From the NCBI RefSeq assembly GCF_900090315.1, contig NZ_FMHZ01000002.1, positions 6,852,501-6,916,500 of the forward strand: 64,000 bases of DNA, written 5' to 3'. Under the pieces are notes generated by a model, which made no database searches, was not told where the DNA came from, and saw nothing but the letters and a program-made list of their open reading frames with translations. Numbering within the stretch: the stretch's first letter is position 1; the number at the start of each line of letters is the position of its first letter. A program made the translations under genes and the position numbers. The stretch comes from Micromonospora citrea. GTDB lineage: Bacteria > Actinomycetota > Actinomycetes > Mycobacteriales > Micromonosporaceae. This document shows, in pieces, positions 1-64,000 of the stretch.

Positions 1-83
1 CAGGTCACCCTCGGCGGTACCTGCCCGCGGCGCCGGCGTCCCGGCTGAGAGGATCCCGGGGTACGCCGTCCGAGGAGGATCTC

Positions 84-761
84 CTGAGCAGCCATCACCC
101 CGCCGCCGTGCTCTTCGACATGGACGGCACCCTGGTCGACAGCGAGAAGCTGTGGGACGTCGCTCTGCAAGAGCTGGCGGCCCGGTGCGGCGGCGTCCTC
201 TCCGACGCGGCCCGCAAGGCGATGGTCGGCAGCAGCATGGCCGCGTCGATGCGGCTCCTGCACGACGACCTGGGCCAGCCGGAACGCGACCCCGAGGCCA
301 GCGCGGCCTGGATCAACGCCCGCATCCTGGAGCTGTTCCGCACCGGGCTGAGCTGGCGTCCCGGCGCGCTGACGCTGCTGCGGGCCGTACGCGCGGCGGG
401 CATCCCGACGGCGTTGGTGACCTCCAGCGGCCGACCCCTGGTGGAGGTCGCGCTGGACACCCTCGGGCGGGACAGCTTCGACGTGGTGGTGTGCGGCGAC
501 GAGGTCGACGCGGCCAAGCCGCACCCGGAGCCGTACCTGACCGCCGCTCGACTGCTCGACGTGCCGATCGCCCGCTGCGTGGCGATCGAGGATTCCCCGA
601 CGGGGGTGGCCAGCGCCCTCGCCGCCGGCGCGGCGGTACTGGCCGTGCCGGCGGAGGTGCCGATCGAGCCGCTCGACGGCGTACACCAGGTGGAGAGCCT
701 GACGGCGGCGGACCTGGAGCTGCTGGCGGCCCTGCTCGGGGCGCCCCCGGCCGGCGCCTGA
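84..761 (+). CDS. HAD-family phosphatase (beta-phosphoglucomutase-like)
   Basis: This HAD-superfamily hydrolase of about 225 residues probably dephosphorylates a small phospho-metabolite in the cytosol. The nucleophile motif FDMDGTLVDSE lies near residues 11-21, the motif II region reads LVTSSGRP, the motif III lysine is in KPHPEPY, and the acidic motif IV is in IEDSPTGVASA. A cap domain sits between motifs I and II, as in the beta-phosphoglucomutase group. The first usual start codon, GTG at 108, would begin inside the first beta strand. A CTG at 84 follows a good ribosome site (GAGGAGG from 73) and adds eight residues, so I place the start there. The gene stands alone, convergent with the exporter operon. 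The substrate cannot be read from sequence. Confidence 0.8.
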   Translation: MSSHHPAAVLFDMDGTLVDSEKLWDVALQELAARCGGVLSDAARKAMVGSSMAASMRLLHDDLGQPERDPEASAAWINARILELFRTGLSWRPGALTLLRAVRAAGIPTALVTSSGRPLVEVALDTLGRDSFDVVVCGDEVDAAKPHPEPYLTAARLLDVPIARCVAIEDSPTGVASALAAGAAVLAVPAEVPIEPLDGVHQVESLTAADLELLAALLGAPPAGA

Positions 762-798
762 CCCGACGGGGGAGCGGCCGAGGACGGGCCGACGCGGC

Positions 799-839
799 GA
801 GCTGGCGGGCCCCGACGCGGCGAGGGGCCCCGCCAGCTC
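799..839. terminator. Bidirectional terminator hairpin
   Basis: GAGCTGGCGGG at 799-809 pairs with CCCGCCAGCTC at 829-839. It sits between the converging HAD gene and the ABC permease gene. There is no clear T tract, as is common in GC-rich actinobacteria. Confidence 0.55.
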
Positions 840-867
840 GGCGGGACCCCTCGTCGCGGCGTTCCGG

Positions 868-3417
868 TCAGTCGTGGGCGATGGCGCCCAGGACGTTGAT
901 CCGGGCGGCCCGGACGGCCGGCAGTGCCGCGGCGACGACCCCGATGATCGCGGCCAGGCCGAGGAAGACCCCCATCTGGGACCAGGGCAGCACCAGGTCG
1001 GTGATCCCCTCGTCACGCAGCGCCTCCACCACGGCCGCGCCGAGTCCGGCGCCGACGACGACACCGAGCAGCGCGCCGAAGACCGAGATCACCACCGCCT
1101 CGACGGTGATCATCCGCATGGTCTGCGCCCGTCGCAGGCCGATGGCCCGCAGCAGCCCCAGCTCGCGGGTGCGCTCCAGCACCGACAGCGCCAGGGTGTT
1201 GACGATGCCGAGCACGGCGATCACGATGGCCAGCGCCAGCAGGATCTGGATCATCGTGAGCAGGCCGTCGAGCTGGCCGGCCTGCTGGTCGATGAACGCC
1301 TCGCGGTCGGCCACCGACACCTCGGGCGAGTCGGCCAGCAGCGCCTCGATCTGCGGCTGCACGTCGGCGACCCGGGCGCCCGGGGCCAGCTGGATGAAGC
1401 CCTGGATCGGCTGCGGGATGGCGAAGTCGCGCGCCGCCTCCGGCGGCAGCACCACCGGGTTCGTCAGCTCCGAGCTGGCGTAGATGCCGGCCACCGTGTA
1501 GGTCCGCGCCTCGCCCCGGGCCAGCTGTACCGGCACCCGGGAGCCGACGGAGAGCCCGCGCGACTTCGCGGTGTCCGAGCTGACCAGCATCTCGTCCGGC
1601 GCGAGCCGGTCGATGGTCCCGGCGGTGGCCTCGGCGCCGAAGATCTGCCGCAGCGCGGCGACGTCGCTGCTCGCCGCCACCCAGGTGCGTTCGCCGCCGA
1701 CCACGGCCATGTCGCCGTACTCGCCGTCGGCGAGGCGCACCCCGGGGATCGCCGCGGCCTTCTCCAGCACCCCCGGGTCGAAGCTCGGCGGTCGGGGGCC
1801 GCTCTGTGCCCCGGAGATCACCAGCTCCGCCTTGAGCGTGTCCTGGGCGAGCGCGCTGATGCTGCTCTTCGCCGAGTCCAGGATGACGGTCACCCCGGTC
1901 ACCAGGGCGATGCCCACCATCAGCGCCGCGGCGGTGATGGCGGTGCGGCGTGGGTTGCGGCCGGAGTTGAGCCGACCCAGCTTGCCCGGCACCGACCAGG
2001 CGAAGATCGCGCCGAGCAGGCTCACCACCGGACGGCTGATCAGCGGCGTCAGCAGCGCCACGCCGATGAAGGCGAACAGCACGCCGCCGAGGATGGTGAC
2101 CAGCGTGCTGCCCCCGGCGTTGCCCGTGAGGCCCAGGGCCAGCAGCCCGGCGCCGACGGCGGTGACGATCGCGCCGGCCACCGTGACCTTCGTCAGCGGG
2201 CGGTCGGGGTTGGCCACGTCCTGCATCGCCGCGATCGGCGGGATCCGGGACGCCCGCAGGGCCGGCAGCAGCGCGGCGACCACCGTGATCACCAGGCCGA
2301 CGGCGAACGCGCCGATCACGGCCGACAGCGGCACGCCGACCCCGGCCAGGGTCAGCCCGCCGGCGAAGGTGCTGAACAGGTACGCCAGCAGCGCGCCGAT
2401 GCCGATGCCCGCGCCCAGCCCGAGCACCGAGGCGATCAGCCCCACCGCGACGGCCTCCAGCACCACCGACCCGATGATCTGCCCGCCGCTGGCCCCGATG
2501 GCGCGCATCAGCGCCAGCTCACGGGTGCGCTGCGCCACGATGATCGAGAAGGTGTTGAGGATCAGGAACGTGCCCACCAGCAGCGCCACCGCGGCGAAGC
2601 CGAGCAGGATCCGGTTGAAGAAGGACAGCGCCTCCTTCATGCTGGCCGCCGCCTCCTCGGACAACTGCTCGCCGGTCTTCACCTCGTAGTCGGCGCCCAC
2701 CGCGGCGGCCACGGCGTCGCGCAGCGACTCCTCCGACACCCCGCCGGCGGCGGTGACCGTGATGTTGCTGAAGGTGTCCGGCGCGCCGAGCATCAGCCGC
2801 TGCGCGACGGGCGTGGTGAACATGATCTCGTTGGCGCCGCCGATCGAGTCCCGGTCGCCGCTGTAGCCGAAGATGCCGACGATGGTGAACTCCTGCTTCG
2901 GCTTGAGGGTCAGCACGCCGACCCGGTCGCCGACCTTCACCCTGCCGGCCGTGGCCAGCGCCTTGTTGATCACGATCTCGTCGTCGGCCTGCGGCGGCCG
3001 GCCCTCGCGCAGCCGCACCAGGTCGCTCTCGCCCGTCCAGTTCTCGCCCAGCTGCGGCGGGCCGAACGACGCGACGACCTTGCCGTTGCTGCCGATCAGC
3101 CGCGCCCCGTCGACGCCGACGACCCCGGTCGCCTCCGCCACGCCAGGCACCGCGCGGACCTTGTCCAGGGTGGCCGCCGGCAGCGGCGGGGGCACCTGCA
3201 TGCCCTCGGTCTCCGCCACGTCGATCTTCGGCTTGGCGGCGACGTTGACGTCCACCCCCTCGTACGCGTCGGCGAAGATCGAGTCGAAGGAGCGGCCGAG
3301 CGTGTCGGTGAGCACGAACGCGCCGGAGACGAACATGACGCCCAGCACCACGGCCAGGCCGGAGAGGATCAGCCGGACCTTGCGGGCCAGCAGGCTCTTC
3401 CACGTCGCGCGGAACAT
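868..3417 (-). CDS. ABC transporter permease, MacB/FtsX type
   Basis: This membrane permease of 849 residues has two FtsX-like modules. Each has a cluster of three to four transmembrane helices and a large extracytoplasmic MacB-type periplasmic-core domain. An N-terminal helix near residues 15-38 is followed by the first extracellular domain, then helices with the MRAIGAS coupling signature. A second copy ends near the C terminus and contains LLRAIGLRR. The layout fits exporters of lipids, peptides or antibiotics, or mechanotransmission complexes. The ATG start at 3417 overlaps the stop codon of the ATPase gene (TGATG), so the two are translationally coupled. The neighbouring two-component pair is a candidate regulator. 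Substrate unknown. Confidence 0.9.
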   Translation of the reverse strand: MFRATWKSLLARKVRLILSGLAVVLGVMFVSGAFVLTDTLGRSFDSIFADAYEGVDVNVAAKPKIDVAETEGMQVPPPLPAATLDKVRAVPGVAEATGVVGVDGARLIGSNGKVVASFGPPQLGENWTGESDLVRLREGRPPQADDEIVINKALATAGRVKVGDRVGVLTLKPKQEFTIVGIFGYSGDRDSIGGANEIMFTTPVAQRLMLGAPDTFSNITVTAAGGVSEESLRDAVAAAVGADYEVKTGEQLSEEAAASMKEALSFFNRILLGFAAVALLVGTFLILNTFSIIVAQRTRELALMRAIGASGGQIIGSVVLEAVAVGLIASVLGLGAGIGIGALLAYLFSTFAGGLTLAGVGVPLSAVIGAFAVGLVITVVAALLPALRASRIPPIAAMQDVANPDRPLTKVTVAGAIVTAVGAGLLALGLTGNAGGSTLVTILGGVLFAFIGVALLTPLISRPVVSLLGAIFAWSVPGKLGRLNSGRNPRRTAITAAALMVGIALVTGVTVILDSAKSSISALAQDTLKAELVISGAQSGPRPPSFDPGVLEKAAAIPGVRLADGEYGDMAVVGGERTWVAASSDVAALRQIFGAEATAGTIDRLAPDEMLVSSDTAKSRGLSVGSRVPVQLARGEARTYTVAGIYASSELTNPVVLPPEAARDFAIPQPIQGFIQLAPGARVADVQPQIEALLADSPEVSVADREAFIDQQAGQLDGLLTMIQILLALAIVIAVLGIVNTLALSVLERTRELGLLRAIGLRRAQTMRMITVEAVVISVFGALLGVVVGAGLGAAVVEALRDEGITDLVLPWSQMGVFLGLAAIIGVVAAALPAVRAARINVLGAIAHD

Positions 3418-4184
3418 CAGCGGGCCACCTCGGTGACGGTGTCCAGCTTCTTCATGGTGTCCAGCACGGTCTCGGCGGTGGGCTCGATCAGCTCCGAGAC
3501 GATCTGCCCGTCGGCGAGGAAGACCACCCGGTCGGCGTACGCGGCCGCGGTCGGGTCGTGGGTGACCATCACGATGGTCTGCCCGTGCTCGCGGACGGAG
3601 TTGCGCAGGAAGTTCAGCACCTCCGCGCCGGAGCGGGAGTCCAGGTTGCCCGTCGGCTCGTCGGCGAAGATCACCTCGGGGCGGGAGACCAGCGCCCGGG
3701 CGCAGGCCACGCGCTGCTGCTGCCCGCCGGAGAGCTGCGCCGGCCGGTGGCCCAGCCGGTCCTGCAGGCCCACCGTGGCGATCACCGTGTCGTACCAGGC
3801 CGGGTCCGGCTTGCGGCCGGCGATCGACAGCGGTAGCAGGATGTTCTCCTTCGCCGTCAGCGTCGGCAGCAGGTTGAACTGCTGGAAGATGAAGCCGACC
3901 TTGTCCCGGCGCAGCTTCGTCAGGCCGGCGTCGCCGAGGCCGGTGACGGTGGTGTCGCCGATCGACACCGTGCCGCGGGTGACCGAGTCGAGGCCGGCCA
4001 GGCAGTGCATCAGCGTCGACTTGCCCGAGCCCGACGGGCCCATGATCGCGGTGAACCGGCCCCGCTCGAACTCCGCGCTGACCCCCCGCAGCGCGACGAC
4101 CTGCGCCTCGCCGCTGCCGTACACCTTCCACACGTCGCTCGCTCGGGCCGCGGCCTGCGCCTGCTGGCCTATCGTCGCGGTCAC
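3417..4184 (-). CDS. ABC transporter ATP-binding protein, MacB/LolD type
   Basis: This is the 255-residue ATPase partner of the downstream permease. Walker A GPSGSGKS is at about residues 49-56, the signature is LSGGQQQRV, and Walker B runs into FADEPTGNLD, the subgroup wording typical of MacB/LolD/FtsE ATPases. The H-loop lies in MVTHDP. The GTG at 4184 is chosen because GAAGAGG lies just upstream at a workable distance; longer readings in the same frame extend into a low-quality leader. The pair makes a half-sized exporter energised at the inner face of the membrane. Confidence 0.92.
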   Translation of the reverse strand: MTATIGQQAQAAARASDVWKVYGSGEAQVVALRGVSAEFERGRFTAIMGPSGSGKSTLMHCLAGLDSVTRGTVSIGDTTVTGLGDAGLTKLRRDKVGFIFQQFNLLPTLTAKENILLPLSIAGRKPDPAWYDTVIATVGLQDRLGHRPAQLSGGQQQRVACARALVSRPEVIFADEPTGNLDSRSGAEVLNFLRNSVREHGQTIVMVTHDPTAAAYADRVVFLADGQIVSELIEPTAETVLDTMKKLDTVTEVAR

Positions 4185-4527
4185 GTCATCTACCTCTTCC
4201 GTCTGATTCTGATCCGCGCCGCCCCCGCTGGTCCGGCGCGGCAGTCCCATCATCGGGGCTCGTCGGCCCCGATCCGTCCGACTCCGGTCGGAGCCGTTGC
4301 CCATTTCGCGGTGCGGGTGCCCCCGACCCCGGCTCAGGGTTGCCCCTGAGCCGGCGGCCGGCCGAACGGTCCGCCCGGCCGCGGGACCGATACTGCACAC
4401 TGCCGCCACGTGAGGGTCAACCCTGCGGCCCCGCCTGCGGTCACGGTAGGTGACGGCGGCAAGCAGCGTCGGGCGTCCGCGGATCCTCGGGTACGCCGAC
4501 GGGAGCGAGCCGGCCACGCCGACGGCG
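4185..4527 (-). promoter_or_regulatory. Intergenic region upstream of the ABC exporter operon
   Basis: No gene is visible in these 343 bases. On the minus strand a TTGACC (4420-4415) is followed after 17 bases by TGCAGT (4397-4392), a plausible housekeeping promoter. A 10-bp hairpin, CCGGCTCAGG/CCTGAGCCGG at 4329-4338 and 4345-4354, lies downstream in the predicted leader and could end transcription from the regulator gene or act in the 5' UTR. The -35 lies in a near-palindrome (AGGGTCAACCCT, 4413-4424), a possible operator. Confidence 0.35.
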
Positions 4528-5214
4528 CTACCCCTTGGGGCGCACCAGCCCCGACTCGTACGCCAGCACCACGGCCTGCACCCGGTCGCGCAGCCCCAGC
4601 TTGGTCAGCACGTGCCCGACGTGGGTCTTGATGGTGGTCTCGCTGACCGACAGCGCCCGGGCGATCTCGGCGTTCGACAGGCCCCGCGCGACGTGCACGA
4701 GCACCTCCCGCTCGCGTTCGGTCAGCGAGCCGAGGGCCTTCGGCGGGGCCGCCGCCGGGTCGGGCAGCAGGTCGGCGAAGCGGTCCAGCAGCCGCTTGAG
4801 GATGCGCGGCGCCACCACCGCGTCCCCGGCCGCCACCGTGCGGATCGCCGTGACCAGGTCCTCGGCCGGCACGTCCTTGGCCAGGAAGCCGCTCGCCCCC
4901 GCCCGCAGCGCCCCCACCACGTACTCGTCGAGGTCGAACGTGGTCAGGATCAGCACCCGCACCGGCAGGCGGGCGTCGACGATCGCCCGGGTCGCGGCCA
5001 CCCCGTCCATCCGCGGCATCCGGATGTCCATCAGGACCACGTCGGGCAGCAGCCGGCGGGCCAGGTCCACCGCCTCCAGACCGTCGCCGGCCTCGGCCAC
5101 GATGTCCAGGTCGTCCTCCGTGCCGAGCACCATCCGGAAGCCCGTACGCAGCAGCGGCTGGTCGTCGGCGAGCAGGATGCGCACCGGCCGCGCCGGCACC
5201 GTCGCCTCGGTCAC
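4528..5214 (-). CDS. NarL/LuxR-family response regulator
   Basis: This 228-residue response regulator is the partner of the kinase upstream. The receiver has the acidic pair ADDQ near residues 16-19, the phospho-acceptor D63 in VVLMDIRMPRMDG, and the conserved lysine in FLAKDV. The C-terminal LuxR-type helix-turn-helix runs from LTEREREVLVHVARG to ETTIKTHVGHVLTKL. The GTG start at 5214 has GGGACGGAG upstream; longer readings in frame have no support. It follows the kinase gene with a 73-base gap and precedes the ABC exporter genes, the usual layout for systems in which the regulator drives an adjacent exporter in response to membrane or antibiotic stress. Confidence 0.93.
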   Translation of the reverse strand: MTEATVPARPVRILLADDQPLLRTGFRMVLGTEDDLDIVAEAGDGLEAVDLARRLLPDVVLMDIRMPRMDGVAATRAIVDARLPVRVLILTTFDLDEYVVGALRAGASGFLAKDVPAEDLVTAIRTVAAGDAVVAPRILKRLLDRFADLLPDPAAAPPKALGSLTEREREVLVHVARGLSNAEIARALSVSETTIKTHVGHVLTKLGLRDRVQAVVLAYESGLVRPKG

Positions 5215-5287
5215 CTGATGCTCCGTCCCTGGTCCCCGGTCACGGAATGTGGCCCGGCCGTGATTGTCGCGTACGCCCCCGAGCCGG

Positions 5288-6484
5288 TCACGCCGCCACC
5301 GCGCCCCGCCGCTCCACCGGGATCCGCGCGGCCACCCGGAAGCCGCCGCCCGGGCGTGCCCCGGTGCGCAGCACCCCACCGTAGAGCGCGACCCGCTCCC
5401 GCATCCCGACGAGGCCGTGCCCGATCCGGTCGCCGCCCGGCCCGGGGCCGCGCCCGGTGTCGGCGACCTCCACGGCCACGACCCTGTCGTCGAAGGCCAG
5501 CCGCACCTGCGCGGTGGCCACCCCGGCGTGCTTGAGCGCGTTGGTCAACGCCTCCTGCACGATCCGGTAGAGGGTCAACGCCACCCCCTCCTCCAGCTCC
5601 CCGGGGTCGCCCTCGACGCGCAGCGTGACCGGCAGGCCGGCGTCGCGCACCTGCTCCACCAGGGCCTCGATGCCGGCGAGCCCCGGCTGCGGGGAAAGCT
5701 CGGCGGCCGGCTCGGCGTCGGTGCGCAGCACGTCCAGCAGCCGACGCATCTCCCGCAGGGTGGCCCGGCTGGTCGCCTCGATGGTGGCGATCGCCTCGTC
5801 GGCGGCGCCCGGGTTTCTCGGCAACACCCGCCGGGCGCCGGTGGCGAGCACCCCCATCACGCTCACGTGGTGCGCCACGACGTCGTGCAGTTCGCGGGCG
5901 ATGCGGCGGCGCTCGTCGGCGACGGCCCGGTCGGCGAGCGAGCGCTGGTTCTCCTCCGCGGAACGGGCCCGCTCCCGCAGCGCCTCCGTGGTGGCCCGCC
6001 GCCCGTACACCGCCCGCCCCACCGAGTACGACACCGTCCCGATCAGCAGGTTGTTCAACACCAGGTACGCGGAACTGACGTCCTCCACCACCCCGTCCAC
6101 CGGCGCGACGGCGCTCACCACCGCGACCGGCAGCCAGATCGCCAGCGCCGCCGCCGTCGCCGTCCGCGGCGGCCGGGTGGCCGCCACCGTGTAGGTCAGC
6201 ACCAGGAAGGTCAGGCCCTGCGCGCCCGGCGCGAAGCCGAGCAGGGCGGGCACCGCCAACGTCGCCACCGCCGTGGCGACGGCGGGCCACGGCGCGACCC
6301 GGCGCAACGCCACCGGCGCGGCGCAGACCGGGCTCCAGGCCAGCACCGTCAGCAGGTGCGGCGGCCGGTATTCGCGGGGTGTCAGCCCGGTGAGCACCAC
6401 CTCCGCCGCGACGAGCACGAGGGCGAGGAGAGCGTCCGCGGCGAACGGATGCCGGCGCAGCCACGCCTTCGGGTCCGACGTCAT
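5288..6484 (-). CDS. Sensor histidine kinase, DesK/NarX-like (HisKA_3)
   Basis: This 398-residue membrane kinase has about five to six transmembrane segments in residues 15-155 and almost no extracytoplasmic domain, so it probably senses something in or at the membrane. A short coiled coil leads to the HisKA_3 dimerisation box ERRRIARELHDVVAHH, with the phospho-accepting histidine at about residue 200. The C-terminal HATPase_c domain includes EALTNALKHA (N box) and DTGRGPG (G1 box). It is the first gene of the kinase, regulator, exporter series. A TAGCGT ends six bases before the ATG, suggesting a leaderless mRNA. Confidence 0.93.
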   Translation of the reverse strand: MTSDPKAWLRRHPFAADALLALVLVAAEVVLTGLTPREYRPPHLLTVLAWSPVCAAPVALRRVAPWPAVATAVATLAVPALLGFAPGAQGLTFLVLTYTVAATRPPRTATAAALAIWLPVAVVSAVAPVDGVVEDVSSAYLVLNNLLIGTVSYSVGRAVYGRRATTEALRERARSAEENQRSLADRAVADERRRIARELHDVVAHHVSVMGVLATGARRVLPRNPGAADEAIATIEATSRATLREMRRLLDVLRTDAEPAAELSPQPGLAGIEALVEQVRDAGLPVTLRVEGDPGELEEGVALTLYRIVQEALTNALKHAGVATAQVRLAFDDRVVAVEVADTGRGPGPGGDRIGHGLVGMRERVALYGGVLRTGARPGGGFRVAARIPVERRGAVAA

Positions 6485-6490
6485 ACCGCG

Positions 6491-6496
6491 ACGCTA
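6491..6496 (-). promoter_or_regulatory. -10 element TAGCGT of the histidine kinase gene
   Basis: On the minus strand TAGCGT is followed by six bases and then ATG at 6484. Transcription would start at or next to the start codon. Confidence 0.5.
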
Positions 6497-6607
6497 GCCG
6501 CCGCCGCGCCGGATCGATCGTCGCCGGTGGGGAGCCCCGCCTCCTACCTGAGGAGGAGACCCGATCCTCCGTCTCGGGGTCCGCCCGCCGGTCCGCCCGC
6601 CGCGCCA

Positions 6608-6651
6608 GCCCCGGTGGACCCGCCGCGCCGGCCCCGGTGGACCCGCCGCGC
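6608..6651. repeat. Two tandem copies of a 23-bp-period repeat
   Basis: A 21-base sequence beginning GCCCCGGTGGACCCGCC occurs at 6608-6628 and again, identical, at 6631-6651. It lies in the 229-base gene-free space between the kinase promoter and the RecB-like nuclease gene. No function is evident. Confidence 0.7.
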
Positions 6652-6713
6652 GGCCGTCCGGCCGTCGCCGCCCGAGGCGTACGCGACCCGGCCGCCGGGC
6701 CGCCGCCGCACCG

Positions 6714-7625
6714 TCACTCGTCGGCGCCGGGGACCGCCGGGCGGGACCGGGCGTCGCGCAGCGGATCCGTCGCCACCTGCTCGGGGAACGGCGGCGGGGT
6801 GCCCCCGAAGCTCGGACACAGCGCCTGGTGGTTGCACCAGTCGCAGAGCCGGCTCGGCCGGGGACGGAAGTCCTGCCGCGCGGTCGCCTGCTCGATCGCC
6901 CGCCACAGGGCCACCACCGTGCGCTCGAAGCGGAGCAGTTCCTCGGCGTCCGGCGCGTAGTCGCAGACCTCCGCGTCCTTGAGGTAGAGCAGCCGCAGCA
7001 CCCGCGGGACCACGCCCCGGGTGCGCCACAGCACCAGCGCGTAGAACTTGAGCTGGAACAGCGCCCGCGCCTCGAACGCCTCCCGCGGCGCGCCGCCGGT
7101 CTTGTAGTCGACCACCCGCAGCGCGCCGTCCGGCGCCACGTCGAGCCGGTCGAGGTAGCCCCGGATCAGCAGCTCCTCGTCGACCACCGCCGAGATCAGG
7201 CTCTCCCGCTCGGCCGGCTCCAGCCGGCGCGGATCCTCCACCGCGAAGTAGCCCTCCAGCAGCGCGGCGGCCGAACGGAGGAACTCGGCCGCGGCCGGGT
7301 CGTCACCGGCGGCGAACAGGCCGGCCAGCTCCGGCTGCTCCGTGACCAGCCGGTCCCACTGCGGGGCCACGAGGTCGCCGGCGGCCGTCGGGGTGCGCCC
7401 GTCGGCGGGCAGGTCGAACAGCCGTTCCAGCACGGCGTGCACCAGCGTGCCCCGGGCCTGCTCGACGGTCGGCCGCTCCGGCAGCCGGTCGATGCTGCGG
7501 AACCGGTAGAGCAGCGGGCAGGTCTTGAAGTCCGCCGCCCGCGACGGCGACAGCGAGGCCCGTACCGTGGCCGGCACCTCCGCCGGGGTCGCGGGCTGCT
7601 GCGTGGTCACCGGTTCCGCCGTCAT
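6714..7625 (-). CDS. RecB-family PD-(D/E)XK nuclease with Fe-S cysteines
   Basis: This 303-residue protein is a single-domain RecB/Cas4/AddB-like nuclease. The catalytic core shows GYLDRLDV followed by RVVDYKTGG, the D...DxK part of the PD-(D/E)XK motif, and a C-terminal helix with QLKFYALVL. One cysteine near the N terminus (FKTCPLLY) and three near the C terminus (LCDWCNHQALC) are spaced like the four ligands of the 4Fe-4S cluster in AddB, Dna2 and Cas4. No helicase motifs are present. The gene diverges from the M50 protease gene, and in other actinobacteria (from memory) a homologue sits beside trmI and the proteasome locus. TAACCT seven bases before the ATG predicts a leaderless transcript. 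A role in DNA repair is inferred. Confidence 0.9.
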   Translation of the reverse strand: MTAEPVTTQQPATPAEVPATVRASLSPSRAADFKTCPLLYRFRSIDRLPERPTVEQARGTLVHAVLERLFDLPADGRTPTAAGDLVAPQWDRLVTEQPELAGLFAAGDDPAAAEFLRSAAALLEGYFAVEDPRRLEPAERESLISAVVDEELLIRGYLDRLDVAPDGALRVVDYKTGGAPREAFEARALFQLKFYALVLWRTRGVVPRVLRLLYLKDAEVCDYAPDAEELLRFERTVVALWRAIEQATARQDFRPRPSRLCDWCNHQALCPSFGGTPPPFPEQVATDPLRDARSRPAVPGADE

Positions 7626-7632
7626 GCCCGGA

Positions 7633-7638
7633 AGGTTA
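7633..7638 (-). promoter_or_regulatory. -10 element TAACCT of the RecB-like nuclease gene
   Basis: TAACCT on the minus strand ends seven bases before the ATG at 7625, the leaderless arrangement. Confidence 0.5.
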
Positions 7639-7693
7639 GGGCACCGGTGTGACACCACGGCCGTCGCCGCTCCGGCGCATGATCTCCGCCGCG

Positions 7694-9877
<2,184 letters not shown>

Positions 9878-9958
9878 CCCTGGAAGGGCACGGCTGGGAG
9901 TGAACGGACGGACGCCGCCGGCCGGTGCGGGCCGGCGGCACGGGTGCGGGGAGGTGGC

Positions 9959-10528
9959 ATGAACCGGCCGGGCTTCGGCGGTGACCTGCCGGCGGTGTTT
10001 CCCGACTGGTCGCCCTACCAGGATCTCGAATCGGCGGCCCGGGCCTACCTGCGCGACCCCGACGTCGCGCTGGAGGCGCTGGGCGGGGTGCTTCGCGGGG
10101 CGTCGGTGCTGGGCTTCACCCTGGAACGCTTCGTCAACGAGGTCAACGGAGTGTGGCAGGAGGTCGTGGTCTGCGACGGCAGCCGGCTCGTCCTCTGGCA
10201 CGGCGAGGACGTCCCGCCGGGGGAGGGGCCGCCCGGGTCGATGACCTCCTCGCTGCGGGTGGTGCCGGTCTCCACCGTCACCGAGGTCGGCTGCCGGCGC
10301 CGGCTAACCCGCGACGACGACGGCGGCATCCGCGTCGACAGCATCGACGTCTACCTGCTGCTGACGTCGCTGGACGAGGCACCGCCCAACGACGAGGCGG
10401 TGGGCGCGCCCCGGCACGACGCGCTGCGCTTCGGCAAGACCCTCGACGACGGGGGCGCGGGGCAGATCGCCCGGCTGGAGGAGTTCGCCCGCCTGGTCGC
10501 CTCGGTGGTCGGCCGCCCCGTGCTCTGA
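9959..10528 (+). CDS. Conserved actinobacterial protein of unknown function
   Basis: This 189-residue soluble protein is not recognised as an enzyme. It has no signal peptide or transmembrane segment and is rich in acidic residues. It sits between trmI and the proteasome ATPase, where mycobacteria (from memory) also have an unknown gene. The ATG at 9959 is preceded by a strong ribosome site (GGGGAGG from 9949); an in-frame GTG at 9944 is less well placed. A tRNA or proteolysis link would be guesswork. Confidence 0.8.
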   Translation: MNRPGFGGDLPAVFPDWSPYQDLESAARAYLRDPDVALEALGGVLRGASVLGFTLERFVNEVNGVWQEVVVCDGSRLVLWHGEDVPPGEGPPGSMTSSLRVVPVSTVTEVGCRRRLTRDDDGGIRVDSIDVYLLLTSLDEAPPNDEAVGAPRHDALRFGKTLDDGGAGQIARLEEFARLVASVVGRPVL

Positions 10529-10543
10529 GGCGTACGCCCCGGC

Positions 10544-10634
10544 GCCCGACGGGGCGCGCGGTCCGGTCGTCCTTGCATGCCCGACGGGGCGGTCGTCCTT
10601 GCGTGCCTGACGGGGCGCGCGGTCCGGTCGTCCT
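10544..10634. repeat. Three imperfect tandem repeats after the 9959 gene
   Basis: Three units beginning GCCYGACGGGGC start at 10544, 10579 and 10605. The first and third share GACGGGGCGCGCGGTCCGG and TCGTCCT. The middle one lacks nine bases of that core. They lie between the converging unknown gene and ferredoxin gene. Confidence 0.75.
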
Positions 10635-10657
10635 CCCGCGCCCGGCGGCGCGGGAGG
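10632..10657. terminator. Bidirectional terminator hairpin
   Basis: CCTCCCGCGCC at 10632-10642 pairs perfectly with GGCGCGGGAGG at 10647-10657 around a four-base loop, between two converging genes. Confidence 0.65.
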
Positions 10658-10666
10658 GCGGGGCGG

Positions 10667-10963
10667 TCAGTCCTCCTCGGCCTCGGGCCCGGCGACCTCG
10701 ACGCCGTCGCTGCCGCGCACGACGTGGATGCACTCGCCCGGGCACTCCTTCGCCGAGTCGATCACCTCGAGGCGCAGGTGCTCGGGCACGTCGACCCGGC
10801 TGCCCGGCGCCAACCGCAGCTCACCGTCGGGGCCCTTGACGTAGGCGAGCCCGTCGACGTCGAACTCGAAGACCTCCGGCGCGTACTGCACGCAGAGCCC
10901 GTCGCCCGTGCAGAGATCCTGGTCCACCCAGACCTGAAGCTGGTCGGTCACGACCTCCGCCAC
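10667..10963 (-). CDS. Small ferredoxin, [3Fe-4S]-type
   Basis: This 98-residue acidic ferredoxin has a single cluster. The first motif, DLCTGDGLC, has cysteines at positions 1 and 7, with aspartate where a normal 4Fe-4S protein has its second cysteine. The remaining cysteines are in AKECPGEC. This pattern fits the [3Fe-4S] or Asp-ligated ferredoxins that pass electrons to actinobacterial cytochromes P450. No P450 gene is nearby, so the partner is unknown. GTG at 10963 follows a GGGGGGTG stretch and gives the expected length. It diverges from arc with a 177-base gap. A ferredoxin in this spot next to the proteasome ATPase recurs in actinobacteria (from memory). Confidence 0.92.
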
Positions 10964-11097
10964 GGCGCACCCCCCATGTTCTCCCGTCCCACGCTCCGAC
11001 GGTACCCGAACGCCCGGACCGGCCCGCGGGGCCACCCTTGGCGATCAAGGTTCGGTGACGAGCGCGTTGCGTGGGACCGAATCGGCCTCATAGCGGC

Positions 11098-11103
11098 TAG
11101 TGT
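11098..11103 (+). promoter_or_regulatory. Candidate -10 element TAGTGT of arc
   Basis: TAGTGT lies about 37 bases before the GTG of arc, leaving room for a leader carrying the GGGGAGGTGG ribosome site. A matching -35 is not obvious. Confidence 0.3.
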
Positions 11104-11140
11104 TAGGGCAGAACGTTCAAGCCCCCCGGGGAGGTGGGAC

Positions 11141-12922
11141 GTGGCACGCAGCGACGACGCGGACTCGCGCGCCGCACGGTGGGAGAAGGAGGCCCACGAT
11201 CTCTCCACGCAGGTCGCGTTCCTTCAAGAGGAACTCGCTCTGGTGCGGCGCAAGTTGACCGAAAGCCCCCGACACGTCCGGCAGCTCGAAGAGCGGCTGG
11301 CGGCCACCCAGGCACAGTTGGCGCGGCTGACCGAGAACAACGACCGGCTCGTGAGCACCCTCAAGGAGGCTCGCGCGCAGATCGTGACGCTCAAGGAGGA
11401 GATCGACCGCCTCGCACAGCCGCCGAGTGGCTACGGCGTCTTCCTCGCGCGGCACGACGACGGCACGGTGGACGTGTTCACCGGCGGGCGCAAGCTCAGG
11501 GTCGCCGTCTCGCCCTCGCTGGACGTCGCCGAGCTGCGGCGCGGCCAGGAGGTCCTGCTCAACGACGCGCTCAACATCGTCGACGCGTTCGGCTACGAGC
11601 GGGTCGGCGAGGTGGTCATGCTCAAGGAGATCCTCGCGGGTCCCGAGGGCAGTCCGGGCGACCGGGCCCTGGTGGTCTCGCACTCCGACGAGGAACGGAT
11701 CGTGCACCTCGCCGAGACCCTGATCGGCTCGCCGATCCGGGCCGGCGACTCGCTCATGATCGAGCCCCGCTCGGCGTACGCCTACGAGCGGATCCCGAAG
11801 AGCGAGGTCGAGGAGCTGGTCCTGGAGGAGGTGCCGGACGTCGACTACACCGACATCGGCGGCCTCCACGCCCAGATCGAGCAGATCCGCGACGCGGTGG
11901 AGCTGCCCTTCCTGCACGCCGACCTGTTCCGCGAGCACCAGCTCCGGCCGCCGAAGGGCATCCTGCTCTACGGCCCGCCCGGCTGCGGCAAGACACTGAT
12001 CGCCAAGGCGGTGGCCAACTCGCTGGCGAAGAAGATCGCCGAGCGGGAGGGCAAGGAGAGGCACACCAGCTTCTTCCTCAACATCAAGGGCCCGGAGCTG
12101 CTCAACAAGTACGTCGGCGAGACCGAGCGGCACATCCGGCTGATCTTCCAGCGGGCCCGCGAGAAGGCCGGCGAGGGCACCCCGGTCATCGTGTTCTTCG
12201 ACGAGATGGACTCGGTGTTCCGGACCCGGGGCTCCGGTGTCTCCTCGGACGTGGAGAACACGATCGTCCCCCAGCTGCTCAGCGAGATCGACGGCGTGGA
12301 GGGCCTGGAGAACGTCATCGTCATCGGCGCCTCCAACCGGGAAGACATGATCGACCCGGCGATCCTGCGCCCCGGCCGGCTCGACGTGAAGATCAAGATC
12401 GAGCGGCCGGACGCCGAGGCGGCCAAGGACATCTTCTCCAAGTACATCCTCCCCGGGCTGCCCCTGCATCCGGACGACCTGGCCGAGCACGGCGGCGACC
12501 CCCAGGCCACCGTCGCGGCGATGATCGACGCGGTCGTCCTGCGGATGTACTCGGAGACCGAGGAGAACCGCTTCCTCGAGGTCACCTACGCCAACGGCGA
12601 CAAGGAAGTCCTCTACTTCAAGGACTTCAACTCCGGCGCGATGATCCAGAACATCGTCGACCGGGGCAAGAAGATGGCCATCAAGGAGTTCCTCACCTCC
12701 GGCCGCAAGGGCCTGCGCCTGCAGCACCTCCTCGACGCCTGCGTCGACGAGTTCCGCGAGAACGAGGACCTGCCCAACACCACCAACCCCGACGACTGGG
12801 CCCGCATCTCCGGCAAGAAGGGCGAGCGGATCGTCTACATCCGCACGCTCGTCTCCGGCGGCAAGGGCGCGGAGGCCGGCCGGTCGATAGAGACCGCCAG
12901 CAACACCGGTCAGTACCTCTGA
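11141..12922 (+). CDS. arc: Proteasome-associated AAA+ ATPase (ARC/Mpa)
   Basis: This hexameric unfoldase of 593 residues recognises pupylated proteins and threads them into the 20S proteasome. Residues about 10-90 form a heptad-rich coiled coil that binds Pup. Two OB folds follow. The AAA+ module has Walker A GPPGCGKT near residue 278, Walker [12 protein letters not shown], and the arginine-finger region ILRPGRLD. The protein ends GQYL, the C-terminal docking tail that opens the proteasome gate. The GTG at 11141 is preceded by GGGGAGGTGGGAC and gives the usual length. It heads the proteasome locus; dop follows after a strong hairpin. Confidence 0.97.
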
Positions 12923-12933
12923 CCCACACCCGC

Positions 12934-12968
12934 ACGGGGCCCGCGACGCGACGCGTCGCGGGCCCCGT
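12934..12968 (+). terminator. Hairpin between arc and dop
   Basis: A perfect 15-bp stem (ACGGGGCCCGCGACG at 12934-12948, its complement at 12954-12968) with a five-base loop lies 12 bases after the arc stop. No T tract follows, so it may attenuate rather than stop readthrough into dop. Confidence 0.6.
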
Positions 12969-13088
12969 CCCGTCCGCCCCCGCCCGTCCCGTGCCCGACG
13001 CCCCGGTCCGGCGCGCCCCCTTCCGCCGTACGGCCGACTACGCTCGACGTGACGGGGGACCGGTCGGGCGAGCGAAGCGGGTAGGTCG

Positions 13089-14606
13089 ATGAGCGTAAGA
13101 CGGATCATGGGCACCGAGGTCGAGTACGGCATCTCCGTGCCCGGCCAGGCCGGGGCCAACCCCATGGTCACCTCCTCCCAGGTGGTCAACGCCTACGGGG
13201 CGCGCCCGGAACTGAACCGGGGCGGCCGCGCCCGCTGGGACTACGAGGAGGAGTCGCCGCTGCGGGACGCGCGCGGCTTCACCTACTCCGGCGCCGCGTA
13301 CGACCCGGCGGAGGCCCTCGCCGACGAGGACCTCGGGCTGGCCAACGTGATACTCACCAACGGCGCGCGGCTCTACGTCGACCACGCCCACCCGGAATAC
13401 TCCACTCCGGAGGTGACCAACCCCCGGGACCTGGTGCGCTGGGACAAGGCGGGGGAGCGGGTGATGGCCGAGGCGGCCCGCCGCGCCGCCACCATCCCCG
13501 GCACCCAGCCGATCCACCTCTACAAGAACAACACCGACAACAAGGGCGCCAGCTACGGCTCCCACGAGAACTACCTGATGCGCCGCCAGACGGCCTTCGC
13601 CGGCATCGTGGCGTACCTGACGCCGTTCTTCGTGACCCGGCAGATCGTCTGCGGCGCCGGCCGCGTCGGCATCGGCCAGGACGGCGGGCAGAGCGGATTC
13701 CAGATCTCCCAGCGCGCCGACTTCTTCGAGGTCGAGGTCGGCCTGGAGACCACCCTCAAGCGGCCGATCATCAACACCCGTGACGAGCCGCACGCCGACG
13801 CCGACAAGTATCGGCGGCTGCACGTCATCATCGGCGACGCGAACCTGTCGGAGATCTCCACGTACCTCAAGGTCGGCACCACGGCCCTGATCCTCACGAT
13901 GATCGAGGAGAAGGCGCTCGGCAGCGACCTGGGCATCGCCGACCCGGTCAGCGAGCTGCGCGCGGTCAGCCACGACCCGTCCCTGACGCACCTGATGCGC
14001 CTGCGCGACGGGCGGCGGCTCACCGCGCTGGACGTGCAGTGGGCCTACTACGAGCGGGTACGGTCCTTCGTGGACGACCGCTACGGCGCCGACGCCGACG
14101 AGCAGACCCTGGACGTGCTGGCCCGCTGGGAGAGCGTGCTGGACCGGCTGGGCCGCGACGTCATGCTCTGCGCCGACGAGCTGGACTGGGTGGCCAAGCT
14201 GCGCCTGCTGGAGGGCTACCGGGAGCGCGAGAAGCTCGGCTGGGGCTCGCACAAGCTCCAGCTCGTCGACCTGCAGTACTCGGACGTCCGCCCGGAGAAG
14301 GGCCTCTACCACCGGCTGGTCTCCCGGGGCGCGATGAAGACCCTGCTCGACGAGGAGGAGACCCGCACGGCGATGACCGAGCCGCCGGAGGACACCCGCG
14401 CCTACTTCCGCGGCCGCTGCCTGGCCCAGTACGCCTCGGAGGTGGTCGCGGCCAGCTGGGACTCGGTCATCTTCGACGTGGGCCGCGAGTCGCTGGTGCG
14501 GGTGCCGATGATGGAGCCGGAGCGCGGCACCCGCAAGCACGTGGGCGCGCTCTTCGACCGCTGCCCCAGCGCCAAGGATCTGCTGGAAACCCTCACCGGC
14601 GGCTGA
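13089..14606 (+). CDS. dop: Depupylase/Pup deamidase Dop
   Basis: Dop, 505 residues, removes Pup from substrates and in many species converts the C-terminal Gln of Pup to Glu. It shares the glutamine-synthetase-like fold of PafA. The N terminus [13 protein letters not shown] carries the metal/ATP-binding glutamates. [18 protein letters not shown] contains the aspartate that acts as nucleophile in Dop. [19 protein letters not shown] is the substrate-binding stretch shared with PafA. The segment after the N-terminal motif is longer than in PafA, the Dop loop that separates the two. Start ATG 13089 has GGTAGGTCG upstream. Confidence 0.96.
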
Positions 14607-14621
14607 CCGCCGCGGCCGAAT

Positions 14622-14659
14622 GCCCGCCGTGTGCCGAAGCCGGCGCGCGGCGGGCTTTT
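14622..14659 (+). terminator. Rho-independent terminator after dop
   Basis: GCCCGCCG at 14622-14629 pairs with CGGCGGGC at 14648-14655, followed by TTTTC. It separates dop from pup. Confidence 0.75.
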
Positions 14660-14675
14660 CGTCGCCTCCGCGAGG

Positions 14676-14681
14676 TAAGTT
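14676..14681 (+). promoter_or_regulatory. Candidate -10 element TAAGTT of the pup operon
   Basis: TAAGTT lies between the dop terminator and the pup ribosome site (GGAGGAGG at 14699-14706). It fits an independent promoter for pup and the genes after it. Confidence 0.4.
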
Positions 14682-14711
14682 GATCGCAGGGCGATCGTGG
14701 AGGAGGCAGCA

Positions 14712-14927
14712 ATGGCCACTCGTGACAGCGGCGGGCAGTCGCAGTCGGGCAAGTCGCGTCAGGGCGAGGAGATCGAGGACGTCACCACCGAGGCGAATCC
14801 GGAGGTCGCCGAGCGGCACGCCGAGATCACCGAGGACGTCGACGACCTGCTCGACGAGATCGACTCCGTCCTGGAGGAGAACGCCGAGGAATTTGTCCGC
14901 GGCTATGTTCAAAAAGGGGGCGAATAG
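14712..14927 (+). CDS. pup: Prokaryotic ubiquitin-like protein Pup, encoded with C-terminal Glu
   Basis: Pup, 71 residues, is the intrinsically disordered tag that PafA ligates to lysines of proteins destined for the proteasome. It is very acidic, as expected. The central [20 protein letters not shown] helix binds the coiled coil of the ATPase, and the C terminus is VQKGGE. Because the last residue is already Glu, no deamidation by Dop is needed before ligation. The ATG at 14712 follows GGAGGAGG; an in-frame GTG at 14697 lies before that site and is unlikely. Confidence 0.97.
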
Positions 14928-14948
14928 GGTCTATCTGGCATTTCGGAC

Positions 14949-15635
14949 ATGCCCCGACGGTTGGATGATCGAGACGGAGAGCGCCGTTGCCGCGACTGCG
15001 GCGCGTGGAAGCCGCTAGCGGAATTCTGCGCCAACAGCCGGCGACCCGACGGCCGCGGTAGCTACTGCAAGCCGTGCTTCAACGCGCGTTCGAAGGCGAG
15101 CTACGCCAAGCGGATTCGCGAACAGCACGGCCGTGACGTGCGTCAACCGCCGGCGGTGCCGGACGGGCACCGCCGGTGCCCAGCGTGCGGCGTGACCAAG
15201 GTGCTGGAGGATTTCCCTCGTAACCGCTCCGGGCGGAGCGGTTACGGCCGATACTGCAAACCCTGTCACAACGCGAAGGGCAAGGAGTCGCGGACGCGGC
15301 TTCACGGCGGGAGCCGCGAGTACCACCTTCGGCGGCGCTACGGAGTAGGGCAGAAGGAGTTCGACGAGCTCCTGGCAGAGCAGGGCGGCGTCTGCGCGAT
15401 CTGCGGCACACCGGACCCCCAACATCTGGACCACGATCATCGCACCGGGTGGGTGCGCGGGATATTGTGCTTCAACTGCAACGGTGGTCTCGGCCAGTTC
15501 CGTGACGATCAGTCGCGGCTGGCGGAGGCGATCACATATCTGAGAGGAACCACGTGGCAGCGGGTTTTGATCCATCCGGGCGTCTACCAGATGTGTTCAC
15601 CAACGCGGGGACGTCCTCCTTCACCTCGTTCCTGA
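14949..15635 (+). CDS. Endonuclease VII-like HNH protein with two zinc ribbons
   Basis: This 228-residue protein lies inside the Pup-proteasome operon, 21 bases after pup. Its last 82 bases overlap the start of prcB in another frame. Two repeated zinc-ribbon units come first: [15 protein letters not shown]...YCKPC near residues 13-43 and [15 protein letters not shown]...YCKPC near residues 74-106. The C-terminal third is a treble-clef endonuclease VII/HNH fold: CAICG, then LDHDHRTG, then [11 protein letters not shown], with the metal-binding cysteines and catalytic histidines in place. Cleavage of DNA is therefore plausible, but a role in proteolysis regulation or nucleic-acid binding is equally open. 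Such genes are, from memory, found at this place in related actinomycetes but not in mycobacteria. No strong ribosome site precedes ATG 14949, so coupling to pup is likely. Confidence 0.88.
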
Positions 15636-16393
15636 GCAAGGTGGCCCCCGAGATGCTGCCCGGCCGACGGCCGCTGCCGCCGGGCATGGCCGCCGACATG
15701 GCGCCGCACGCGACGACCATCGTGGCCATCTCGGCCGCCGGCGGCGTCGTGATGGCCGGCGACCGCAGGGCCACCATGGGCAACCTGATCGCCCAGCGCG
15801 ACATCGAGAAGGTGCACCCGGCCGACGCGTACTCCCTGGTGGGCATCGCGGGCACGGCTGGCATCGGCATCGAGCTGATGCGACTGTTCCAGGTGGAGCT
15901 GGAGCACTACGAGAAGATCGAGGGCGCGATGCTCTCGCTCGACGGCAAGGCCAACCGCCTCGCCTCGATGATCCGCGGCAACCTGGGCGCCGCGATGCAG
16001 GGCCTGGCGGTGATCCCGCTCTTCGCCGGGTTCGACCTGGCCGCGAAGGACCCGGCGCGCGCCGGCCGGATCTTCAGCTTCGACGTCACCGGCGGCCCCT
16101 ACGAGGAGACCGGCTACGACGCGATCGGCTCCGGCTCGCTCTTCGCCCGGTCGGCGCTGAAGAAGCGCTTCCAGCCCGGCCTCTCGATCGACGAGGCGGT
16201 GCGCCTCGCGGTGGAGGCGCTCTACGACGCGGCCGACGACGACACCGCGACCGGCGGCCCGGATCTGATCCGCCGGATCTACCCGGTGGTGATGACGGCG
16301 ACGGCGGAGGGCACCCACCGGCTCACCGACGAGGAGATGTCGGCGATCGCCGAGAGCGTGGTCTCGGCCCGGATGGAGAACCCGGGCGGTTGA
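15554..16393 (+). CDS. prcB: 20S proteasome beta subunit PrcB
   Basis: The catalytic subunit of the 20S proteasome, 279 residues, is made with a propeptide of about 53 residues that is removed autocatalytically before Thr54 in [10 protein letters not shown]. That Thr is the N-terminal nucleophile. [11 protein letters not shown], with the active-site Asp, and the lysine in IEKVHP complete the triad, and [12 protein letters not shown] is a typical beta-subunit stretch. GTG 15554 has GAGAGG eight bases upstream, inside the coding region of the HNH gene. prcA follows after 60 bases. Confidence 0.97.
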
Positions 16394-16453
16394 TCCGCCC
16401 CCGCCCGCACCAGCAGCAGCCGTCAGCACAGTGCCCTAAGGAGAACCGCCGCC

Positions 16454-17284
16454 GTGGCCATGCAGTTCTACGCCTCGCCCGAGCAGATCATGCGCGACCG
16501 CTCCGAGCTGGCCCGCAAGGGCATCGCCCGGGGCCGCAGCGCGGTCGTCCTGAGCTACTCCGGCGGGGTGCTCTTCGTCGCCGAGAACCTCTCCAGCGCC
16601 CTGCACAAAGTCAGTGAGATCTACGACCGGATCGGCTTCGCCGCCGTCGGCCGCTACAACGAGTTCGAGAACCTGCGCCGCGCCGGCGTGCGGATGGCCG
16701 ACCTGAACGGCCTGAGCTACGACCGGCGGGACGTCACCGGCCGGGCCCTGGCGAACGCGTTCGCGCAGACCCTGGGCGCCATCTTCACCGAGCAGTCGAA
16801 GCCGTTCGAGGTGGAGATCTGCGTGGCCGAGGTCGGCGCGACCGCCGAGGACGACGAGCTCTACCGGCTCACCTACGACGGCTCGGTCAACGACGAGCCG
16901 GGCCGGATGGCGATGGGTGGGCAGGCCGAGGCGATCACCGGGGTGCTGAAGTCCCACCACCGCCCGGACATGTCGCTGGGCGAGGCGGTCAAGGTCGCCG
17001 TGCAGGCGTTGGGCAGCGTCGGGGGTGAGGGCGGCGCCGCCCGGACCATCGCCGCCAACCAGTTGGAGGTGGCGGTCCTCGACCGGCGCCGGGTGGGGCG
17101 GACGTTCCGCCGCGTCACCGGGGCCGCCCTGACCGCGCTGCTCGACGGCGGCAAGGGGGCCGAGCCGGAGGTGTCGGCGCGCCCGGAGACCCCGACCGCG
17201 CCGGCCGAGGAGGCGAAGAAGCCCACCACCTCGGCCGGCTCGGCCGATCTGGAGGGCCAGCAGACCGAGGGCCCCGAGGCGTAG
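16454..17284 (+). CDS. prcA: 20S proteasome alpha subunit PrcA
   Basis: The alpha subunit, 276 residues, forms the outer rings and gate of the 20S particle and binds the C-terminal tail of the ATPase. The N terminus [27 protein letters not shown] is the alpha-type gate and H0 helix region. No catalytic Thr is expected or present. The last roughly 40 residues are an Ala/Pro/Glu-rich disordered tail, longer than in mycobacteria. GTG 16454 is favoured because AAGGAG ends ten bases before it; ATG 16460 is two codons later. A strong terminator follows. Confidence 0.96.
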
Positions 17285-17299
17285 CGACGCGCGAAGGGC

Positions 17300-17338
17300 G
17301 GCGGGCGTCCGGGTCATGGGCCCGGGCGCCCGCCTTTT
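17300..17338 (+). terminator. Rho-independent terminator after prcA
   Basis: GGCGGGCGTCCGGG at 17300-17313 pairs with CCCGGGCGCCCGCC at 17321-17334 (one G-T pair), followed by TTTTC. Confidence 0.85.
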
Positions 17339-17497
17339 CGGTACGCGCCGCCGACCTTCCGCCGTCGTCGCCGACGTTCGTCCACTCGCCGCACCGGCGT
17401 CCACTCGCACCGGTCGGCGCGTCCGCGTCGTGCGGGCCGACGGGCACCCCGGCGTGAGACGCCGCGGCGAGCGCTGCCATCTGAGGCCTCGGGCGGC

Positions 17498-17503
17498 TAA
17501 TGT
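17498..17503 (+). promoter_or_regulatory. -10 element TAATGT of pafA
   Basis: TAATGT ends six bases before the ATG at 17510. pafA therefore has its own promoter after the prcA terminator and probably a leaderless mRNA. Confidence 0.55.
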
Positions 17504-17509
17504 CTCACC

Positions 17510-18868
17510 ATGGAGCGGCGAATCTTCGGCCTCGAGACCGAGTACGGCGTCACCTGCACCTACCGGGGGCAGCGCAGGTTGTCCCCCGACGAGGTCGCCC
17601 GATACCTCTTCCGCCGGGTGGTGTCGTGGGGCCGGTCCAGCAACGTGTTCCTGCGCAACGGCGCCCGGCTCTACCTCGACGTCGGCTCGCACCCGGAGTA
17701 CGCCACCCCGGAGTGCGACTCGGTGGTCGACCTGGTCGCCCACGACCGGGCCGGCGAGCGGATCCTGGAGGGGCTGCTCGTCGACGCGGAGAAGCGGCTG
17801 CACGACGAGGGCATCGCCGGCGAGATCTACCTGTTCAAGAACAACACCGACTCGGCCGGAAACTCGTACGGCTGCCACGAGAACTACCTGGTCTCGCGGC
17901 ACGGCGAGTTCGGCCGGTTGGCCGACGTGCTGATCCCGTTCCTGGTGACCCGGCAGTTGATCTGCGGCGCCGGCAAGGTGCTGCAGACCCCGCGCGGGGC
18001 GGTCTACTGCCTGTCGCAGCGGGCGGAGCACATCTGGGAGGGCGTCTCCTCGGCGACCACCCGGAGCCGGCCGATCATCAACACCCGCGACGAGCCGCAC
18101 GCCGACGCCGAGCGCTACCGCCGGCTGCACGTCATCGTCGGCGACTCCAACATGAACGAGGTCACCACGCTACTGAAGGTCGGCACCGCCGACATCGTGC
18201 TGCGGATGATCGAGGCCGGGGTGGTGATGCGTGACCTGACGCTGGAGAACCCGATCCGGGCGATCCGCGAGGTCTCGCACGACATCACCGGGCGGCGCAA
18301 GGTGCGGCTCGCCTCCGGCAAGGAGGTCAGCGCGCTGGAGATCCAGCAGGAATACCTGGCGAAGGCGACCGAGTTCGTGGAGCGGCGCGGCGGCGACCAG
18401 ACCGCGAAGCGGGTGGTCGAGCTGTGGGGCCGGGTGCTGCGCGCGGTGGAGACCGGCGACCTGGAGCCGGTGGCCCGGGAGATCGACTGGGTTACCAAGC
18501 TGCGGCTGATCGAGCGCTACCAGCGCAAGCACGACCTGCCGCTGTCGCATCCGCGGGTGGCCCAGATGGATCTGGCCTACCACGACCTGCGGCGGGGCCG
18601 GGGCCTCTACGGGCTGCTGGAGCGGCGCGGCGAGGTGGACCGGGTGGCCACCGACCCGGAGATCTTCGAGGCCAAGGAGACGCCGCCGCAGACGACCCGG
18701 GCGCGGTTGCGCGGGGAGTTCATCCGGCACGCCCAGGAGAAGCGGCGCGACTTCACCGTCGACTGGGTGCACCTGAAGCTCAACGACCAGGCGCAGCGCA
18801 CCGTGCTGTGCAAGGACCCGTTCCGGGCGTACGACGAGCGGGTGGAGCGGCTGATCGCCAGCATGTGA
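17510..18868 (+). CDS. pafA: Pup-protein ligase PafA
   Basis: PafA, 452 residues, uses ATP to form an isopeptide bond between the C-terminal Glu of Pup and substrate lysines. It has the glutamine-synthetase-like fold. [14 protein letters not shown] carries metal-binding Glu residues, and [19 protein letters not shown] contains the catalytic Asp. [19 protein letters not shown] binds substrate, and [20 protein letters not shown] is shared with Dop. It lacks the long insertion found in Dop. The small C-terminal domain binds Pup. It is transcribed separately from prcBA here. Confidence 0.97.
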
Positions 18869-18937
18869 CGGCGCGGGCCGGTCCGGCGCGGTGGCGACCG
18901 CCTGCCGGGCCGGCCGGCCCGGTAGGCTGACCGCGCC

Positions 18938-19123
18938 ATGACGACTTCCGAACCTCCCGAGAGCGGCCGCCAGCGGCAGAACTGGGTCGAGCGCCGCCGC
19001 GAGAAGATCCGCGAGGAGATCGCGCGCAACCGGCGCGGCGAGTACACCGTGCCGACGTGGGTGCTGGCGCTCGCGCTGGTGCTCATCGTGGGCGCCTGGC
19101 TCACCCTGATCTTCATGGCCTGA
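18938..19123 (+). CDS. Small single-pass membrane protein
   Basis: This 61-residue protein has a charged N-terminal half (RRREKIREEIARNRRG) and one transmembrane helix, PTWVLALALVLIVGAWLTLI, at the C terminus, so most of it faces the cytosol. Function unknown. TAGGCT lies nine bases before the ATG, and no ribosome site is seen, suggesting a nearly leaderless mRNA. It follows pafA by 69 bases. Confidence 0.8.
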   Translation: MTTSEPPESGRQRQNWVERRREKIREEIARNRRGEYTVPTWVLALALVLIVGAWLTLIFMA

Positions 19124-19205
19124 GCCTGCGGTCGACACCGCAGCCTCGAAGTGGTGGCGGCCCCGGCGGGGCTGGGATCATCGTGCCGTCCGGCGTTGTC
19201 GGTCC

Positions 19206-19796
19206 GTGGACCGGCACGCCCCGCCCTGCGGCAGGGATGGTGACGTCATCGCACACATCGACCTCGGCATCGACGAGCGGGCCCATCCGGGCATCCGGGG
19301 CCCGATGCGGTTCCGGCCGGAGACGGCGAAGCCCCTCAACGCGCTGGCGGAGGCGCTCCTGCGTGCCCCGCACCCGACGCTGACGCCGGGCGAGCGGGAA
19401 CTGATCGCGGCGTACGTGTCGGGGCTCAACGAGTGCCGGTTCTGCTGCGCGACGCACGCGGCGTTCGCGGCGGCGCAGCTGCCCTCCGGCATGCCGCTCG
19501 TCGACCGGGTGCTCCGCGACCCCGTGGACGCGGAGGTCGGCGACAAGCTGCGGGCGTTGCTGCGGATCGCGGAGGCCGTGCGGCGCAGCGGCCGGGACGT
19601 GACCGCGGAGCTGGTGGCGGCCGCGCGGGAGGCCGGCGCGACGGACCTGGAGATCCACGACACGGTCCTGATCGCGGCGGCGTTCTGCATGTACAACCGC
19701 TACGTGGACGGGCTGGGCACCCTGGTCCCGGACGACCCCGTGGTGTACGAGAAGGCCGCCGAGCGCATCGTGCGGCACGGGTACGTGGAGAGCTGA
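19206..19796 (+). CDS. AhpD/carboxymuconolactone-decarboxylase-fold peroxidase-related protein
   Basis: This protein of up to 196 residues belongs to the uncharacterised peroxidase-related branch of the AhpD/CMD fold. The redox motif is NECRFCCATHAAF, which provides the CxxC cysteines and the following histidine of AhpD-like proteins. A disulfide-reductase or peroxidase role is likely. The start is uncertain: GTG 19206 lacks a ribosome site and the first dozen residues look unlike the family, whose similarity begins near IDLGIDE. It is unrelated to the degenerate CMD pair at 46-47.5 kb, which lack these cysteines. Confidence 0.8.
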   Translation: MDRHAPPCGRDGDVIAHIDLGIDERAHPGIRGPMRFRPETAKPLNALAEALLRAPHPTLTPGERELIAAYVSGLNECRFCCATHAAFAAAQLPSGMPLVDRVLRDPVDAEVGDKLRALLRIAEAVRRSGRDVTAELVAAAREAGATDLEIHDTVLIAAAFCMYNRYVDGLGTLVPDDPVVYEKAAERIVRHGYVES

Positions 19797-19822
19797 CCGT
19801 CCGCCACCTGACCCGCGCGGGA

Positions 19823-20908
19823 TCAGGTGAGCAGGCGGGCGGCGTGCCGGCCGGCCGCCGCGGCGGCCAGGAAGTAGGCGTGGTCGGCGTCGAGGCCCCG
19901 GCCCATGGTCGACAGCGGCACCGGCGTTGCCCGCAGCGCGGCGTCGAGCCCGTCGGTGGGCACCCGGACGAGGGTGTGCCGCGCCGCGAGGGGGGCCAGC
20001 GCGGCGTCCACCTCGCGGGCCAGGGCGGCCTCCAGCCCGTCGGGCACCACCAGCTCGGCGGGGGCCAGCGCCACCCGGCCGTACGCGGTCAGGCTGTGGT
20101 GCGAGACGCCCCGGTGCCTTGGTCGAGGGTCGGCGTCGGAGAGGCGCAGCGAGCCGACGGGACGCCCGCCCAGCGTGGCGACGGCGTTCACGGCCTCGCC
20201 GACGGCCACGCCGGAGAAGCCCCACCGGGTGCCGGTGCCGAGGTTGCCCGGTCCCTGGGCGACGATCGCCACGTCGGCGCGGAGCACGTGCCGGGCGGCG
20301 AGCAGGCCGCTGTGCACAGTGCTCGCCTCCAGGTCGCCGCCGAAGGCCTGGCCGACGCTGACGGTGCCGACGAGGTGGTCGCGCAGGCCGGCGAGGGTGC
20401 GGGAGAACCAGGCGGGCAGCGCGCCGCCGTCGGTCAGCACGTACGCGACCCGGGCGTCGGGGGCGTCGGCGTGGACGCCGGCCAGGATCGCCGGCAGCGC
20501 GGAGTGCAGGTCGGCGGTGACGACGGGCAGTCCCGCCAGGTCGTCGGCGGCGGCCAGCAGCTCGCGGTGCGGGGACGCCTCCTCGTCGACGCCGAGCAGG
20601 ATCGGCTGCAGCGGGGTGTAGCGGGCCTTGACGAGGTGGCCGGCGTCGCGGGTGTCGAGGGCCTGCGGCGGGTCCGGCGGCAGCCGGTCGGGCAGCGCCA
20701 CGACCAGGGCGTACCCGCCGGTGCCGAGGCCCATCAGGAGCGCGCCGGCGTTGAGCAGCACCCGGTCGCCGGGCTCGGGACGACCGACCAGTTCGGGGTA
20801 GGCCAGGGCGCGGACGGTGGCGCCGTCGGGGAGTTCGACGTCGAGTTCCACCGCCCCGGTCCACTGCCGCCGCAGTCTGTTCACCGTTCCCGACCGCCAT
20901 CGCACCAT
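19823..20908 (-). CDS. DUF3866 family protein
   Basis: This 361-residue cytosolic protein matches the DUF3866 family, which has no known activity. Visible landmarks are an N-terminal beta-rich domain (GAVELDVELPDGATVRALAYPEL), then VVAQGPGNLGTGTRWGFSG and GVSHHSLTAYGR, whose clustered His and Gly residues suggest a binding site. From memory, the family occurs in actinobacteria and firmicutes. The ATG at 20908 lies seven bases after TAGCGT, a leaderless arrangement. The gene is back to back with pafB. Confidence 0.82.
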   Translation of the reverse strand: MVRWRSGTVNRLRRQWTGAVELDVELPDGATVRALAYPELVGRPEPGDRVLLNAGALLMGLGTGGYALVVALPDRLPPDPPQALDTRDAGHLVKARYTPLQPILLGVDEEASPHRELLAAADDLAGLPVVTADLHSALPAILAGVHADAPDARVAYVLTDGGALPAWFSRTLAGLRDHLVGTVSVGQAFGGDLEASTVHSGLLAARHVLRADVAIVAQGPGNLGTGTRWGFSGVAVGEAVNAVATLGGRPVGSLRLSDADPRPRHRGVSHHSLTAYGRVALAPAELVVPDGLEAALAREVDAALAPLAARHTLVRVPTDGLDAALRATPVPLSTMGRGLDADHAYFLAAAAAGRHAARLLT

Positions 20909-20915
20909 GCCCGGC

Positions 20916-20921
20916 ACGCTA
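20916..20921 (-). promoter_or_regulatory. -10 element TAGCGT of the DUF3866 gene
   Basis: TAGCGT on the minus strand ends seven bases before the ATG at 20908. Confidence 0.5.
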
Positions 20922-21075
20922 GCGTCGCGGCCCCGGCCGGGCGCGCCCGGGGCGGGTGGACACGACCGCCGGGAACGCCCGGCCGTGGCTCTCCTCGGCG
21001 CGCCTGAGAGGATGGCCGGCGCGACGCGGCACACGTCGTGCCCGCGTGGGTGCACGTGCCCGGCGGGCGGGCTGC

Positions 21076-21081
21076 TAGCGT
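21076..21081 (+). promoter_or_regulatory. -10 element TAGCGT of pafBC
   Basis: TAGCGT ends seven bases before the GTG at 21089, with no ribosome site between. Confidence 0.55.
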
Positions 21082-21088
21082 CTACCGC

Positions 21089-22087
21089 GTGTCGCGGACC
21101 CGCACCGAACGCCTGGTCAACCTGGTGATCTGCCTGCTGTCCACGCGACGGTTCCTGACCGCCGCGCAGATCGCCGCGACCGTTCCCGGTTACGAGCACG
21201 ATCCGGAGGACGCGCGCGACCACGAGGCGTTCCAGCGCAAGTTCGAGCGGGACAAGGCCGAGCTGCGCGAGCTGGGCGTGCCGCTGGAGACCGGGACGGC
21301 GAGCGTGTTCGACGCGGAGCCCGGCTACCGGATCGCCCACCGCGAGTACGCGCTGCCCGACATTCCCCTCGAACCGGACGAGGCCGCCGCGGTGGGCATC
21401 GCGGCGCGGCTGTGGCAGCACGCCGGCCTGGCCGCCGCCGCCTCCTCCGGCCTGGCCAAGCTGCGCGCCGCCGGCGTCGACGTGGACCCGCAGGCCACGC
21501 TGGGCCTGGAGCCGATGGTCACGGTGGATCCGGCGTTCGCGCCGCTCACGGCCGCGGCCCGGGACCGGCGCGAGGTCGTGTTCGACTACCGGGTGCCCGA
21601 CCGCGACGAGCCCAACCGCCGCCGGCTGCAGCCGTGGGGCGTGGTCTGCTGGCGGGGCCGGTGGTACGTGGTCGGTCACGACCTCGACCGGGCGGCGACC
21701 CGGTGCTTCCGGCTGTCCCGGGTGGTCGGGGCGGTCCGGGTGACCGGCGCGCCCGGCGGCTACGAGCCGCCGGCCGGGGTCGACCTCATCAGCCACGTGG
21801 CCCGCTGGTCGGGGCCGGTGGAGCGCACCGGCCGGGCCACCGTGCTGGCCGTCCCGGGCCGCGCCGCGGGGCTGCGCCGCTGGGCGGTCGGCGTCACCGC
21901 CGGGCCCGACGGCGACCGGCTCGTGCTGCCGTACGCGGACGTGGACGTCCTCGCCGGCCAGCTCGTCGGCTACGGTCCGGACGTGCGGGTGCTCGACCCG
22001 CCCGAGGTGCGGGAGGCGGTCATCCAGCGGCTCAAGGAGATCGCGGCCCGGCACGACGACTTGGCGGTCGCCGGGGGTGCCCGGTGA
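21089..22087 (+). CDS. pafB: WYL-domain transcription factor PafB
   Basis: PafB, 332 residues, is one half of the PafBC activator that in mycobacteria drives the LexA/RecA-independent DNA-damage response. The N terminus (TERLVNLVICLLSTRRFLTAAQIAA) is a winged helix, and a linker follows. The central WYL domain, which binds a single-stranded nucleic-acid ligand in this family, includes LQPWGVVCWRGRWYVVGHDLDR. A WCX C-terminal domain ends the protein. The gene overlaps pafC by four bases (GTGA), implying equal synthesis of both partners. Confidence 0.93.
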   Translation: MSRTRTERLVNLVICLLSTRRFLTAAQIAATVPGYEHDPEDARDHEAFQRKFERDKAELRELGVPLETGTASVFDAEPGYRIAHREYALPDIPLEPDEAAAVGIAARLWQHAGLAAAASSGLAKLRAAGVDVDPQATLGLEPMVTVDPAFAPLTAAARDRREVVFDYRVPDRDEPNRRRLQPWGVVCWRGRWYVVGHDLDRAATRCFRLSRVVGAVRVTGAPGGYEPPAGVDLISHVARWSGPVERTGRATVLAVPGRAAGLRRWAVGVTAGPDGDRLVLPYADVDVLAGQLVGYGPDVRVLDPPEVREAVIQRLKEIAARHDDLAVAGGAR

Positions 22088-23127
22088 CGCGGCCGGCCGC
22101 CCGTGGCGGCTCCCGGGCGTCGGCCGACCGGCTGGCCCGGCTGCTGAACCTGGTGCCCTACCTGCTGGCCCGGCCCGGCATCGAGATCGCCGAGGCCGCC
22201 GGTGACCTGGGCGTCACCGAGCGGCAGCTGCGCGAGGACCTGGAACTGCTGTGGGTGTGCGGGCTGCCCGGCTACGGCCCGGGCGACCTGATCGACATGG
22301 CCTTCGACGGTGACCGGGTCACGATCACCTACGACGCGGGCATCGACCGACCGCTGCGGCTCACCCCGGACGAGGCCCTCGCGCTGGTGGTGGCGCTGCG
22401 GATGCTGGCCGAGACGCCCGGGGTGGCCAACCGGGAGGCGGTCGAGCGCGCCCTCGCCAAGATCGAGAGCGCGGCCGGCGACCTGGTGGCCGCGCCCGTC
22501 GAGGTCCGGCTGCCCGCCGACACGCGTCGGGTGCAGGAGTTGCGGGCCGCCGTCGAGAGCGGCCGTGCGCTGCGCATCACCTACTACACGGCGGCGCGGG
22601 ACGAGACCACCGACCGCGTCGTCGACCCGCTGCGGATGCTGATGGTCGGCGGCCGGTCGTACGTGGAGGCGTGGTGCCGCCGGGCGGAGGCGGTGCGGCT
22701 GTTCCGGGCCGACCGGATCGACGCGGTCACCGAGCTGGACGAGCCGGCCGTCGTGCCGCCGCAGGCGCGCCCGCACGATCTCACCGAGGGCGTCTTCCGG
22801 CCCTCGCCGGACCTGCCGCTGATCACGCTGCGCGTCGGCCGCGGGGAACGGTGGATCACCGAGTACTACCGGTGCGAGCGGGTCGAGGCCGGCGCCGGCG
22901 ACCAGTGGCTGGTCTCGCTGCGGGTCACCGACCTGGGCTGGGCGCGCCGGTTCGTGCTGGGGCTGGGGCCGGACGTGACCGTGGTCGCCCCCGTGGAGCT
23001 GGCCGAGCAGGTGCGCGCGGCGGCGGTCGCCGCCCTCGACGCGTACGCGACGCCGACGCCGGCCGCGCCCCGGCGCCCGGCGGACACGCCCTCGGCCGAC
23101 CCGGCGGTGCCTGCCGGCACACAGTAG
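22084..23127 (+). CDS. pafC: WYL-domain transcription factor PafC
   Basis: PafC, 347 residues, is the partner of PafB with the same architecture: winged helix (ADRLARLLNLVPYLLARPG), WYL domain (VVDPLRMLMVGGRSYVEAWCRR) and WCX domain. The C terminus adds a short Ala/Pro/Thr-rich tail. In mycobacteria the heterodimer activates recA and many repair genes; the same role is inferred here. The GTG at 22084 shares bases with the pafB stop. Its TAG stop codon is itself part of the -10 of the next gene. Confidence 0.93.
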   Translation: MTRPAARGGSRASADRLARLLNLVPYLLARPGIEIAEAAGDLGVTERQLREDLELLWVCGLPGYGPGDLIDMAFDGDRVTITYDAGIDRPLRLTPDEALALVVALRMLAETPGVANREAVERALAKIESAAGDLVAAPVEVRLPADTRRVQELRAAVESGRALRITYYTAARDETTDRVVDPLRMLMVGGRSYVEAWCRRAEAVRLFRADRIDAVTELDEPAVVPPQARPHDLTEGVFRPSPDLPLITLRVGRGERWITEYYRCERVEAGAGDQWLVSLRVTDLGWARRFVLGLGPDVTVVAPVELAEQVRAAAVAALDAYATPTPAAPRRPADTPSADPAVPAGTQ

Positions 23128-23130
23128 GCT
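23125..23130 (+). promoter_or_regulatory. -10 element TAGGCT overlapping the pafC stop
   Basis: The pafC stop TAG forms the first half of TAGGCT, which ends seven bases before GTG 23138. A leaderless transcript for the small gene is likely. Confidence 0.45.
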
Positions 23131-23137
23131 GGCCGCC

Positions 23138-23386
23138 GTGGTGAAGTGGATCGTGCTCGCGGTGGTGCTGTTCGCGCTCCTCGTGCTGGCCCTGGCCGTC
23201 CGGCCGGTGCTGGCGCGGCTGCCCCGGCTGCGCCGCGCGGCGCTCGCCCTGCAGCGCCGGGCGACCGAGGCGGAGGCGCTGCGAGACAGCGCGGAGGCGC
23301 TCCAGGAGCGGGCCGAGGTGCTCCAGCGGCAGCTCGACACCACCCACCGCCGACTTGAGCTGATCAAGGCCAGGCGCGGCGGCTGA
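23138..23386 (+). CDS. Small membrane-anchored coiled-coil protein
   Basis: This 82-residue protein has an N-terminal transmembrane helix (WIVLAVVLFALLVLALAV, residues about 4-21) followed by an alpha-helical, Ala/Leu/Arg/Glu-rich segment with heptad spacing that should form a cytoplasmic coiled coil. Function unknown. It lies between pafC and tatA. Two adjacent GTG codons (23138, 23141) could start translation. Confidence 0.78.
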   Translation: MVKWIVLAVVLFALLVLALAVRPVLARLPRLRRAALALQRRATEAEALRDSAEALQERAEVLQRQLDTTHRRLELIKARRGG

Positions 23387-23594
23387 TCGCTCGGTGTCGC
23401 GTCGCTGCGCGATCCGCCCCGGTTCCGCTCACCGGCGATCCGTCGGTTGATGTTGACGGGACGTCCCGCGTTGGTCGAGACTTCACCGGCCGGGGGCCAA
23501 CCAGCGTCACCCGGTGGGTGGCAGCGGCCGTCGACGCACGTACGATGGGCTTCGGTACACCCCTCACGACGACACAGAGCGACTGGAGCTTCCC

Positions 23595-23921
23595 ATGGGT
23601 GCCCTCAAGCCGTGGCACATCGCCGTACTCGTGGTCGTGCTGATCCTGCTCTTCGGCGCGAAGCGGCTCCCCGACGCGGCCCGTTCGCTGGGCCGCTCGC
23701 TGCGGATCATCAAGGCCGAGACCAAGAGCCTGCACGACGACGACCGTGACCTCGCCGAGAAGGCCGACGCGCAGGCCGGCTACCAGCCGCTCCCGCCGCA
23801 GACCGTCCAGGGCCAGCCCTACACGCCGCCGCCGGCCGGGCAGCAGCCGTACGCCGCGCCCCAGCAGCAGCCGTACGCGCCTCCGGTCAACGACCCGGTG
23901 CAACGCGTCCGCGACAACTGA
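23595..23921 (+). CDS. tatA: Twin-arginine translocase subunit TatA
   Basis: TatA, 108 residues, forms the membrane-thinning oligomer of the Tat export system. It has the short N-terminal transmembrane helix (HIAVLVVVLILLFGAKRLPD) with the FGxxxLPD hinge, then the amphipathic helix AARSLGRSLRIIKAETKSL. The tail has three to four degenerate QPYxxPP repeats and is probably disordered. ATG 23595 has GGAG upstream. tatC follows 19 bases later, so the two are co-transcribed. A TACGAT at 23541 may be the -10. Confidence 0.95.
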   Translation: MGALKPWHIAVLVVVLILLFGAKRLPDAARSLGRSLRIIKAETKSLHDDDRDLAEKADAQAGYQPLPPQTVQGQPYTPPPAGQQPYAAPQQQPYAPPVNDPVQRVRDN

Positions 23922-23940
23922 CCGAAGGGCCCCGAGACCC

Positions 23941-24891
23941 GTGGCCTTCTCCCTCAAGAAGCGCGGTCCGAGCAACTTCGAGCGGGCCGCGGACGGCTCG
24001 ATGACGCTCATCGAGCACATCCGCGAGCTGCGCACCCGGTTGTTCCGTGCCTCCCTGGCGATCGCGGTCGGCCTCATCGGCGGCTTCCTGCTCGCCCAGC
24101 CGGCGTTCAACCTGCTCAAGCAGCCGTACTGCCAGTTGCCCGGCATGACGGTCGACGGTGAGTGCAAGAATTTCCTGCTGCTCGCCCCAGCGGACGGCTT
24201 CGTCCTGAAGCTGAAACTGGCGCTCTGGATCGGGCTGATCATCGGTGCTCCGGTCTGGCTCTATCAGCTCTGGGCGTTCATCGCGCCTGGCCTGCACCGG
24301 CACGAGCGCAAGTGGGCGTACGTCTTCGTCTCGATCGCGGCACCCCTGTTCGCCGCCGGCGCGTTGCTGGCCTACCTCGTGGTGGACAAGGGGCTGGCGT
24401 TCCTGCTGGACGCCGGGGTCACCGGCACCGACTCCCAGCTGGAGGTGACGCGGTACATCTCGTTCGTCACCAACATGATCCTGCTGTTCGGGGTGGCGTT
24501 CGAGTTCCCCCTCACCCTGTTGATGCTCAACTTCACCGGGGTGGTGAGCGCGCGCCGGCTGCTCGGCTGGTGGCGGACCGTGGTCTTCATCTGTTTCGCG
24601 TTCGCGGCGGTGGCGACCCCCGACCCCGGGCCGTTCGGCATGACGCTGTTGGCGCTCTGTCTCTCCCTGCTCTACTTCGTCGCCGTCGGTGTGGCGTTCC
24701 TCAACGACAGGCGCAAGGGCCGCGGCAAGGAGATCTACGCCGGCATCGACGACGACGAGGTGTCGCCGCTGGAGTTCGAGCCGGAGCCGGTCGAGGCCGG
24801 GCAGCGGGTCGACGCCACCTCACCGGTGGCGGCCCCGGAGCCGGTCGCCGCGCCGGCGCCGATCGACCGTCGTTACGACGACATGACCTGA
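23941..24891 (+). CDS. tatC: Sec-independent translocase subunit TatC
   Basis: TatC, 316 residues, is the six-helix receptor that binds twin-arginine signal peptides. The N-terminal cytoplasmic signature is SMTLIEHIRELRTRLFRA, and the rest of the fold includes PVWLYQLWAFIAPGLHRHERK and the last helices with VATPDPGPFGMTLLA. The C-terminal tail of about 70 residues is acidic and Pro-rich, longer than in E. coli. GTG 23941 follows GAAGGGC. A very strong hairpin terminates the operon. Confidence 0.96.
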   Translation: MAFSLKKRGPSNFERAADGSMTLIEHIRELRTRLFRASLAIAVGLIGGFLLAQPAFNLLKQPYCQLPGMTVDGECKNFLLLAPADGFVLKLKLALWIGLIIGAPVWLYQLWAFIAPGLHRHERKWAYVFVSIAAPLFAAGALLAYLVVDKGLAFLLDAGVTGTDSQLEVTRYISFVTNMILLFGVAFEFPLTLLMLNFTGVVSARRLLGWWRTVVFICFAFAAVATPDPGPFGMTLLALCLSLLYFVAVGVAFLNDRRKGRGKEIYAGIDDDEVSPLEFEPEPVEAGQRVDATSPVAAPEPVAAPAPIDRRYDDMT

Positions 24892-24899
24892 CCGCGCCA

Positions 24900-24950
24900 G
24901 GCACGCACGAGAAAGCCCTCGGTGACCCCGGGGGCTTTCTCGTGCGTGCC
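24900..24950 (+). terminator. Strong terminator after tatC
   Basis: A perfect 19-bp stem (GGCACGCACGAGAAAGCCC at 24900-24918, complement at 24932-24950) begins nine bases after the tatC stop. A long stem without a T tract is typical of this kind of genome. Confidence 0.8.
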
Positions 24951-25116
24951 CTGTGCCGGGCCGCCGCCCGGTGTCGCCGGATCGCCTCGTAGCGCACGGC
25001 GCGGCGGCCGTCAGCGATCCAGTCGGCAATCCGTCATCACGCATCCATGAGCTGCGATCGGGTAATCAGATCTTTACGATGTGTCGACGGTCCAGACGAG
25101 GAAGGGTCGTTGCCCC

Positions 25117-26343
25117 GTGCGTCGCCCGACGTTCCGCCCCGCACCCCTCGCCGCGCCGGAGGCCGCCACCGCCCTGCGGCGGCGTGGCGTGCCCGTCGGC
25201 CGGCTGACCGCCCTGTGGGGAGCCGCCGTGGCGGCAGGATTCCTGGCCGTCGCGTTCTCCGCAGACCCGGCCGCCGCCGAGGACGGAGCTTCCGCCGCCG
25301 GGGAGGAAACGCGTGCCGTCGTCGCGGGGCGGGGAGTGCGCGCCGTCGAGGATCGAGCGCCGGCCGCCGTCGCGGGGGAGCGGGCGCGCCCTGCCGCGCC
25401 CGCCACGGCGCCGCCCGCCACGGCGCCGCCCGCCACGGCGCCGCCCGCCACGGCGCCGCCCGCCACGGCGCCGCCCGCCACGGCGCCGCCCGCCACCGCC
25501 GCCCCGCCGCCCGCGTCCCGTATCGGCGCTCGCGCCGTCGCGGCCGCGCCGCCCGCCGCGCCACCGAGCACGTCCCGTGTCGGCCGGCCGACGGACCCGT
25601 CGCGCCTGCTCCGTGGGGCCGCGCAGCCGGTTCCGGCGGGCTCGTCCGTGGCGCCCGGGGTGACCGGGACGCCGTCGTCCCCCGTACGGCCGGGGGAGCC
25701 GTCCCTCGCGTCCCGCAAGGCCGCGACGGCGCCGGCGCGGCCGGTGGACCGCGCGGTGTCGTCGCTCACCACGCGGGTCGCCGCGATCGGGAACTCCGTG
25801 GTGCGGCCCGTGGCCGCGACGACCGCCCTCGTCGAACCGGTCCTCCGCGCGACCCTGACCACCACGCGGGGCGCGGTGGCACACGTCGTCGGGCTGGTCG
25901 GCATGCTCGTCGTCGTGCCGCCGCCGGCTCCCGCGCAGCCTGCCGACCCGTCGTCGTCTCCGGCCGCCGGTCGGGACGTGCCGCCAGCGGCCGCTGCCGC
26001 ACCGGCGGGGGCCGTCGCGCGACCGGACGGGCCGCGGTACGTCGCGCGGGGAGCATCACCCGCCGCCCCGGCGCCGGTGCCCGCCCCGTCGGCCGACGGG
26101 GCGGGTTGGTGCCCGGCGACGACCGGCGGGGCCGTGACGGACCCGGGGCCGGGGCCCGCGGGGCTTCCGTCCCTCCCCGCCGTCCCGGAGCGAGACTGTG
26201 CCGCCGCCACGGACGGCGGCGGCGCGGCGGCGTCGGGGCCGGCCCTCGACGTGGACTGGCCGACGCCGGTCCTGCTCGGCCTCGCCGCCCCGCCCGCGCT
26301 GCCCGGCGACCGGCTCTACGGAGTGAGCGCCCGCCCAGGCTGA
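25117..26343 (+). CDS. Secreted Ala/Pro-rich repeat protein, unknown function
   Basis: This protein of 408 residues has an Arg-containing N terminus, a hydrophobic stretch (LTALWGAAVAAGFLAVAFSA) and an AAA-ED site, a good Sec signal peptide at about residues 28-60. The mature part is low complexity: Ala, Pro, Val, Arg and Thr dominate. It contains six exact ATAPP repeats near residues 96-125, encoded by a 15-bp DNA repeat. No enzyme domain or LPXTG anchor is recognised. GTG 25117 is preferred because GAGGAAGGG precedes it and TACGAT (25075-25080) makes a -10; the in-frame GTG at 25081 directly abuts that -10. A surface stalk or wall-spanning spacer is one guess. Confidence 0.6.
   Translation: MRRPTFRPAPLAAPEAATALRRRGVPVGRLTALWGAAVAAGFLAVAFSADPAAAEDGASAAGEETRAVVAGRGVRAVEDRAPAAVAGERARPAAPATAPPATAPPATAPPATAPPATAPPATAPPATAAPPPASRIGARAVAAAPPAAPPSTSRVGRPTDPSRLLRGAAQPVPAGSSVAPGVTGTPSSPVRPGEPSLASRKAATAPARPVDRAVSSLTTRVAAIGNSVVRPVAATTALVEPVLRATLTTTRGAVAHVVGLVGMLVVVPPPAPAQPADPSSSPAAGRDVPPAAAAAPAGAVARPDGPRYVARGASPAAPAPVPAPSADGAGWCPATTGGAVTDPGPGPAGLPSLPAVPERDCAAATDGGGAAASGPALDVDWPTPVLLGLAAPPALPGDRLYGVSARPG
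25402..25491 (+). repeat. Six exact 15-bp tandem repeats (coding ATAPP)
   Basis: GCCACGGCGCCGCCC is repeated six times without a mismatch, in frame with the secreted protein gene. A seventh unit (GCCACCGCC) is degenerate. Exact units suggest recent slippage and likely length variation between strains. Confidence 0.95.
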
Positions 26344-26539
26344 GGTTCGACGGGACCCGCCCCGCGCGGTCGCCCGGCTCGTCCGGTCGCACCGCCCGGC
26401 GCAGGGTCACACGGTGCCCGTGCACGTCGTACGACAGGCGACGCGGCTCGGGCACGACCCCGTCCGTCCCACGCGGCCGGCCCGCGCAGTCCCGTCAAGG
26501 GGACCCGACTGGCCGCGTATCCCAGATCGGAGCCACGCG

Positions 26540-27145
26540 TTGATCCGCGTTGTCGTCGCTGAGGAGATGCGCCTGCTGCGCACCGCGCTGTGCGCGGCGC
26601 TGTCGGGTGAGCAGGAGATCGAGGTCGTCGCGGAGGTGACCGGAACGGCGGAACTGGCCGCCGTGGTGCGCCGGCACCGGCCCGACGTGGTGCTGGTGGA
26701 CCTGGCGTCGGACGTGCCGCAGCCGGTGGAGGTGGTCGCCGAGATCACCGAGGCGGTGCCCGACACGGCCGTGCTGGCGATGGGGCGCCGGTGGAGCCCG
26801 GCGGTGGTCGGTGACCTGCTGGCCGCCGGCGTGCGGGGCCTGGTCGGCAAGGACGCGCCGCTGGAGGCGCTGGTCGGGGCCGTCCGGGAACTCGCCGCCG
26901 GCGGCAAGGTCATCGACGCGGAGGCCGCCGTGACCGCGCTGCGTCCCCCGTCAAGCCCGCTGACCCGCCGGGAGGTGGAGGTGCTGCGGGTGGCCGCCGA
27001 GGGCCTGCCGCTCAAGGAGATCGCCCGCCGCCTCTTCCTGGCGCACGGGACCGTGCGCAACCACCTGTCGGCGATCATGCGCAAGACGGGCGCCCGCAAC
27101 CGCATGGAGGCGGTCTGGCGCGCCCGCCGCGACGGGTGGATGTAG
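26540..27145 (+). CDS. Orphan NarL-like response regulator
   Basis: This 201-residue regulator has a receiver domain and a LuxR-type DNA-binding domain (LTRREVEVLRVAAEGLPLKEI, then HGTVRNHLSAIMRKTGARNR). The receiver keeps the acceptor Asp in VVLVDLAS and the Lys in LVGKDAP, but the acidic pocket reads AEEM instead of the usual DD. No kinase gene is adjacent. TTG 26540 is chosen because CGGAG lies upstream and the protein then begins with the normal IRVVVAEE strand. A paralogue follows at 27302. Orphan NarL regulators of this type include RamR, the activator of the SapB cluster; a link to the lanthipeptide genes nearby is inference. Confidence 0.85.
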   Translation: MIRVVVAEEMRLLRTALCAALSGEQEIEVVAEVTGTAELAAVVRRHRPDVVLVDLASDVPQPVEVVAEITEAVPDTAVLAMGRRWSPAVVGDLLAAGVRGLVGKDAPLEALVGAVRELAAGGKVIDAEAAVTALRPPSSPLTRREVEVLRVAAEGLPLKEIARRLFLAHGTVRNHLSAIMRKTGARNRMEAVWRARRDGWM

Positions 27146-27153
27146 TTCGTCCG

Positions 27154-27192
27154 GGGCGCGGGCGGGGCGGCGGTTCCGCCCGGCCCGCGCCC
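27154..27192 (+). terminator. Terminator hairpin after the first orphan regulator
   Basis: GGGCGCGGGC at 27154-27163 pairs with GCCCGCGCCC at 27183-27192, nine bases after the stop codon. Confidence 0.5.
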
Positions 27193-27301
27193 GCCCCGCG
27201 TCCAGGGTGGACGGCCGGCGCCCGCTCACCGAGCGATACCGATCGGTACGTGTTTGAATGCGGACGGTCCGTGATCCGCTCGACGACGCTCGGGAAGGTC
27301 A

Positions 27302-27883
27302 ATGGTGATCCGTGCCCTGCTCGCCCTCGACGGCGCCCTGGTCCGTGGCGCGCTTTCGCTCGTCCTCGCCGCCGAGGAGGACATCAGCGTGGTGGCCGAG
27401 CTGGATCGGGGTGACGACCTCCCGCCAGCGGTCCGGGCGCAGCGTCCCGACGTGGCGGTCGTCGACCTCGACCTCGTCGACGAGGCCGGTGTGGCGGGGC
27501 AGTGCCCCCTGCTGGTGCTCGCCGACCGGCGCCGCGCGCGCCGGCTGCACCGGGTCCTGGCACCCGGGCGGACCGTCGGCATCCTCGGCAACGACGTCGC
27601 CCCGCATCGGGTGGTGGACGGGATCCGGCGGTTGGCCCGACGGGAGTCGGTGATCGACGCCGACCTGGTGATGGCGGCGCTGAACCGGGACAGCCCGCTG
27701 ACGACCCGGGAGACGGAGATCCTCGACCTGACCGCCGCGGGGGCGCCGGTCGTGGAGGTCGCCCGGGCGCTCGGGCTCGCCCCGGGCACGGTGCGCAACC
27801 ACCTCGGGCGGATCGCCCGCAAGGCGGGCGCGCGGACCAGGGTGGAGGCGGTGCGGGTCGCCCGCGAGGCCGGCTGGATCTGA
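27302..27883 (+). CDS. Second orphan NarL-like regulator with degenerate receiver
   Basis: This 193-residue protein is a paralogue of the preceding gene. Its DNA-binding domain is intact (LTTRETEILDLTAAGAPVVEV, then PGTVRNHLGRIARKAGARTR). The receiver is poorer: one acidic pocket residue (LALDGAL), the acceptor-like Asp in VAVVDLDL, and Asn in place of the conserved Lys (GILGNDVAP). Phosphorylation control is therefore doubtful; it may be constitutive or ligand-controlled. ATG 27302 and GTG 27305 both follow GGAAGGTC. It has its own terminator-separated unit. Confidence 0.85.
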   Translation: MVIRALLALDGALVRGALSLVLAAEEDISVVAELDRGDDLPPAVRAQRPDVAVVDLDLVDEAGVAGQCPLLVLADRRRARRLHRVLAPGRTVGILGNDVAPHRVVDGIRRLARRESVIDADLVMAALNRDSPLTTRETEILDLTAAGAPVVEVARALGLAPGTVRNHLGRIARKAGARTRVEAVRVAREAGWI

Positions 27884-27969
27884 CGGCGACAGGCGCGACG
27901 GAGGCGGGTCGGGGCGTCCGGCGCCGTGGCGAGGTCGAGGCCGGTGTCCCGAGGGCGGGAGCGCCTGGG

Positions 27970-27975
27970 TAGCGT
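27970..27975 (+). promoter_or_regulatory. -10 element TAGCGT of the OsmC-family gene
   Basis: TAGCGT ends six bases before the ATG at 27982. Confidence 0.5.
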
Positions 27976-27981
27976 GCCGTC

Positions 27982-28425
27982 ATGAGTGCGGACAGCTTCC
28001 GCTCGGTGGAGATCGAGCGCACCAGCGTCGGGCAGTACGTCGTGCGGAACGTCCGCGGCGGATCGTTGTCGATGGGCGCCGGCGAGGACGCCAGCTTCAC
28101 GCCGGTGGAACTGCTTCTGGCGGCCATCGGCGGCTGCACGGCGATCGACGTGGACCTCATCACGAGCCGCCGCGCCGAGCCGATCCGGTTCTCCGTCGAG
28201 GTCACCGGCGACAAGATCCGGGACGAGGCCGGGGCGAACCGGATGTCGAACATCGAGGCGCGGTTCACCGTGACGTTCCCGGAGGGCGCGGACGGCGACC
28301 GGGCTCGTGAGGCGCTGCCTCGATCGCTGCAGCAGTCGCACGACCGGCTCTGCACCGTCTCCCGTACCGTCGAACTCGGCACTCCCGTCTCGATCGTCGA
28401 GGCTGCCGGCTCCACCGGAGACTGA
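27982..28425 (+). CDS. OsmC/Ohr-fold peroxiredoxin-like protein
   Basis: This 147-residue protein has the OsmC fold, whose members reduce organic hydroperoxides with two cysteines. The first cysteine is in LLLAAIGGCTAIDVD at the start of the long central helix, and the second is in SHDRLCTVSRTV. Both are in the places expected for a thiol peroxidase. Length is typical. It could detoxify lipid or other organic peroxides in the cytosol. It stands alone, convergent with the beta-helix gene. Confidence 0.88.
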   Translation: MSADSFRSVEIERTSVGQYVVRNVRGGSLSMGAGEDASFTPVELLLAAIGGCTAIDVDLITSRRAEPIRFSVEVTGDKIRDEAGANRMSNIEARFTVTFPEGADGDRAREALPRSLQQSHDRLCTVSRTVELGTPVSIVEAAGSTGD

Positions 28426-28501
28426 CGTCCCGCGGGCGTCACCCGCTCCTGCGTGGCCGGTGGGCCGCGGCGAGTGTCGTCGCCGGCCCCGACCGGCAGC
28501 C

Positions 28502-28529
28502 GCGCGGCGTCGGCGGTCCGACGCCGCGC
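28502..28529. terminator. Bidirectional terminator hairpin
   Basis: A perfect 12-bp stem (GCGCGGCGTCGG at 28502-28513, complement at 28518-28529) with loop CGGT lies between the converging OsmC and beta-helix genes. Confidence 0.7.
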
Positions 28530-28557
28530 CGGTCCGTCGGCGCGGTGGAGGCGACGT

Positions 28558-29712
28558 TCAGTAGGCGTTGTTCGCCGTGGTCAGGCGCACCTCGCCGGCC
28601 GGCAGGGCCGGGCATGCCGCGGCGCCCTTGTACGTCGGGCCCGGCGGGGTGAGCAGCCACACCGGCAGGTTGGCGGTGCTGCCGATCAGGTATGTGCCGA
28701 GGTCGTTGCCGACGAACCGGTTGTGGTACGACGAGCACTCGTTGCCGGCCTCGTTCACCTCCTCCCGGTAGTGGACCATGGACGGCGAGGCCCGCAGGAA
28801 CCCGTTGGCGCCGAACACGTTCTGCTCGAACGTGTTGAAGTTGCTGCCGTCACGCACCTTGATCGGTTCGCTGCTCACGCCGGTCACCTGGTTGCCCGCG
28901 AACCGGTTGCGGGAACTCTTGTGCGTCACGTATACGGCGTGGATGTAGCTGTTCTCGGAGTTGCGCAGGTCGACGAAGTGGTTGTTCTCGATGCGGTTGT
29001 CGGACGACTCGGTCAGCACGATCCCGCCGTACCCGCACCGCAGGAAGTCGGGGTCGTCGCACGAGCCGCCGGTGTAGGCGTTGCCGATCTTCGTGAACCG
29101 CATCCCGAAGGCGGTGTTGCCGTTGAGCCCTCGGGCCGACGGCAGCCCCGGCGCCGAGGACGGCTGGTAGCCGCCGCCGCACGAGCCCGCGGAACCGTCC
29201 AGCGAGAGGGCCGAGCTGGCGTAGTGCTCCACCTGCAGGTAGTAGAACCGCAGCCCGGCCGTGCCGCCGCCGGCGAGCGGCTGGCCCGGGTTGCCGGGAC
29301 AGGCGTAGAACCACGGCCCGGTGATGTAGCGTCCCGATCCGCTGGCGCGCGCGTTCTGGAACACCGGCAGCGCCGCGATACCGTCACGGCCCTCACCGTA
29401 CTCGTAGTCGTCCGGCATGAACGTGATCGTGTGCCCCGGCCGGTAGGTCTGCCAGACGATCCCCTGTGCCACGTACGTGCCGGCGTGGATGCGTACCTCG
29501 ACGTCCGTGTCGAGCGGGCCGGCGGCGACGAGCTGCTGCACCCGGGCGAGGCTGCGGACGGCGGAGCCGGGTGTCGCGCCGTCGCGCGCGTCGTCGCCGG
29601 ACGCGTTCATGTAGATGGTCTGCACGCCCTCGGCAGCGGCGGCCGACGCGACCACGACGACCGACGACAGCCCGATCAGTGCCGCCGCGAGCAGGTGCTT
29701 GAGGCTTCTCAT
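28558..29712 (-). CDS. Secreted right-handed beta-helix protein
   Basis: This 384-residue extracellular protein starts with a Sec signal peptide (HLLAAALIGLSSVVVVASAAAAEG). It then shows the pattern of parallel beta-helix (pectate-lyase-like) proteins: IYMNASGDDARDG...PGSAVRSLARVQQLV, then repeated N-rich turns such as SSDNRIENNHFVDL, SRNRFAGNQVTG and NFNTFEQNVFG. Such proteins bind or cleave polysaccharides. No catalytic triad can be assigned. Several cysteines could form disulfides. ATG 29712 has GGGGAGG upstream. It lies downstream of the lanthipeptide ABC genes on the same strand with a 192-base gap, so co-regulation is possible but unproven. Confidence 0.85.
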   Translation of the reverse strand: MRSLKHLLAAALIGLSSVVVVASAAAAEGVQTIYMNASGDDARDGATPGSAVRSLARVQQLVAAGPLDTDVEVRIHAGTYVAQGIVWQTYRPGHTITFMPDDYEYGEGRDGIAALPVFQNARASGSGRYITGPWFYACPGNPGQPLAGGGTAGLRFYYLQVEHYASSALSLDGSAGSCGGGYQPSSAPGLPSARGLNGNTAFGMRFTKIGNAYTGGSCDDPDFLRCGYGGIVLTESSDNRIENNHFVDLRNSENSYIHAVYVTHKSSRNRFAGNQVTGVSSEPIKVRDGSNFNTFEQNVFGANGFLRASPSMVHYREEVNEAGNECSSYHNRFVGNDLGTYLIGSTANLPVWLLTPPGPTYKGAAACPALPAGEVRLTTANNAY

Positions 29713-29904
29713 GGACGATCCTCCCCGTGTGCGACGCGCCGACCATCCGGAAGGAACGGTCATCATCGATCTTGATCGTCCTGTGATGATGCCATACGCG
29801 GCCTCGTCGGATGCGCCGCGACGTCGCAGCGGCCGGGGCCGCCGGGCGGTTCGGGGCACGGGTTCGACCCGGCTGCCGGCGGGCAACGCGGGTCGGGCGG
29901 TCGG

Positions 29905-31689
29905 TCACGCGTGGGCGAGAGGCACCCGTGGCGGTGTCGCCGCGTCCTGCCAGTGGCCCACCAGCTCCCGGTAGGTGGGGGAGCGGCCGAGCAGCTCGTC
30001 GTGGGTGCCGACGAGGGGCCGGTCGCCGTCGAGGACCAGGATCCGGCGGGCCCGGGTCGCCGAGCTGATCCGGTGGGCGACGACCACCAGCGTGCCGGGG
30101 CGGCGGGCGAAGGCGTCCTCGACGGTCGCCTCCAGCGTCGGGTCCAGGTGGCACGTGGCCTCGTCGAGGATCACCAGCGGCGCCGGGGCGAGGTAGGCCC
30201 GGACGGCGGCGACGAGCTGCCGTTCCCCGGCGGACAGCGCACCGGGGTCGATCTCGGCGGCGAGACCGCCGAGGCGGGTCACGAGGGGACCGGCTCCGAG
30301 GGCGTCCACGGCCGCCGCCACGGTCGCGTCGTCGGCCTCCGGGCGCAGGTAGCGCAGGTTGTCGCCGACGGTGCCGCTGCGCACGTACGCCTCCTGCGGC
30401 ACCAGCACCCGCAGCCGCGCCAGGGTCGTGGGCGAGGCGGCGGCCACGGGCGTGTCGCCGAGGAGTACCGTGCCGGACTCCGGCCGCGCCAGCCCGGCGA
30501 CCAGGGCGGCCAGGGTGGACTTGCCGGCGCCGCTGGGCCCCACGACGGCCAGGTGCTCGCCGTCGGCCACGGTCAGGGTGAAGCCGGCCAGCACGGGCCG
30601 GGCGTGCGGGCCGTACCGGAAGGTCAGCCCGCGCAGCCGCACCGCCGGCGGGGCGGCCGCGGACGCGCCGGGGCGCGACACCGGGCCGGGCACGGCGGGC
30701 GGGTGGGGCGCCGCCGGGTCGGGCCGATCGCCGTCCCCGGGCGGCGGGCAGGTGCGCAGGATCCGGTCCAGGGTGACGGCGTAGCGCAGCCCGCCGCCGC
30801 CCACGCCCTGCACGACGGCGTGCAGGGCGGGTTGCAGGCCGGTGGTGACGTAGACCAACGCGCCCAGCACGGCGCCGGTGCTGAGCCCCTGCCGCACCAG
30901 CCACGGCGCGGCGAGCAGCAGCACCACCACCGGCAGCCAGCCGCCCAGCCCGAGGCTGAGGCTGCGCAGCGCCGCCATCCGTGCGAGGGTCCGCTCGGCG
31001 TCGGCCTGCGCGCCGACCCGCCGGTCGACGCCGGCCGCAACCCGGTCCTGTGCGCCGCAGGCGACCACGTCGCGGTGCCCGGTCAGCGCGGTCGCCGCCG
31101 CCCGGCCGAGTTCCTCGCCGGCGGTCACCTGGGCCCGCTGGTGCGCCACCATCGCCGGCAGCGCCGCCGCGAAGACCGCCAACCCGACCACCAGCGGCGC
31201 GGCCACCGCACCCGCCAGCGGCGGCGCCAGGGCGAGCAGGCCGAGCAGGGCCGCGCCGGCGGTGAACAGGAACCCCCGGACCACCAGCAGCAGCCCGCCG
31301 AAGGTGTCCCGGACGACCTCCGCCTGGTGGGTCAGCCGGGCCACGGCGGCGCTGTCCGGCCGGCCGCCGGCCCGGGTGGCGTCGTGCAGCGCGGCGTGCA
31401 CCACCCGGGCGGCCAGCTCGTCGCGGAACGGCTCGACCACGGCGCCGAGGCTGCGGTAGACCTGCCCGGTGGCGGCCGCGCCGACCAGCACGGCCGCGCC
31501 GAGCCCGGCCAGCCAGGCCAGGCCGGTGGCGAACTGGCCGGCCAGGAAGCCCCGGTCGACCGCGCGGGCCACCAGCAGCCCGCTGAGCAGCGCCGGCAGG
31601 GACTCGACCAACGACCAGGCGGCGAGCCGGCCCAGCTCGCGGCGGCGGGCGCGCAGCGCCGCCCAGGTCGTGCCGCGTACGCCGCTCAC
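29905..31689 (-). CDS. ramB: ABC half-transporter of the lanthipeptide cluster (RamB-like)
   Basis: This 594-residue exporter fuses about six transmembrane helices (residues about 20-300) to an ATPase domain: Walker A VGPSGAGKST, signature LSAGERQLVA (slightly divergent from LSGGQ), Walker B LVILDEATCHLD, and H-loop VAHR. It overlaps the preceding ABC gene by four bases (GTGA), so the two half-transporters probably form a heterodimer. In the SapB cluster the equivalent pair is thought to export the modified peptide. Final gene of the likely operon. Confidence 0.9.
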   Translation of the reverse strand: MSGVRGTTWAALRARRRELGRLAAWSLVESLPALLSGLLVARAVDRGFLAGQFATGLAWLAGLGAAVLVGAAATGQVYRSLGAVVEPFRDELAARVVHAALHDATRAGGRPDSAAVARLTHQAEVVRDTFGGLLLVVRGFLFTAGAALLGLLALAPPLAGAVAAPLVVGLAVFAAALPAMVAHQRAQVTAGEELGRAAATALTGHRDVVACGAQDRVAAGVDRRVGAQADAERTLARMAALRSLSLGLGGWLPVVVLLLAAPWLVRQGLSTGAVLGALVYVTTGLQPALHAVVQGVGGGGLRYAVTLDRILRTCPPPGDGDRPDPAAPHPPAVPGPVSRPGASAAAPPAVRLRGLTFRYGPHARPVLAGFTLTVADGEHLAVVGPSGAGKSTLAALVAGLARPESGTVLLGDTPVAAASPTTLARLRVLVPQEAYVRSGTVGDNLRYLRPEADDATVAAAVDALGAGPLVTRLGGLAAEIDPGALSAGERQLVAAVRAYLAPAPLVILDEATCHLDPTLEATVEDAFARRPGTLVVVAHRISSATRARRILVLDGDRPLVGTHDELLGRSPTYRELVGHWQDAATPPRVPLAHA

Positions 31690-33413
31690 CGGTCGTCACC
31701 ACCTGGCGCGAAGACGGCCCGGTAGTCCGGGTCGGCCCACAGCCGCCGGTGCGGCGCCACGGCCCGCAGCCGGCCGCCGTCGAGCCAGGCGACCAGGTCG
31801 GCGGCGGCGGCCGTCGTCGCGCGGTGGGTCACCACGAGGCGGGTACGGCCGCCGGCTCCGTCGGCCACCGCCCGGGCGATCCGGTGCTCGGTGGCGGTGT
31901 CCAGGCTGGACGTGGCGTCGTCCAGGATCAGCAGCCGTTCGGCGGGGAACGCGCGGGCCAGCCCCAGCCGCTGCGCCTCGCCCCCGGACAGCGGCGCGTC
32001 CGCCAGCCGGGTGCGGAAGCCCTCGGGCAGGCGGGCGACGACGTCGGCGACCTGCGCCGCCCGGGCCACGGCCAGCACCGGCGCGGTGGCCGGCGCGCCG
32101 TCGGCGGGCGGGCGCGCCGAGCCGTCGGGCAGGGCCAGGCCGATCGCGTCGTGCACCGTCTCGCCGACCAGCACCGGCCTGTCGAAGGCGTGCCCGACGG
32201 CCGTGCGCAGCGCGGACCGGCTCAACCGGCGCAGCGGCACCCCGTCGAGCAGCACCTCGCCGGCGTCCGGGTCGTGCAGCCGACCCGCGACGGCGGCGAG
32301 GGTCGACTTGCCGGCGCCGGAGCGCCCGACGACGGCGACCGTGGCGCCGGCGGGAACGGCCAGGTCGATCCCGGCCAGGACCGGCCGCCCGTCCTCGGCG
32401 CGCACGCCGACGCCGCGCAGCCGCAGCTCGCCTCGGCCGGGCGGCAGCGTGTCCGCCCCGTCCGGGCGTGCCGGGTGGGCCAGGGGTTCCGCGATCCGGC
32501 CGGCCGCCGCGCGGGCGCGGACCAGCCGGTTGAGGGTGGCCAGCACCGCGCCGAGCCCGGCGCCGAGGGCGGCGTACTGCACGGCGGCGACCAGTTGACC
32601 GGGGGTGAGCCAGCCGGCGGTGAGCGCGTACCCGCCAACGGCCACGACGGCCACCTGGAGCAGCGGGCCGACGGCGGCGGTGCGGGCGCTGGCCCGGGCC
32701 AGCAGCCGCCAACCGAGCAGGCCGTACCCGCGCAGCTCCGGCAGTGCCGCCAGCACCCGGTCGCGTTCCCGGTCGACGGTGGCGGCGGCGGCGATGGTGC
32801 GGGCGCCGCCGAGCGCCTCCAGCAACCGGCCGGCGATGACGCCCAGCACCCGCTGGTACCCCCCGACGGCGGCGGAGGCGTCGGTGACGAAGGCGCGCAT
32901 GAGCACCGCGAGCAGCGCCAGCCCGCCGAGCAGGGTGGCGCCGAGCAGCGGCTCGATCAGGGTGAGCGCCACGACGCTGCCGACGGGCGGAAGCAGCGCG
33001 ACCACGCCCAGCGTCACGGCGGTGCCGGCCTGCCCGGCGTCGGCGGCCTGGCCGACGAGCCGGCCCACCAGGTCGCCCACCGGGTAGCGGCGGACGGTGC
33101 GCACGTCGGAGGCGAACAGGTGGCGCAGCAGTCGCCGGCGCAGCAGCGCGGTGGCCCGGGCGGCACCGTAGCCGCCGGCGAGGTCGGCGAGGACGTCGGT
33201 GACCATGAGGACGGCGACCAGGCCGCAGGCGGCGGCCGGCCACCAGGAGCCGTGCCCGCCGACGGCGGCGTCGACGGCGAGCCCGAGGGTGGCGGGGAGC
33301 GCCAGTTCGGCGGCCGCGCCGGTGAGCGCGACCGCCCCGAGCAGGACCGTCCAACCGCCGCCGTCGCGGACCACCCGGCGCAGCAGCCGGTCGGAGCCGG
33401 TCAACGTCCGCAT
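31686..33413 (-). CDS. ramA: ABC half-transporter of the lanthipeptide cluster (RamA-like)
   Basis: This 575-residue half-transporter has N-terminal membrane helices and an ATPase domain with Walker A VGRSGAGKST, signature LSGGEAQRLG and a Walker B that reads LLILDDATSSLD. In Walker B the catalytic Glu is replaced by Asp. That degenerate site beside a more normal site in the partner (DEAT) is common in heterodimeric exporters. ATG 33413 has GGGAGG upstream. It follows the precursor gene after an intervening hairpin. It also lacks an N-terminal peptidase domain, so leader removal must be done by another protease. Confidence 0.9.
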   Translation of the reverse strand: MRTLTGSDRLLRRVVRDGGGWTVLLGAVALTGAAAELALPATLGLAVDAAVGGHGSWWPAAACGLVAVLMVTDVLADLAGGYGAARATALLRRRLLRHLFASDVRTVRRYPVGDLVGRLVGQAADAGQAGTAVTLGVVALLPPVGSVVALTLIEPLLGATLLGGLALLAVLMRAFVTDASAAVGGYQRVLGVIAGRLLEALGGARTIAAAATVDRERDRVLAALPELRGYGLLGWRLLARASARTAAVGPLLQVAVVAVGGYALTAGWLTPGQLVAAVQYAALGAGLGAVLATLNRLVRARAAAGRIAEPLAHPARPDGADTLPPGRGELRLRGVGVRAEDGRPVLAGIDLAVPAGATVAVVGRSGAGKSTLAAVAGRLHDPDAGEVLLDGVPLRRLSRSALRTAVGHAFDRPVLVGETVHDAIGLALPDGSARPPADGAPATAPVLAVARAAQVADVVARLPEGFRTRLADAPLSGGEAQRLGLARAFPAERLLILDDATSSLDTATEHRIARAVADGAGGRTRLVVTHRATTAAAADLVAWLDGGRLRAVAPHRRLWADPDYRAVFAPGGDDR

Positions 33414-33435
33414 CGGACCTCCCACCAGGACGTGC

Positions 33436-33469
33436 GGCCCTGGGCGGGTACGTCTACCCGCCCAGGGCC
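33436..33469 (-). terminator. Hairpin between lanthipeptide precursor and transporter genes
   Basis: A perfect 15-bp inverted repeat (GGCCCTGGGCGGGTA at 33436-33450, complement at 33455-33469) with loop CGTC starts 17 bases after the precursor stop. No T tract follows. It probably acts as a partial terminator or mRNA-stabilising stem that raises precursor expression above transporter expression. Confidence 0.75.
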
Positions 33470-33485
33470 TCGCGTGGTGACCTGA

Positions 33486-33605
33486 TCAGTTGCAGGTCGT
33501 GACGGACAGCGAGCTGTCGCCGCAGAGCAGCAGGCTCGCCCGGCTGCCGCCGCCGGTGCGGTCGGCGGGGGCCATCTCCAGGCCCTGAAGGTCCAGAAGC
33601 GCCAT
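33486..33605 (-). CDS. ramS: SapB-like class III lanthipeptide precursor
   Basis: This 39-residue precursor begins MALLDLQGLE, the leader box (LxLQxLE) recognised by class III LanKC enzymes, and ends SRASLLLCGDSSLSVTTCN. By memory, the last 19 residues of S. coelicolor SapB are SRASLLLCGDSSLSITTCN, so only Val for Ile differs. Two SxxSxxxC units (SRASLLLC, SSLSVTTC) give the Ser/Ser/Cys triads from which the rings form. A near-perfect ribosome site (AAGGAGGTGA) overlaps the lanKC stop six bases upstream. The product should be a small amphipathic morphogenetic peptide that lowers surface tension for aerial growth. The leader lacks the longer middle part of RamS, and the leader/core cut site is unknown. 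Confidence 0.93.
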   Translation of the reverse strand: MALLDLQGLEMAPADRTGGGSRASLLLCGDSSLSVTTCN

Positions 33606-33611
33606 GTCGTG

Positions 33612-36206
33612 TCACCTCCTTCCGTGCTGGTCGGTCGGGTCGGTCGCCCTCGCATCGGCGAGGGAGTCGGTGGCGCCCGACAGGGGCGCGAGGAACGGCA
33701 GGGCCACCGGCGCGTCGTGCCGCGCGGCGGCCAGCGCCAGCAGCACGCCGGCGGTGCCGGTGCCGAGGTCCATGGACAGCCGCAGCAGCTGCTCGCCGGG
33801 GAACGCGGTCCCGTCGGCGTAGGGCAGGGCGTGCCAGGCCAGGCGCCGCACCTGCGTCGCCAGCTCCCGCCGCAGCCCCGGATCGTCGGGGTACGCCGCG
33901 AGGTAGGTGACGATGCCCGCCCGCCCGGCGAACAGGCCCGACTGCGCGTAGAACGGGGACCGGGCGGCGCGGCGCACGCCGGCGCTGGCCTCGGCGAACC
34001 GCTCGTCGGCCTGGTGCCGCAGGTACTGGTCGAGCACGAGCCCGATGCCGACGCTGCCCTGCCCCAGGTAGGGCATGGTGCGCCAGCCCTCGTTGACCTC
34101 CAGTGCGCCGTCGGGGCGTACCACGCAGCGGCGCAGGTCCTGCCGCAGGGCGGTCGCGGCGTGCTCCAGCAGGGACCGCTCGCCGGTCAGCTCGTGCAGC
34201 CGCACCAGCAGCAGCGCCGGCCCGGTCCGGCCGCGCAGCAACCCGGCGTACGGGTGCCTGCCGCCGCTGACCTCGGGCCCCGGATCGTCGGCGAGCTGCT
34301 CGATCACCCGCTCGGCGGCCCGCCAGGCCGCGTCGCGCAGGGCCGTCTCGCCGGTGCGACCGGCCAGCTCGGCCAGGTTGAGCGCGATCCCGGACAGGCC
34401 ACCCGAGAGGCTGTGGTCCAGGCCGTCCAGCGGCTGGCGCAGGCAGATGTCGAGCACGTCGAGGGCGTCCTGCCGGCGGCCGAGCGACTCCAGGGCGTAC
34501 GCGACGCCGTGCAGGCCGTCGTAGAAGCCGCACCGGGTGCCGGCGGCGGGCGACGTGGCCCGGCGGACCAGCCACCGCTCGTGTTCCGGCCAGCGTCCGG
34601 CGCCGCTGACGTGCAGGGCGTACAGGACGCCGGCGGCACCGTGGGCGAGGTTGAGCCCGCCGCTGCGGAACTGCTCGATGTCGCCGGGGAAGAGCCGGTC
34701 GTCCCGGCCGGGCGTCGCGCTGGCCAGGATCGCCCGGGCGAGCCGGTCGCGGTGCTCCGGGCCGACGTCGACGGTGAGGTCGGGGGCCGGGTCCTCGGTC
34801 GGTTCGCCGGTGATCTCGGCCACGGCGGCGTCGAGGAGCTCCCTCGGCACCGGGAAGTGGGTGGCGATCACGTCGGCGAGGTGCGCGGCCTTTGCCGGCG
34901 CCAGCCGCACCAGCTGGGTCAGCGGCAGGAACAGCGCGAGCCGCAGGCAGGCCAGGGCGTAGCGGTCGACGGCGGGACCCGTGCGGTCCCGGGGCGCGGC
35001 GAAGCCCTGGTTGCGCAGGCCGGGCCGGCGGTGCCCGTCGATCGGGGCGGCGACCTCGAAGTCCACCAGCGCGATCCGGTCGTCCGGGCGCACCATGACG
35101 TTGAACAGGTGCAGGTCGCCGTAGACGAGGCCCCGCTCGTGGATCGCCGTGACGACCTGTTCGACCTGCCGGTGGACGTCCAGCGCCCACCGGGTGTAGT
35201 CGGCGCGGTCGGCGTCCGTGGCGTCGGCGTCGATCAGCGGATACCTGTCGACGAGGACCTTGTTGAGCGCGCGGCCCTCGATGAACTCCAGCGCGAGGAA
35301 CCGGTGCTCGCCGAGGGTGAACTCGTCGTGCACCCGGGGCACCTGCGGCAGGTCGGCGAGCCGGCGCAGCGCCTCGGCCTCGCGGGCCAGCCGGGCGACC
35401 GCGTCGGCGCCGTCGGCGTCCAGGCCGGCGTGCGGGCGGGCCTCCTTCAGCACCACCTGCGTGTCGGTGCGCACGTCCCGGCCCACGTAGAGGCCGCCGC
35501 CGTTGGAGAAGTGGATGACCTTCTCGATGCGGTACGGCACCTCGTCGGTGCTGGTGGCGTTGCGGGCGGCCAGGTGCGGGCCGAGGAAGTCGGGCAGCGT
35601 CACCCAGGACGGCACGTGGAAGACGGGATCGCGGCGGTCGGGCACCAGGGTGCCGCTGTCGTCCTCGATCGCGGGGACCACCTGGCCGTCGGGGGAGTGG
35701 CAGAAGCGGGCGGCGAAGCCGCCGTAGCGCACGTGCACCGGGCCGGCGCCGTGACGCAGGTCGCTGAGGATGTACGGGCCGGGCTCGCCGGCGAGCAGCT
35801 CGTCGAGCTCCTTGCAGACCAGCTCCAGCTCGGCGTCGTCGCGGGGGTAGACGGTGACGAACTTGCCGCTGGCCGCCCGGGAGGCGTACTTGGAGTTGCG
35901 CAGCAGCAGGGTGCGGGGGCCGCGGAGGAACTTGAACGACAGCCCGCGCGGGACGCAGTAGTCCCAGACCGTCTCCAGTACCCGGTCGGCGTTCGCCAGC
36001 GTCGCCGAGACGTGGATCTTCCAGCCCTGCTGCGGCAGCGAGCCGCCCTCGGGGGCGTAGATCAGCCAGTCGTCGAGCGGCTCGGAGCGCCAGCCCTCGG
36101 GCACGGGCCGTCGGGCCGCCGCGAAGGTGGGCTGCTCCACCGCGTTGCCGAGCGAGTCGTAGAACAGCCGGTCGGCGGCGCAGTAGCTGTCGTAGCGATC
36201 GTCCAC
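33612..36206 (-). CDS. ramC: Class III lanthipeptide synthetase LanKC (RamC-like)
   Basis: This 864-residue enzyme phosphorylates Ser/Thr of the precursor, eliminates phosphate to dehydro residues and cyclises them with cysteine. Residues about 1-210 form the lyase region. Residues about 215-490 form a Ser/Thr-kinase-like domain with QVVLKEARP (ATP-binding Lys), LVYGDLHLFNVMV (catalytic loop, YGD for HRD) and LVDFEVA (metal-binding Asp). Residues about 520-864 are a LanC-like cyclase with GFYDGLHGVAYAL and no visible zinc triad, as expected for class III. GTG 36206 is chosen over GTG 36215 because the ribosome site GGAAGGAG directly abuts the latter. It is the first gene of the minus-strand cluster; its stop lies inside the precursor ribosome site. 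Confidence 0.95.
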   Translation of the reverse strand: MDDRYDSYCAADRLFYDSLGNAVEQPTFAAARRPVPEGWRSEPLDDWLIYAPEGGSLPQQGWKIHVSATLANADRVLETVWDYCVPRGLSFKFLRGPRTLLLRNSKYASRAASGKFVTVYPRDDAELELVCKELDELLAGEPGPYILSDLRHGAGPVHVRYGGFAARFCHSPDGQVVPAIEDDSGTLVPDRRDPVFHVPSWVTLPDFLGPHLAARNATSTDEVPYRIEKVIHFSNGGGLYVGRDVRTDTQVVLKEARPHAGLDADGADAVARLAREAEALRRLADLPQVPRVHDEFTLGEHRFLALEFIEGRALNKVLVDRYPLIDADATDADRADYTRWALDVHRQVEQVVTAIHERGLVYGDLHLFNVMVRPDDRIALVDFEVAAPIDGHRRPGLRNQGFAAPRDRTGPAVDRYALACLRLALFLPLTQLVRLAPAKAAHLADVIATHFPVPRELLDAAVAEITGEPTEDPAPDLTVDVGPEHRDRLARAILASATPGRDDRLFPGDIEQFRSGGLNLAHGAAGVLYALHVSGAGRWPEHERWLVRRATSPAAGTRCGFYDGLHGVAYALESLGRRQDALDVLDICLRQPLDGLDHSLSGGLSGIALNLAELAGRTGETALRDAAWRAAERVIEQLADDPGPEVSGGRHPYAGLLRGRTGPALLLVRLHELTGERSLLEHAATALRQDLRRCVVRPDGALEVNEGWRTMPYLGQGSVGIGLVLDQYLRHQADERFAEASAGVRRAARSPFYAQSGLFAGRAGIVTYLAAYPDDPGLRRELATQVRRLAWHALPYADGTAFPGEQLLRLSMDLGTGTAGVLLALAAARHDAPVALPFLAPLSGATDSLADARATDPTDQHGRR

Positions 36207-36442
36207 CGTGACCACTCCTTCCGCTGTTCGGTCGAGCCCTCGGCCCTGCTGACGGATACGAGTCTGTCCGTTCGGCCCATGGCGGCTCCAGTGTGATCAG
36301 TCATGACGATGGATGCGTGCCGCACGGGCCGCCGTGACAAATGTCAGGCGTACCGGGACGGACGCCCGCCGTGCCGGGCCCCGCCGCCCTGCCCGGGCCG
36401 GGCGGTGCGGGCACCCTGGTCGGTGGCGGTACGGTGCTCGCC
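36207..36442. promoter_or_regulatory. Divergent control region of lanKC and the lipid kinase
   Basis: This 236-base gap must hold the lanKC promoter on the minus strand. A palindrome TGACA-AA-TGTCA lies at 36335-36346, and TGATCAGTCATGAC lies near 36295-36305; both look like regulator sites. No convincing -35/-10 pair for lanKC was found, consistent with an activator-dependent promoter. Confidence 0.4.
36430..36435 (+). promoter_or_regulatory. -10 element TACGGT of the lipid kinase gene
   Basis: TACGGT ends seven bases before GTG 36443. Confidence 0.45.
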
Positions 36443-37366
36443 GTGACCGCAGACGATCACCCCTGCGCCGCCGGCGGGCCCGTCGCCGTGCTGGCCAACC
36501 CGACGGCGGGACGGGGCCGGCACCGAGGGCTCCTGCCGCAGCTTCTGCGCCGGCTCGCGACCGCCGGCCGACCGGTGCGCCTGCTGCACGCGCACAGCGC
36601 CGACGAGGCCGAGGCGGCCTGCCGCGCGGCGGTCGCCGACGGCGCGTCCGCCCTGGTCGCGGTGGGCGGCGACGGCACGGTGCACCGCGCGTTGCAGGCG
36701 GTCGCCGGCACGACGGTGCCGTTCGGCCCGGTGCCGGCCGGCACGGGCAACGACTTCGCGGTCGACACCGGCTTCCCGGCCGACCCCCTCGCCGCCGTCG
36801 ACGTGATCGCGGCGGCGTTGCGCGACGGCCGCGCCCGGCCGGTGGACCTGGCGCGGCTGACGGGCGTCGACGGCACGCACCGCTGGTACGGCGCGGTGCT
36901 CGCGGCCGGCTTCGACGCGATCGTCAACGAGCGGGCCAATCTGATGCGCTGGCCGCGCGGCCCGCGCCGCTACGATCTGGCGATCCTGGTGGAGCTGGCC
37001 CGGCTGCGCCCGCGCCGCTACACGCTGCGGCTCGACGGGGTGGCGCACGAGGTGGACGCCGTGCTGGTGGCGGTGGGCAACTGCGCCAGCTACGGCGGCG
37101 GGATGCGGATCTGCCCCGACGCCGATCCGACCGACGGGCTGCTCGACGTGGTGGTGGGCGGCCGGTTCGACCGGCGCACCCTGATGCGGGTCAAGCCGCG
37201 CATCTATCGCGGCACCCACGTGACGCATCCGCTGGTGCGCAGCCACCGTGCCCGCACGGTCGAGCTGAGCGCCGAGGGCATCACCACGTACGCCGACGGC
37301 GAGCGGTCGCTGCCCCTGCCGGTGACCGTCACCGCCGTCCCGGGCGCCGTCCTCCTGCTGCGCTGA
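36443..37366 (+). CDS. Diacylglycerol/lipid kinase family protein
   Basis: This 307-residue DagK/YegS-type kinase probably phosphorylates a lipid hydroxyl with ATP at the inner membrane face. The nucleotide loop VAVGGDGTVHRALQ is near residues 72-85, PVPAGTGNDFA near residues 95-105 is the second family signature, and NCASYGGGMRICPDADPTDGLLDV is the C-terminal beta-sandwich motif. Start GTG 36443 gives ...GGPVAVLANPTAGRG near the N terminus as in relatives; the longer frame from 36341 lacks support. Divergent from lanKC. Confidence 0.92.
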   Translation: MTADDHPCAAGGPVAVLANPTAGRGRHRGLLPQLLRRLATAGRPVRLLHAHSADEAEAACRAAVADGASALVAVGGDGTVHRALQAVAGTTVPFGPVPAGTGNDFAVDTGFPADPLAAVDVIAAALRDGRARPVDLARLTGVDGTHRWYGAVLAAGFDAIVNERANLMRWPRGPRRYDLAILVELARLRPRRYTLRLDGVAHEVDAVLVAVGNCASYGGGMRICPDADPTDGLLDVVVGGRFDRRTLMRVKPRIYRGTHVTHPLVRSHRARTVELSAEGITTYADGERSLPLPVTVTAVPGAVLLLR

Positions 37367-37385
37367 TCCCCGGCCCCCGGGGGAG

Positions 37386-38096
37386 TCAGGCGGCGGCGCG
37401 GACGATGCGGTCCAGCCACTCCGCGAGGAGGGCGCGTTCGGCCGGGGTGAGGTCGGTGGCGAGCTCGTCGAGGGCGGCGCGCAGCGCCACCGCGTACCGC
37501 ACCGGGTTGCCGGCGCGGGAGGTCGCGCGGGCGGCGGGGGAGTCGGTGACCAGCGCGGCGAGCACCGCTTCCCGGGTGCGGTCCGACAGGGCGGGATCGC
37601 GCCGCGGCGGCGGCGTGCGGATCAGGGCGAGGGTGACCCCGCAGGCGGCGGCGTGCAGCATCTCCGTGGCCTCGTCGACGCTTGCCCGCAGCCGGCCCGC
37701 CTCGGCCACCCGGTGCACGAGCTGACGCAGGATGTCGGCCGCGACCCGGGCGGCGGTCGGCGTCTCGCCGGGGCGCGGGTCGCCGTACATGAGGGCGTGG
37801 AAGGCGGGGTTGGCCACGCCGAAGCCGACGTGCACGTCCCAGCCCCGGCGCAGGTCGTCGACCGGGTCGCCGGCGAGGTCCCGGGACGCCTCGGCGTGCA
37901 GGTACGCGGCGAACCCGTAGCTGGCCGCCGCGTCCAGCAGGCCGCGCATGTCACCGAACTGCCGGTAGATGGTCGGCGCCTGCACGCCCGCCGCCCGGCT
38001 CACCGCGCGGGTGGAGACCGCCTCCCGGCCGCCCTCGGCGAGCAGCGCGGCGGCGGCGCGGACGATCCGGTCCCGGGGCGACGTCTCGGTGATCAT
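37386..38096 (-). CDS. TetR-family transcriptional regulator
   Basis: This 236-residue repressor has the TetR DNA-binding domain at residues 8-55 (RDRIVRAAAALLAEGGREAVSTRAVSRAAGVQAPTIYRQFGDM...), where the recognition helix is VQAPTIYRQF. The helical ligand-binding domain is not informative. It probably controls itself, because a palindrome overlaps its -10. It converges with the lipid kinase gene (19-base gap). Target genes are unknown; the neighbouring kinase and HAD genes are candidates. Confidence 0.92.
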   Translation of the reverse strand: MITETSPRDRIVRAAAALLAEGGREAVSTRAVSRAAGVQAPTIYRQFGDMRGLLDAAASYGFAAYLHAEASRDLAGDPVDDLRRGWDVHVGFGVANPAFHALMYGDPRPGETPTAARVAADILRQLVHRVAEAGRLRASVDEATEMLHAAACGVTLALIRTPPPRRDPALSDRTREAVLAALVTDSPAARATSRAGNPVRYAVALRAALDELATDLTPAERALLAEWLDRIVRAAA

Positions 38097-38103
38097 GACA
38101 GCG

Positions 38104-38126
38104 ACGATAACGCCCTCATGTTATCG
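38104..38126 (-). promoter_or_regulatory. Autoregulatory operator overlapping the tetR -10
   Basis: CGATAAC at 38105-38111 and GTTATCG at 38120-38126 form a perfect 7-bp inverted repeat with an eight-base spacer, a normal TetR operator layout. On the minus strand TATCGT (38109-38104), which is inside it, ends seven bases before the ATG at 38096, so binding would block the promoter. Confidence 0.65.
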
Positions 38127-38135
38127 ACGCCGGCT

Positions 38136-38287
38136 AGCGCCGCTGTCGTCCGCGCGTTAACGCCGCTAAACCCGTGGTCAGTGCCGCTTTCATCCCGCCG
38201 CCAGCGTCGTTGTCGCCCTGCGTGCAGGGGCGCTCCAGCCCTGGGTGGAGCGTCGCTGTCGCCCCGCCGTCAGCGCCGCTGGTCGAC
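38136..38287. repeat. Degenerate 23-bp tandem repeat array (about seven units)
   Basis: Units resembling AGCGYCGCTGTCGYCC start at 38136, 38159, 38180, 38203, 38226, 38249 and 38272, i.e. every 21-23 bases. The copies at 38136, 38203, 38249 and 38272 are the clearest; 38159 and 38226 match at about 10 of 16 positions. The last unit contains the stop codon of the HAD gene. Function unknown. Confidence 0.6.
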
Positions 38288-39043
38288 GCCGGCCACGTCC
38301 AGCACGGTGCCCAGGCCGTTCGGCCGCCCCGCCTCGGCGGCCGGCAGCACCAGCACCCCGCAGCCGGCCGCGACCGCCCCCGCGTCGGCCGGCGTGTCGC
38401 CCACCATCAGCGCGCGCTCCGGGTCGACGCCGAGCATTCCGCAGGCGCGCAGGAAGATCCCCGGGTCCGGCTTGCAGCGCCCGACCTCGTACGACAGGGT
38501 GAAGGCGTCGACCAGGTCGGCCAGCCCCCACGCCGCGAAGATCGGCCGGATGTCGAAGCCGATGTTGCTGACCACGGCCACCGGGACGCCCGCGGCGCGC
38601 AGGGCGGCCAGCGTCGGCGCGGTGTCCGGGTACGGCACCCAGCCCTCGGGCACCAGCACCCGCTCGTAGAGCGCCTCGGCGAAGCCCTCGATGCCGGCGT
38701 CGACGGTCTCGGCCAGCCCCGTGTAGGCGCCCCGGTGGGCGTGCGGGTAGAGATCCCGGTCGGCCCACAGCTCGGCCAGCCGGGGCGGCACGCGGGCCGG
38801 CAGCGGACCGCCCGCCCGGCCCGCCGTCAGGAGCCGGTCGGCGAGCGCGGTCGCGCGCATCCGCTCCAGGGTCACCCCGCAGGAGGCGGCGGCGGCGAGC
38901 ACCCACTCGCGCGGCTCCTCCACCTGGGCCAGCGTGCCGTGGAAGTCGAACAGGACCGCCTCCACCGGGCGGCGGGACGGGCCGGGGCCGACGGCGTCGT
39001 CGGCGCCGGGTGGGGCGTGGGGCGGTTCGGCGTGGTCCGGCAC
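38270..39043 (-). CDS. HAD-family hydrolase
   Basis: This 257-residue HAD phosphatase shows motif I VLFDFHGTL (His replaces the common Asp/Met between the two key Asp and Gly positions; the second Asp is thus missing), motif II VVSNIGFD, motif III Lys in GRCKPDPGIF, and motif IV MVGDTPADAGA. Because the usual DxD is DFH, it may be a non-phosphatase HAD such as a haloacid-dehalogenase-like enzyme. GTG 39043 follows TAGGGT by seven bases and gives the expected length; upstream in-frame codons lie beyond that -10. Divergent from helY. Confidence 0.82.
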   Translation of the reverse strand: MPDHAEPPHAPPGADDAVGPGPSRRPVEAVLFDFHGTLAQVEEPREWVLAAAASCGVTLERMRATALADRLLTAGRAGGPLPARVPPRLAELWADRDLYPHAHRGAYTGLAETVDAGIEGFAEALYERVLVPEGWVPYPDTAPTLAALRAAGVPVAVVSNIGFDIRPIFAAWGLADLVDAFTLSYEVGRCKPDPGIFLRACGMLGVDPERALMVGDTPADAGAVAAGCGVLVLPAAEAGRPNGLGTVLDVAGVDQRR

Positions 39044-39050
39044 GTCGTGC

Positions 39051-39056
39051 ACCCTA
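39051..39056 (-). promoter_or_regulatory. -10 element TAGGGT of the HAD gene
   Basis: TAGGGT on the minus strand ends seven bases before GTG 39043. Confidence 0.5.
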
Positions 39057-39116
39057 CCGACCGCCTCCGACCCGGCTGTCGGTTGGCCTTGTCGCGTGGT
39101 CACCGGCGGCACGCAT

Positions 39117-39122
39117 TAATCT
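39117..39122 (+). promoter_or_regulatory. -10 element TAATCT of helY
   Basis: TAATCT ends seven bases before the ATG at 39130. The GGAGA between could also serve as a weak ribosome site. Confidence 0.5.
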
Positions 39123-39129
39123 TGGAGAC

Positions 39130-42021
39130 ATGTCGAGCCCCGCCGAGCGGTACGCCGCGGCGCGCCGCCGGGCCGCGCAGGCCTCACAGTTCCCGGCGCT
39201 GGACGAGTTCGCCCTTGACCTGGGGTTCGATCTCGACGACTTCCAGCGGGAGGCGTGCCAGGCGCTGGAGCGGGGCAGCGGGGTGCTGGTCTGCGCCCCC
39301 ACCGGCGCCGGCAAGACCGTCGTCGGCGAGTTCGCCGTGCACCTGGCGCTGCGCGGCGCGCCCGCCACCGCTGCCCGCGCGTCCGCCGACGCCACCGCTG
39401 CCCGCGTGCCCACGACCGCCAACGGTCCCGGCGCGGACGACGAGGTGGTGCCGGCGGCCGGCGGGGAGGTAGCCCCGTCCCCGGCCGCGCCCCGGCGGCG
39501 CAAGTGCTTCTACACCACGCCGATCAAGGCGCTGTCGAACCAGAAGTACCACGACCTGGTCGACCGCTACGGCGCCGAGCAGGTCGGGCTGCTCACCGGC
39601 GACAACGCCATCAACGGCGACGCCCCCGTGGTGGTGATGACCACCGAGGTGCTGCGCAACATGCTCTACGCCGGCTCGGCCACCCTGGAGGGCCTGGCGT
39701 ACGTGGTGATGGACGAGGTGCACTACCTCGCCGACCGGTTCCGCGGCGGGGTGTGGGAAGAGGTGATCATCCACCTGCCCGCCTCGGTCACCCTGGTCTC
39801 CCTGTCGGCGACGGTGTCCAACGCCGAGGAGTTCGCCGACTGGCTGGTCACCGTGCGCGGCGAGACCGCCGTGGTGGTCAGCGAGCACCGGCCGGTGCCG
39901 CTGTGGCAGCACATGCTGGTGGGCAGGCGGATGTTCGACCTGTTCCACGACGCCGACGCGGCCCGCAAGCACGACGTGCACCCCGAGCTGCTGCGCTACA
40001 CGCGCGACACGATGCGCCGACTGGAGCTGGGCGAGGGGCGCAGCGCCGGCCCGGGTGGCGGTCGGCGCGGGCCGCGCTGGCGCGGCCCGATGCGCCCCGA
40101 CATCGTCGACCGGCTCGACCGGGAGGGCCTGCTCCCGGCGATCCTGTTCATCTTCAGCCGCGCCGGCTGCGCCGCCGCCGTGCAGCAGTGCCTCGCCGCC
40201 GGCCTGCGGCTCACCTCGCCGGAGGAGCGGGCGGAGATCCGCCGGGTCGTCGAGTCCCGGGTCACCGCCATCCCCGGCGAGGACCTGTCGGTGCTCGGCT
40301 ACTGGGAGTGGCTCGACGGGCTGGAGCGCGGCCTGGCCGCCCACCACGCCGGCATGCTGCCGGTGTTCAAGGAGGTCGTGGAGGAGCTGTTCGTCCGCGG
40401 CCTGGTCAAGGCGGTCTTCGCCACCGAGACGCTCGCGCTGGGGATCAACATGCCGGCCCGCTGCGTCGTGCTGGAGCGGCTGGTCAAGTACAACGGCGAG
40501 GCGCACGTCGACCTGACCCCGGGGGAGTACACGCAGCTCACCGGCCGCGCCGGCCGGCGGGGCATCGACGTCGAGGGGCACGCCGTCGTCGTCTGGTCCC
40601 CGGAGACCGACCCCCGGCACGTGGCCGGTCTCGCCTCCACCCGCACGTACCCGCTGCGGTCCAGCTTCCGGCCGTCGTACAACATGGCGGTCAACCTGGT
40701 CGGCACGGTCGGCGCCGAGCCGGCCCGGGCGCTGCTGGAGTCGTCGTTCGCGCAGTTTCAGGCGGACCGGTCGGTGGTCGGCCTGGCCCGCCAGGTGCAG
40801 CGCAACACCGAGACCATCGAGGCGTACGGCGCGGAGGCGGCCTGCCACCACGGCGACTTCGACGAGTACTTCGCGCTGCGGGTGGCGATCGCCGACCGGG
40901 AGCGCGCCATCGCCCGGCAGGGGCAGAGCCAGCGCAAGGCCGCGGCGGTGGCCTCGCTGGAGCGGCTGCGGGTCGGCGACGTGATCCGGGTGCCGTCGGG
41001 CCGGCGGGCCGGCCTGGCGGTCGTGCTCGACCCGGCCACCGGCGGCTTCGGCGAGCCTCGGCCGCTGGTGCTCACCCAGGACCGCTGGGCCGGGCGGGTC
41101 AGCCCCGGCGACTTCACCACGCCCGCCGAGGTGCTGGCACGCATCCGGGTGCCGAAGCACTTCAACCACCGCTCCCCGGCCGCCCGGCGGGACCTGGCCG
41201 CCGAGGTGAGCGGCACCGGGCTGGACCGGCACGGCGGTCGCCGGGGCGGCCGGTCCCGGCAGGCGGTCGGCGAGGACCACCGGCTCAGCCAGCTCCGCGC
41301 GGAGCTGCGCCGGCACCCCTGCCACGCCTGCCCGGACCGGGAGGAACACGCCCGCTGGGCGGAGCGGCGCCGCCGGCTGGAGAAGGACACGGAGGAACTG
41401 CGGCAGCGGGTGGCCGGGCGGACCGGTTCGCTGGCCCGTACGTTCGACCGGATCGTCGCGCTGCTCACCGCCCGCGGCTACCTCGCGCCCGACGGCGCGG
41501 TGACCGACGCCGGCCGGATGCTCGGCCGGATCTGGACGGAGGCGGACCTGCTCGTCGCCGAGTGCCTGCGACGTGGGGTGTGGGACGGGCTCTCCCCGGC
41601 CGAGCTGGCCGCCGCCGTGTCGGTGGTGGTCTTCGAGGCCCGTCGGGACGTCGACGAGCGGGCGTCGCTGCCGCGCGGCCCGGTGGCCGAGGCGGTCGAC
41701 GAGACCCTCAAGCTGTGGAGCGAGATCGAGGCCGACGAGGCGGCCCGCGGCCTCGCCGTCACCCGCGAGCCGGACCTCGGCTTCGCCTGGCCGATCTACC
41801 GGTGGGCACGCGGCGAGGCCCTGGCCAAGGTCCTCGGCAGCGGCCACGAGATCGACGGGGAAATGCCGGCCGGCGACTTCGTCCGGTGGGCCCGTCAGGT
41901 GGTCGACCTGCTCGGTCAGCTCGCCGACTCTGGCGGCGCCTCGACGGAGCTGAGGTCCACCGCCCGGCAGGCGATCGCCGCGGTCAACCGGGGCGTGCTG
42001 GCCTACCACGCGGCGGCCTGA
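39130..42021 (+). CDS. helY: Ski2-like DEAD/DEAH-box helicase HelY
   Basis: This 963-residue superfamily 2 helicase is related to yeast Ski2/Mtr4 and probably unwinds RNA during turnover. Motif I APTGAGKT, Ia TTPIKALSNQK, II VVMDEVHYL, III SLSATVSN, IV FIFSRAGC, V TETLALGINMPAR and VI QLTGRAGRRGID are all present, spread over residues about 55-490. The C-terminal half holds the rRNA-processing-arch-like and DSHCT helical domains. A low-complexity Ala/Thr/Pro insert sits between motifs I and Ia (residues about 80-118). In mycobacteria helY lies near tatC; here about 14 kb separates them. Confidence 0.95.
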   Translation: MSSPAERYAAARRRAAQASQFPALDEFALDLGFDLDDFQREACQALERGSGVLVCAPTGAGKTVVGEFAVHLALRGAPATAARASADATAARVPTTANGPGADDEVVPAAGGEVAPSPAAPRRRKCFYTTPIKALSNQKYHDLVDRYGAEQVGLLTGDNAINGDAPVVVMTTEVLRNMLYAGSATLEGLAYVVMDEVHYLADRFRGGVWEEVIIHLPASVTLVSLSATVSNAEEFADWLVTVRGETAVVVSEHRPVPLWQHMLVGRRMFDLFHDADAARKHDVHPELLRYTRDTMRRLELGEGRSAGPGGGRRGPRWRGPMRPDIVDRLDREGLLPAILFIFSRAGCAAAVQQCLAAGLRLTSPEERAEIRRVVESRVTAIPGEDLSVLGYWEWLDGLERGLAAHHAGMLPVFKEVVEELFVRGLVKAVFATETLALGINMPARCVVLERLVKYNGEAHVDLTPGEYTQLTGRAGRRGIDVEGHAVVVWSPETDPRHVAGLASTRTYPLRSSFRPSYNMAVNLVGTVGAEPARALLESSFAQFQADRSVVGLARQVQRNTETIEAYGAEAACHHGDFDEYFALRVAIADRERAIARQGQSQRKAAAVASLERLRVGDVIRVPSGRRAGLAVVLDPATGGFGEPRPLVLTQDRWAGRVSPGDFTTPAEVLARIRVPKHFNHRSPAARRDLAAEVSGTGLDRHGGRRGGRSRQAVGEDHRLSQLRAELRRHPCHACPDREEHARWAERRRRLEKDTEELRQRVAGRTGSLARTFDRIVALLTARGYLAPDGAVTDAGRMLGRIWTEADLLVAECLRRGVWDGLSPAELAAAVSVVVFEARRDVDERASLPRGPVAEAVDETLKLWSEIEADEAARGLAVTREPDLGFAWPIYRWARGEALAKVLGSGHEIDGEMPAGDFVRWARQVVDLLGQLADSGGASTELRSTARQAIAAVNRGVLAYHAAA

Positions 42022-42124
42022 CCGCCAGTCGGCGGATCGGGTCCGTCGGCTGCCCACGGTCCACGGCGTCACCGGTGCGGCCGACGACTGCGCCGGCGCG
42101 ATGCACGTCGCGCGGTCGTCTGGT

Positions 42125-42635
42125 TCACCGACCGAGCTGCTCCGCGGCGACGGCCGCGCCCGCGTCGAGGCCGAGGAGCGACAGGCAAGCCGACAGGTCG
42201 TTGAGGCGGCGGGCACCCACCCGCACCGCGAACGCCTGCCACAGCATCCTGATCTTGGGATCCAGCCCTTCCTCCACCAGTTCGGCCGTACGCTCGACGG
42301 CCTCGGCCTGCCCCAGCGTGCCGGGCGTCGGGACCTCCGCGTCCTTCCGTCCTGCCAGCCAGGCCAGCCCGGTGGGCAGGGAGCGCCGCAACGCCTTCTC
42401 CGCGCTCGCACTCCCAGCCGAGCAGGCCGATCGCGGCGTCGACCCCGATCTCGGGGTCCCAGCCGAACGCGTCGAACAGTGGTAGCCGACCGCCGATGAG
42501 CCGCATTCCATACGGGGAGCCCGTCAGCACCTCAAGCACGGCCGGAGGCGGTGCCTCGCCGCCCAGGACCATGGAGAGGGAGTTGGCGTAGCAGTACGGC
42601 CCGGAGCCGACATAGGTGGCAGACCTGCCTTCAAT
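42125..42635 (-). pseudogene. Decayed copy of the C39-like peptidase gene
   Basis: This is a broken paralogue of the gene at 49523-50476. Both start codons of the intact copy are altered (ATG to ATT and ATG to AGG, 42624-42635). A 317-base deletion joins the code after WECER to RRSLPTGLAWLAGR out of frame. It removes the catalytic His and Asp region, and the last roughly 47 residues are replaced by a short unrelated end. The Cys region (GPYCYANSL) survives. The two copies are otherwise very similar at the DNA level, so the event is fairly recent. Confidence 0.88.
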
Positions 42636-42734
42636 GTGCCGCCTGACACGGTGCCAGGGGCAAGCCGGTCTGCGCCTGCCTCGTCACGGCCATCGAGGGC
42701 ACCGGTGACACCGCTGTTCGGCGTGCGCCAGGCA

Positions 42735-43622
42735 TCACGGCGCCAGGTGGGTCAGGTTGAGCCGGGCCAGCCGGTCGGGGTCGGACAGGATGTCGATCGT
42801 GACGATCCTGCTGTCGGAGATGGTGAAGTTCATGACGGAGATCAGCTGGTCGTCGATGGTGTTGACCAGGCCGGCGAGGCCGTTGACGAGCGCTGGGTGG
42901 GTGGTGGCGCTGGTGGCCATGCGCTGGAAGGTGGCGGCCTGTCCGGCCACGGCCGCGGCACCGCGGATGACCTTCATGCCGCCGGTGAGCACGCCGCCGT
43001 CGGCGCGCAGCACCACGTCAGGGTCGAGGATGGCCAGCAGCGCGTCGAAGTCGCCGCCACGCGCGGCGGCCAGGAACGCGTCCACCACCCGACGCTGACC
43101 GCTCAGGTCAGGGTCAGGGCTCGGGGTCGCGCCGCGGACTCGTTGGCGCGCCCGGCTGGCGAGTTTCTTCGCTGCCACGGGTGTGCGGTCCACGATGGGC
43201 GCGATCTGCTCGAACGGTAGACCGAACATGTCATGGAGCACGAACGCCAGCCGTTCGGCCGGGGTCAGGGACTCCAGCACGACCAGCAGCGCCAGCCCCA
43301 CCGAGTCGGCCAGCAGCACCTCCTGCTCCGGGTCGGCGGCTCCCGCGCGGCTGATCAACGGATCGGGCAGGCGCTCCTCCAGCGGCTCCTCGCGCCGGGA
43401 CTTGCGGGCGCGCAGCATGTCCAGGCACACCCGGCCGACCACGGTCGTCAGCCAGCCGCCGAGATTGTCGATGTCACCCGAGTCCGAACGTGCCAACCGC
43501 AGCCATGCCTCCTGGACCGCGTCCTCGGCCTCGCTCAGTGAGCCGAGCATGCGGTAGGCGACCGTCTTCAGATGGGCTCGGTGCCGCTGGAACTGGCCGG
43601 CCAGAACGTCTTGGGGTGTCAC
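42735..43622 (-). CDS. sigJ: ECF41-type sigma factor with SnoaL-like C-terminal domain (SigJ-like)
   Basis: This 295-residue ECF sigma factor has sigma-2 (LKTVAYRMLGSLSEAEDAVQEAWLR) and sigma-4 (ERLAFVLHDMFGLPFEQIAPIVDRTPVAAKKLASRARQRV). A fused NTF2/SnoaL-like domain of about 110 residues replaces an anti-sigma factor. Family-type marks are RADGG (compare the DGGGR motif) and SDPDRLARL (compare NPDKL) near the end. ECF41 genes are typically linked to carboxymuconolactone-decarboxylase-like genes, as here. GTG 43622 lies seven bases after GAGAGG; ATG 43628 is too close to it. It diverges from the operon it probably controls. Confidence 0.92.
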   Translation of the reverse strand: MTPQDVLAGQFQRHRAHLKTVAYRMLGSLSEAEDAVQEAWLRLARSDSGDIDNLGGWLTTVVGRVCLDMLRARKSRREEPLEERLPDPLISRAGAADPEQEVLLADSVGLALLVVLESLTPAERLAFVLHDMFGLPFEQIAPIVDRTPVAAKKLASRARQRVRGATPSPDPDLSGQRRVVDAFLAAARGGDFDALLAILDPDVVLRADGGVLTGGMKVIRGAAAVAGQAATFQRMATSATTHPALVNGLAGLVNTIDDQLISVMNFTISDSRIVTIDILSDPDRLARLNLTHLAP

Positions 43623-43657
43623 TTGCATTCCTCTCGCTTCAGCCACGTCAGACTGCT

Positions 43658-43723
43658 GACGCGTCAAAGTAGGCAGAGGTGACCGCGAACGCACACGGTC
43701 ACCTCTGCTTCAGGCCATCCGTC
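43658..43723. promoter_or_regulatory. Symmetric divergent ECF41 promoter pair
   Basis: A 13-bp inverted repeat (GCAGAGGTGACCG at 43673-43685, complement at 43696-43708) puts GGTCACC on each strand. On the plus strand GGTCACC (43697-43703) is followed after 16 bases by CGTC (43720-43723). On the minus strand GGTCACC (43684-43678) is followed after 16 bases by CGTC (43661-43658). The ECF41 consensus I recall is TGTCACA at -35 and CGTC at -10. Confidence 0.7.
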
Positions 43724-43763
43724 ATGCCGGCGATCAACACTCACTTACGAAGGGTTGCCGACG

Positions 43764-44912
43764 ATGGGCAGGATGGATGTCCGCGGAACGGCCGCGGACG
43801 GCTTCGAACCGGTGCGCGAGGCGTTCGCCGCGGTGGTGGCCGAGCAGGACGGCCAGGCGGGGTCGCAGCTGGCCGTGTACGCGCACGGTCAGCTGATGGT
43901 CGACCTGTGGGCCGGGGACGAGGTGAGCGGTGACACGCTGACCGGGGTCTACTCCTCCACCAAGGGCGCCGCGACGCTGGTGGTGGCGCTGCTGGTGCAG
44001 GAGGGTGTCCTCGATCTCGACGAGCCGGTGGCCCGGCGATGGCCGGAGTTCGCCGCGGCCGGCAAGGATGGGATCACGCTGCGGGACGTGCTGACTCACC
44101 GCTCCGGCGTCATCGGCGTCGACGGCGGGCTGTCGGCAGCCGAGTTGGCCGACGATGCGGTGATCGCGCGCCGCCTGGCCGGGCAGCGGCCGTACTGGCG
44201 TCCGGGTTCGGCCTACGGCTATGGCGGGTTCGTCTCGTTCGCCATGGTGAACGAGGTGATCCGGCGGGTGACCGGCCGGTCGCTGCAGCAGGTCTACGAC
44301 GAGCGCATCCGGACCCCGTACGGGCTGGATCTCTATCTGGGGCTGCCCGCAACTGAAGAGAAGAGGTTCCGCCCGATCCAGTGGTGGACGGCAACGCCGG
44401 AGCAGGAGGCCGCGTTCTGGTCGAACCTGCCCGGCCCGCACAGCATCCTCGGCGTCGGCTACGGGCTCAACAGCACGCCGCCGCTGGACCAGGCCGCCTT
44501 CGCCAACACCCGCGTCGTCCGCGCGTCCGGCCAGGCGTCGGCCGGTGGGGTGGGCAGCGCGCGCGGCCTGGCCGGCCTGTACGCAGCGGCCGTATGGGGC
44601 ATCGACGGACGCCGTCCGCTGCTCAATCCGGACACGATCGGGGAGTTCTCCATGCTGCACTCCGCCGGCAGCGACCTGGTCCGCGGCGACCAGGGCAACT
44701 ACGCGCTCGGGTTCCAGGCCAAGGGCCTGCGGTACGGGTTCCTCAGCGCGAACGCGTTCGGTCACGACGGCTCGGCCGGTTCGGAGTCCTTCGCCGATCC
44801 CCGCACCGGCATCGCGTTCGGCTACACCCGTCGCCGTTTCGGCTTCGGCTGGTCCTACCCCGAGCACGACCTGCTCGCCGCCGCCGTCCATCGCGCCGCC
44901 ACCGCCTCCTGA
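43764..44912 (+). CDS. Beta-lactamase-fold serine hydrolase (class C-like/EstB-like)
   Basis: This 382-residue protein is in the serine beta-lactamase/esterase family. The catalytic SxxK is in GVYSSTKGAATLV near residue 68, the Tyr-x-Asn-like second motif is in SAYGYGGF, and the third motif is in the FGHDGSAGSESFADP region (HxG type, as in esterases and D-aminopeptidases). No signal peptide is visible, so it probably works inside the cell as an esterase or amidase. ATG 43764 has AAGGG nine bases upstream. First gene of the operon under the ECF41-type promoter. Confidence 0.88.
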   Translation: MGRMDVRGTAADGFEPVREAFAAVVAEQDGQAGSQLAVYAHGQLMVDLWAGDEVSGDTLTGVYSSTKGAATLVVALLVQEGVLDLDEPVARRWPEFAAAGKDGITLRDVLTHRSGVIGVDGGLSAAELADDAVIARRLAGQRPYWRPGSAYGYGGFVSFAMVNEVIRRVTGRSLQQVYDERIRTPYGLDLYLGLPATEEKRFRPIQWWTATPEQEAAFWSNLPGPHSILGVGYGLNSTPPLDQAAFANTRVVRASGQASAGGVGSARGLAGLYAAAVWGIDGRRPLLNPDTIGEFSMLHSAGSDLVRGDQGNYALGFQAKGLRYGFLSANAFGHDGSAGSESFADPRTGIAFGYTRRRFGFGWSYPEHDLLAAAVHRAATAS

Positions 44913-44921
44913 GGAACCGGC

Positions 44922-46367
44922 ATGACCTCGCATCTCGATACCCGCGACACCCGCCTGGCCCTGCTGGTGATCGCCGCCGCGCAGTTGCTGGTGGTGATGG
45001 ACGGCACCATCGTGACCGTGGGCCTGCCCGTCATCGGAACCGGGCTCGGCATCGCCGAGGCCGACCTGGACTGGGTGCTCACCGCCTACGCCCTGGCCTT
45101 CGGTGGCCTGCTGCTGGCCGGCGGTCGCGCCGGCGACGTGTTCGGCCGCCGCAGGATGTTCCGCGCCGGACTGGTCGTCTTCCTGGCCGCCTCTCTGCTG
45201 GGCGGTCTGGCCGGCAACGGCACCGTGCTGATGGCCGCCCGCGTCCTGCAGGGTGTCGGCGCCGCGATCGTCGCTCCGGCCGCGCTGTCCCTGCTGGCCG
45301 ACACCTTTGCCGCCGGGCCGGCGCGCAACAGGGCGCTCGGTGTCTACGGCGCCATGGGCGGCCTGGGCTCGGTTGTGGGCCTGCTGCTGGGCGGCGCGCT
45401 CACCGAGTACTGGGGCTGGCGGTGGATCATGTTCGTCAACATCCCCATCGCGCTGCTGGTCCTGGCCGGGACATTCGCCCTGGTGCCCGGCACCCGCGAG
45501 CGCGGCGGCCTCGACCTGCCCGGAGCGGGCACGGTGACGCTCGCCCTCGGTGCGCTGGTGTACGCGATCAACCGGGCCGGGTCGCATGGCGTCGGCGACG
45601 GGCTCACCGTGACCGTCGGCGCGATCGCCGTGGCGCTGCTCGTGGTGTTCGCGCTCGTCCAGCGCAGCGCGCGCCGCCCGATGCTGCCGTCAGGCGTCCT
45701 GGGCGACCGCGGCAGGCTCGGTGCGAATGTGGTGATGCTCCTGATGGGCGCCGGGCAACTGGCCACCTTCTACTTCCTCACCCTGTACATGCAGACGATC
45801 AAACAGTACCCGCCCATGATCACCGGCGTGGCCTATCTGCCGTTCGCCGTAGGCATAGGCCTCGGCTCCGGCGTCGTCGGCCCCAGACTGCAGGCCCGTA
45901 CCTCTACGCAGGTCGTTCTGGCGACCGGGACGGCGGTGGCCGCCGCGGCGATGGGCTGGTTCAGCCTGCTGACCCCGGACCAGAACCCGCTGCTCGTGTT
46001 GCTGCCCGCGCAGCTCGCCGGCGGCATCGGCCTGGGCATCGGCTTCGTCGCAGCCACCATCGGCGGCGTCCAGGGTGTCGCATCGCGCGACTCGGGCATC
46101 GCCTCCGGCCTGGTCAACACCAGCCAGCAGATCGGCGGTGCCCTCGGCCTGGCCGTCCTGGCTGGCATCGCCGTCAACGTCACCACGAGCCAACCGGCAG
46201 GTACCCCCCTGCCCGACGCGCTCACCAGCGGCTACACCGTCGGCATGCTCGGCGGGGGCGGCTTCTACCTGGCCGCGATCCTTGCCGCCGTCCTCCTCCT
46301 GCGTCCCCGGCCCACGAACCGGCACACCGAGCGCAAACCGGAGGCCCTCGGGAGCATGCCCGGATGA
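44922..46367 (+). CDS. MFS drug-efflux transporter (DHA2, 14-helix)
   Basis: This 481-residue proton antiporter of the DHA2 family has about 14 transmembrane segments. Motif A is GGRAGDVFGRRRMF after helix 2; motif C-like glycines lie in GAMGGLGSVVGLLLGGALTEYWGWRWIMFVNIPI, typical of EmrB/QacA proteins. The LDWVLTAYALAFGG stretch is a family mark. It begins nine bases after the hydrolase stop and shares its operon. Substrate unknown; export of a toxic organic compound fits the context. Confidence 0.93.
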   Translation: MTSHLDTRDTRLALLVIAAAQLLVVMDGTIVTVGLPVIGTGLGIAEADLDWVLTAYALAFGGLLLAGGRAGDVFGRRRMFRAGLVVFLAASLLGGLAGNGTVLMAARVLQGVGAAIVAPAALSLLADTFAAGPARNRALGVYGAMGGLGSVVGLLLGGALTEYWGWRWIMFVNIPIALLVLAGTFALVPGTRERGGLDLPGAGTVTLALGALVYAINRAGSHGVGDGLTVTVGAIAVALLVVFALVQRSARRPMLPSGVLGDRGRLGANVVMLLMGAGQLATFYFLTLYMQTIKQYPPMITGVAYLPFAVGIGLGSGVVGPRLQARTSTQVVLATGTAVAAAAMGWFSLLTPDQNPLLVLLPAQLAGGIGLGIGFVAATIGGVQGVASRDSGIASGLVNTSQQIGGALGLAVLAGIAVNVTTSQPAGTPLPDALTSGYTVGMLGGGGFYLAAILAAVLLLRPRPTNRHTERKPEALGSMPG

Positions 46368-46451
46368 AGTCGACCGTCTCGCCGGTCACCTTCGGCCCAT
46401 TCGATCCGTCAGAACAGTGATCCACGACCCAAGATCAAGGAAGGAATGCCC

Positions 46452-46934
46452 ATGACCGTCACCGAGTCGCGCCTGCCCAACCCCGCCGTGCTCGTCCCCG
46501 AGCTCAAGGACGTCGGCGGCGCTCTGTACAAGGCAACCGGGAACGGCACGATCCCGCAGATCACCATCAGCCTGGTCCAGTTGCGCGCCGGTCAGATCGT
46601 CGGCAGCACCTACCTGACCGTCCTGCACACCGGCAACCTCCGCAAGGCCGGCGCCACCGAGGAAAGCATCACCGCCGTGGCGTCCTGGCGGGACGCGCCC
46701 TACTTCACCGACGCCGAACGCATCGCGCTGGAACTGGTCGAGTCCGTGCTCACCCCGAACCCCTTCGGCGAGCGGGTCCCCGACGAGCTCTACTCCCGGG
46801 CGTCCGAACAGTACGACGACAAGGCGCTCGCCACGCTCATCATGGCCATCGGCCAAGTCTGCTTCTTCCTTCCGCTGGCACTCATCGGCAAGCCGCTGCC
46901 GGGTGTGTCGCCGGCGGAGCAGTGGAGGCCGTAA
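46452..46934 (+). CDS. CMD/AhpD-fold protein lacking the redox cysteines (first of two)
   Basis: This 160-residue protein has the carboxymuconolactone-decarboxylase/AhpD helical fold: QITISLVQLRAGQIVGSTYLTVLHTGNLRKAG, then ITAVASWRDAPYFTDAERIALELVE. The usual CxxC-x3-H of the family is here SxxL-x2-H, so it has no redox cysteine pair. A decarboxylase or ligand-binding role is open. ATG 46452 is favoured over ATG 46446 by spacing to AAGGAAGGA. ECF41 sigma factors often control a CMD-like gene, so this is a likely target. Confidence 0.85.
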   Translation: MTVTESRLPNPAVLVPELKDVGGALYKATGNGTIPQITISLVQLRAGQIVGSTYLTVLHTGNLRKAGATEESITAVASWRDAPYFTDAERIALELVESVLTPNPFGERVPDELYSRASEQYDDKALATLIMAIGQVCFFLPLALIGKPLPGVSPAEQWRP

Positions 46935-47057
46935 CGCCGAAGACGCCCCGGGCCAGGATGCGGCATCTCGCCCGGAGGCCAGATCAGGGCCGGGCCAGGC
47001 GGCTCGCTCGCCCCACCCCCGGCTCGTCCAGCAATCCACAACCCGAGGAAACGGATC

Positions 47058-47531
47058 ATGCACGCGCGAATGGCCAATCCGGCCTACCTGGTACCGGACG
47101 CGGGACACGCGATCGGGGCCCTCATGCGGGCCATGCAACACGACATGGAGCAGGGTGTCGTTCCGGCGGCGACGCTGATGCTGGCCGCCGTGCGCGGTAG
47201 TCAGATCAACGGCGGCAGCGCCTGCCTGTACGCCGACGCAGCCGAGGCCAGAAAGGCCGGGGTCACCGACGACCAGCTGATCACGGTGGCGGCATGGCGG
47301 CAGTCGCCGTACTTCACCGACGCCGAACGGGCTGCCCTGGCGCTGGCCGAAGCGGCAACCCGCATGAACGACCAGTCCGACGACGCCGTCCCCGACGCAG
47401 TCTGGAACGAACTCGTCGAGCACTACGACGAACGACAGCGCGCCACCCTGATCCTGTGGATGGCCACCAGCAACCTCTTCAACACCATCAACAACATCAT
47501 CAAAGATCCTGCCGGCACCACCTGGAACTAG
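47058..47531 (+). CDS. CMD/AhpD-fold protein lacking the redox motif (second of two)
   Basis: This 157-residue paralogue of the previous gene keeps the fold marks (LMLAAVRGSQINGGSACLYADAAEARKAG, then ITVAAWRQSPYFTDAERAALALAE). Where active AhpD-like proteins read INGCxYCxxxH, it has INGGSACLYAD: one shifted Cys and no His. It is about 30% like its neighbour by eye. The two may form a heteromer. Last gene of the operon; a strong hairpin follows directly. GAGGAAA precedes ATG 47058. Confidence 0.82.
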   Translation: MHARMANPAYLVPDAGHAIGALMRAMQHDMEQGVVPAATLMLAAVRGSQINGGSACLYADAAEARKAGVTDDQLITVAAWRQSPYFTDAERAALALAEAATRMNDQSDDAVPDAVWNELVEHYDERQRATLILWMATSNLFNTINNIIKDPAGTTWN

Positions 47532-47538
47532 CCGGGTC

Positions 47539-47575
47539 CTCCTGCGCGGCTGCCCCTCGGGTAGCCGCGCAGGAG
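47539..47575 (+). terminator. Terminator after the CMD operon
   Basis: A perfect 13-bp stem (CTCCTGCGCGGCT at 47539-47551, complement at 47563-47575) starts eight bases after the stop. The same hairpin recurs at 50716-50751. Confidence 0.8.
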
Positions 47576-47888
47576 CGGGCTCGCAAGCCGGCATGGACGC
47601 TGACATCCCGCGACAGCAAGTGGGAGCCGCGCAGCGGCAAGACGTCCTCTCCGCACCTTCGGCGATCTCCAGGGCTCCCCGCGCCGTGCTCTCGACCATC
47701 ACAACCAGATGGCGCTGAACCAGCCGTCTCGGGCAGGTCGTGGAATGGTCGCAGCCCGGAGCCGACATCGGCGTGGGACGTTCTCGCTGTCTGCCGCGGA
47801 GATGTGGGTCAGCATCTCGTCGGGCCGCGCGTCGAGCCGGAATCCTCCGGGTGGCGGGTAGCGGGCGCCGGCCGCGCGGGACGATGAT
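47576..47888. other. Gene-poor stretch before the glycosyltransferase
   Basis: After the terminator, the first 25 bases still match the second copy at 50752-50775; then the copies diverge. The rest holds no open frame with a recognisable product. On the minus strand near 47640-47760 a stretch reads like old coding sequence (VVMVESTARGALEIAEGAE), but it is short and not identified. Confidence 0.4.
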
Positions 47889-49448
47889 GTGCGGGTGGCC
47901 GATCCCGTCGCCGACGTCGCCGCCAGCACACCCGGCCACGCCACGCCCGCTCGGCGGCGGCCCACCCCGCCAGGTCCCCGGGCCACCGGCCCCTGGTGGG
48001 TCGCGGCGACCACGACGACGGTCCTCCTGCTGCTCTCCGGCCGCTACGGCCACCACCGCGACGAGCTCTACTTCCTGCTCTGCGGCCGACACCTCGACTG
48101 GGGCTACGTCGACCAGGGCCCGCTGGTGCCGGCGCTGGCCCGCCTGGCGGACACGATCGCGCCGGGCAGCCTGACGGTGCTGCGGACCCCGTCGGCGTTG
48201 ATCGGCGGCGCGGCGGTACTGCTGGTCGCCGCGATCGCCCGCGAGTTCGGCGCCGGGCGCGGCGCGCAGACCTACGCCGCGTTCCTCGCCGCCACGGCCG
48301 GCATCGTCCTCGCCGGTGGTCACCTGCTCAGCACCACCAGCGTCGACCTGCTGGTCTGGCTGGCGGCCGCGCTGTGCGCGGCGCGGATGCTGCGCACCGG
48401 GGACAGCCGTTGGGCGCTCGGCGTCGGGCTCGCGCTCGGCGTCGGCATGCTCAACAAGCTGCTGCCGGCCCTGCTCGCCGTCGGCCTGCTCGCCGGGCTC
48501 CTGATCGCTGGGCCGCGTCGGCTCCTGCGCGACCGGTGGGTGCTCGCCGCCGCCGCGGTCTTCCTGCTGCTCGCCGCGCCGACCCTGATCTGGCAGGCGG
48601 CCCACGGCTTCCCGCAGCTCTCGGTGGCCGCCTCGATCGCCGCCGGCGACAGTTCGTACAGCGGCCGGCTCGACGCGCTCGTCCTCCAGTTCGTCATCAT
48701 CAGCCCGTTCACGGTGCCGATCTGGGTCGCCGGGCTGGTGGCGCTGCTGCGCCGGCCGGCCTGGCGGGCGTACCGGGCGCTGGGGTGGGCCTGGCTGGTG
48801 GTGGTCGCCGTCGTGCTGCTCGCCGGCGGCAAGGGCTACTACGACGCCCCGCTGCTGCTGGTGCTCACCGCCGCCGGGGCGGTCGTCACCGTCGGCTGGG
48901 CCGCCCGGGGTCGACGGCTGCCGCGCCGGGCCCTGCTGGCCGTGGGCGCCGCGCTGACCGCCGTCAGCAGCGCGGTGCTGCTGCTGCCCGTGCTGCCCGT
49001 CGACCGGCTGCCCGGCTTCGTCGTCGCCGCCAACTACGACGTCGGCGAGACCATCGGCTGGCCCGCCTTCGCCGACTCGATCGCGGCCGTGCACCGGGGC
49101 CTGCCCGCCGACCAGCGGCAGCGCGCCGTCATCCTCACCGCCAACTACGGTGAGGCCGGTGCCGTGGCCCGCTACGGCCCGGCGCGCGACCTGCCGCCCG
49201 CCTACTCGGGCCACAACAGCATGGCCGGCTTCGGCCGCCCGCCGGAGACCGCGGACGTGGTCCTCGCGGTCGGGTTCGCGCGGCCCGACCGGCTGCGCGA
49301 CTGGTTCTCCGAGGTCACCCTCGCCGGCCGGGTGGACCAGCGGGTCGAGGTCGACAACGACGAGAACGGCGGGCCAATCTGGCTCTGTCGTGGCCTGCGG
49401 CGTCCGTGGGCGGAGATCTGGGACACCGAGGTACGCCACCGCGGGTGA
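47889..49448 (+). CDS. Glycosyltransferase family 39-like membrane protein (ArnT/PMT superfamily)
   Basis: This 519-residue polytopic protein belongs to the GT-C fold of lipid-linked-sugar transferases. After an Ala/Pro-rich cytoplasmic N terminus and the first helix it shows GHHRDELYFLLCGRHLDWGYVDQGPLVP, in which the DE pair is the catalytic acid region of the family. About eleven more helices run to residue 360. The last 140 residues are an extracytoplasmic domain. It would transfer a sugar from a polyprenyl phosphate to a lipid or protein outside the membrane. The start is GTG 47889 or GTG 47895; neither has a ribosome site. Confidence 0.88.
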   Translation: MRVADPVADVAASTPGHATPARRRPTPPGPRATGPWWVAATTTTVLLLLSGRYGHHRDELYFLLCGRHLDWGYVDQGPLVPALARLADTIAPGSLTVLRTPSALIGGAAVLLVAAIAREFGAGRGAQTYAAFLAATAGIVLAGGHLLSTTSVDLLVWLAAALCAARMLRTGDSRWALGVGLALGVGMLNKLLPALLAVGLLAGLLIAGPRRLLRDRWVLAAAAVFLLLAAPTLIWQAAHGFPQLSVAASIAAGDSSYSGRLDALVLQFVIISPFTVPIWVAGLVALLRRPAWRAYRALGWAWLVVVAVVLLAGGKGYYDAPLLLVLTAAGAVVTVGWAARGRRLPRRALLAVGAALTAVSSAVLLLPVLPVDRLPGFVVAANYDVGETIGWPAFADSIAAVHRGLPADQRQRAVILTANYGEAGAVARYGPARDLPPAYSGHNSMAGFGRPPETADVVLAVGFARPDRLRDWFSEVTLAGRVDQRVEVDNDENGGPIWLCRGLRRPWAEIWDTEVRHRG

Positions 49449-49522
49449 CGGGCGACCGAGCGCGCGAACACCGCTACCGCCGGCAGGCTGCCCGTCACCA
49501 GGTTGGTCGACGTCCCCGGGCA

Positions 49523-50476
49523 TTACACCTGGGGCGTACCCAGGTCGGCGATCAGGACGCCACGCAGCCGTTCGTACGTCGGAGCCAATCGGCGCAGCCC
49601 GGCCGCGAGCGCCACGTCGTCACCCGACACGAGCGGACCCTGCAGGCCACCGACGATACGGGCCTGCTCCGCGGCGACGGCCGCGCCGGCATCGAGGCCG
49701 AGGAGCGACAGGCAGGCCGACAGGTCGTTGAGGCGGCGGGCACCTACCCGCACCGCGAACGCCTGCCACAGCGCCCTGATCTCGGGATCCAGCCCTTCCT
49801 CCACCAGTTCGGCCGTACGCTCGGCGGCCTCGGCCTGCCCCAGCGTGCCAGGAGGGACGTCCACGTCCTTCCGGCCCGCCAGCCAGGCCAGCCCGGTGGG
49901 CAGGGAGCGCCCCAACGCCTCCTCCGGGCCGACCTGCTCGCGCCGGGTGAACCCGTGCCGCATCCGGAACGGCCGCTCCAGGTAGGGGATCAAGTCCCCG
50001 CGCCACGCCTCGGCGAAGGCGTCGACCGGCAGCGTGGCGTACGGGTAGCCCTGCGGGTCGTGCACGAGCACGGTGTCGTCGCCCACCTTCAGCACCACCA
50101 CGTAGTGGTCGGCGCCGACCGCCTTGCCCGACCCGGGCTGGTAGGACAGCAGACCGAGTTCGAGCGGCCCGGCCAGCACCGGGCCGTCCTGGCAGGCTCG
50201 GCGCAGCCGGTCGAGCGCCGCTGCCGCCGTCCCGCCGTCCGCGCGCTCGCACTCCCAGCCGAGCAGGCCGATCGCGGCGTCGACCCCGATCTCGGGGTCC
50301 CAGCCGAACGCGTCGAACAGTGGCAGGCGACCGCCAATGAGCTGCATCCCGTACGGGGAGCCCGTGAGCACCTCGATCACGGCCGGAGGCGGCGCCTCGC
50401 CGCCCATGACCATTGCGAGGGAATTGGCGTAACAGTACGGCCCGGAGCCGACATAGCTGGCAAACATGCCTCGCAT
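49523..50476 (-). CDS. C39-like (papain-fold) peptidase-related protein
   Basis: This 317-residue protein appears to have a papain-like fold of the C39/BtrH type. The nucleophile region is GSGPYCYANSLAMVMGG near residues 10-27, the histidine is in VGADHYVVVLKV and the aspartate in VLVHDPQGYPY, in the right order for a Cys/His/Asp triad. The last third is helical and contains WLAGRKDVDV and LNDLSACLSLL. No signal peptide or transport domain is present, so it is not a leader-peptidase transporter. Start ATG 50476 or ATG 50467. The intact copy of a duplicated gene; a remnant of a sigJ 3' end runs into its frame from upstream. Confidence 0.75.
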   Translation of the reverse strand: MRGMFASYVGSGPYCYANSLAMVMGGEAPPPAVIEVLTGSPYGMQLIGGRLPLFDAFGWDPEIGVDAAIGLLGWECERADGGTAAAALDRLRRACQDGPVLAGPLELGLLSYQPGSGKAVGADHYVVVLKVGDDTVLVHDPQGYPYATLPVDAFAEAWRGDLIPYLERPFRMRHGFTRREQVGPEEALGRSLPTGLAWLAGRKDVDVPPGTLGQAEAAERTAELVEEGLDPEIRALWQAFAVRVGARRLNDLSACLSLLGLDAGAAVAAEQARIVGGLQGPLVSGDDVALAAGLRRLAPTYERLRGVLIADLGTPQV

Positions 50477-50495
50477 CGTGCCGCCTGACACGGTG

Positions 50496-50685
50496 TCAGG
50501 GGCAAGCCGATGTGCGTCTGCCTCGTAACGTGCCCTCGCCTCGAGAGCACCGTTGACTCGGCGGGGATCGGTGTGCGCCAGACACCACGGCTTCAGGTGC
50601 GCGCGGCTGATCTTGGCCAGCCGGTCGGGGCCGGACAGGATGTCGATCGTGGCGATCCTGCTGTTCGGAGATGGTGATGTTGGTG
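50496..50685 (-). pseudogene. Remnant of a second sigJ-like gene (3' end only)
   Basis: This stretch matches the last roughly 30 codons and downstream flank of the sigma gene at 42735 (RIATIDILSGPDRLAKI versus RIVTIDILSDPDRLARL). The stop codon is changed to Trp (AHLKPWCLAH versus THLAP-stop-CLAH) and one extra T shifts the frame near 50665. It ends abruptly at about 50685, where sequence from the end of the CMD operon begins. Confidence 0.85.
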
Positions 50686-50775
50686 ACGGGGCAGCACCTG
50701 GAACTGGCCGGGTCCTCCTGCGCGGCTGCCCCCTCGGCAGCCGCGCGGGAGCGGGCTCGCAAGCCGGCACGGGCG
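50686..50775. repeat. Second copy of the CMD-operon 3' end and terminator
   Basis: About 80 bases match 47512-47600, including the CACCTGGAACT end of the second CMD gene (its stop TAG is TGG here), the hairpin (50716-50751) and GAGCGGGCTCGCAAGCCGGC. Directly joined to the sigma-gene remnant, it marks a deletion of about 4.7 kb between them. Confidence 0.88.
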
Positions 50776-50799
50776 CCGACAACGACCGTCCGACGTGCT

Positions 50800-51720
50800 T
50801 CAGGCCGGCTGGGCGAGGGCGTCGACCAGGCGGCGCGCGGAGCCGGCCAGGTTCCACTCCTCGGCCAGCGCCAGCAGCCGGTCGGGGTCGGCCGGGGCGG
50901 CCGGCAGCTCCGTGACCAGCTCGGGCAGCGGCACGTCGAGGGCGACCCGGACCACCTTCGGCGCGACCGCCAGGTAGTCCCGCGCGGCGGCGAGCTTGGC
51001 GCGCAGCCCGGGGGCGAAGCCGGAGCCCGGATCGTCAAGTGCGGCCAGGATGCCCGCGATGTCGCCGTACCGCTCCACGAGGCGTGCGGCCGTCTTCTCG
51101 CCGACCCCCGGCACCCCGGGCAGCCCGTCGCTGGGGTCGCCGCGCAGCGCGGCGAAGTCGGCGTAGCGGGCGGCCGGCACCCCGTAGCGGGACCGCACGG
51201 CGGCGTCGTCGCAGTCGTCGAGCTTCGCCACGCCCCGCCCGACGTAGAGCAGGCGCACCGGGCGGGCGTCGTCGACGAGCTGGAACAGGTCGCGGTCGCC
51301 GGAGACCACCTCGACCGGCGCCGGCTGCGTCACCGACAGGGTGCCCAGCACGTCGTCGGCCTCGTAGCCGGCCGCGCCGACGTGGGTGATGCCGACGGCG
51401 TCGAGCACCTCGAGGATCAGCGGCACCTGCGGGGAGAGCGTGTCGGGCACCACCTCGCCGCCCTCGGGCGCCAGCCGGTGCGCCTTGTACGACGGCAGCA
51501 GCGCCACCCGCCAGTCGGGCCGCCAGTCGTGGTCCATGGCGCAGACCATCCGGTCGGGCCGCCGGGTGCGGATCAGGGTCGCCAGCATGTCGAGGAACCC
51601 GCGCACCGCGTTGACGGGACTGCCGTCGGCGGCCCGGGCCGCGGACTCGGGGATGCCGAAGAAGGCCCGGAAGTAGAGGCTGGGCGCGTCGATGAGCATG
51701 ATCGGGGGTCGCTGTGCCAC
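50800..51720 (-). CDS. 5'-3' exonuclease (FEN/PolI N-terminal type)
   Basis: This 306-residue nuclease resembles the 5'-3' exonuclease domain of DNA polymerase I. Metal-binding acidic residues appear in IDAPSLYFRAFFG, CAMDHDWRPDWR, AGYEADDVLGTL and VSGDRDLFQLVD. DGLPGVPGVGEKTAARLVERYGD is the helix-hairpin-helix DNA-binding region. It lacks any polymerase domain. It removes RNA primers or flaps in repair. GTG 51720 is seven bases after CAGGCT. Its neighbourhood (small membrane protein, M24 peptidase) matches the mycobacterial backbone. Confidence 0.92.
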   Translation of the reverse strand: MAQRPPIMLIDAPSLYFRAFFGIPESAARAADGSPVNAVRGFLDMLATLIRTRRPDRMVCAMDHDWRPDWRVALLPSYKAHRLAPEGGEVVPDTLSPQVPLILEVLDAVGITHVGAAGYEADDVLGTLSVTQPAPVEVVSGDRDLFQLVDDARPVRLLYVGRGVAKLDDCDDAAVRSRYGVPAARYADFAALRGDPSDGLPGVPGVGEKTAARLVERYGDIAGILAALDDPGSGFAPGLRAKLAAARDYLAVAPKVVRVALDVPLPELVTELPAAPADPDRLLALAEEWNLAGSARRLVDALAQPA

Positions 51721-51769
51721 GCCCGACAGCCTGGCACACCGCACCGACGATCGGGGGGCACGGCGCGGG

Positions 51770-51997
51770 TCAGGGGCGCTCGTCGCTGGAGTAGAGCGTC
51801 TCGCGGCGGGCCAGGTACTGCACGGCGTAGCTCGCCACCAGCAGCGCGATCGCCGCCGCCACCTCGATCCAGGCCGCCGTGCCGTCGGCGATCGTCAGGC
51901 CGACGACCAGCAGCGCCAGGCCGGCCACCGCGAGGATCCCCGACCAGAGCAGCCGGCGGCGTCGTGTCGCGGCGCGGTCCTGGTCGGCAGTTGCCAC
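51770..51997 (-). CDS. Small two-helix membrane protein
   Basis: This 75-residue protein has two predicted transmembrane helices (LLWSGILAVAGLALLVVGLT and WIEVAAAIALLVASYAVQYL) with both ends probably cytoplasmic and an Arg-rich N terminus. Function unknown. GTG start, upstream of the exonuclease gene on the same strand with a 49-base gap. Confidence 0.75.
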   Translation of the reverse strand: MATADQDRAATRRRRLLWSGILAVAGLALLVVGLTIADGTAAWIEVAAAIALLVASYAVQYLARRETLYSSDERP

Positions 51998-52113
51998 GGC
52001 TGTGGGTCCTCTCCGTCGGCGAGGCGCTCGCAGGTACAGGCTATCGGCGCGGGCGGGCGCCCGGGCCGGAACAGTGCTGCGACCGCGCCGGCCCGGGGCG
52101 CAGACTGACCGGT

Positions 52114-53208
52114 GTGACGTTCGTTCCCGGCCTGACGCTCGGCCGACGGTTCCACGGCGAGGTGCTCGCGCCGATTTTGCGCCGGCGCTTTCCCGGCCTG
52201 CGCTACGCGGCCGGCCTGCTCGACGGCGGCTCGGAACTGCTCGGGCTGGACACCGCCCGCTCCACCGACCACGACTGGGGGCCGCGCGGGCAGCTCTTCG
52301 TGTCGGCGGCCGACGCGTGGCGGATCCCGAGCCTGCACGCGGCGCTGGACGCCGACCTGCCGGCCGAGTTCCTCGGCTGGCCGACCCGGTTCGCCGGCCA
52401 CGGCCGCCTCGGGGTGGCCGACCCGGCGGGCAGGCGGCACGGGGTGAGGATCGACGAGTTGGGCGGCTGGTGGCGCGACCGGCTCGGCTTCGACCCGGGG
52501 GCCGGGGTGACCACGGCGGACTGGCTGGCCACCCCGAGCCAGCGGCTGGCGGAGGTGACCGGCGGCGAGGTCTTCCACGACGGCCTCGGCGGCGCGCTCA
52601 CCGGGGCGCGGGCCGCGCTGCGGTGGTACCCGGACGACGTGTGGCGGCACGTGCTCGCCGCCGGATGGACCCGCGTCGCGCAGGCGGAACACCTGCCCGG
52701 CCGCTGTGCCGAGGTCGGCGACGACGTCGGCAGCCGGGTGGTCACCGCCGGGCTGGCCCGGGACGTGATGCGGCTGGGCCTGCTGCTGCGCCGGCGCTGG
52801 CCGCCGTACGACAAGTGGCTGGGCACGGTGTTCGCCCGGCTGCCCGGCGCGGCGCCGGTGGTCGCGGCCCTGACCGACGCGCTCGGTCCCGACGAGTGGC
52901 CGCGGCGGCAGGACGGGCTGGTGCGGGCGCTGGCGGCGGTCGCCGCGTGGACCGACGACACGGGCCTGGCCGCCCCCGTGCGCGCCCGTCCGCGTCCCTT
53001 CCATCGGCGGCCGTTCCTGGTCCTGGACGCCGGCCGGGTCGCCGCCGCGCTGCGCGCCGCCATCACCGACCCGGCCCTGCGGGAGCGTCCGCCGCTCGGC
53101 GCGGTCGACCAGTACGTCGACAGCGTGGACCTGCTGACCCACGCCGAACGGGCCCGGCGGCTGGCCGGCGCGCTCCCCGCCGAGCCGGACCCGACGGACC
53201 CGTCCTGA
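52114..53208 (+). CDS. DUF4037 domain protein (nucleotidyltransferase-like)
   Basis: This 364-residue protein resembles DUF4037 proteins. Near the N terminus, GSELLGLDTARSTDHDWGPRG has the G-S-x(n)-DxD arrangement of the nucleotidyltransferase fold: GS in GGSELLG and two acidic residues in STDHDW. The rest is helical with PPYDKWLGTVFARLPGA, a stretch typical of the family. It may modify a small molecule or tRNA-like substrate with a nucleotide; activity is not known. GTG 52114 lies seven bases after CAGACT. Confidence 0.78.
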   Translation: MTFVPGLTLGRRFHGEVLAPILRRRFPGLRYAAGLLDGGSELLGLDTARSTDHDWGPRGQLFVSAADAWRIPSLHAALDADLPAEFLGWPTRFAGHGRLGVADPAGRRHGVRIDELGGWWRDRLGFDPGAGVTTADWLATPSQRLAEVTGGEVFHDGLGGALTGARAALRWYPDDVWRHVLAAGWTRVAQAEHLPGRCAEVGDDVGSRVVTAGLARDVMRLGLLLRRRWPPYDKWLGTVFARLPGAAPVVAALTDALGPDEWPRRQDGLVRALAAVAAWTDDTGLAAPVRARPRPFHRRPFLVLDAGRVAAALRAAITDPALRERPPLGAVDQYVDSVDLLTHAERARRLAGALPAEPDPTDPS

Positions 53209-53322
53209 CCGGGGTTCCGGGGGCAGCGCCCCGGGGACGGACGTCCGCCCGACGCCGGTCGGGCCGACGGTGGAGGGTTCCCCGGCGCGCCGGCCGGGCT
53301 GGGTCGGCGCCCGAACGAACGT

Positions 53323-53328
53323 TAAGCT
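53323..53328 (+). promoter_or_regulatory. -10 element TAAGCT of the M24 peptidase gene
   Basis: TAAGCT ends six bases before GTG 53335. Confidence 0.5.
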
Positions 53329-53334
53329 GACCGG

Positions 53335-54450
53335 GTGGGATCCGAGGAGCTGTATCCGCCGCAGCGGCTGGCCGCCGCGCAGCGCGCCACCGCCGCCGCC
53401 GGGCTGGACGCGCTGCTGCTCAGCCCCGGCTCGGACCTGCGCTACCTGACCGGCTACGACGCGCACGCCGGCGAGCGGCTGACCTGCCTGGTGCTGCCCG
53501 CCGAGGGCGACCCGACGCTGATCGTGCCGGCCCTGGAACGGCCGGCCGCGGAGGCGTCCCCGGCCCCGGCCACCGGCGTGCGGATCGTCGACCACGCCGA
53601 CGGCGCCGACCCGTACCCCCTCGTCACCGCCGCCCTCGGCGGGCCCGTCACGGCGGTCGGGCTGGCCGACCGGATGTGGGCCGAGCAGGTCCTCGCCCTG
53701 CGCGCGGCGCTGCCCGGCGCGACCCAGCGGCTGGCCTCCGAGGTGCTGCGCGAGCTGCGGATCCGCAAGTCCCCGGCCGAGGTCGCGGCGCTGGCCGAGG
53801 CGGGCGCGGCGATCGACGCGGTGCACGAACGGATGGGACGGTGGCTGCGGCCCGGCCGCACCGAGGCGGAGGTCGCCACCGACATCGCCGCGGCGATCCG
53901 CGCCGCCGGCCACGTCACCGTGGACTTCGTGATCGTCGCCGCCGGCCCCAACGGCGCCAGCCCGCACCACGGCACCTCCGACCGGCCGATCGGCGCCGGC
54001 GAGCCGGTGGTGGTCGACATCGGCGGCACCATGCCCTCGGGCTACCGCTCGGACTGCACCCGCACCTACGTCGTCGGCGGCCCGCCGCCGGCCGAGTTCG
54101 TCGACTACTACGCGGTGCTGCACGCCGCCCAGCGCGCGGCGGTGGCCGCCGTCCGCCCCGGGGTGACCGCCGAGGCCGTCGACACCGCCGCGCGGGAGCC
54201 GATCACCGCCGCCGGCCACGGCCCCGCGTTCCTGCACCGCACCGGCCACGGCATCGGCCTGGACGGCCACGAGGAGCCGTACGTGGTGGCGGGCAACGCC
54301 CGCCCGCTCGAGGCGGGGATGGCGTTCTCCGTCGAACCGGGCATCTACCTGGCGGGCCGGCACGGCGCCCGCATCGAGGACATCGTCGTCTGCACCACGG
54401 ACGGCGTGCAACGGCTCAACACCACCCCCACGGAGCTCATCGCGCTATGA
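53335..54450 (+). CDS. M24-family Xaa-Pro peptidase
   Basis: This 371-residue cytosolic metallopeptidase removes N-terminal residues before proline or splits Xaa-Pro dipeptides. An N-terminal creatinase-type domain (residues about 1-150) precedes the pita-bread fold. The five metal ligands are visible: PVVVDIGG (Asp), SDCTRTYV (Asp), LHRTGHGIG (His), FSVEPGIY (Glu) and ARIEDIVV (Glu). It matches the position of mycobacterial pepE downstream of the exonuclease gene. Overlaps the acyl-CoA dehydrogenase by four bases (ATGA). Confidence 0.94.
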   Translation: MGSEELYPPQRLAAAQRATAAAGLDALLLSPGSDLRYLTGYDAHAGERLTCLVLPAEGDPTLIVPALERPAAEASPAPATGVRIVDHADGADPYPLVTAALGGPVTAVGLADRMWAEQVLALRAALPGATQRLASEVLRELRIRKSPAEVAALAEAGAAIDAVHERMGRWLRPGRTEAEVATDIAAAIRAAGHVTVDFVIVAAGPNGASPHHGTSDRPIGAGEPVVVDIGGTMPSGYRSDCTRTYVVGGPPPAEFVDYYAVLHAAQRAAVAAVRPGVTAEAVDTAAREPITAAGHGPAFLHRTGHGIGLDGHEEPYVVAGNARPLEAGMAFSVEPGIYLAGRHGARIEDIVVCTTDGVQRLNTTPTELIAL

Positions 54451-55589
54451 CTGTCGACCGGATCCTCCCCACCGACGAGGCCCACGACCTGCTCGACCTC
54501 GCCACCGAACTCGCCGACCGGGAGCTCGCGCCGAACGCGGCCGGGTTCGAGCAGCGCGCGGAGTTTCCCCGGGAGGTGCTGCGCACCCTCGGCCGGGCCG
54601 GCCTGCTCGGCCTGCCGTACGCCGAGGAGCACGGCGGTGCCGCCCAGCCGTACGAGGTCTACCTGCAGGTGCTGGAGATTCTGGCCAGCCGGTGGCTCGC
54701 GGTCGCCGAGGCGGTCAGCGTGCACACCCTGTCCTGCTACCCGCTGGCCCAGTTCGGCACCGACGAGCAGCGAAAGCTGCTGCCCGACATGATCGGCGGC
54801 GAACTGCTCGGCGCGTACTGCCTCTCGGAGCCGCAGGGCGGGTCGGACGCCGCCTCGCTGGCCACGAAGGCCGTTCGCGACGGCGACTCCTACGTGGTGA
54901 CCGGCACCAAGGCGTGGATCACCCATGCCCGGGTCGCGGACTTCTACAACGTCTTCTGCCGCACCGGCGGCCCCGGCCCGAAGGGCATCTCCTGCCTGCT
55001 GGCCGACCGGGGCACGGCGGGCATCACGCCGCAGGCGGCGGAGCGGACGATGGGCCTGCACGCCTCGCCGGTGGCGCAGATCGCCTTCGACGACGCCCGG
55101 GTGCCGGCGGAGCGGCTGATCGGTGGGGAGGGGATGGGCTTCACCATCGCCATGTCCGCCCTGGACTCGGGGCGCCTCGGCATCGCCGCCTGTGCGGTGG
55201 GGCTGGCCCAGGCGGCGCTGGACTACGCGGTCGGCTACGCCCGGGAGCGTCAGCAGTTCGGCAGGGCGATCATCGACTTCCAGGGGCTGGGCTTCCTGCT
55301 CGCCGACGCGGCCACCCAGATCTCCGCGGCCCGGGCTTTGACCCTGGCCGCGGCCCGGCTGCGCGACGCCGGCCGGCCGTACTCGACCGAGGCGGCGAAG
55401 GCGAAGCTCTTCGCCACCGACGTGGCGATGCGGGTCACCACCGACGCGGTGCAGGTGCTCGGCGGCGCCGGCTACGTGGCGGACCACCCGGTGGAGCGCT
55501 ACATGCGCGAGGCCAAGGTGCTGCAGATCGTCGAGGGCACCAACCAGATCCAGCGGCTGGTCATCTCCCGGGCCCTGGCGAAGGGCTGA
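54447..55589 (+). CDS. Acyl-CoA dehydrogenase
   Basis: This 380-residue flavoenzyme oxidises an acyl-CoA thioester to the 2-enoyl form and passes electrons to ETF. Landmarks are the FAD-binding CLSEPQGGSDAASLAT and AWITHARVADF, the ERQQFGRAIIDFQGLGF region, and the C-terminal EGTNQIQRLVISRALAKG, whose Glu is at the catalytic position of short- and medium-chain enzymes. Chain length cannot be deduced. The ATG overlaps the M24 stop, so it is co-translated, although the two functions are unrelated. Confidence 0.95.
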   Translation: MTVDRILPTDEAHDLLDLATELADRELAPNAAGFEQRAEFPREVLRTLGRAGLLGLPYAEEHGGAAQPYEVYLQVLEILASRWLAVAEAVSVHTLSCYPLAQFGTDEQRKLLPDMIGGELLGAYCLSEPQGGSDAASLATKAVRDGDSYVVTGTKAWITHARVADFYNVFCRTGGPGPKGISCLLADRGTAGITPQAAERTMGLHASPVAQIAFDDARVPAERLIGGEGMGFTIAMSALDSGRLGIAACAVGLAQAALDYAVGYARERQQFGRAIIDFQGLGFLLADAATQISAARALTLAAARLRDAGRPYSTEAAKAKLFATDVAMRVTTDAVQVLGGAGYVADHPVERYMREAKVLQIVEGTNQIQRLVISRALAKG

Positions 55590-55660
55590 TCGCGGCGCAC
55601 CGCGCGTGCGCCGCGTCGTGCCGGCGGGGGTCCGTCGTCGCAGCCGCGCCGTTTTCCCGG

Positions 55661-55666
55661 TAGGTT
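55661..55666 (+). promoter_or_regulatory. -10 element TAGGTT of the Lrp/AsnC gene
   Basis: TAGGTT ends seven bases before GTG 55674. Confidence 0.5.
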
Positions 55667-55673
55667 GCACGCC

Positions 55674-56180
55674 GTGGAGGAGATCGACCGTGCCATCGTC
55701 GCCGCGCTGACCGCTGACGGTCGGCTGTCGTACACGGACCTCGCGGAGAAGGTGGGCCTGTCGGTGTCCGCCGTGCACCAGCGGGTCCGCCGGCTGGAGC
55801 AGCGCGGCGTCATCAGGGGGTACGCCGCCCGGGTCTCCTTCGAGGCCCTGGACCTGCCGCTGACCGCGTTCGTGGCGATCCGGCCGTTCGACCCGTCGCA
55901 GCCGGACGACGCGCCGGAGCGGCTGGCCCACCTGCCGGAGATCGACTCGTGCTACTCGGTGGCGGGGGAGGACTTCTACCTGCTGCTGGTGCGGGTGGCC
56001 AGCCCGGCCGACCTGGAGCGGGTGCTGCAGGAGATCCGGACGGCGGCGAACGTGACCACCCGCACGACGGTGGTGCTGTCGACCCCGTACGAGAACCGGC
56101 CGCCGAAGATCAGTGCCGAGCCCCCGGCTCGGCCGCGGTCCCGGGTGCCGGGGGAACCGGCTGGTTCCACCGCAGGATGA
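55674..56180 (+). CDS. Lrp/AsnC-family transcriptional regulator
   Basis: This 168-residue regulator has the AsnC winged helix-turn-helix (EEIDRAIVAALTADGRLSYTDLAEKVGLSVSAVHQRVRRLEQRGVIRGYAA) and the RAM ligand-binding domain (CYSVAGEDFYLLLVRVASPADLERVL), which senses amino acids in octamers. A Pro/Arg-rich tail of about 30 residues follows. It lies two genes and about 1.5 kb from the lysine-catabolic locus and could sense lysine for it, an inference from family habit. Its 3' end overlaps the next, opposite gene by 71 bases. Confidence 0.93.
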   Translation: MEEIDRAIVAALTADGRLSYTDLAEKVGLSVSAVHQRVRRLEQRGVIRGYAARVSFEALDLPLTAFVAIRPFDPSQPDDAPERLAHLPEIDSCYSVAGEDFYLLLVRVASPADLERVLQEIRTAANVTTRTTVVLSTPYENRPPKISAEPPARPRSRVPGEPAGSTAG

Positions 56181-56721
56181 CCCGCCGGCCGTGCTCGTGG
56201 CCGAGCACGCTGACGGTTGCGGTGTCCAACCGCAGGAGGCCGCCGGCCGACGGCGGCAGGCCCACCCAGCGGGCGCCGAGCACCCGCAGGCTGTGCGCGT
56301 GCCCGACGAGGGCGACGGTGCCCCGGTCGAGCAGCGGGTGGATCCGGGCGAGTACGCGGTCGAGGCGTTCGCCGACCTCGCTGGGGGACTCCCCGCCGGG
56401 GCAGCCGTCGGCCCAGAGGTTCCAGCTCGGGTGCTCGTCGTGGATGTCGGCGGTGGTGCGCCCCTCGTAGTCGCCGTAGTGCCACTCGGCGAGGTCGTCG
56501 TCGGTGCCGGTGACGGCGAGCCCGGCGAGCTGCGCGGTGTGCAGCGCCCGGGCGCGGGGGCTGGTCAGGACTGCGGCGAGTTGCCGGCCGGCGAGGAACC
56601 GGCCGAGGGCGCGGGCCTGCCGCTCGCCGTCGGGGGTGAGCGGGAGGTCGGTGTACGAGGTGTGCCGGCGGCTGGCGCTCCAGGTGGTCTCGCCGTGCCG
56701 GATCAGCAGGAGGTCGCCCAT
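56110..56721 (-). CDS. Histidine phosphatase (phosphoglycerate-mutase-like)
   Basis: This 203-residue protein has the RHG motif LLLIRHGETTWS near residues 5-16, the second His in LVGHAHSLRVLGAR, the acidic residue in LAEWHYGDYEGRT, and the arginine in SPRARALHTA. These mark a cofactor-independent phosphatase of the phosphoglycerate-mutase superfamily, closest by wording to fructose-bisphosphatase or acid-phosphatase types. Substrate unknown. ATG 56721 is chosen because upstream in-frame codons would add a Pro/Cys-containing extension before the first strand. Its 3' end runs into the Lrp gene tail. Confidence 0.92.
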   Translation of the reverse strand: MGDLLLIRHGETTWSASRRHTSYTDLPLTPDGERQARALGRFLAGRQLAAVLTSPRARALHTAQLAGLAVTGTDDDLAEWHYGDYEGRTTADIHDEHPSWNLWADGCPGGESPSEVGERLDRVLARIHPLLDRGTVALVGHAHSLRVLGARWVGLPPSAGGLLRLDTATVSVLGHEHGRRVILRWNQPVPPAPGTAAEPGARH

Positions 56722-56888
56722 CGGCCCAGTCAACCAGACACACGGCACCCCCGTGCACCTAGTGTCCTAGGATGCCCTGCCGGGTGTGCGCTGGCACACC
56801 ACGAAACAGTTTCCCGGCAGCGACACCGGGAAACCGGGCAGGAAGCGTCGGGGAGGCCCTCGACGGGCGCACCAGCAGAGGAGGCGAC

Positions 56889-57083
56889 ATGAGCTTCACC
56901 GACAAGGCGAAGAACAAGGTCGAGCAGCTCACCGGGGCGGCCAAGGAGCGGATCGGCGACGCCACCGACAACGAGCGGTTGCGCGGCGAGGGCGCCGCGC
57001 AGCAGCAGGACGCGCGCGCCCGCCAGGCCGGCGAGCACGTGAAGGACGCCGGTCGCGACGTGCGGGACGCCTTCACGAGGTGA
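56889..57083 (+). CDS. CsbD-family stress protein
   Basis: This 64-residue, highly charged helical protein starts MSFTDKAKNKVEQLTGAAKERIGDATDNERLRGEG, the CsbD signature (KxxGxxKExxGxxTxxxxLxxxG). Members are abundant under general stress, but their action is unknown. A strong ribosome site (GAGGAGGCGAC) precedes the ATG, and a perfect palindrome terminates the gene. Confidence 0.92.
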   Translation: MSFTDKAKNKVEQLTGAAKERIGDATDNERLRGEGAAQQQDARARQAGEHVKDAGRDVRDAFTR

Positions 57084-57092
57084 CCCGTGGTT

Positions 57093-57132
57093 CGCGGTGC
57101 GGCCGCCGGCACGTGCCGGCGGCCGCACCGCG
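57093..57132. terminator. Perfect 40-bp palindrome terminator
   Basis: Two 20-base arms (57093-57112, 57113-57132) are exact reverse complements with no spacer, ten bases after the CsbD stop. Its centre reads GGCACGTGCC. An unusually long perfect palindrome; the likely role is terminator. Confidence 0.75.
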
Positions 57133-57245
57133 TCAGGCCCGGCGTTCTCTTCGACGCTGCTGCGTTCGGGCGGGAGCGGTCACCGGGGCGCGAACGCGTG
57201 GCATCCTCATCGACAGTTGTCACCGTCTTCTGGAGGATGTCCCGC

Positions 57246-57635
57246 ATGCGATCTCGGTTGCTCTCCAGCGCGTCCGCACTGGCGCTCGTCGTGGGCGGCT
57301 CGGTGCTGGCGCTGATGCCCGCCAGCCCGGCCAGCGCGCACTGCTCCGGCCACGGCACCCACCCGGATCTGTACAGCGGGGGCGCCATCTCGTTCGGCAA
57401 CGGAAGCAACATCCGGGCGTACCCGCACGTCGACTGTGCCAGCCGCGGGCTCGGTTACCCGGGTCAGGGGATCGACGTCCACTGCGCGACCTACACCAAC
57501 GCGCTCTGGATCTTCCTCCGCAACACGACGACCGGCGTCAACGGGTGGTCCCGGCTGGACGCGCTCAACGTCTCGCAGCCCACCACCATCGCCGACTGTT
57601 CGAGCGCGGTCGCCACCACGCACCGGGTGGCCTGA
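57246..57635 (+). CDS. Small secreted SH3-like protein
   Basis: This 129-residue protein has a Sec signal peptide (SSASALALVVGGSVLALMPASPASA) with cleavage after ASA, giving a mature protein of about 95 residues. Four cysteines (HCSG, VDCAS, VHCAT, ADCSS) could form two disulfides. The repeats GNGSNIRAYPHVDCASRGLGYPGQGIDVHC resemble a bacterial SH3-like fold (SH3b), used for wall binding. ATG 57246 is preferred over ATG 57237 because GGAGG abuts the latter. Function unknown. Confidence 0.8.
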   Translation: MRSRLLSSASALALVVGGSVLALMPASPASAHCSGHGTHPDLYSGGAISFGNGSNIRAYPHVDCASRGLGYPGQGIDVHCATYTNALWIFLRNTTTGVNGWSRLDALNVSQPTTIADCSSAVATTHRVA

Positions 57636-57641
57636 GCGGCG

Positions 57642-57691
57642 GACACGCGTCACCCCCGGGCCGGCGGGCGGCTCCGGGGGTGACGCGTGTC
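57642..57691. terminator. Bidirectional terminator, 18-bp stem
   Basis: GACACGCGTCACCCCCGG at 57642-57659 pairs perfectly with 57674-57691, between the converging secreted-protein gene and kamA. Confidence 0.85.
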
Positions 57692-57697
57692 GGCGGG

Positions 57698-59107
57698 TCA
57701 GTCCTCGATGCGGTGGTCGGCCCACCACTTCTGCCCGGTCTCGGGCAGGGTGTCGATCGGGTCGTAGTAGGCGTAGCGCTTGTTGAGCGCCTCCAGGTCG
57801 GCCGACTCGATGGAGGTGCGGTAGTTCTTCGTCCAGTAGGAGATGCCGCGCTCGCGGTCGTACTCGGTGAGCATGTGCACCCAGCGCTTGCCGACGAAGG
57901 GGACGTCACAGACGATGCGCGGGGTGGCGTAGCCGGGCAGGTAGCCCATGATGTCGTGCTGGAGCTGCTGGGCGTGCCAGACCGGGACCCGCCAGTGCTC
58001 GGCGTTGGGGATCATGTCGCACATGTAGAAGTAGTACGGCAGGATGCCGGCCTCGCCCTGGAGGGCGAAGCAGAGGTCGAGCAGGTCGGGGGCGGTGGCG
58101 TTGACGCCGCGCATGAGCACGCCCTGGTTGCGGACGTCGCGTACGCCGACGTCGAGGGCGGTCTGGGCGGCCTTGGCGACCAGCGGGGTGAGCGACTGGG
58201 CGTGGTTGACGTGGGTGTGGATGGCGAGGTTGACCCCGCGGCGGGCGGCGGTGCGGGCGACACGTTCGAGGCCCTCGACGACGTCGGGCTGGAGCCAGTG
58301 CTGGGGCAGGCCCATGAGGGCCTTGGTGGCGAGCCGGATGTCGCGGACGGTCTCCAGTTCGAGCAGCCGCATCAGGTAGGACTCGAGGTTGCGCCACGGG
58401 ACGTTGGCCACGTCGCCGCCGGAGACGACGACGTCGCGGACGCCGGGGTGGGCCTTGAGGTAGCTGATGTGGGCGTCGTAGCGGTCGACGGGCTTGAGGG
58501 TGAGCTTGAGCTTGTCGACGGCGGGGGTGGAGTTGCCCACGAGGTCCATGCGGGTGCAGTGGCCGCAGTACTGCGGGCAGGTGGAGAGCAGTTCGGCGAG
58601 GACCTTGGTGGGGTAGCGGTGGGTGAGGCCCTCGGCGACCCACATGTCGTGTTCGTGCAGTGAGTCGCGGCTGGCGTACGGGTGGGAGGGCCAGTCGGTG
58701 CGCCGGTCGGAGGCGACGGGGATCATGTAGCGCCGGATGGGGTCGGCGAGGAGCGCCTCGGTGGTCATCGGGGCGAACGGCACCATCGTGTTGAGCATCT
58801 GCGGCGGCACCAGCATGGACATGGTGGCCAGGGCCTTCTGGTCGGCCTCGAGGTCGGCGTAGAAGGTCTCGTCGACGAGGTCACCGAGGACGTTGCGCAG
58901 CTGCTTGATGTTCTTGACGCAGTTGACGCGCTGCCACTGGGCGTTCTCCCACTGGTCGCGGGTGACGTGGCGCCAGCCGGGGAAGCGGGTCCAGTCGGGT
59001 TCGACGAGGGGCGCGCGGCGGTATTCGTAGGGCTGTCCGGCGGTGGGGGTCGCGACCGGCGTGGAGCGGGGCGCAGGGATGGTCTCCACCGGTTGGGTCT
59101 GGGTCAC
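57698..59107 (-). CDS. kamA: Lysine 2,3-aminomutase
   Basis: KamA, 469 residues, is a radical-SAM, PLP-dependent enzyme that converts L-lysine to L-beta-lysine. The Fe-S motif is STCPQYCGHCTRM (CxxxCxxC), and the PLP/SAM stretch includes SGGDVANVPW and RLATKALMGLP. It is about 50 residues longer than clostridial KamA, mostly at the N terminus. With kdd, kamD and kamE divergent from it, a lysine catabolic route to 3,5-diaminohexanoate is likely. Beta-lysine also feeds antibiotics and osmolytes, which is an alternative. GTG 59107 follows GAGGAGGGGCC. Confidence 0.93.
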   Translation of the reverse strand: MTQTQPVETIPAPRSTPVATPTAGQPYEYRRAPLVEPDWTRFPGWRHVTRDQWENAQWQRVNCVKNIKQLRNVLGDLVDETFYADLEADQKALATMSMLVPPQMLNTMVPFAPMTTEALLADPIRRYMIPVASDRRTDWPSHPYASRDSLHEHDMWVAEGLTHRYPTKVLAELLSTCPQYCGHCTRMDLVGNSTPAVDKLKLTLKPVDRYDAHISYLKAHPGVRDVVVSGGDVANVPWRNLESYLMRLLELETVRDIRLATKALMGLPQHWLQPDVVEGLERVARTAARRGVNLAIHTHVNHAQSLTPLVAKAAQTALDVGVRDVRNQGVLMRGVNATAPDLLDLCFALQGEAGILPYYFYMCDMIPNAEHWRVPVWHAQQLQHDIMGYLPGYATPRIVCDVPFVGKRWVHMLTEYDRERGISYWTKNYRTSIESADLEALNKRYAYYDPIDTLPETGQKWWADHRIED

Positions 59108-59250
59108 GGCCCCTCCTCGAAGTGGTGTGGTTGATCAGCGGTTCCGAAGGCTACTGGAAAATATGCGGTGAAGAAATTAGTCTGCCGGAAGTTTTCCCGC
59201 TACGCGAGCCCTGGTCGGGGCTTCGGGCGGCTTTGACAGGGGAGGTCGGC
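59108..59250. promoter_or_regulatory. Divergent control region of kamA and kdd
   Basis: This 143-base gap is AT-richer than its surroundings (GGAAAATATGCGGTGAAGAAATTAG in part). Inverted TTCCG/CGGAA elements frame it near 59141 and 59184. Lrp/AsnC-type control from the regulator at 55674 is an inference. No clear -35/-10 pair is proposed. Confidence 0.35.
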
Positions 59251-60312
59251 GTGACGTCACCGGTGGGTCTGCACCGCGTTGTCGAACCGGCGGGGGTGCT
59301 GCCGCAGGCGGCGTGGCGGCTGGACGCGCGCCCGGAGATCGCGGCGAACGAGGTTCGTATCCGGGTGGAGCGGTTGAACCTGGACGCGGCGAGCTTCCGG
59401 CAGTTGTGGGAGAAGCACGGCGGTGACGGCGACGCGGTCCGCGCCGAGGTCCTGGAGATCGTGTCGGCCCGGGGGAAGATGCAGAATCCGGTGACCGGGT
59501 CCGGTGGCATGTTGATCGGCACGGTAGAGGAGGCGGGGCGGCGTTCCCCGTTGGGGCTGAAGCCGGGGCAGCGGGTGGCGACGCTGGTGTCGCTGACGCT
59601 GACGCCGCTGACGATCCTCGACGGGCTGGCCCGCTGGGACGGGCGCAGCGAGCAGGTGCCGTGCGACGGGTACGCGATCCTGTTCGCGCGGTCGATCGCG
59701 GCGGTGCTGCCGGCGGACCTGGACCCGCAGTTGTCGCTGGCGGTGCTGGACGTGTGCGGGGCGCCGGCGTTGACGGCGCGGGTGGTGTCGCGGCACGTGG
59801 CGGACCGGGAGCGGGCGGGGGATCCGTCACCGGTGCGGGTGGCGGTGATCGGGGGCGCGGGCAAGAGCGGGTCGCTGTCGTTGGCCGCGGCGCGGCGGGC
59901 GGGCGCCGCCCGTACGGTCGGGGTGGTGCCGGTGGTGGCGGAGCGTGACGCGCTGGCGGCGGCGGGCCTGGCGGACGCGGTGGCGTTGGCCGACGCGCGG
60001 GATCCGGTGGCGTTGTCGACGGCGGTGACGACGGCGCTGGGGGCGCCGGCGGACGTGACGGTGGTGTGCGTGGACGTGCCGGGCTGCGAGCACGGGGCGG
60101 TGTTGGCGACGGCCGACGGCGGCACGGTGGTCTTCTTCTCGATGGCGACGAGTTTCGCGGCGGCGGCGTTGGGCGCGGAGGGCCTGGCGGCGGACGTGAC
60201 GATGCTGGTCGGCAACGGCTACGTGCCGGGGCACGCGGAGCTGGCGTTGGGGTTGTTGCGGTCGGAGCCGGGGGTCCGGGCGCTGTTCGAGTCGCGGTTG
60301 GCGGCAGACTGA
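59251..60312 (+). CDS. kdd: L-erythro-3,5-diaminohexanoate dehydrogenase
   Basis: This 353-residue NAD-dependent enzyme oxidatively deaminates L-erythro-3,5-diaminohexanoate, the product of KamDE. It has a Rossmann stretch ([32 protein letters not shown]) near residues 190-225 and the family strings ASFRQLWEKHGGD and QVPCDGYAILFARS. It lacks an alcohol-dehydrogenase zinc motif, as do known Kdd proteins. GTG 59251 has GGGGAGG upstream; an in-frame extension to 59122 has no support. It precedes the amidohydrolase by five bases. Confidence 0.85.
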   Translation: MTSPVGLHRVVEPAGVLPQAAWRLDARPEIAANEVRIRVERLNLDAASFRQLWEKHGGDGDAVRAEVLEIVSARGKMQNPVTGSGGMLIGTVEEAGRRSPLGLKPGQRVATLVSLTLTPLTILDGLARWDGRSEQVPCDGYAILFARSIAAVLPADLDPQLSLAVLDVCGAPALTARVVSRHVADRERAGDPSPVRVAVIGGAGKSGSLSLAAARRAGAARTVGVVPVVAERDALAAAGLADAVALADARDPVALSTAVTTALGAPADVTVVCVDVPGCEHGAVLATADGGTVVFFSMATSFAAAALGAEGLAADVTMLVGNGYVPGHAELALGLLRSEPGVRALFESRLAAD

Positions 60313-60317
60313 CTGTC

Positions 60318-61886
60318 ATGACGAACCCCTCGACTCTGTATCGCGGCGGTGTGCTGCACTGTCCGGCTGATCCGCGTGCGACGGCGCTGTTGGTGCGTGA
60401 CGGCAGGATCGCGTGGCTGGGGGTGGACGCGGACGCGCCGGTCGCCGACCGGGTGGTGGACCTGGCGGGGGCGTTGGTGACGCCGGCGTTCGTGGACGCG
60501 CACGTGCACGCGACGGACACGGGGTTGGCGTTGTCGGGGCTGGATCTGTCGGCGGTGCGGTCGGCGGGGCAGTTGCTGGACGCGGTGGCGGTGTTCGCGG
60601 CGGGGTTGCCGGCGGACGCGGTGGTGTTGGGGCACGGTTGGGACGAGTCGGGTTGGGTGGCGCCGGAGTTGCCGGACGCGGCGGCGCTGGATCGGGCGGC
60701 CGGGGGGCGGCGGGTGTATCTGTCGCAGGCGTCGATCCATTCGGCGTTGGTGTCGGCGGCGTTGCTGGCGGCGTGTCCGCAGGTGGTGTCGGCGGCGGGT
60801 TACGACGCGTCGGGTTGGCTGCGGCGTGACGCGCACCACGTGGTGCGGGCGGCGGCGTTCGCGTCGGTGACGCGGGCGCAGCGGGTGGCGGCGCAGCGGG
60901 CGGCGTTGGGGCACGCGGCGTCGCTGGGCATCGCGGCGGTGCACGAGTGCGGTGGCCCGGAGATCTCCGACGAGGAGGACTTCACGGGGCTGCTGGCGCT
61001 GTCGGGTGACGGTGTGGCGGAGGTGTACGGGTACTGGGGCGAGCTGGGGGGTGCGGCGCGGGCCCGGGAGTTGGGTGCGGTGGGTGCGGGGGGTGACCTG
61101 TTCGCCGACGGGGCGTTGGGGTCGCGTACGGCGCACGTGTCGCGGGACTACCTGGACGGCGACGGTGGTTGCGGGCACGGCTACCTGTCGGCGGAGCAGG
61201 TGCGGGATCATCTGCTGGACTGTGCGGCGCACGGCATGCAGGGCGGGTTCCACGCGATCGGTGACGCGGCGATCTCGACGGTGTTGGAGGGTTTCGCGGG
61301 CGCGGCGCGGCGGTTGGGTACGGACCGGGTGCGGGCGGCGCGGCACCGCGTGGAGCACGCGGAGATCATGAACAAGCGGTTGATCGCGGGGTTCGTGGAG
61401 TACGGGATCGTGGCGAGCATGCAGCCGGCGTTCGACCGGTTGTGGGGTGGCGCGGGCCGGATGTACGAGTCTCGGTTGGGCCTGGACCGGTCGTTGGAGT
61501 CGAACCCGATGGGGGCGATGCACGGCGTCGGGGTGGCGTTGGCGTTCGGGTCGGATTCGCCGGTGACGCCGTTGGATCCGTGGGGTTCGGTGCGGGCGGC
61601 GGTGTGGCACCACAACCCGACGCAGCGGATGAGTGTGCGGGCGGCGTTCGCGGCGCACACCCGTGGCGGGTGGCGGGCGGTGCACCTGGACAACGAGGGT
61701 GTGTTGGCGTTGGGGGCGCCGGCGACGTTCGCGGTGTGGTCGACGCCGGCGGGGGTGGACCGTGGTCTGCCGGTGCTGCTGGCCGACGACGTGGAGGCGC
61801 GGGGTCCGCTGGATCCGACGCCGTTGCCGGTGTGTCGGCGCACGGTGTTGCGCGGTGACGTGATCTACGAGGAAGGGTCTGCGTGA
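60318..61886 (+). CDS. Metal-dependent amidohydrolase (YtcJ-like)
   Basis: This 522-residue protein has the amidohydrolase-3 fold: VTPAFVDAHVHATDTG (HxH metal ligands) near residues 54-69, then VHECGGPEISDEED, GGFHAIGDAAIS with a conserved His, VEHAEIMN, and ALAFGSDSPVTPLDPWGSV with the final Asp. Substrates of this branch are poorly known (formamides, N-acyl amino acids). A place between kdd and kamD suggests a role with lysine-derived amides, or simple co-transcription. ATG 60318 is five bases after the kdd stop. Confidence 0.88.
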   Translation: MTNPSTLYRGGVLHCPADPRATALLVRDGRIAWLGVDADAPVADRVVDLAGALVTPAFVDAHVHATDTGLALSGLDLSAVRSAGQLLDAVAVFAAGLPADAVVLGHGWDESGWVAPELPDAAALDRAAGGRRVYLSQASIHSALVSAALLAACPQVVSAAGYDASGWLRRDAHHVVRAAAFASVTRAQRVAAQRAALGHAASLGIAAVHECGGPEISDEEDFTGLLALSGDGVAEVYGYWGELGGAARARELGAVGAGGDLFADGALGSRTAHVSRDYLDGDGGCGHGYLSAEQVRDHLLDCAAHGMQGGFHAIGDAAISTVLEGFAGAARRLGTDRVRAARHRVEHAEIMNKRLIAGFVEYGIVASMQPAFDRLWGGAGRMYESRLGLDRSLESNPMGAMHGVGVALAFGSDSPVTPLDPWGSVRAAVWHHNPTQRMSVRAAFAAHTRGGWRAVHLDNEGVLALGAPATFAVWSTPAGVDRGLPVLLADDVEARGPLDPTPLPVCRRTVLRGDVIYEEGSA

Positions 61887-61944
61887 GCATCCATCGGTAC
61901 GGCGTGGGCGGGTGCGTCTTCGCCGGGTGTGGCGGGGTGAGGGC

Positions 61945-63507
61945 GTGACGGGAAAGCTTGGTCTGGATCCGCGGCTGGTGGCGCGGGCGCGGGAGTTGGC
62001 GCGCCGGGCGGGGCAGCCGGTGGTGGATCTGGCGCGCAGCCACACGACGGTGTCGGTGGAGCGGGCGGTGTTGCGGTTGGCGGGGGTGACCGGCGCCGAC
62101 CCGGACGGCATTCCGTGGGTGAACCGGCTCGTGGACGCGGTGGTCGCGGACGTGGGGTTGGGGCACGGGGTGGCGGCGCCGGTGTTCGACGCGTTGGCGC
62201 GGGAGCAGATCGGCGACGTGACGTTGCTGGCGCAGAAGGCGGCGGCCGGGTCGGTGCGTTTCGAGGTGCCGGCGGGGCGGGCGGCGACGGCGGCGCGGAA
62301 GGCGGCGCGGCGGGCGGTCGGGGCGGGGATCCGGGTGATCGACCGGCGGCGTGCGGAGCGGGACCGGCTGGTGCGGCGGTTCGGGGATCCGAAGCAGCGG
62401 CCGTGGATCTATCTGATCGTGGCGACGGGCGACATCTACGAGGACATTCCGCAGGCGCAGGCGGCGGCGCGGGCCGGGGCGGACATCATCGCGGTGATCC
62501 GGTCGACGGGGCAGTCGTTGCTGGACTACGTGCCGGAGGGCGCGACGCGGGAGGGTTTCGCCGGCACGTACGCGACGCAGGAGAACTTCCGGTTGATGCG
62601 GGCGGCGTTGGACGCCTCGTCGAAGGAGTTGGGCCGGTACGTGCGGCTGACGAACTACGCGTCGGGGCTGTGCATGCCGGAGATGGCGACCCTGGCGGGC
62701 CTGGAGCGGCTCGACATGATGTTGAACGATTCGATGTACGGGATCCTGTTCCGGGACATCAATCCGATCCGCACGTTCGTGGACCAGCGGTTCTCGCGGC
62801 AGGTGCACGCGCGGGCGGGGATCATCATCAACACCGGTGAGGACAACTACCTGACCACGGCGGACGCGGTGGACGAGGCGCACACGGTGACGGTGTCGCA
62901 GTTGCTCAACGAGTTCTTCGCGCACGAGGCGGGGCTGGCGGACTGGCAGTTGGGTCTGGGGCACGCGTTCGAGATCAACCCGGATGTGCCGGAGTCGTTG
63001 CGGTTGGAGTTGGCGCACGCGTTGCTGGCGCGGGAGTTGTTCCCGGACGCGCCGTTGAAGTGGATGCCGCCGACGAAGCACATGACCGGTGACGTGTTCC
63101 GGGGCAACCTGTTGGACGGGTTCTTCAACCTGGTGGGCACGATGACCGGTCAGGGCATCCTGCTGGTGGGGATGATGACGGAGGCGGTGGTGACGCCGTG
63201 GTTGTCGGACCGGGACATCGCTCTGCAGAACGTGCGGTACGTGTTGGGGGCGGCGGGCGGGTTGCACGAGGACTTCGTGCCGGCGCCGGGCGGGTTCATC
63301 CAGCAGCGGGCCAACCGGGTGCTGTCGGAGGCGGTGGACCTGCTGGAGCGTATCGGTGATCAGTCGTTGTTGACGGCGATCGCCGAGGGCACGTTCGGGA
63401 TCATGAAGCGGCCGGCGGATCGGGGCAAGGGGCTCGCGGGGGTCGCCCGGCACGAGGCGGACTACTTCAACCCGGCCACCGAGATCCTGGAAGGGGATGC
63501 GGCGTGA
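61945..63507 (+). CDS. kamD: Lysine 5,6-aminomutase alpha subunit
   Basis: KamD, 520 residues, is the large subunit of the B12- and PLP-dependent enzyme that shifts the epsilon-amino group of beta-lysine or D-lysine. Typical stretches are DPKQRPWIYLIVATGDIYEDIPQAQAAARAGADIIAVIRSTGQSLLDYVPEG, NYASGLCMPEMATLAGLERLDMMLNDSMYGILFRDIN and MTGDVFRGNLLDGFFNLVG. The TIM barrel binds PLP and the adenosylcobalamin; the cobalamin-binding His and PLP Lys are on the beta subunit. GTG 61945 follows GGGGTGAGGG and overlaps kamE by four bases at its end. Confidence 0.95.
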   Translation: MTGKLGLDPRLVARARELARRAGQPVVDLARSHTTVSVERAVLRLAGVTGADPDGIPWVNRLVDAVVADVGLGHGVAAPVFDALAREQIGDVTLLAQKAAAGSVRFEVPAGRAATAARKAARRAVGAGIRVIDRRRAERDRLVRRFGDPKQRPWIYLIVATGDIYEDIPQAQAAARAGADIIAVIRSTGQSLLDYVPEGATREGFAGTYATQENFRLMRAALDASSKELGRYVRLTNYASGLCMPEMATLAGLERLDMMLNDSMYGILFRDINPIRTFVDQRFSRQVHARAGIIINTGEDNYLTTADAVDEAHTVTVSQLLNEFFAHEAGLADWQLGLGHAFEINPDVPESLRLELAHALLARELFPDAPLKWMPPTKHMTGDVFRGNLLDGFFNLVGTMTGQGILLVGMMTEAVVTPWLSDRDIALQNVRYVLGAAGGLHEDFVPAPGGFIQQRANRVLSEAVDLLERIGDQSLLTAIAEGTFGIMKRPADRGKGLAGVARHEADYFNPATEILEGDAA

Positions 63508-64000
63508 GCGCCGTCGAGGTGGGCGCGGCGGCGCCGGGCGGCGGGGCCGCCGAGAAGAGGATCGTGCGGCCGTACGGGGACACCACCGGCGACGGCATGG
63601 TGCAGGTGTCGTTCACGTTGCCGTTGCCGCACGACAAGCGGGCCGAGGGCGCGGCGGTGCAGTTGGCGAACAAGATGGGCATCGATCCGGCGATGCTGGT
63701 GCACGCCAAGCCGATCGGTGACGGTTTCACCTTCTTCGTGGTTTACGGGCGGGTGAACCACCTGGTGGACACCTCGGCGGTGCAGGTGGTGGAGCGTGAC
63801 TTCCCGCTGCTGGGCGCCAAGGAGGTCAACGCGGTGGTGAAGCAGAGGTTGCGGCGCAAGCTGTCGGTGGTGGGCGCGTGCATCGGCACGGACGCGCACA
63901 CCGTGGGCATCGACGCGATCCTCAACGTCAAGGGCATCGCGGGGGAGAAGGGCCTGGAGTACTACCGGGAGTTGAAGGTCACCAATCTGGGTGCGCAGGT
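63504..64000 (+). CDS. kamE: Lysine 5,6-aminomutase beta subunit (partial)
   Basis: The first 165 residues of KamE are in the window; the gene runs past its end. The segment contains DGMVQVSFTLPLPHDKRAEGAA, then IGTDAHTVGIDAIL near residue 130 with the DxHxxG base-off cobalamin motif, then NVKGIAGEKGLEYYRELK, whose lysine (in NVKG) is the PLP-binding residue by family comparison. GTG 63504 shares bases with the kamD stop, so the two subunits are coupled. Full family length is about 250-260 residues. Confidence 0.93.
   Translation, partial: MSAVEVGAAAPGGGAAEKRIVRPYGDTTGDGMVQVSFTLPLPHDKRAEGAAVQLANKMGIDPAMLVHAKPIGDGFTFFVVYGRVNHLVDTSAVQVVERDFPLLGAKEVNAVVKQRLRRKLSVVGACIGTDAHTVGIDAILNVKGIAGEKGLEYYRELKVTNLGAQ

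Follow-up and report, generated by a model that had tools for sequence, protein, structure and literature searches.

In Streptomyces coelicolor, the ramCSAB genes together with ramR correspond to SCO6681-SCO6685 (accessible part of PMC4255298), and SapB is described as a surfactant aiding aerial hyphae in the accessible parts of PMC9011353 and PMC4255298. According to the accessible text of PMC5765111, aerial hyphae were absent from its Micromonospora strains, though almost half of these carry a sapB cluster; earlier accounts of Micromonospora forming sterile aerial hyphae are also cited there. The puzzle posed by SapB where aerial hyphae are few, which the original prediction had raised for the present locus, was thus already in print in that part of PMC5765111. 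Here, the locus was compared with these systems by its gene content, conservation, putative control elements and regulators.

Gene content and organisation of the locus

The window, i.e. the whole stretch of 64,000 nucleotides of Micromonospora citrea DNA that was analysed, contains a ramS-like precursor gene at 33486..33605 on the minus strand. The minus-strand translation of 33605-33486 reads MALLDLQGLEMAPADRTGGGSRASLLLCGDSSLSVTTCN followed by a stop (39 residues), and is composed of the leader MALLDLQGLEMAPADRT, GGG and the core SRASLLLCGDSSLSVTTCN. This 39-residue frame was matched by the family models Pfam RamS PF19402 (E 4.1e-16, 59.6 bits; cut-off 24.3) and NCBIfam SapB_AmfS_lanti NF033212 (64.1 bits; cut-off 25). 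The pooled pairwise pN/pS of the precursor, calculated for the window and 15 hand-picked close-type relatives out of 80 loci, was 0.09, so that the frame acts like a protein-coding sequence under purifying selection. A chance ORF at 33486-33605 was ruled out by the family E-values and by this ratio, and both the reality of the frame and its assignment as a SapB-like class III lanthipeptide precursor, as originally predicted, were upheld.

The lanKC gene (33612..36215, minus strand), encoding a ramC-like class III lanthionine synthetase, was assigned by NF038151 (1138.7 bits; cut-off 575) and Pfam. Its product carries RamC_N, kinase and LanC-like domains, the kinase motifs GDLHLFN and DFE are present in the translation, and its residues 50-853 are covered by matches to LanKC structures of the PDB. 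A ribosome-binding site, AAGGAGGTGA, was read from the sequence at 33612..33621 (minus strand). The TGA inside this site is the stop codon of lanKC, with six bases from the end of the site to the ramS ATG at 33605, which agrees with the prediction that lanKC flanks the frame and that the ribosome site lies over its stop; this overlap suggests translational coupling.

Downstream of ramS, a ramA-like ABC exporter gene was located at 31686..33425 (minus strand; Pfam ABC_membrane and ABC_tran) and a ramB-like one at 29905..31689 (minus strand; ABC_tran over the cut-off, ABC_membrane below it). The four genes are arranged head-to-tail on the minus strand in the order lanKC, ramS, ramA-like and ramB-like, and all four frames are intact. 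The locus had been thought to lack other ram-type genes; this was wrong, since two ABC exporters in ramA-ramB order and two convergent RamR-family regulators adjoin the precursor and synthetase genes. As judged from its sequence, the locus is a complete ramC-S-A-B operon with linked RamR-like regulators. No sigma-70 promoter or terminator was found by a scan of 29800-36500, and none of the six genes (the operon and both regulators) contains a TTA codon.

For the comparison of gene order, the best 80 of 216 LanKC relatives were used, among which the top-scoring ones are from Micromonospora, in line with the host suspected in the original prediction. A ramA-like match was present downstream of lanKC in 76 of the 80 loci and a ramB-like match in 73. 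The loci with neither match either end soon after lanKC (L057, L087 and L065, the last of which ends 59 bases past the lanKC match) or read N behind it (L072), and those with a ramA-like match only (L095, L103 and L131) are short as well. The DAGK, HAD and helicase genes upstream of lanKC in the window were common to 7 of the 80 loci (L052, L053, L056, L060, L062, L068 and L077); in the rest, the operon lies elsewhere or among other genes, or the locus sequence is too short to judge.

Distribution and conservation

A precursor family match was obtained in 79/151 Micromonospora genomes, in 103/250 genomes of the bacterial family (25/44 genera; 101 genomes over the cut-off) and in 48/394 genomes of the class (47 over the cut-off). 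LanKC was detected at E <= 1e-150 in 84/151 Micromonospora genomes, including all 79 precursor-positive ones; the genomes with LanKC and no precursor match were G019, G063, G097, G103 and G114. G103 has the coordinates of L072 (Micromonospora sp. ATCC 39149), in which the precursor stretch reads N, and the missing precursor there is therefore no evidence of loss. Of 6757 candidates in a search with the aligned precursors of relatives, 824 proteins reached E <= 0.001, and the cluster holding the window peptide comprised 10 member sequences on 256 contigs among the matches listed.

All 39 residues were identical in 18 loci, all of them Micromonospora, among the best 80 of 216 LanKC relatives. 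Their genes differ from that of the window at 2 to 8 silent positions, and the 19 genes, that of the window included, represent 10 distinct nucleotide sequences. The exact 19-residue core recurred in 5 of the 28 loci obtained by the class search (L134, L135, L139, L140 and L143 among L133-L160), which makes Val an ordinary variant of the family, and a core ending in SITTCN, the Ile form, was present in L138 and L147 in the same class-wide search. The SapB core of S. coelicolor presumably has Ile where the window core has Val. The predicted Val-for-Ile change thus describes the core properly, but it is not unusual, Val being common in the family. Likewise, the strong selection suspected behind the near-identity is in keeping with the low pN/pS, whereas the near-identity itself is common in the genus and the family and is not special to this genome.

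This invariance bears on the possibility that an antimicrobial lantibiotic is made, class III lanthipeptides generally having modification chemistry and exporters in common with lantibiotics. Bacteriocin cores diversify, whereas the present core hardly varies among many Micromonosporaceae; moreover, the precursor matches the SapB/AmfS family, and no immunity gene was recognised among the listed neighbours. A lantibiotic system is consequently regarded as extremely improbable, and the reading of the locus as a SapB/AmfS-type operon was retained.

In a second operon type of Micromonospora, the leaders are GMELPAAERT-like and the precursors are often present as two or three tandem copies. At L074 (Micromonospora okii), the precursor combines a normal leader with the diverged core PGPASNASVVLCPISVMSLITC (near 8668), with a LanKC 81% identical to that of the window; a change of product is possible there. 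A second LanKC (46% identity) is encoded elsewhere in the genome from which the window was taken (G000:C2:6013092-6015602), and the family search of that genome gave no RamS-family precursor besides that of the window.

The hairpin between ramS and ramA

A perfect, G+C-rich 15-bp hairpin is situated between ramS and ramA at 33436..33469 (minus strand). No T run or terminator-like site was found at the hairpin, which is therefore no canonical intrinsic terminator, and Rfam gave no match within the 64-kb window. Covariation was analysed in an alignment of 26 sequences from 29 sources (no core match was obtained in L065, L072 and L074), in which 95.3% of the cells pair. Thirty-one cells were changed on both sides, a count reached by 0/500 shuffles of the 26 sequences, and the covariation score of 0.263 was likewise reached by 0/500 shuffles, with slid controls at <= 0.058. 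Two of the five measures fail to exceed the shuffles, namely the pairs with double changes (5/13; 63/500 shuffles as high) and the further pair types (192/500 shuffles as high), and the outermost counted pair is broken in 16/26 sequences.

In the loci of the LanKC relatives, a perfect stem of at least 10 bp was found behind 29/42 last precursor copies (24/28 of the close type) and behind 0/15 earlier copies; the 13/42 last copies lacking a perfect 10-bp stem belong mostly to the second operon type or to other genera. Its most likely role, conjectured here, is that of a partial terminator or of an mRNA stabiliser favouring the precursor over the transporter.

Elements upstream of lanKC

The palindrome TGACATTTGTCA, a candidate operator, lies at 36335..36346, some 130 bp ahead of the start of lanKC, and nothing else in the window matches its pattern exactly. 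A second element, GTCATGAC, is located at 36300..36307, also upstream of lanKC, and is partly conserved in relatives. Among the best 80 of 216 LanKC relatives, a similar palindrome of the form TG[AT]CNNNNGTCA was present within 250 bases upstream of the lanKC match in 33 loci, a count that is descriptive, the palindrome having been found by inspecting the same alignments; no such palindrome was found at any of seven control offsets, with 76-80 regions for each. It lay 130-136 bases before the lanKC match begins in 32 of the 33 loci (31 from Micromonospora, Verrucosispora or Plantactinospora, together with L088 from Amorphoplanes); in L128 the distance was 142 bases. The palindrome was missing in front of lanKC in the second Micromonospora operon type (L080, L082-L087, L089, L090 and L118). 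A search of the own genome with a two-part operator pattern gave no match with a gap of 5-25 bases, the real gap in the window being 29. RamR-like proteins might bind the palindrome.

RamR-like regulators

Two genes for RamR-family regulators of the LuxR/NarL type are located on the plus strand, regulator 1 at 26543..27145 (start codon uncertain; listed ORF from 26414) and regulator 2 at 27302..27883; both are convergent to ramB and were assigned by sequence search and tree. With the RamR-like protein of the Streptomyces-like ram locus L162 as query, 33 matches were obtained in the own genome, among which regulators 2 and 1 ranked third and fourth, respectively, the two best being encoded elsewhere in the genome. 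Among the best 80 of 216 LanKC relatives, 66 loci were assessable for regulators and 14 were not; past ramB, two convergent RamR-like genes were present in 32/66, one in 27/66 and none in 7/66. The RamR-like genes of relatives lie mostly -34 to 365 bases from the end of the ramB match, and at 1574 in L078.

The regulator tree was constructed from 74 protein rows, i.e. 48 operon-linked ones (the window and 33 hand-picked loci) and 26 own-genome paralogues; L187 and L194 (both partial) and three matches without a locus were omitted from the 33 own-genome matches. The 48 operon-linked rows together with two unlinked own paralogues, L165 and L166, were separated from the 24 other own LuxR-type paralogues with support of 100/100, and the operon-linked rows alone formed one side of a branch with support of 57/64. 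Regulator 1 clusters with Micromonosporaceae (99/83), and regulator 2 also does so (99/96), within a set that also contains Glycomyces. By tree placement, the window pair is assigned to the RamR-like clade linked to the operon, and its members are not the best own-genome matches to the Streptomyces-like RamR. An ABC ATPase-domain match was found by tblastn near L165 and no lanKC beside L165 or L166; the position of both on the operon side of the tree means that the RamR-like family extends beyond the operon.

An OsmC-family gene (27982-28425) and a gene for a secreted right-handed beta-helix protein (28558-29886) are situated between ramB and the regulator pair, and neither was found in the available DNA of the 80 loci (best 80 of 216 LanKC relatives). 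Next to the pair lies an open frame (25081-26343, plus strand) in which an APPAT unit is repeated.

A decaying relic, left after aerial growth was lost, is suggested by the OsmC and beta-helix genes between ramB and the regulators and by the 72/151 Micromonospora genomes with no precursor match, from which the operon is taken to be dispensable. However, the four operon frames are intact, the pooled pN/pS is low (0.09), and the hairpin and the upstream palindrome are conserved, all of which argue for a maintained operon and make a relic highly unlikely.

Proposed working of the operon

On the basis of the observed gene content and order, conservation, hairpin covariation and regulator phylogeny, the locus is very probably a complete SapB/AmfS-type operon, of which the product would be modified by LanKC, exported by RamA/RamB and probably surfactant, with control by the hairpin and the RamR-like regulators. 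LanKC would bind the 39-residue precursor through its LLDLQ leader. From SapB, on which ring formation, export, trimming and the surfactant role are modelled, LanKC would be expected to phosphorylate and eliminate the core serines and to close two Ser...Cys rings, the RamA/RamB ABC pair to carry out export, and a protease whose gene lies elsewhere to trim the leader; the product would then probably be an amphipathic surfactant at the colony surface. With four waters lost, its calculated monoisotopic mass would be 2125.99, 2024.94, 1967.92, 1910.90 or 1853.88 for a peptide beginning at T17, G18, G19, G20 or S21, respectively. As conjectures, the hairpin behind ramS probably keeps the precursor mRNA above the transporter mRNA, and the two convergently transcribed RamR-like regulators probably act at the palindrome upstream of lanKC.

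Chaplin search and the use of the product

With the chaplin model at E <= 0.001, no match was obtained in the 151 Micromonospora genomes, nor in the 14 preset control genomes of the search. Twelve further genomes, to which loci compared here belong, were chosen as controls; 11 of them gave a match, all six Streptomyces among them at best E <= 4.1e-26. In two control genomes from the same family, those of L097 and L098, the matches were weak (E 9.7e-4 and 1.6e-6, respectively), so that diverged chaplins may be missed.

This contrast between 0/151 and 11/12 genomes, together with the strains without aerial hyphae in the accessible part of PMC5765111, would be in keeping with a use of the SapB-like peptide other than aerial growth, such as spore or colony wettability, surface spreading or attachment, in the absence of chaplins. 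Against it stand the sterile aerial hyphae cited in the same part of that paper, the weak matches in the genomes of L097 and L098, which show how diverged chaplins may escape, and the chaplin-unlike hydrophobic wall proteins CwpA/CwpB of Actinoplanes (accessible part of PMC13251363). Such a use is given somewhat less than an even chance; it differs from the operon reading set out above only in what the peptide is used for, and both can hold.

A more specific proposal is that Micromonospora uses SapB without chaplins, under a RamR-like pair at a palindromic operator, for a surface function other than that in aerial hyphae. It is put forward tentatively and regarded as less probable than not; if true, SapB would act as a surfactant on its own, independently of chaplins. 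The interest of the locus comes from the puzzling use to which Micromonospora puts SapB, which is separated there from the aerial-hypha and chaplin machinery usually discussed alongside it. With an almost unchanged core, no chaplin match and hardly any aerial hyphae, the genus is suited to asking what SapB does alone, and the regulator pair and the palindrome would offer a handle on its expression.

Comparison with known systems

The locus has in common with the S. coelicolor SapB system the precursor family, an LLDLQ-type leader motif, LanKC, two ABC exporters and the gene order, and the core is, as we take it, near-identical to that of S. coelicolor SapB. It differs by two RamR-like regulators instead of one, by Val for Ile, by the lack of a TTA codon in the six genes and by belonging to a genus with no chaplin match, and the precursor of S. 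coelicolor is presumably longer (42 residues versus 39). A RamR-type gene convergent to ramB occurs in the window and also in the Streptomyces-like loci L161-L164. The core of AmfS, as we assume, differs from the window core. AmfS (S. griseus) and durhapeptin (S. durhamensis), as far as the accessible part of PMC13380574 describes them, belong to the same SapB/AmfS family, with the LLDLQ motif and a LanKC of the RamC/AmfT group, and the durhapeptin core given there also differs from that of the window, its cluster being described with three genes, one of which is a transporter.

The Micromonospora SapB clusters of PMC5765111, PMC9967187 and PMC9011353 are from the same genus and have the same predicted product, whereas the regulator pair, the hairpin and the palindrome are undescribed in the accessible parts of these papers. 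In a limited search of the open-licence literature, no description was met of the regulator pair, the covarying ramS-ramA hairpin, the palindrome at near-fixed distance or the chaplin absence. The SapB cluster in Micromonospora is thus already known, and with its complete and widespread gene set the window peptide is an ordinary member of the family.
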